A stretch of 64,000 nucleotides of DNA, taken from Myxococcus stipitatus. GTDB lineage: Bacteria > Myxococcota > Myxococcia > Myxococcales > Myxococcaceae. The notes under the pieces are model-generated. The model ran no database searches. It worked only from the letters and a program-made list of their open reading frames with translations, and was not told where the DNA came from. The stretch's first letter is position 1. Every line of letters starts with the position of its first letter. This document shows positions 1 to 64,000 of the stretch, one piece after another. The stretch spans positions 1,798,001 through 1,862,000 of the forward strand of contig NZ_CP147913.1 of assembly GCF_037414475.1 (NCBI RefSeq), in the 5' to 3' direction. Position numbers and translations under genes: made by a program.

Positions 1-25769
<25,769 letters not shown>

Positions 25770-25784
25770 TGTGAATCACGTGCG

Positions 25785-25806
25785 GCCCGGGCGCAGGAGC
25801 CCGGGT
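25785..25806. terminator. Hairpin between convergent genes
   Basis: GCCCGGGC and GCCCGGGT can pair as an 8-bp stem with one G-U pair around a 6-base loop. It lies between the convergent stops of the synthetase and the zinc-ribbon gene, so it could act on both strands. No U-tract follows. Confidence 0.4.
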
Positions 25807-25810
25807 CGCA

Positions 25811-27826
25811 TCAATCGTCGCGCTCGGTCCTGACGTCGGGCTTCTTGCATCCCGGCGTCATGCACACCCGGCCCATCATGAAGTCGGCGCCGTACGCGGG
25901 CTGGAGGTCCAGGTTGTCCGTGTAGATGCGAACGCTCACGGAGGAATGTTTGCAGCGCAGCCCCATGACGGGCTCACGCCAGGAATCCGTGACCGGCAGT
26001 CCCCCGAACTGAAGCGCAAGCCGCTTGCCCTGATGCTGACGGGTGACGAAGCGCTCGAACCGCCACCGCACGAAGCCCTGGGGAGGCTGCGTCTCCTCCA
26101 GGAGCGGGTTCGCGTACTCGGTGAAGACGTTCGCCGGGGCCTTCGTGGAGCGGGCCAGCTTTTCGGCGCGGGCGAACAGCATGGACCTGTCACACCGCTC
26201 GCATTCATAGAGGCGGAGGGTGCGTCCTTCCGTGCCCTTCTCGAGCGCGGGAACATGGAACACCCGGCTCGGCTTCACCCGCCGGTTGCACTCAGGGCAA
26301 GCCGCGAGCGCCTTCGAGTCCGCGTCGGACGGTGGCACGGGTTGAACGTCCCAGGTCCGCTCTCCCGGCAGTCCGAAAGGCGCCGGGTGGAGCCGCGCCT
26401 CCTCCGCGCGCTTGAGGATGACCTTGGGAAAGACCTTCGCGCGCTGGACAGCCTTGAACTGCCCCGCGAGCCAGTCCCCCGGCACGTCTCCCACGTCGGG
26501 TCGCTGCCCGTCCACCAGCCATTCGACGGCCGCGCGCGAAGTCTCCTTGAGCACGTTCGGAATGAAGTCGTCTTCTTCGTCCGGGTCTCCCGCCGCCTTG
26601 AGCACCGCGGCGACCGCCTGGGGCGGTGACTTCACCGACGCGGTCAGGCGTTTCAGGTACGCGCCGAAACCCTCGCCGGTCCGCAAGGCATGCGCGTCCA
26701 CGTCCCGCTCGCGGCGCTTCCGCTCCTTCGCGCTGAGCAGGTCCGGGGCAATCCTCTCGAGTTCCTCAAGGAACTTCGAGGACAGCTCCGCGCGAGCGCC
26801 CGAGAAGCGCAAGATGAAGTCCAAGGCCTCGCGGACCCAGTCGTGCTGATGCTCACTGTGCAGCGGGAATCCGCTGACCTCCGCCGCGGCCAACCAGCCC
26901 GCAGCCTCGGGCTCCACGGCGGCGAACGCCTGGAACAGGTGCTTCTGTTCCTTGGCCCATCGCTCCAGACACTTGCGAGCAGAGGCAGGGGGCTGCTTCA
27001 GAATCGACCGGAGCCCGTCGATGAAGCCCGGCTCGTCCTCGGCCTCCGGTCCAAGGGGGACATGGCGCTTCAACCCCATCCTCAGCTCAGACAGAAGCGC
27101 GACGTGGCTCGCCAACTGCTTGGGGGCCACGAACGTGAGCCCCGCCTTGGGCAATAGCTCGTCATACGTCAGGGCCTCGAGCGCGTTGCGCGGGCAGAAC
27201 ACCTTCGCCTCGAAGACGTCGTGCTTCGGAAGCGGGAACTTCAGCTCCACCAACCGGGTGCGCAGCGGACGCAAGCGCTCATGGGCCTCGGGCCTCGTCG
27301 CGATGCCGATGGGGACGGTGAAGTCCCGCGCGCAGCGGGAGCAGGTCACCGCGGCCGGCTCGGCGGGCGCTCCACACGAACAACGCAGCGCATCCGTGCG
27401 AGGTGGCTTGTACTTGAGCACCGCCTCCCGACAGTGCTTCTGCAACATGACGAAGTCCGTCTTCACCCGAGGGTCCTCGTGACGGACCGGGAGGGCGCGC
27501 CTCTTTCCCTCCCAGAGAAAGCACCGCACCTCTCCGTCGAGCGTGAACTCCGCCAGCTCCGCGCGTCCCCCCAACCGCACCGTCAGGTCGAGGAGGGCCT
27601 CCATCCGCGCGCGTAGGCCGGGAAAGTCAGCCGCCGGCACGGCGCCATGGATTTCGCCGGGAATGTCGAGGCTCGACAGGTCGAACAGGGGGCGCTCACG
27701 CAGCTCCGCGAGGAACTCCCCGGCGGTGCGGTCCTGTCCCTCCAATCGACTCACGAGCCACTTCTTTCGAGTGCTGTATTTGTAGTCGATTCGGACAGCC
27801 AGCCCCATCAACCCCTTGATTCGCAC
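25811..27826 (-). CDS. Hypothetical protein with several zinc-ribbon-like cysteine clusters
   Basis: I do not recognise this protein of about 671 residues. It is soluble with no signal peptide or membrane segment. Cysteine pairs occur three times: a CxCGxP...CSRC cluster in the N-terminal third, a CPEC...YECERC cluster in the C-terminal third, and an LRCKHS...CMTPGC cluster at the very end. Such pairs usually bind zinc and often belong to nucleic-acid-binding proteins, which is only an inference here. The middle is rich in charged helices. I chose the GTG at 27826 because a GGGGG purine run sits 7 bases before it. The longer ATG at 27865 would add codons with unusually AT-rich third positions, including TTA, and has no spaced ribosome site. 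It stands alone between the synthetase and a pseudogene and shows no operon link. Confidence 0.75.
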   Translation of the reverse strand: MRIKGLMGLAVRIDYKYSTRKKWLVSRLEGQDRTAGEFLAELRERPLFDLSSLDIPGEIHGAVPAADFPGLRARMEALLDLTVRLGGRAELAEFTLDGEVRCFLWEGKRRALPVRHEDPRVKTDFVMLQKHCREAVLKYKPPRTDALRCSCGAPAEPAAVTCSRCARDFTVPIGIATRPEAHERLRPLRTRLVELKFPLPKHDVFEAKVFCPRNALEALTYDELLPKAGLTFVAPKQLASHVALLSELRMGLKRHVPLGPEAEDEPGFIDGLRSILKQPPASARKCLERWAKEQKHLFQAFAAVEPEAAGWLAAAEVSGFPLHSEHQHDWVREALDFILRFSGARAELSSKFLEELERIAPDLLSAKERKRRERDVDAHALRTGEGFGAYLKRLTASVKSPPQAVAAVLKAAGDPDEEDDFIPNVLKETSRAAVEWLVDGQRPDVGDVPGDWLAGQFKAVQRAKVFPKVILKRAEEARLHPAPFGLPGERTWDVQPVPPSDADSKALAACPECNRRVKPSRVFHVPALEKGTEGRTLRLYECERCDRSMLFARAEKLARSTKAPANVFTEYANPLLEETQPPQGFVRWRFERFVTRQHQGKRLALQFGGLPVTDSWREPVMGLRCKHSSVSVRIYTDNLDLQPAYGADFMMGRVCMTPGCKKPDVRTERDD

Positions 27827-27962
27827 GTGTAAGCCCCCGACTTGAACTCCAGGAACAACATCCACCTGATTTCAAACGTGAGCAAAGTGCAAGAGTCGGA
27901 GCAGATGGCGCCCACGCAGGCCCGGGAGGGAGCCCGCGCCTTCGATTTCCAGGTGGGTTCGG

Positions 27963-28515
27963 TCAGCGGGGACTTGGGCTGGAGGCGCGAGCCGGCAGCT
28001 TCATGTCCGGGTTCCGCTCCAGCTCGGCGAGCGTCGCCAGGGTGTCGCGCGCGGACTCACACGCGGGTCCTCCGGTCCCTTCTCGCAGGAGCGCGCCAAG
28101 ACCTCGCGGGCCTTCTTCAGGTCTTGCGGAACCTCTTTGCCATACATGAGGCCAACGCCATGCATCACACATCCCCACGGGTCTCCTCGCTCACACATCC
28201 TGTCGTAGGTGCGTGCGACACACGTCATTCCCTGCTCACCACCACCGTACAGAAACCCGAGCAACGCGGCCTGAAAGGTACAACCCGACCTCGCCCCCAG
28301 GACACACGCTCGGCCGTAGAGCGATTCCGCCAAGGTGATGGTGGCGTCGTTCTCCTGGAGGACCCGGGCGAGGGCGTAGCAAGCCGTCGCGTCCGACGCG
28401 GAACACTGCCTCGCGCCCTACGAGAGCCGCGCGTCGCAGTAGGCCTTGAACGCCCCGAGCTTCGTCTCCCGCTCAGGGGCCACGTCACCGCGAGGATGAA
28501 CAACCCTCGGTTCAT
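27963..28515 (-). pseudogene. Sel1-like repeat protein, degraded
   Basis: Cysteine-rich Sel1-like repeats can be read on the minus strand, for example CERGDPWGCVMHGVGLMYG followed by a VPQDLKKAREVL helix. A gene would start at the ATG at 28515 with a signal-like segment (MNRGLFILAVTW), but the frame is broken at least three times. A shift is needed around 28480-28490 to reach the PERETKLGAF stretch. An in-frame TAG follows CDARLS near 28420. A second shift near 28065 is needed to reach the C-terminal ESARDTLATLAEL segment. Intact relatives are usually exported proteins of unknown role. The ATG overlaps an upstream TGA (28515-28517), suggesting it once followed another gene. Confidence 0.7.
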
Positions 28516-28646
28516 CACGCACCCACCCGCTTCAGCTCCGACACCGTCACCTTCCGTGGCGAGCCCAGCCCTGGAGGTTACTATTCCGCCCCCATCCCAA
28601 GGTGAACTCTCCCGTCTCGCGGACTTCGGCCCTACAGGAGCAACAC

Positions 28647-29351
28647 ATGAAGATTGGAATCATCGGTGCGGGCAGCATCGGTTCGACGCTTGCTCGAAAG
28701 TGGGTGAAGTTGGGCCATCAGGTCTCCCTCGCCAACTCGCGAGGACCGGACTCCCTGCGCGCGCTCGCGGCTGAAATCGGCGCCACCGCCGTCACCGCCG
28801 AGCAGGCCGCGCGCAGCGGCGAGATGGTCGTCGTCACCATTCCCCAAGGCGCCGTGGCGAACCTGCCCAAGGACCTCTTCGCCAATGTGCCGTCGGACGT
28901 GGTCGTCATCGACACCGGCAACTACTACCCGAGCCGTGACGGCAGCATCCCCGCGCTCGAGCAGGGACAGGTCGAGAGCGTGTGGGTCAGCCAGCATCTG
29001 GGCCGGCCGGTCATCAAGGCGTTCAACAACATCTACTTCACGTCCCTCGCGGACAAGAGCACTCCCAAGGGGACGCCTGGGCGCATCGCCCTCCCCGTCG
29101 CGGGTGACGCCCCCGAGGCGAAAGCGAAGGTCATGCGCGTCATCGACGAGCTCGGGTTCGACACCGTCGACACGGGCACCCTCGATGACTCCTGGCGCCA
29201 GCAGCCGGGCACGCCCTGCTACACGCACGACCTCGATGCGCCACAGCTGAAGGCGGCGCTCGCCAAGGCGGAGCGAAGCCGCGTCCCGGAGTACCGCAAG
29301 GCCGCGGATGACGCGGCACGGGCATTCTTCGAGGCCCAGAAGAAGGGCTGA
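28647..29351 (+). CDS. NADP-binding oxidoreductase, F420-dependent NADP reductase-like family
   Basis: This 234-residue soluble protein has an N-terminal Rossmann fold, with MKIGIIGAGSIGSTLA giving the GxGxxG dinucleotide motif and an LANSRGP segment of the NADP-binding type. The middle matches proteins annotated as NADP oxidoreductase, coenzyme F420-dependent (VVVTIPQGA, VVIDTGNYYP, VIKAFNNI). Such proteins reduce or oxidise small substrates with NADPH, and the actual substrate is unknown. The ATG at 28647 is preceded by CAGGAG at a good distance, which favours it over the upstream start at 28602. It stands alone, with a hairpin just after its stop. Whether F420 is used cannot be judged from the sequence. 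Confidence 0.88.
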   Translation: MKIGIIGAGSIGSTLARKWVKLGHQVSLANSRGPDSLRALAAEIGATAVTAEQAARSGEMVVVTIPQGAVANLPKDLFANVPSDVVVIDTGNYYPSRDGSIPALEQGQVESVWVSQHLGRPVIKAFNNIYFTSLADKSTPKGTPGRIALPVAGDAPEAKAKVMRVIDELGFDTVDTGTLDDSWRQQPGTPCYTHDLDAPQLKAALAKAERSRVPEYRKAADDAARAFFEAQKKG

Positions 29352-29356
29352 GATTG

Positions 29357-29374
29357 AGCCGCCCTCGCGCGGCT
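29357..29374 (+). terminator. Short hairpin after the oxidoreductase gene
   Basis: AGCCGC and GCGGCT pair across a 6-base loop a few bases after the stop codon. The stem is short and no T-run follows, so this is a weak candidate. Confidence 0.35.
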
Positions 29375-29574
29375 GGTATGACCCACGCTCTTCTTTCGTG
29401 CGCTCACAGGCAAGGCGCACCTTGGAGCTGATCCGGATGGGCGACACCGCATCCGCAGATGAGTGAGCCGCGGCGACACGACCCTCGTTGCCGCGGCCAT
29501 CTGCCCCAGTTCATCCCGGTCCCCGTGGAGAGGCAGAGCGCCGCCAGATGTTCCTCATTTGCGCGGATGCAAAC

Positions 29575-30810
29575 ATGCCTGTTTCAAGAAGCCTGTCGTG
29601 GAATCACTCCGTGCCAGCAGCGCTGTTGCTGATGGCCCCCTTCGACCTCCTGGCCTCCCTGGCCATGGATATCTACCTGCCCGTCGTTCCCGCGATGACG
29701 GGAGTCCTCGGCACCACGCCCTCCATCGTCCAGCTCACGTTGAGCCTGTACATGGCGGTGCTCGGACTCGGCCAGATGGTGTTCGGCCCGCTCTCGGACC
29801 GCATCGGCCGGCGGCCGGTGCTGCTCGCTGGCGCCGTGCTGTTCGCGGCCGCCTCGTTCCTCCTCGCGGCCACCTCCGATGCCGCCACGTTCGTCGGCCT
29901 CCGGCTCCTGCAAGCTGTCGGAGCGTCCGCGGCGCTGGTCGCCACGTTCGCGACCGTTCGTGACGTCTACGCGGAGCGCCCCGAGAGCGCGACCCTCTAC
30001 AGCACGTTCAGCGCGATGCTGGCCTTCGTTCCGGCCCTCGGCCCCATCGCGGGGGCCTTGCTCGCGAGGCACTTCGGCTGGCGCGCCATCTTCATCACGC
30101 TCGGAATCCTGGCGGTGGCGGCGACGCTGAACGCCCTGCCTCGATGGCGGGAGACACGCCCGCCCGGTGAGGCCCCCCGCGGCATCACGTTCCGGCCCAT
30201 CCTGGGCAACGCCGCGTTCTGGACGTACACGCTGGGCTTCAGCGCGGCCATGGGCTCGTTCTTCGTGTTCTTCTCCACGGCGCCCCGGGTCCTCATCGGG
30301 CGGGCCGGCTTCTCGGAGCTCGGGTTCAGCCTGGCCTTCGCCACCGCCGCGCTCGCGATGATTCTCACCACGCGCTTCGCCAGGCACTTCGTGGCGAAGT
30401 GGGGACGAGCGGGAAGCCTCACGCGGGGCATGCTCCTGCTGCTGCTCGGCGCCGCGCTGCTGGCCACGGGGCAGCGCTTCTCCACCCCGTCGTTCTGGAC
30501 GTTCATCGCGCCGATGTGGGTCATCGCGGCGGGCATCGTCTTCGCCGCCTCCGTCACCGCCAACGGCGCGCTCCAGGCCTTTGGCGACGTGGCGGGCACG
30601 GCCGTCGCGCTCTACTTCTGCATCCAGAGCCTCATCGTCGGCGTCGTCGGCACGCTGCTGGTCGTCCTGCTCGACGGCGACACCGCATGGCCCCTGGTGG
30701 CTTACGCCTCGCTCATGGCCTTGGTGACACTGATGGCGCTCCGACACCTGCACTCACAGGACCGTCAGCCCTCGCACCCACAGCCTGTGTCCGGCACGCC
30801 GACGGAGTGA
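29575..30810 (+). CDS. CmlA/FloR-like drug efflux pump, major facilitator family
   Basis: This inner-membrane proton-driven exporter of 411 residues should have twelve hydrophobic helices. It follows the phenicol exporters FloR and CmlA closely, as I remember them: PAALLLMAPFD and MDIYLPVVPAM at the start, the loop motif GPLSDRIGRRP, RLLQAVGASA with VATFATVRDVY, and FFVFFSTAPRVLIG in the second half. Those relatives export chloramphenicol and florfenicol, and some Bcr/CflA relatives export other drugs. I chose the ATG at 29575 because it aligns with the FloR N-terminus. ATG 29548 would add nine residues, and the open frame extends back to 29488. A hairpin pair follows the stop, and an AraC regulator lies downstream in the same direction. 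Phenicol export is inferred from similarity only. Confidence 0.88.
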   Translation: MPVSRSLSWNHSVPAALLLMAPFDLLASLAMDIYLPVVPAMTGVLGTTPSIVQLTLSLYMAVLGLGQMVFGPLSDRIGRRPVLLAGAVLFAAASFLLAATSDAATFVGLRLLQAVGASAALVATFATVRDVYAERPESATLYSTFSAMLAFVPALGPIAGALLARHFGWRAIFITLGILAVAATLNALPRWRETRPPGEAPRGITFRPILGNAAFWTYTLGFSAAMGSFFVFFSTAPRVLIGRAGFSELGFSLAFATAALAMILTTRFARHFVAKWGRAGSLTRGMLLLLLGAALLATGQRFSTPSFWTFIAPMWVIAAGIVFAASVTANGALQAFGDVAGTAVALYFCIQSLIVGVVGTLLVVLLDGDTAWPLVAYASLMALVTLMALRHLHSQDRQPSHPQPVSGTPTE

Positions 30811-30814
30811 TTTC

Positions 30815-30837
30815 CGACGACAGGCCGTGAGTCGTCG
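30815..30837 (+). terminator. Hairpin directly after the exporter gene
   Basis: CGACGAC and GTCGTCG form a perfect 7-bp stem with a 9-base loop starting five bases after the stop. It is one of two consecutive hairpins separating the exporter from the next gene. Confidence 0.4.
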
Positions 30838-30857
30838 CAAGCGGACGTGCCCACCAT

Positions 30858-30891
30858 CCCACCCGTGAGGTCCAAGCGGCCCACGGGTGGG
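30858..30891 (+). terminator. Strong hairpin between the exporter and the araC-type gene
   Basis: CCCACCCGTG and CACGGGTGGG form a perfect 10-bp GC-rich stem around a 14-base loop. This probably ends transcription from the exporter, so the AraC-type gene should have its own promoter. No U-tract follows. Confidence 0.55.
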
Positions 30892-30898
30892 CGGATTA

Positions 30899-30919
30899 CC
30901 CTTGGGGTCTCCCCGAGGG
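30899..30919 (+). promoter_or_regulatory. Inverted repeat just upstream of the araC-type start
   Basis: CCCTTGGGG and CCCCGAGGG are inverted copies with one mismatch and a 3-base spacer. They lie 17 bases before the start codon. The position suits an operator or an mRNA hairpin that limits translation, and no other clear ribosome site is visible there. Confidence 0.3.
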
Positions 30920-30936
30920 CGACATAGCCTGCCGCC

Positions 30937-31377
30937 ATGGCTTCCAAAGAGACGCTGGCCAACGAACTCGCCGAGCTCGTCCGCCTGCGGCGCGCCCGCG
31001 ACCTCATGGACCGTGAGTTCGAGAACCCCCTCGACGTGGAGTCCGTCGCGCGGGCGGCCGCCATGTCACCCGCCCACTTCTCGCGGCGCTTCAAACAGGA
31101 GTACGGGGAGAGCCCGTACTCGTATCTCATGACACGCCGCATCGAGCGGGCCATGGCCCTCTTGCGGCGCGGAGACATGAGCGTCACCGACGTGTGCATG
31201 GCCGTCGGCTGCACGTCGCTGGGCTCGTTCAGCGCCAGCTTCACCAAGCTGGTGGGCATGCCCCCGTCGGACTACCGCACCCAGGAGCACACGGAGGACG
31301 CCGTGCTGCCCGCCTGCGTCCAGAAAGAGCGGACACGTCCACGTCGAGCAGGATCGGAGAAGCAATCCCCGGAGTGA
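30937..31377 (+). CDS. AraC-family transcriptional regulator, short form
   Basis: This 146-residue DNA-binding protein consists almost only of the AraC double helix-turn-helix. The first half is SVARAAAMSPAHFSRRFKQ and the second is SVTDVCMAVGCTSLGSFSASFTKLVGMPPSDYR. The long sensor domain of classical AraC proteins is absent, so it may respond to protein level or to a partner. It overlaps the next gene by one base (TGATG), and the pair is likely co-transcribed and translationally coupled. In many genomes this arrangement of a small AraC protein and a VOC protein is conserved, and the regulator may control that operon; here this is inferred. The basic C-terminal tail after the second helix-turn-helix is not conserved in the family. 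Confidence 0.9.
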   Translation: MASKETLANELAELVRLRRARDLMDREFENPLDVESVARAAAMSPAHFSRRFKQEYGESPYSYLMTRRIERAMALLRRGDMSVTDVCMAVGCTSLGSFSASFTKLVGMPPSDYRTQEHTEDAVLPACVQKERTRPRRAGSEKQSPE

Positions 31378-31799
31378 TGCGCCACAGTTCCCTCATGACG
31401 ACCCTCAAGCTTTCGACCGTTCATCTGATTGTCGACGACCCCATGCGTGCGCTCGCGTTCTACCGGGACGCCCTGGGACTGACGCTCACCGGCGATGTCG
31501 CCCAAGGCCCCTTCCGGTGGCTCACCTTCGCGTCCCCCGACCAGCCCGGCGTCCAGATTGTGCTGAGCCAGCCTCATGCCGGCCGCACGAAGGAGGACGG
31601 TGACGCGGTGGCGCGCCTGCTCGCGAAGGGCTCGCTGGGCGGGGCCATCTTCGCCAGCAACAACCTGGAGGAGACGTTCGCGAAGCTGAGCGCCGCCCAG
31701 GTGGACGTGGTGCAGCCGCCCACGGACCAGCCTTGGGGCGTGCGCGACTGCGCCGTGAGAGACCCCGCTGGAAACATGATTCGCATCAGCCAGGCCTGA
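31377..31799 (+). CDS. VOC (glyoxalase/bleomycin-resistance) family protein
   Basis: This 140-residue soluble protein has the two-part VOC fold. The N-terminal half reads STVHLIVDDPMRALAFYRDALG and the C-terminal half ends with WGVRDCAVRDPAGNMIRI, the usual end motif. Family members bind a metal and act as glyoxalases, dioxygenases or drug-binding resistance proteins, so the function is open. The ATG at 31377 overlaps the stop of the AraC-type gene as TGATG, with CGGAG upstream. A second ATG at 31395 would also give a complete domain. Its neighbours (exporter, AraC, UvrA paralogue) suggest a role in dealing with a toxic compound, but that is inference from context. Confidence 0.88.
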   Translation: MRHSSLMTTLKLSTVHLIVDDPMRALAFYRDALGLTLTGDVAQGPFRWLTFASPDQPGVQIVLSQPHAGRTKEDGDAVARLLAKGSLGGAIFASNNLEETFAKLSAAQVDVVQPPTDQPWGVRDCAVRDPAGNMIRISQA

Positions 31800-31846
31800 G
31801 CCGAAGCCCTCCGCAGCGTGCTGGACTCCCCACACCCCATCCGCCC

Positions 31847-34297
31847 ATGACCAAGTCCAACTCCTCTCCCAACCAGCACCCCGCCGACCGCCACGACATG
31901 ATTCGTGTCCGCGGGGCCCGTGAGAACAACCTGAAGGACGTGAGCGTCGAGCTGCCCAAGCGGCGCCTCACGGTGTTCACCGGCGTGTCCGGCTCCGGCA
32001 AGTCGTCGCTGGTGTTCGGCACCATCGCGGCGGAGTCGCAGCGCCTCATCAACGAGACCTACAGCGCGTTCGTCCAGGGCTTCATGCCGTCCCTAGGCCG
32101 CCCCGAGGTCGACGTCCTGGACGGGCTCACCACGGCCATCATCGTCGACCAGGAGCGGATGGGCGCCAACTCCCGCTCCACCGTCGGCACGGCGACGGAC
32201 GCCAACGCGATGCTGCGGGTGCTCTTCAGCCGACTGGGCAAGCCGCACATCGGCTCGTCCAACGCGTACTCCTTCAACGTCCCCTCGGTGCGCGCCGTGG
32301 GACAGATGACCGTCGAGAAGGGCGAAGGGGGCGGGAAGACGGAGAAGAAGGTCTTCAACATCACCGGCGGCATGTGCCCCAAGTGCGAGGGCATGGGCTC
32401 GGTGACGGACATCGACCTGACCCAGCTCTTCGACGACTCGAAGTCGCTCAACGAGGGCGCGCTCACCATCCCCGGCTACACCCAGGACGGATGGTACGTG
32501 CGCATCTTCTCGGCCTCGGGCTTCCTCGACGGGGACAAGCCCATCCGCGACTACACCAAGAAGGAGCGCCACGACTTCCTGTACCGCGAGCCCGTCAAGG
32601 TGAAGGTCGAGAACATGAACCTCACCTACGAGGGGCTGATTCCTCGTATCCAGAAGTCGTTCCTGACCAAGGACAAGGAGTCGCTCCAGCCACACATCCG
32701 CGCCTTCGTCGAGCGCGCGGTGACGTTCACCACCTGCCCGGACTGCAAGGGCACCCGGCTCAGCGAGGCCGCCCGCTCCTCCAAAATCAAGGGCATCAAC
32801 ATCGCCGACGCGTGCGCGATGCAGATCAACGACCTGGCCGACTGGGTGCGCGGCCTGAAGGAGCCCTCCGTCGCGCCGCTGGTGGCGAACCTGCAGCACG
32901 CGCTCGACTCGTTCGTGGAGATTGGCCTGGGCTACCTGAGCCTCGACCGGCCCACGGGGACGCTGTCGGGCGGCGAGTCCCAGCGCACGCAGATGGTCCG
33001 CCACCTGGGCTCCGCGCTCACCGACGTGACGTACGTGTTCGACGAGCCCACCGTCGGCCTGCACCCGCACGACATCCAGCGGATGAACACGCTGCTGCTG
33101 AACCTGCGTGACAAGGGCAACACGGTGCTCGTCGTGGAGCACAAGCCGGAGGCCATTCAAATCGCCGACCACGTCGTGGACATCGGCCCGGGCGCCGGCA
33201 CGGCCGGTGGCCAGGTGGTGTTCGAGGGCACCGTCGAGGCGCTCCGCGCCAGCGGCACGTTGACCGGGCGGCACCTGGATGACCGGGCCAAGGTGAAGCC
33301 GTCGGTGCGCAAGCCGACGGGCGTGCTGAAGGTGCGCGGCGCCAGCAGCCACAACCTCCAGAAGGTCGACGTCGACATTCCCACGGGCGTGCTGGTGGTG
33401 GTGACGGGCGTGGCCGGCTCGGGGAAGAGCTCGCTCATCCACGGCTCCGTGTCGGGCCGGGAGGGCGTGGTGTCGGTGGACCAGTCCGCCATCAAGGGCT
33501 CGCGGCGCAGCAACCCCGCGACGTACACGGACCTGCTGGAGCCCATCCGCAAGGCCTTCGCCAAGGCCAACAACGTGAAGCCCGCGCTGTTCAGCGCCAA
33601 CTCGGAGGGCGCCTGCCCGACGTGCAACGGCGCGGGCGTCATCTACACCGACCTGGGGATGATGGCGGGTGTCTCCACCGTGTGCGAGGACTGCGAGGGC
33701 AAGCGCTTCCAGGCCGCGGTGCTGAAGTACAAGTTCGGCGGGCTCAACATCGCCGAGGTGCTCGACCTGCCCGTCGACGAGGCCGTGGCCTTCTTCGGCT
33801 CCGGCAAGGGGAGCACACCGGCCGCGCACGCCATCCTCAAGCGCATGTCGGACGTGGGGCTCGGGTACCTGCGGCTCGGCCAGCCGTTGACCACGCTGTC
33901 GGGTGGCGAGCGGCAGCGGCTGAAGCTCGCGACGCACATGGCCGAGGAAGGCGGAATCTACGTGCTCGACGAGCCGACCACCGGCCTGCACCTGGCGGAC
34001 GTCGCGCAGATGCTCGCGCTGCTGGACCGGCTGGTCGACTCCGGCAAGTCCGTCATTGTCATCGAGCACCACCAGGCCGTCATGGCGCACGCCGACTGGC
34101 TCATCGACCTGGGGCCGGGCGCGGGCCACGACGGTGGCCGCATCGTGTTCGAGGGCACTCCGGCCGACCTGGTCGCATCGCCCAAGACGCTGACCGGCAA
34201 GCACCTGGCCGCGTACGTCGGTGGCCCCGCGGTGGGCTCGGGCAGCGGGTCCGCCCAGACGGGGCGCGCCAGCAAGGCCAAGAGCCGCGCGAGCTGA
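31847..34297 (+). CDS. UvrA paralogue of the drug-resistance (UvrA2/DrrC-like) type
   Basis: This soluble ATPase of 816 residues has two ABC modules. Walker A motifs GVSGSGKSS (residues 46-54) and GVAGSGKSS (521-529) pair with LSGGE signatures at about 373 and 684. Zinc-finger cysteines occur as CPKC and CPDC in the first half and CPTC plus CEDC (from 590) in the second half. Full UvrA is about 940 residues. This shorter form resembles proteins such as DrrC that protect daunorubicin producers, thought to free DNA from bound drugs. The ATG at 31847 is chosen for position, and MIRVRGAREN at 31898 is an alternative. It follows the VOC gene by 47 bases and is probably in the same transcript. The tail after residue 800 is low-complexity Gly, Ser and Ala. 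Confidence 0.9.
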   Translation: MTKSNSSPNQHPADRHDMIRVRGARENNLKDVSVELPKRRLTVFTGVSGSGKSSLVFGTIAAESQRLINETYSAFVQGFMPSLGRPEVDVLDGLTTAIIVDQERMGANSRSTVGTATDANAMLRVLFSRLGKPHIGSSNAYSFNVPSVRAVGQMTVEKGEGGGKTEKKVFNITGGMCPKCEGMGSVTDIDLTQLFDDSKSLNEGALTIPGYTQDGWYVRIFSASGFLDGDKPIRDYTKKERHDFLYREPVKVKVENMNLTYEGLIPRIQKSFLTKDKESLQPHIRAFVERAVTFTTCPDCKGTRLSEAARSSKIKGINIADACAMQINDLADWVRGLKEPSVAPLVANLQHALDSFVEIGLGYLSLDRPTGTLSGGESQRTQMVRHLGSALTDVTYVFDEPTVGLHPHDIQRMNTLLLNLRDKGNTVLVVEHKPEAIQIADHVVDIGPGAGTAGGQVVFEGTVEALRASGTLTGRHLDDRAKVKPSVRKPTGVLKVRGASSHNLQKVDVDIPTGVLVVVTGVAGSGKSSLIHGSVSGREGVVSVDQSAIKGSRRSNPATYTDLLEPIRKAFAKANNVKPALFSANSEGACPTCNGAGVIYTDLGMMAGVSTVCEDCEGKRFQAAVLKYKFGGLNIAEVLDLPVDEAVAFFGSGKGSTPAAHAILKRMSDVGLGYLRLGQPLTTLSGGERQRLKLATHMAEEGGIYVLDEPTTGLHLADVAQMLALLDRLVDSGKSVIVIEHHQAVMAHADWLIDLGPGAGHDGGRIVFEGTPADLVASPKTLTGKHLAAYVGGPAVGSGSGSAQTGRASKAKSRAS

Positions 34298-34310
34298 TGC
34301 CTCAAGGCGC

Positions 34311-34343
34311 ACGGTCCCCGCGCTGTTCGAGCCCGGGGACCGT
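34311..34343. terminator. Strong bidirectional hairpin between convergent genes
   Basis: ACGGTCCCCG and CGGGGACCGT form a perfect 10-bp stem around a 13-base loop. It lies just after the UvrA-like stop and just before the convergent stop of the cytochrome gene, so it can serve both. Confidence 0.6.
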
Positions 34344-34358
34344 CCGCCCTTCTCGTGC

Positions 34359-37103
34359 CTACTTGCTCAGCGGGTCATCCGGACGGGTGCCCCGCTCCAG
34401 TTCGTCCTGGTTGAGGACGCCGTCGTTGTCCCGGTCCACGCCCAGCGGGAACTCCATTCCTCGAGGCACGAGCGTGTACGTGAGCTCGCTCCCGGGCCGC
34501 GCCAGGGTCCTGAGCACGGAGGCGTTCACCACCTCCCGCGAGCGGTCCGACTGGAAGACGCCGTTGCCCACGTAGACGTAGCCACGGGCAAGTCCCCCCT
34601 GCCGGCCCCGCACGACCAGCCCCACCGCCTCCCTGTCCGCGAGTTGCTGGAACAGCGCCACGTCGCCCAGCTGCGAGGGCGCGGGATTCGGAGAGCTGAG
34701 CGTCACCTGCCGGCCCACGCCCGCGTGTGTGTCCTTGCTGGAGGGGCCCGGGGGCTCCATCACACTCGTCACCGAGCCCATGGGCAGGTCCGAACCCGAG
34801 AAGCTCAACAGGAAGGCCACCATGTCCGCGACCTCCTGCTCGGTCATGAGCTTGAAGGCCGTGACAGTCACGAACTCGGAGAGGGACGCCGTGGCGCCGT
34901 CATGGAAGTACCCGAAGCCCGCGAGGCTCTCCCGCTGCGAGAACTCCGTCCCGGCCTTCTGGTAGAGATTGCGCAGGTGCGGAACCTTGGTCGTCCCCGC
35001 CGTCGTCCCATCCTGGGAGACCAGGCCCAGGTGGCGCTCACCATGAGGGCCCGCGGGGAGCGGATTGAAGCGCGAGCCATCCCAGACGAAATCCGAGCCC
35101 AGCCCCGTGGGCAGCGTGTGGCAGGTGGAGCAGGCGAACACGTTGTTGTCCAAGAGGCGCGGCGGCCGGAACATCTGCAAGCCATTGACGGCGTTCCCCA
35201 CGGGGAGCGGGCGCCCGACGGGCGGGAACTTGTGCGGCGTGTAGTGCCCCGGCAAGGCCAGGCGCGTGGGCAGCGTGTTGTCCACGTTCCGGAAGGGATT
35301 GGGGGGGAAGGTCAGCGTGGCGAGGAAGTCCTCGAACTGCTGCATCTCCACCGCGGAGAGCATGGCGTCATCCCCTTGGAGCTTGATGAAGGCCGGGTTG
35401 AAGTCCTCGAGTCCCGCCCGGTCTCCGCGCCAGTGGTGAGGCTCCTTGCCGATGATGTCCTGGAGCGTCTGGGTGGTCATCGGCCCCTTCATGGAGTGCC
35501 AGTTCGTGAAGTCCTCCGTGAGCCCGGGGATGCCCATGCCCAGGTTCTGCCCGGCGATGGACTTCACGACATCGGAAGGGTCTCCCAAATCCCACGCCAA
35601 CCGGTCCATGCGTCCATCCACATGGCAGGAGCCACAGGAGATGTGCCCCAGCCCCGAGGTCTTGTGGGTGTCATAGAGGTGCTTGCGCCCCAGCTTGATG
35701 GCCTCGGGAGACGGGTCGAAGAACGGGACGCGGGCCACCTCCTTCTGCTGCTTCAAGTCCACGACGGAGATGCTGGCCGCGAACTTGTCCATCACGTAGG
35801 CCCGAGTCCCCGGGCGGTTGAGCACGATGCCCGTGGGCCCCTCCCCCACGGGAATGTTCGCCACACGCTGGCCCACCCCATCCACCACGACGACGTTGTT
35901 GGACCCCATCCCCGTCACGTAGCCCCGGGTGCCCGACGGGTGCCAGGCAATGCCTCGCGGGTCGCCAATGGACAAATCCCGCACCGACTGCGGCACCACC
36001 GGCACCGAGTAGTCCAGGTGAGGATTCAAGTCCCTCACCACGGAGCGGGATGGAGCGGAGGGGTTCACCGAGGCCAGCTGCACGCGAAGGAAGAGGCCCA
36101 CGATGTTCGGCTCGAAGCGCACCTGATTCGTCGCATCCGTCCCCACCACCGTCACCAGTCCGCTGGGGTGCACCGCCAGGGCCATGTTGAGGTTCATCAA
36201 GCCGGTGGCGTACGTCACCGCCAGGGTGGACGTGTTGATGATGGCCACGTCGCGGTCCGGCATGTCCCAGCCCTCGACGCGGCCGGAGAGCGCGGCGTTC
36301 TCGCCGCTCACCAGGCTGGTCCAATCCCCTTGATTGTCATCCATCCAACGGGCGCGCGCGTCCTTCTTCACGATGAGGCCCTGCGGCGGTGGCGGCGGGT
36401 TGTCGGGATTCAGGGGCGGCTCGAAATCCCTCCCGAAGTTGGGCGGAGGATTGACGCCTCCGTAGGGGCCTCGGGGGTCGCTCACGACGTTGGGCGGAAC
36501 CGGGTTGGGAAAGGTGCGGCCGCCCGACAGGAGCGTGGTGCGATTGCCGGACTCGAAGATGGCGACATACACGCGGGTGCCGGACTCGTTCACCGCCAAC
36601 GCCTTGGGACTCTCTCCCAGAATCGGGATTCGCCGGGGAGTGGCGAGCGGGCGGGCGGGGTCCACCACCAGCACCTGGTTCACCTGGGAGCAGGAGATGA
36701 AGGCCCGCTGGGGTGTCCCCGCGAAGACCACGTCCTCCGGCTCGTCATCGGTGGGGATGGTGTTGATGACATTGAGGGTGGACAGGTTGACGATGCTCAC
36801 ACTGTCGGAGATGTGGTTGACCACCCACGCCTCGGTGTTGGAGCGGGCCCGGACAGAGACAGGGTCCAGCCCCACGGGGATGGTGGCGGTGAGCGTCAGC
36901 GAGCCCTCTTGCGAGACCGCAAAGACTTGCAGTTGGTGGTCCGCCGTATTCACAGCCAGAAGCCGGGTACCATCTGGGGTCAGGTCCACCGGATGGACAT
37001 GAGGGCTTTCCCAGTTCACGAAAGTTTGTTCCGCCCTGGCCGTGCCAGACACGACAAGGAATCCTGCGACCAACCAAGACAAGAGCCGTCCTACGGGTGC
37101 CAT
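34359..37103 (-). CDS. Exported diheme c-type cytochrome with beta-propeller (YVTN-like) domain
   Basis: This is a periplasmic or surface protein of 914 residues. A signal peptide (MAPVGRLLSWLVAGFLVVSG, cut after ARA near residue 25) is followed by a repeat-rich beta-propeller to about residue 470, with blades such as TRLLAVNTADHQLQVF and GTRAYVMDKFAASISVVDL. A cytochrome region follows with heme sites CGSCH (490-494) and CSTCH (658-662). The pairing and spacing resemble the MauG/diheme peroxidase family. A DRDNDGVLNQDELERG loop near the end looks like a calcium-binding EF-hand. Likely work is redox chemistry or electron transfer outside the inner membrane, with unknown substrate. The ATG at 37103 has GGGAGG 7 bases upstream and opens the signal peptide; the open frame upstream is not coding-like. 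It is divergent from the membrane-protein gene and next to a second cytochrome gene. Confidence 0.88.
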   Translation of the reverse strand: MAPVGRLLSWLVAGFLVVSGTARAEQTFVNWESPHVHPVDLTPDGTRLLAVNTADHQLQVFAVSQEGSLTLTATIPVGLDPVSVRARSNTEAWVVNHISDSVSIVNLSTLNVINTIPTDDEPEDVVFAGTPQRAFISCSQVNQVLVVDPARPLATPRRIPILGESPKALAVNESGTRVYVAIFESGNRTTLLSGGRTFPNPVPPNVVSDPRGPYGGVNPPPNFGRDFEPPLNPDNPPPPPQGLIVKKDARARWMDDNQGDWTSLVSGENAALSGRVEGWDMPDRDVAIINTSTLAVTYATGLMNLNMALAVHPSGLVTVVGTDATNQVRFEPNIVGLFLRVQLASVNPSAPSRSVVRDLNPHLDYSVPVVPQSVRDLSIGDPRGIAWHPSGTRGYVTGMGSNNVVVVDGVGQRVANIPVGEGPTGIVLNRPGTRAYVMDKFAASISVVDLKQQKEVARVPFFDPSPEAIKLGRKHLYDTHKTSGLGHISCGSCHVDGRMDRLAWDLGDPSDVVKSIAGQNLGMGIPGLTEDFTNWHSMKGPMTTQTLQDIIGKEPHHWRGDRAGLEDFNPAFIKLQGDDAMLSAVEMQQFEDFLATLTFPPNPFRNVDNTLPTRLALPGHYTPHKFPPVGRPLPVGNAVNGLQMFRPPRLLDNNVFACSTCHTLPTGLGSDFVWDGSRFNPLPAGPHGERHLGLVSQDGTTAGTTKVPHLRNLYQKAGTEFSQRESLAGFGYFHDGATASLSEFVTVTAFKLMTEQEVADMVAFLLSFSGSDLPMGSVTSVMEPPGPSSKDTHAGVGRQVTLSSPNPAPSQLGDVALFQQLADREAVGLVVRGRQGGLARGYVYVGNGVFQSDRSREVVNASVLRTLARPGSELTYTLVPRGMEFPLGVDRDNDGVLNQDELERGTRPDDPLSK

Positions 37104-37228
37104 ATGGCGACCTCCCGAGCTGCCTGGTAAGTCAGACAAACACCGGGGTGCGGCTTTCCTGTCACTGGACCCGTGACGAGCCGGCAACCCACGTGGAGCG
37201 GTGGGATGGCGCGTCCCTGGAATGGGAC

Positions 37229-37244
37229 TGGCATCTGAATTGCT
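37229..37244 (+). promoter_or_regulatory. Sigma-54 (-24/-12) promoter candidate
   Basis: TGGCATCTGAATTGCT matches the RpoN consensus TGGCACNNNNNTTGCW at all but one of the fixed positions, with GG and GC twelve bases apart. It points toward the membrane-protein gene at 37370 and would give a leader of roughly 110 bases. RpoN promoters with enhancer-binding proteins are common in myxobacterial signal-dependent genes. Confidence 0.5.
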
Positions 37245-37369
37245 GTTGTATCTGCGCTGTTGCGTGACGACCACCGAGCCCGTGGTCAGCTGGCGGCACA
37301 CGGGCCCCGAGTGAGCGGCGTCCCCGAGGGTGACTCGCACTCAAAGTGTATCCCTGCTACCTTTGCTGG

Positions 37370-37948
37370 ATGCTCGCCCGCGCCCTCGCGTCCACCCTGG
37401 TCTGTGCGTCGGTCCTCTGGCCGCTCCAAGTCCTCGCGTGCATCAACGCGATGGATGGGACGCTCAGGGGATTCCACGAGTCCTTCGGGACCGACCTGGG
37501 GCTGTGGACCGTCGGCGCGGTGTTCCTGAATCGCGTCGTCCTCTTCAACAACGACGGGCCGCCCTCGCAACAGGTGCACAAGGTGTCCTGGGCCCGGCGG
37601 GCCTTCTTCCTGCTCGTCAGCGCCGCGTTCATCCTGGTGCTCGCCGCCGTCATGGCAGGGGGCCCCATCCTCACCATCAGCGCGGAGGACATCGCCCGGT
37701 GCTCGGTCAGCCTCCCCTTCCTGTTGGCGCTGGTCGCCAGTCCCGCGCTGCTCTTCAGCTTGCAGTCCGCGTTCTTCCAAGGCCCGGGCCGGCGGCTGTT
37801 CCGGAAGACGCGATGGGGCGCGCTCGTGGGGGTGGTGGTTTCGTCCCTGTTCCTGGTGATTGGACTGGGAATGGCCCGCGACACGTACATCCTCCCGAAG
37901 CTCTGCAAGGCGGGCCCGACCATTCTCGACCCGGAGCTCGTGTACTGA
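37370..37948 (+). CDS. Small multi-pass membrane protein, unknown function
   Basis: I do not recognise this 192-residue protein. It is mostly hydrophobic. A signal-like N-terminal segment (about residues 1-24) is followed by up to four further membrane segments, near residues 43-60, 76-98, 108-132 and 147-168. The ATG at 37370 starts the first hydrophobic segment; the open frame reaches back to 37346 without a better start. A sigma-54 promoter candidate lies 126 bases upstream. Only 22 bases separate it from the tetraheme cytochrome gene, so the two are probably one operon. A membrane partner for that cytochrome is a reasonable guess, but there is no heme-binding or quinone-binding motif to support it. 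Confidence 0.75.
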   Translation: MLARALASTLVCASVLWPLQVLACINAMDGTLRGFHESFGTDLGLWTVGAVFLNRVVLFNNDGPPSQQVHKVSWARRAFFLLVSAAFILVLAAVMAGGPILTISAEDIARCSVSLPFLLALVASPALLFSLQSAFFQGPGRRLFRKTRWGALVGVVVSSLFLVIGLGMARDTYILPKLCKAGPTILDPELVY

Positions 37949-37970
37949 GCCACTCCAGGCGCACCCTGCC

Positions 37971-39221
37971 GTGGACCTTCGCTCCCTCCCCTTCGCCGCT
38001 CTGACGGGTGCCGCACTCCTCGCCGCCACGGCCGCGGGAGCCTTCGTGCTCGTCCGCGATGCCGACATCGTGGCGCTGCGCTTTCCCACGAAGGTCCTCG
38101 CGCCCACGAAGCCGTCGCCCGAAAGCCCGCGCGAAGCCGTGGAGCACTTCCAATGCAATCGCTGTCACGTGGTGCCCGGCATCGAACCGGCCTCCGCCGC
38201 GCTGGGCGAGAACTGCGTGACGTGCCACCAGGCCATCACCGCCGGGAGGTTGGACCTCTGGTACAAGGAGGCCGAGGTCCTCAAGTGGAAGAAGAACCTC
38301 ACGCACCTGATGCGGACGCCCGACCTGGGCTCGGTGGGCCAGCGCATCAAACGAAGCTGGCTCGTCTCCTGGCTTCAAGCCCCGCATTCGGTGAGGCCGC
38401 TCTATGGGGCCACCATGCCCCGGATGAAGCTAGGCCCGAGGGACGCCGAGTTGATCGCCGACTTCCTCCACGTGACGGAGGAGGAGACCGCGGAGGACTC
38501 CAGCGGCGACGCGGCGGCGGGCCGGCTGCTCTATGAGAAGTACGGGTGTTCGACGTGTCACTTCCGCGCCGACGCGCCAGCCGAGGCCCCGGCCTATGGC
38601 TCCGAGGCGTTCCGCGCCGCCTCCGCTCGGCGAAGGGCTCCGGACCTGAAGCATGTGCGCGCCCGCATGTCGCTCGCGCAGCTGCGCCAGTGGCTGAGGG
38701 ACCCCCGCGGCGTCCTCCCCGACACGCAGATGCCCGTCTTCGCCTTCACGCCGAAGGAGGTCGAGGACCTGGTGGCCTTCCTCCGCGAGCCCCTGCCGGA
38801 GACGGAGCCAGGGCCGCGTGCTCCGTACAAGCCCCGGCGGCTCGAGCGGGAGGTGCACTATCCGGAGGTCGCGAAGAAGCTCACGCGCCATCTCTGCTAC
38901 CACTGCCACTCCGACAGCCGCCGCGCGGGAGACCAGGGCCCCGGCAACAGCGGCGGCTTCGGCTACACCGGCGCGTCACTCGACCTGGCCACACATGAAG
39001 GCATCCTCCGGGGCGTCAAGCGCGAGGGCCAGTTCCGTGGGCTGCCAGACCGCCTCGAGGACGGCACGCCGCGGCTGATCGCCACCCTGCTCGCGCGCCG
39101 CGCGGAGCTGGAGGGACACGCGCATCCAGACGTGTTGGGCATGCCGCTGGGTCTTCCGCCCATCCCGGACGAGGACATCGACCTCATCTCCACGTGGATA
39201 GAGCAAGGCGCCCCGCGATAG
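37971..39221 (+). CDS. Tetraheme c-type cytochrome, membrane anchored
   Basis: This is a 416-residue electron-transfer protein. A single hydrophobic N-terminal segment (about residues 7-27) should anchor it or export it. Four CxxCH heme-attachment sites follow: CNRCH (62-66), CVTCH (82-86), CSTCH (193-197) and CYHCH (309-313). The spacing suggests a di-site domain followed by two single-heme cytochrome c domains, and methionines suitable as sixth ligands are present (for example TMPRMK and TQMPVF). No ATG fits, and the GTG at 37971 begins right before the membrane segment, so I chose it. It probably shares a transcript with the small membrane protein upstream. Its partner and substrate are unknown. 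A hairpin follows the stop. Confidence 0.87.
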   Translation: MDLRSLPFAALTGAALLAATAAGAFVLVRDADIVALRFPTKVLAPTKPSPESPREAVEHFQCNRCHVVPGIEPASAALGENCVTCHQAITAGRLDLWYKEAEVLKWKKNLTHLMRTPDLGSVGQRIKRSWLVSWLQAPHSVRPLYGATMPRMKLGPRDAELIADFLHVTEEETAEDSSGDAAAGRLLYEKYGCSTCHFRADAPAEAPAYGSEAFRAASARRRAPDLKHVRARMSLAQLRQWLRDPRGVLPDTQMPVFAFTPKEVEDLVAFLREPLPETEPGPRAPYKPRRLEREVHYPEVAKKLTRHLCYHCHSDSRRAGDQGPGNSGGFGYTGASLDLATHEGILRGVKREGQFRGLPDRLEDGTPRLIATLLARRAELEGHAHPDVLGMPLGLPPIPDEDIDLISTWIEQGAPR

Positions 39222-39259
39222 GGGGCGCCGGGCAAACCCAGACACCCAGCGCCCAGGAG

Positions 39260-39285
39260 GCGAGGCGGCCCGGCGGACCGCTCGC
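39260..39285. terminator. Imperfect hairpin between convergent genes
   Basis: GCGAGGCGG and CCGCTCGC pair as an 8-bp stem with one bulged base and a 9-base loop. The hairpin separates the tetraheme cytochrome gene from the convergent lipoprotein gene. Confidence 0.4.
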
Positions 39286-39304
39286 CCCCCCCTGCTTCAA
39301 ACGC

Positions 39305-39544
39305 TCACAAGTTGGTGGGACACGCGCTGCCGGCTTCGACGCAGCGGTAGTTGTATCCCCGGTTGGACACACAGCACTGCGTCGAGGGCGGGCACAGCTC
39401 CGGGTCCATCGCACACGTCACGGTCGGCTCGATGGCCCCCTCGCTCGTGGCCAGCGTCGTCTCGGCGCCCGTCGGCTCCATCTCTCCACCACCACACCCC
39501 GTCATCAATCCCATCACCAGCAAGGCACCCACGAAGATCCGCAT
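39305..39544 (-). CDS. Small cysteine-rich lipoprotein
   Basis: This 79-residue protein has a type II signal peptide, MRIFVGALLVMGLMTGC, whose lipobox LMTGC puts the lipidated cysteine at residue 17. The mature part has a Glu- and Thr-rich spacer and then a compact cysteine knot-like end (CAMDPELCPPSTQCC followed by two more cysteines), probably disulfide bonded. The function is unknown. Small Cys-rich lipoproteins of this build are frequent in myxobacteria, where many reach the outer membrane. GGGAG lies 5 bases before the ATG at 39544. The open frame runs further upstream to 39652, but that part does not look coding. Confidence 0.75.
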   Translation of the reverse strand: MRIFVGALLVMGLMTGCGGGEMEPTGAETTLATSEGAIEPTVTCAMDPELCPPSTQCCVSNRGYNYRCVEAGSACPTNL

Positions 39545-39678
39545 TGTCGCTCCCAAGATGTCACGGCGGTTGTCAACACACTCCCCGCAAGGCCCCGGCA
39601 ATGATTGCCTTTTGCACCACAAACCTGGAGTCGCGAAGAGTGTTCTCAGCATGAGTCAGTCATGCCGGGTAGAACCAT

Positions 39679-39703
39679 CCCAGAAACCTGGGAATGTTTT
39701 CCC
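39679..39703 (+). promoter_or_regulatory. Two overlapping inverted repeats upstream of the LuxR-type gene
   Basis: CCCAG-AAAC-CTGGG and GGGAA-TGTT-TTCCC are perfect 5-bp inverted repeats that share three bases. They sit 35-60 bases before the chosen start of the regulator gene, a position suitable for an operator. Nothing identifies the binding protein. Confidence 0.25.
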
Positions 39704-39737
39704 CACCCCACGATGCAAGGATGCGCATGAGAAGCCG

Positions 39738-40826
39738 ATGGTGACTCGCACTCGGGTCGAGTACGAACTGCTGGGGGCCCTTCGCGACCTCGCCAAGGCC
39801 ACGCTCCCCCTGGGACGACTGCTCACGGAGCTCAATTCCTTGCTCCGCGAACCCATGGGCTACGACGGAAGCTGCTGGCACGGCACGGACCCCGCCACCG
39901 GGTTCGTGACCTCGACGGTGGCGGAGAACCTGGACCCGCGCGGCTTCGAGCGCGCCGCCGCCTTGGAGATGTGGGCTCCCGAGCCCTTGACCTTCACCCG
40001 GCTGCGCGCGTCCGGACGAAGGGCGGCGACACTCCTCCAGGCCGCGAGGGGACACCCCGAGGACAGCGCCCGCTTTCGCGAGCTGCTGCAGCCCGTGGGC
40101 TTCGGGGATGAGCTTCGCATCAACTTCGACCTGCCCTCCGGATGTTGGGGCTCGGCGGTGTTCATGCGCTCCGCGGACCGAGGCCCCTTCACCGCGCGCG
40201 AGCTGGGCCTGGCCGAGCGGCTCGCGCCCCACATCAGCCAGCTCTTGTGCCGCGCCTATCCGAGCGACCTGACCGAAGGCCCCGAGCCCCTGCTTCCCGG
40301 CGTCGCCGTGCTGGGTCCCACCGGCAAGCTGATGTCCGTGGACTCACGCGGCGAAGCGGTCCTGGAGGAGCTGGCCGAGACGATTCCCTCCCCCAATGGC
40401 ATCCCCACCGGATTCATCGCCGTCGCCGAGCACGCACGAGGCGTCGCCGCCACCGGCCGCGCGGGCCTGCCCTCCCGCTCCCGCGTGCGCACCCATCGAG
40501 GCCGGTGGCTGACCCTGCACGCCACCCTCCTGGATGGCGCTCCCTCGGGGCAGGTCGCCATCGTCGCGGCTCCCGCCACGCCCTCGGAGATTCTTCCCAT
40601 GGCCTTGATGGGCATGGGGCTCAGCGCCCGAGAGCAGGACGTCGCGGTGCTCGTGCTCCGGGGACACGACACCGCCACCATCTCCCGGGCGCTCTACATC
40701 ACCCCGGCGACGGTCCAGGACCACTTGAAGTCCATCTTCACCAAGTCCGGCGTCCGCAGCCGCCGCGCGTTCGCCGCCCGGCTCATGGGCCCGCTCGTCA
40801 CCGCGGCCCTGCCACCCGCCCGGTGA
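39738..40826 (+). CDS. LuxR-type transcriptional regulator
   Basis: This 362-residue DNA-binding protein has a C-terminal LuxR/FixJ helix-turn-helix: LSAREQDVAVLVLRGHDTATISRAL, then TPATVQDHLKSIFTKSGV. The N-terminal 280 residues show no receiver aspartate or autoinducer-pocket signature I can name. They look like a GAF- or PAS-type sensor, which is tentative. Several starts are possible: the frame is open from 39351, and MSQSC lies near 39650. I chose the ATG at 39738, where a typical helix begins. The gene ends one base from the convergent stop of the deiminase-like gene and lies about 1 kb from cluster B. A pathway-specific role is plausible but unproven. Confidence 0.85.
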   Translation: MVTRTRVEYELLGALRDLAKATLPLGRLLTELNSLLREPMGYDGSCWHGTDPATGFVTSTVAENLDPRGFERAAALEMWAPEPLTFTRLRASGRRAATLLQAARGHPEDSARFRELLQPVGFGDELRINFDLPSGCWGSAVFMRSADRGPFTARELGLAERLAPHISQLLCRAYPSDLTEGPEPLLPGVAVLGPTGKLMSVDSRGEAVLEELAETIPSPNGIPTGFIAVAEHARGVAATGRAGLPSRSRVRTHRGRWLTLHATLLDGAPSGQVAIVAAPATPSEILPMALMGMGLSAREQDVAVLVLRGHDTATISRALYITPATVQDHLKSIFTKSGVRSRRAFAARLMGPLVTAALPPAR

Positions 40827-40827
40827 G

Positions 40828-41775
40828 TCAGGCGGCCCTGCGCCGCAGCGGCATCGTCAGGCAGCGCACGCTGCCATTGCCGCCCTCGAGCGCTTCGACA
40901 TCCACGCTCACCACCTCCATCCCCAGCCCCCGCACCAGCGCACGCAGGTGCGGCGCGGCCCCTTCCGAGGCGAGGAGCAACCGCTGCTCCAGGTGGATGA
41001 AGTTGGAGAGGAACGGGTGCGTGTTCCCCGGCTCGAAGGTGACGACGCGGCGCCCTCGCTGGACGAAGTAGTCCTCGAACGACTCCCAGCGCGCCGCTTG
41101 TCCTCGCACGCAGACCCGGAGCGGGCAGTGGCGCAAGAAGGCCCGCGCCAGGACCGCCTCCTCACCGAGCACGTTGAAGGCCAGGTCCAGGTGGATGATG
41201 CCCAGGTTCTCCGGAATGCGGACGACCACCACTTCCTCGAAGCCCGCCTCCCACGCCAGCTCCACGAAGTCCCGCGCGGACCGCGCATCACTGCGCAGGC
41301 CCACGTTGACCAGCAGCCTCCGCTCCCCCAGCAGGAAGACGTCCCCGAACTCCACGCGCGCCACCGACGCCCACTCCACGTCGCCTTCCGGACGCCCCAT
41401 CAACCGCGACAGCGCGCCATGCGTCACGTCGAACTCGGCCAACCGTGCGGGGAACGCCGCGGCGCCGCGAACCAACCGCGACCCCAACGCCACCGCCGTG
41501 TCACGCACAAATACCCTGTTCACCGTGGTGTTGCTGACGACCCGGTCCGCGGGTGACAGGAAATCCACCAGGTCGATGGCGCGACAGCCAAAGGACCCCA
41601 ACACCTCGCGGAGCCGGTTTGAAGCGTCCTGCGCTTCAACTCTTGTCACGATTCGAGAAAACCCGACGGCGGCGGCTTCCTCGTCCGATGAGACGTCCAG
41701 CGCTGCGGGCTGGAAGACCACCAGGCTGTCCAGCCGGCCGTCCTCCGACCAGCACTCGATTTCCCCAAATGCCAT
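40828..41775 (-). CDS. Guanidino-modifying enzyme, arginine deiminase/amidinotransferase superfamily
   Basis: This 315-residue soluble enzyme shows the catalytic set of the superfamily: FVRD (Asp92), HLDLAF (His195, Asp197) and GGNGSVRCLTMPL, where Cys305 is the expected nucleophile. Relatives hydrolyse arginine or methylarginines to citrulline, or move an amidino group between amines. The length is nearer to dimethylarginine-hydrolase or amidinotransferase types than to arginine deiminase (about 400 residues). The ATG at 41775 is the only good start. It diverges from the hybrid PKS-NRPS gene, with about 43 bases between the two start codons, so shared control is likely. It may make an unusual precursor or tailor the cluster B peptide, which is inference. 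Exact reaction cannot be chosen from the sequence. Confidence 0.85.
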   Translation of the reverse strand: MAFGEIECWSEDGRLDSLVVFQPAALDVSSDEEAAAVGFSRIVTRVEAQDASNRLREVLGSFGCRAIDLVDFLSPADRVVSNTTVNRVFVRDTAVALGSRLVRGAAAFPARLAEFDVTHGALSRLMGRPEGDVEWASVARVEFGDVFLLGERRLLVNVGLRSDARSARDFVELAWEAGFEEVVVVRIPENLGIIHLDLAFNVLGEEAVLARAFLRHCPLRVCVRGQAARWESFEDYFVQRGRRVVTFEPGNTHPFLSNFIHLEQRLLLASEGAAPHLRALVRGLGMEVVSVDVEALEGGNGSVRCLTMPLRRRAA

Positions 41776-41818
41776 CGAATCGCACCTGCCACGCGGTCGC
41801 TACCTAGACCTCTAATTG

Positions 41819-50181
<8,363 letters not shown>

Positions 50182-50185
<4 letters not shown>

Positions 50186-53100
50186 GCTCCATCACCCCGC
50201 GCCCCATCGACGCGTTGATGCACCACCTGCGCGGCCTGGACATCCGGCTGTGGCTGGAGGGCGAGCGGCTGCGCTTCAGCGCCCCACCCGGAGCTCTCAC
50301 CCCCGCGCTCCAGGCCGAGCTGAAGGACCGCAAGGCCGAGGTCCTCACCTTCCTGCAAGACGCCGCACAGGCCACGCGCGGCGTCGCGGAGAACATCCCT
50401 CGCCGCCCGGACAACGAGCCGCCACCACTGTCCTCGAGCCAGCAGCGGCTGTGGTTCCTGGAGCAGCTCGAGGGACCGTCGGGCGCCTATACGATGCCCG
50501 CGGCGCTGCGCCTCACGGGTGCGCTGGACACGAACGCCCTGGGGCGCGCGCTGAGCGCCATCGTCCAACGTCACGACGTGCTGCGCACGCGCTACGCCTT
50601 GGTCAACGGGCGGCCTGTCCAGCACCTCTTGCCCGAGTCCACCGTGACAGTGGAGCAGGTGGACCTGGAGGCCCTCTCTCCGGATGCGCGGCACGCGGAG
50701 GTCCAGCGCCGCGCGGCAGAGGAAGCACGCGCGCCGTTCGACGTGTCACAGGACATGCCGCTGCGCGCGCGCCTGCTCCGGCTGGAGGCACGCGAGCACG
50801 TGCTGCTGCTCACGCTGCACCACATCGCCAGCGACGGCTGGTCCCTGGGCGTGTTGATGCGGGAGCTGGCCGCGCACTACCAGGCGTTCATCACGGGAGG
50901 AGAAGCCACGCTCCCCGCCCTGCCCATCCAGTACGCGGACTATGCGCACTGGCAGCGGCGGCGCATGGACGATGGAGCCATGAAGGCCCACGTCGAGTGG
51001 TGGCGCGAGCGTCTCTCCGGAGCTCCGGCCCTGCTCGAGCTGCCCACGGACCGACCTCGCCCCACGGCCCAGCGCTTCCTCGGTGCCACGCGGCGATTCA
51101 CCGTCCCCGCGCCCCTCACCGTCCAGCTCAAGCAGCGCGCCCGTGACGCGGAGGCCACGCTGTTCATGACGCTGCTGGCCGCGTTCGGAGTGCTGCTCTC
51201 GCGCTACAGCGGCCAGCGCGACGTCGTGGTCGGAACGCCCATCGCCAACCGGCCCGCTTCGACGGAGAGCCTCATCGGGCTCTTCGCCAACACGCTCCCG
51301 CTGCGTGTGTCCCTGGAGGGAGACCCGACCTTCTCGGCGCTGCTCCGAGAAGTGCGCCGCGACACGCTCGCCGCCTACACCCATCAGGACGTCCCTCTCG
51401 AACAGCTCGTCGAAGCGCTCCAGCCCGCTCGCGACCTGAGTCACCCACCGCTGTTCCAGGTCCTGCTCACCCTCCAGAACACGCCTCCCGCGTCGCTCTC
51501 CCTTCCCGGGCTGTCGCTGGAGTTGCTGGAGGTGGAGAGCGGGACGTCGCAGTTCGACCTGTCGCTGTCCCTGACGGAGACGAACCAGGGCCTCGCGGCG
51601 GAGCTCAACTACAACACCGACCTGTTCGACGAAGCGACGGCCGCCCGCATCACGGACCACTTCGTGTGCCTGCTGGAGCAGGTCGCGGAAGCGCCCGAGC
51701 GCGCCGTCTCACGCCTCCCCCTGCTGCGCGAGCCCGAGCGCGCCACCTTGTTGCACGCGTGGAATGACACGGGGATGGAGCTCTCCGGTGCCCCCACCCT
51801 CCATGGCCTCTTCGAGGCACAGGCCGCGCGCCGCCCGGACGCCATCGCCGTCCGCTTCGGCTCCAGCGCCCTGACGTACGCGGAGCTGAACACGCGGGCT
51901 CAGCGCGTCGCGGACCACCTGAGGCACCTGGGAATCGGGCCCGGCCACCGAGTGGGCCTCTTCCTCGAGCGCGGGCTCGACCTCCTCGCGGGGCTGCTCG
52001 GCATCCTCAAGTCGGGGGCGGCCTACGTTCCCCTCGACCCGATGTATCCGGCGCCTCGGCTGATGCACATCCTCGAGGACAGCGGCGTCGCGGCGCTCCT
52101 CTCCGAGCCGGAGCTGACCGCGCTCGTCCCCAACTGGAACGGGCGCATCGTCCGCATCTCCGACACGGCTGGAGCCTCGCCCGACGGAGTGGGGACACAC
52201 CCGCGCGGCGCCGACCTGGCGTACGTGCTCTACACCTCCGGCTCGACGGGCCGGCCCAAGGGCGTGGCCGTGCCCCATGAGGCCGCCGTCAACTTCCTGA
52301 CGTCGATGCGGCGCGAGCCCGGGATGACCGAGCGCGACACGTTGCTCGCCGTGACGACCATCGCCTTCGACATCTCCGTGCTGGAGCTGTTCCTCCCGTT
52401 GAGCGTGGGCGGATGTGTCGTCATCGCGAGCCAGGAAGAGGCCATGGACGGCACGCGCCTGTTGCCGCTCATGGCGGCGAGCGGCGCCACGATGATGCAG
52501 GCCACGCCCTCCACCTGGCGGATGTTGTTGTCGCTGGGCTGGTCCGGTCCCCCTTCGTTGAAGCTGCTCTGTGGCGGCGAGGCACTCCCTTCCGAGCTGC
52601 TGGCCCCGCTGCGCGCACGCTGCACGGAACTGTGGAACATGTATGGCCCCACGGAGACCACCGTGTGGTCCACCGTGTCCCGGCTCGAGGCGGGCGACGC
52701 CATCACGCTCGGCAAGCCCATCGCCAACACCCAGGCCCATGTGCTGGATGCGTGGCTCCAGCCCGTCCCGCCCGGCGTGGTGGGGACGCTGTACCTGGGG
52801 GGATTGGGCGTGGCGCGTGGCTACCTCAACCGCCCGGAGCTCACCGCGGAGCAGTTCGTTCCGGACCCGCATTCCCACCGTCCCGGCGCGCGCCTCTACC
52901 GCACGGGAGACCTGGCGCGACGGAGGTCCGATGGCGCGCTCGAGTTCCTGGGGCGCGGCGATGGACAGGTGAAGCTGCGAGGCCACCGCATCGAGCTGGG
53001 AGACATCGAGGCGCGGCTCGCCCAGCACCCTGGCGTGGCGGAGACCGCGGTGCGCCCATGGGGACCCGCGAGCGACCCGGCGCTGGTCGCCTATGTCCGG

Positions 53101-53634
53101 CCCGGCCCCGGCTCCACACTCGACGAGGCGGCGCTGCGCGAGCACCTGCGCGCGCAGCTCCCCGCGTACATGCTGCCCACGTACTTCATGGTGCTGGAGT
53201 CCTTCCCCCGCACCGCCAACAACAAGCTGGACCGCAAGGCGCTCCCCCCTCCCGAGGTGAGCGCCCGCGCCGCCGCCACGTTCATCGCACCGAGCACGCC
53301 GGACGAGCAGCGGCTCGCCGACATCTGGCGCGAGGTGCTGGGCGTGGAACGCGTCGGCATGGACGATGACTTCTTCGCCCTGGGTGGCCATTCGATGAAG
53401 GCCGTCCAGGCGCTCGCGCGCATTCAAGAAGCATGGCGCGTGGAGGTCTCGCTGCGTGTCCTCTTCGAGCACCCCACCCTGGGTGCCATGGCGAAGCACC
53501 TGGAGGCCGCTCGGCCCGCGCCGTCACGGCCCGCGCCGCCTCCGCTCATCGCCCGCCCCCGGCAGGCGCGCCGCGTCCAGGCCGACTCGCGCGCCGACCT
53601 CAACCTGCCGGACTCGTCCACGCATTCCGACTAG
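50182..53634 (+). CDS. Single-module NRPS with TubC-like docking domain, C-A-T, predicted Gly
   Basis: This 1,150-residue synthetase adds one residue in cluster B. Residues about 8-60 (DALMHHLRGLDIRLWLEGER and the helix after it) look like a TubC N-terminal docking domain, which lets it receive the chain from the hybrid protein. The C domain has HHIASDGWS from residue 213. The A domain has YTSGSTGRPKG and Lys1015, and its code D-I-L-Q-L-G-M-V-W-K is close to the known Gly code DILQLGLIWK. The carrier serine is Ser1071 (FFALGGHSMKA). A Pro- and Arg-rich tail of about 45 residues follows. It starts with GTG overlapping the previous stop (GTGA), which implies translational coupling. The next NRPS begins 48 bases downstream. 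Confidence 0.93.
50203..50361 (+). other. TubC-type N-terminal docking domain
   Basis: About 53 residues match the TubC docking fold pattern: an amphipathic helix, a two-strand segment (IRLWLEGERLRFSAPPG) and a closing helix (ALQAELKDRKAEVLTFL). No such domain is seen on the following NRPS protein, which starts directly with its C domain. Confidence 0.75.
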
Positions 53635-53682
53635 CGCCGCCGCCCCTCGGGGCCGCCCCACCCTCTTTCGACTCCGCGCCTC

Positions 53683-64000
<10,318 letters not shown>

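Follow-up and report, generated by a model that had tools for sequence, protein, structure and literature searches.

The gene at 40828–41775 of the 64,000-nucleotide stretch of DNA analysed here (the window) encodes a compact arginine deiminase-like protein and is a member of the lipopeptide cluster beside it, to which it is strongly linked. The enzyme may serve as a dedicated arginine deiminase (ADI) that turns free L-arginine into L-citrulline for the lipopeptide assembly line, most likely as X, the residue of the cluster's first module, and we hold this reading tentatively, as the leading candidate rather than a settled assignment. The features on which the argument draws are the following.

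40828..41775, minus strand: compact arginine deiminase-like enzyme, 315 aa, with the catalytic set D92, E142, H195, D197, C305 and with N86, R111, R161, G299 at arginine-binding positions
41776..41869, no strand: probable divergent intergenic region, GC 0.67, 0.30 and 0.33 in successive 30-base blocks
41870..50185, plus strand: PKS-NRPS with KS, AT, AMT, C, A and three carrier-protein stretches, module 1 code DAENIGAITK (the listed ORF begins at TTG 41816)
50182..53634, plus strand: NRPS module 2, TubC docking-C-A-T with the Gly-type code DILQLGMVWK
53683..64000, plus strand: NRPS modules 3–6, 4781 aa in all, with Thr, Asn, Phe-like (with E-domain motifs) and Orn-like codes, extending past the window end (L042, L101)
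beyond the window end: module 7 with TE (C-A-T-TE, Orn-like), then an MFS transporter and a FAAL-like AMP ligase

The deiminase-like reading frame opens with ATG and runs for 315 codons. Its product matches the Pfam ADI model PF02274 at E=3.3e-15 (56.5 bits against a gathering cut-off of 22.8, residues 85–209), the sole match to that model in its own genome. The narrower NCBIfam thresholds are missed, both for the arcA equivalog TIGR01078 (48.6 vs 489.1 bits), a cut-off that an arc-operon ADI of Rhizobium also misses (466.5 bits), and for the DDAH equivalogs (27.4 vs 340 bits and 21.4 vs 300 bits), and the protein is not among the matches to the Arg_dihydro model NF052232 at E 0.001. Values of dN/dS between 0.09 and 0.35 in ten chosen pairs out of 18 sequences suggest that the protein is maintained, and the reading frame looks to be under maintenance.

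Asp92, His195 and Cys305, which the first-pass annotation had reported as catalytic residues, are all in place and, together with E142, D197, N86, R111, R161 and G299, show no substitution across the 18 aligned orthologues. The catalytic set of C305, H195, E142, D92 and D197 is also found in three aligned outside references (24–28% identity), namely an ADI of Rhizobium taken from an operon with an antiporter, OTC and carbamate kinase, and two compact ADI-like proteins of Alphaproteobacteria; equivalents of R111 and R161 are kept in all three, and N86 is common to the Rhizobium ADI only. In alignments with PDB entries the conserved residues coincide with those that ADI uses for catalysis and for arginine binding, and N86, R111, R161 and G299 align with Asn155, Arg180, Arg232 and Gly392, through which the M. 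arginini ADI holds arginine according to the part of PMC3474736 used here. Judged by these residues, the protein has an intact guanidino-modifying active site, in agreement with the earlier proposal that it acts on a guanidino compound.

Both profile and fold comparisons point toward ADI. The PDB profile matches rank ADIs first and DDAHs next, and no amidinotransferase appears among the 21 matches up to E=10. The AlphaFold model of the protein is of middling confidence (pLDDT 65.5, with poor active-site loops), and despite this Foldseek and VIA-align both place ADI on top. The VIA-align values for ADI (Z 20.1–21.6, rmsd 3.6–4.1, 290–297 aligned), whose Z is favoured by the longer ADI chains, may be set beside those for DDAH (Z 14.8–17.6, rmsd 3.6–4.2, 238–254 aligned), amidinotransferases (Z 16.1–17.3, rmsd 3.9–4.4, 258–266 aligned) and ArgZ/AgrE (Z 16.3–16.9, rmsd 3.6–3.9, 247–253 aligned), with peptidyl-arginine deiminases lower (Z 14.3–14.7). 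At the position of E142 the alignment gives Glu in the deiminase-like protein and Asp (FDAA) in StrB1 and HsvA, and at that of D92 (FVRD) the solved ArgZ sequences have Asn (FTAN), a residue that reportedly decides the reaction. An EGGD motif is likewise present in L021, a distant relative closer to the amidinotransferases, so that a Glu at this position does not mark hydrolysis alone. By the E142 and D92 markers the protein is of the deiminase type, neither marker being proof, and the earlier assignment to either deiminases or amidinotransferases can be narrowed, E142 and the ADI-type ligands favouring a free-arginine deiminase over an amidinotransferase. From these residues and rankings we infer both hydrolysis rather than transfer and free arginine as the substrate, and the chemistry is probably that of a free-arginine deiminase.

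The distribution of the gene ties it to the synthetase next to it. Orthologues (about 58–91% identity) occur in 20 other genomes, and in all 20 neighbourhoods, each of which was checked, the orthologue stands head-to-head (divergent) with the KS-AT-AMT-NRPS gene. Three of these neighbourhoods (L067–L069) were assigned to the genomes G166, G161 and G164 by their contig positions. Among 145 relatives the orthologue is present in 18, comprising its own genome, 15 of the 26 remaining genomes of the genus and two from outside it, and three further genomes have weak superfamily matches only. At 74% identity or above, the AMT domain occurs in these 18 of the 145 genomes and in no others (the nearest AMT below that level has 60% identity), which upholds the dedication to the lipopeptide cluster that the first-pass annotation had claimed; homologues in genomes lacking this cluster (cluster B), which it had named as evidence against that claim, were not encountered among the 145 relatives. 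At the scale of the phylum 21 of 195 genomes, own included, carry the orthologue, with the cluster adjoining in 21 of 21, and within the genus the PF02274 matches are accounted for by this gene, in 16 of the 27 genomes, and by one further match, in G013. Pairwise distances of the ADI and of the KS-AT, AMT and C domains are highly correlated (r 0.96–0.98, 18 genomes), a figure drawn from linked genes only, so that shared descent alone could yield it. A scan of genome contigs with two peptide patterns, which is blind to distant relatives, matched 47 stretches, ten of them confirmed at 58–80% identity, and tblastn against 72,556 plasmid records returned four matches at 26–29% identity. One record that carries the cluster is titled Comamonas sp. 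KCTC 72670 (L063), an organism name that looks wrong.

Cluster B is set apart from the rest of the window as the group of genes kept beside the ADI in 17 of 17 neighbourhoods. The other NRPS cluster of the window, cluster A (an 8585-aa NRPS, 12–25769), was considered as a partner and rejected; its first 1500 residues match at 37–38% only, inside the cluster B synthetase, in a check that covered 17 neighbourhoods with ~10 kb on each side, so that cluster A could sit further out. Some genes lying between clusters A and B in the window are retained in L025–L027. L025 is the one neighbourhood in which the gene with lactonase-like and CCP_MauG matches (34359–37340) is near the ADI, and the protein encoded at 37860–39221, which has several CxxCH motifs, is matched near the ADI in L025–L027. 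A LuxR-type regulator (39351–40826), convergent with the ADI gene and scoring 139.5 bits against a cut-off of 700 for NF041232 BagY/FevT, is near the ADI only in L025–L027 of the 17 neighbourhoods; its homology begins at residue 103–130, so that translation probably begins downstream of the listed TTG.

Cluster B reads beta-amino acyl-X-Gly-Thr-Asn-Phe-Orn-Orn-TE. The codes for Gly, Thr, Asn, Phe and Orn were assigned from signatures that we take to be characteristic of these residues, the two Orn-type modules, 6 and 7, having the code DVGE[VI]GSIDK. Across nine genomes the seven module codes scarcely vary (62 of 63 modules could be read, the 63rd being the Gly module of G012, whose gene was dropped by ORF picking). 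In the 4781-aa NRPS, which has four A domains, E-domain motifs follow module 5, and Pfam finds six condensation stretches vs five expected (four C and one E). The assignments agree with the antiSMASH string in the available part of PMC9581180, where antiSMASH mining is the source of a printed FA-X-Gly-Thr-Asn-Phe-Orn-Orn-TE for M. xanthus and M. hansupus, and cluster B is therefore, on that string, already known in silico. Neither 'deiminase' nor 'amidinotransferase' occurs in the main text of that paper, and a literature search for Myxococcus, nonribosomal peptide and arginine deiminase together found no paper.

The code D-A-E-N-I-G-A-I-T-K had been read correctly in the first-pass annotation and belongs to module 1. 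It is the only module code in cluster B without a residue assignment, and every one of the 18 orthologues of the module 1 A domain retains it in full. The next 12 A-domain loci among the matches listed are 45–50% identical, and one of these, G090, has DAENIGAITK in a different, unrelated NRPS cluster; since the G090 genome has no PF02274 match, X is not always paired with an ADI. That cluster (L132–L134, G090:C5 290001–350000), from another family of the order, combines its DAENIGAIT module with two further codes without assignment, DAEDMSNIS and DAETLGVIS. Several positions of the module 1 code are common with DMENLGLINK, which we take to be a formyl-hydroxyornithine code, and the literature search found no occurrence of either DAENIGAIT or DMENLGLINK.

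On the citrulline reading, the enzyme would bind free L-arginine or a close analogue via N86, R111 and R161, Cys305 would attack the guanidino carbon with departure of ammonia, and His195 and E142, with D92 and D197, would drive hydrolysis to L-citrulline. The citrulline could then feed the assembly line, most likely at module 1, to give a beta-amino acyl-Cit-Gly-Thr-Asn-D-Phe-Orn-Orn peptide released by the TE. Module 1 as the destination is the weakest step, a possible but doubtful one. Free citrulline is moreover an ordinary intermediate of arginine biosynthesis, so that a dedicated supply enzyme is not strictly needed, which speaks against the citrulline reading.

The arginine metabolism of the host bears on this question. 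Neither of its two matches to TIGR00658 (OTC family) passes the OTC cut-off, one being an N-acetylornithine carbamoyltransferase (NF003384, 438.6 bits, cut-off 288) beside argB (L096:1483–2544, own genome 7.594 Mb) and the other an aspartate carbamoyltransferase, and none of its three PF00491 proteins passes the arginase cut-off. With a carbamoyltransferase of the N-acetylornithine type and no protein above the OTC cut-off, the host probably synthesises arginine by a route that bypasses free ornithine; free ornithine is therefore no obvious intermediate of the arginine pathway, yet two modules need it, and this keeps ornithine-forming alternatives alive despite the deiminase-like residues. A second guanidino-fold protein in the same genome (L001:1051–1947, own genome 5.297 Mb, 298 aa) matches DDAH and arginine dihydrolase models, including NF052232, and ArgZ structures rather than ADI.

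The foremost alternative, though a rather unlikely one, is an amidinotransferase that transfers the amidino moiety from arginine to an acceptor, such as an amine in the product or a small amine, and thereby frees ornithine for modules 6 and 7. It would answer the need for ornithine at two Orn-type modules, StrB1, SxtG and HsvA are relatives in fold, and, according to the available part of PMC2242806, the only arginine amidinotransferases demonstrated in prokaryotes to date belong to the biosynthesis of antibiotics or toxins. The protein nonetheless has E142 in place of the Asp of StrB1 and HsvA, and ADIs come first in sequence and fold comparisons alike, with amidinotransferases missing from the 21 PDB profile matches. 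Deacetylation of N-acetylornithine is another possible source of ornithine. An arginine dihydrolase of the ArgZ type, which would supply the same two modules by converting arginine to ornithine, CO2 and ammonia (the ArgZ reaction as stated in part of PMC9952445), draws on the same want of an OTC or arginase over curated cut-offs and on the fold shared with ArgZ and AgrE, and is improbable considering that D92 stands where ArgZ has Asn and that NF052232 at E 0.001 matches the 298-aa protein but not the 315-aa one. In a more general form, a compact ADI-fold enzyme captured by the lipopeptide cluster might cleave or transamidinate arginine to give free ornithine for the two Orn modules through an E/D active site hitherto associated with deiminases, and we regard this as unlikely.

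The enzyme might instead act late, so that the assembled peptide is deiminated or amidinated, for example at an Arg loaded by module 6 or 7 or at an Orn side chain; in keeping with this it is a separate protein, and its gene adjoins the first synthetase gene but is read from the other strand. None of the seven module codes is what we take to be an Arg code, which would suit such a step, but R111 and R161, the carboxylate-binding arginines of free-arginine ADI, are both kept and peptidyl-arginine deiminases fall lower in the fold ranking, and this alternative has a small chance of being correct. That the gene is a chance neighbour engaged in general arginine catabolism is most improbable: in its favour the protein is arginine deiminase-like, but every genome in which the gene turned up has it next to the cluster (18 of 18 among the 145 relatives, 21 of 21 among the 195 phylum genomes), and without an OTC over the cut-off there is no evident ADI pathway in the host, by which a canonical ADI pathway was rejected.

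For the deiminase and its synthetase, the intergenic region likely serves as a regulatory region shared by both divergent genes, as its arrangement and conservation suggest. The first-pass annotation had placed a shared promoter island in a spacer of about 43 bases, and this estimate probably does not hold: the ATG at 41819 that bounds it is found in none of the other six loci of the clade and the listed PKS start (41816/41819) is not conserved, whereas TTG 41870 is the first in-frame start common to seven of seven clade loci, so that the spacer is probably ~94 nt. Among four close loci these 94 bases are identical at 87–93 positions vs 78–87 of 94 in the next 94 bases, and in nine M. xanthus-type loci 193–196 nt separate the ADI from the first in-frame PKS ATG. 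No consensus sigma-70 site was seen in 41700–41960, and Rfam at gathering scores gave no match over 30000–64000. An element, GAGCGCTGGCACCAGAA.TTTACC, lies between ADI and PKS ~82 bases from the ADI start in nine of nine M. xanthus-type loci (L009–L017) and is absent from the other nine loci at up to two errors; the TGGCAC within it is presumably a half-match to a sigma-54 site.

A guanidino-modifying enzyme is thus paired one-to-one with a lipopeptide cluster of wide occurrence in Myxococcus, for which no described product was found in the literature consulted, and it offers a concrete handle on X, the residue of the cluster's one code without assignment. Should the enzyme produce citrulline, it would be a deiminase dedicated to supplying an NRPS; should it produce ornithine, the residue rule that separates deiminases from transferases would be broken.

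Among known systems, bacterial ADIs of the ArcA type (PF02274/TIGR01078; PDB 1LXY, 1RXX, 4E4J) share the active-site Cys, His and Glu and the two Asp, as well as the Asn/Arg/Arg trio that according to PMC3474736 grips the amino acid end of arginine, but measure ~410 aa vs 315 aa here. The same source gives canonical ADI an extra domain that is absent from amidinotransferase, DDAH and AgDI structures, and the 315-aa protein lacks it by alignment, being gapped over most of an insertion present in the Rhizobium ADI, to which it is 24% identical. Canonical ArcA neighbours arcB/arcC, whereas the deiminase-like gene adjoins a synthetase. The compact 'arginine deiminase family' proteins of Sphingobium (WP_270093818.1) and Komagataeibacter (WP_110547409.1) are alike in length (~300 aa), catalytic residues and R111/R161 equivalents, and differ in identity (24–28%), in having no Asn at the N86 position and in having no synthetase genes in the surrounding 5.6–6.9 kb. 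The amidinotransferases StrB1, SxtG and HsvA (the last of which belongs to a natural-product pathway) have the same fold and perform guanidino chemistry inside a product pathway, and differ in the Asp for E142 in StrB1/HsvA and in their lower Z of 16.1–17.3; the arginine dihydrolase ArgZ/AgrE shares the fold and the catalytic Cys, ArgZ having the Asn of FTAN vs D92 here. The orphan Myxococcus gene cluster described in the available part of PMC9581180 has the same predicted peptide string as cluster B.
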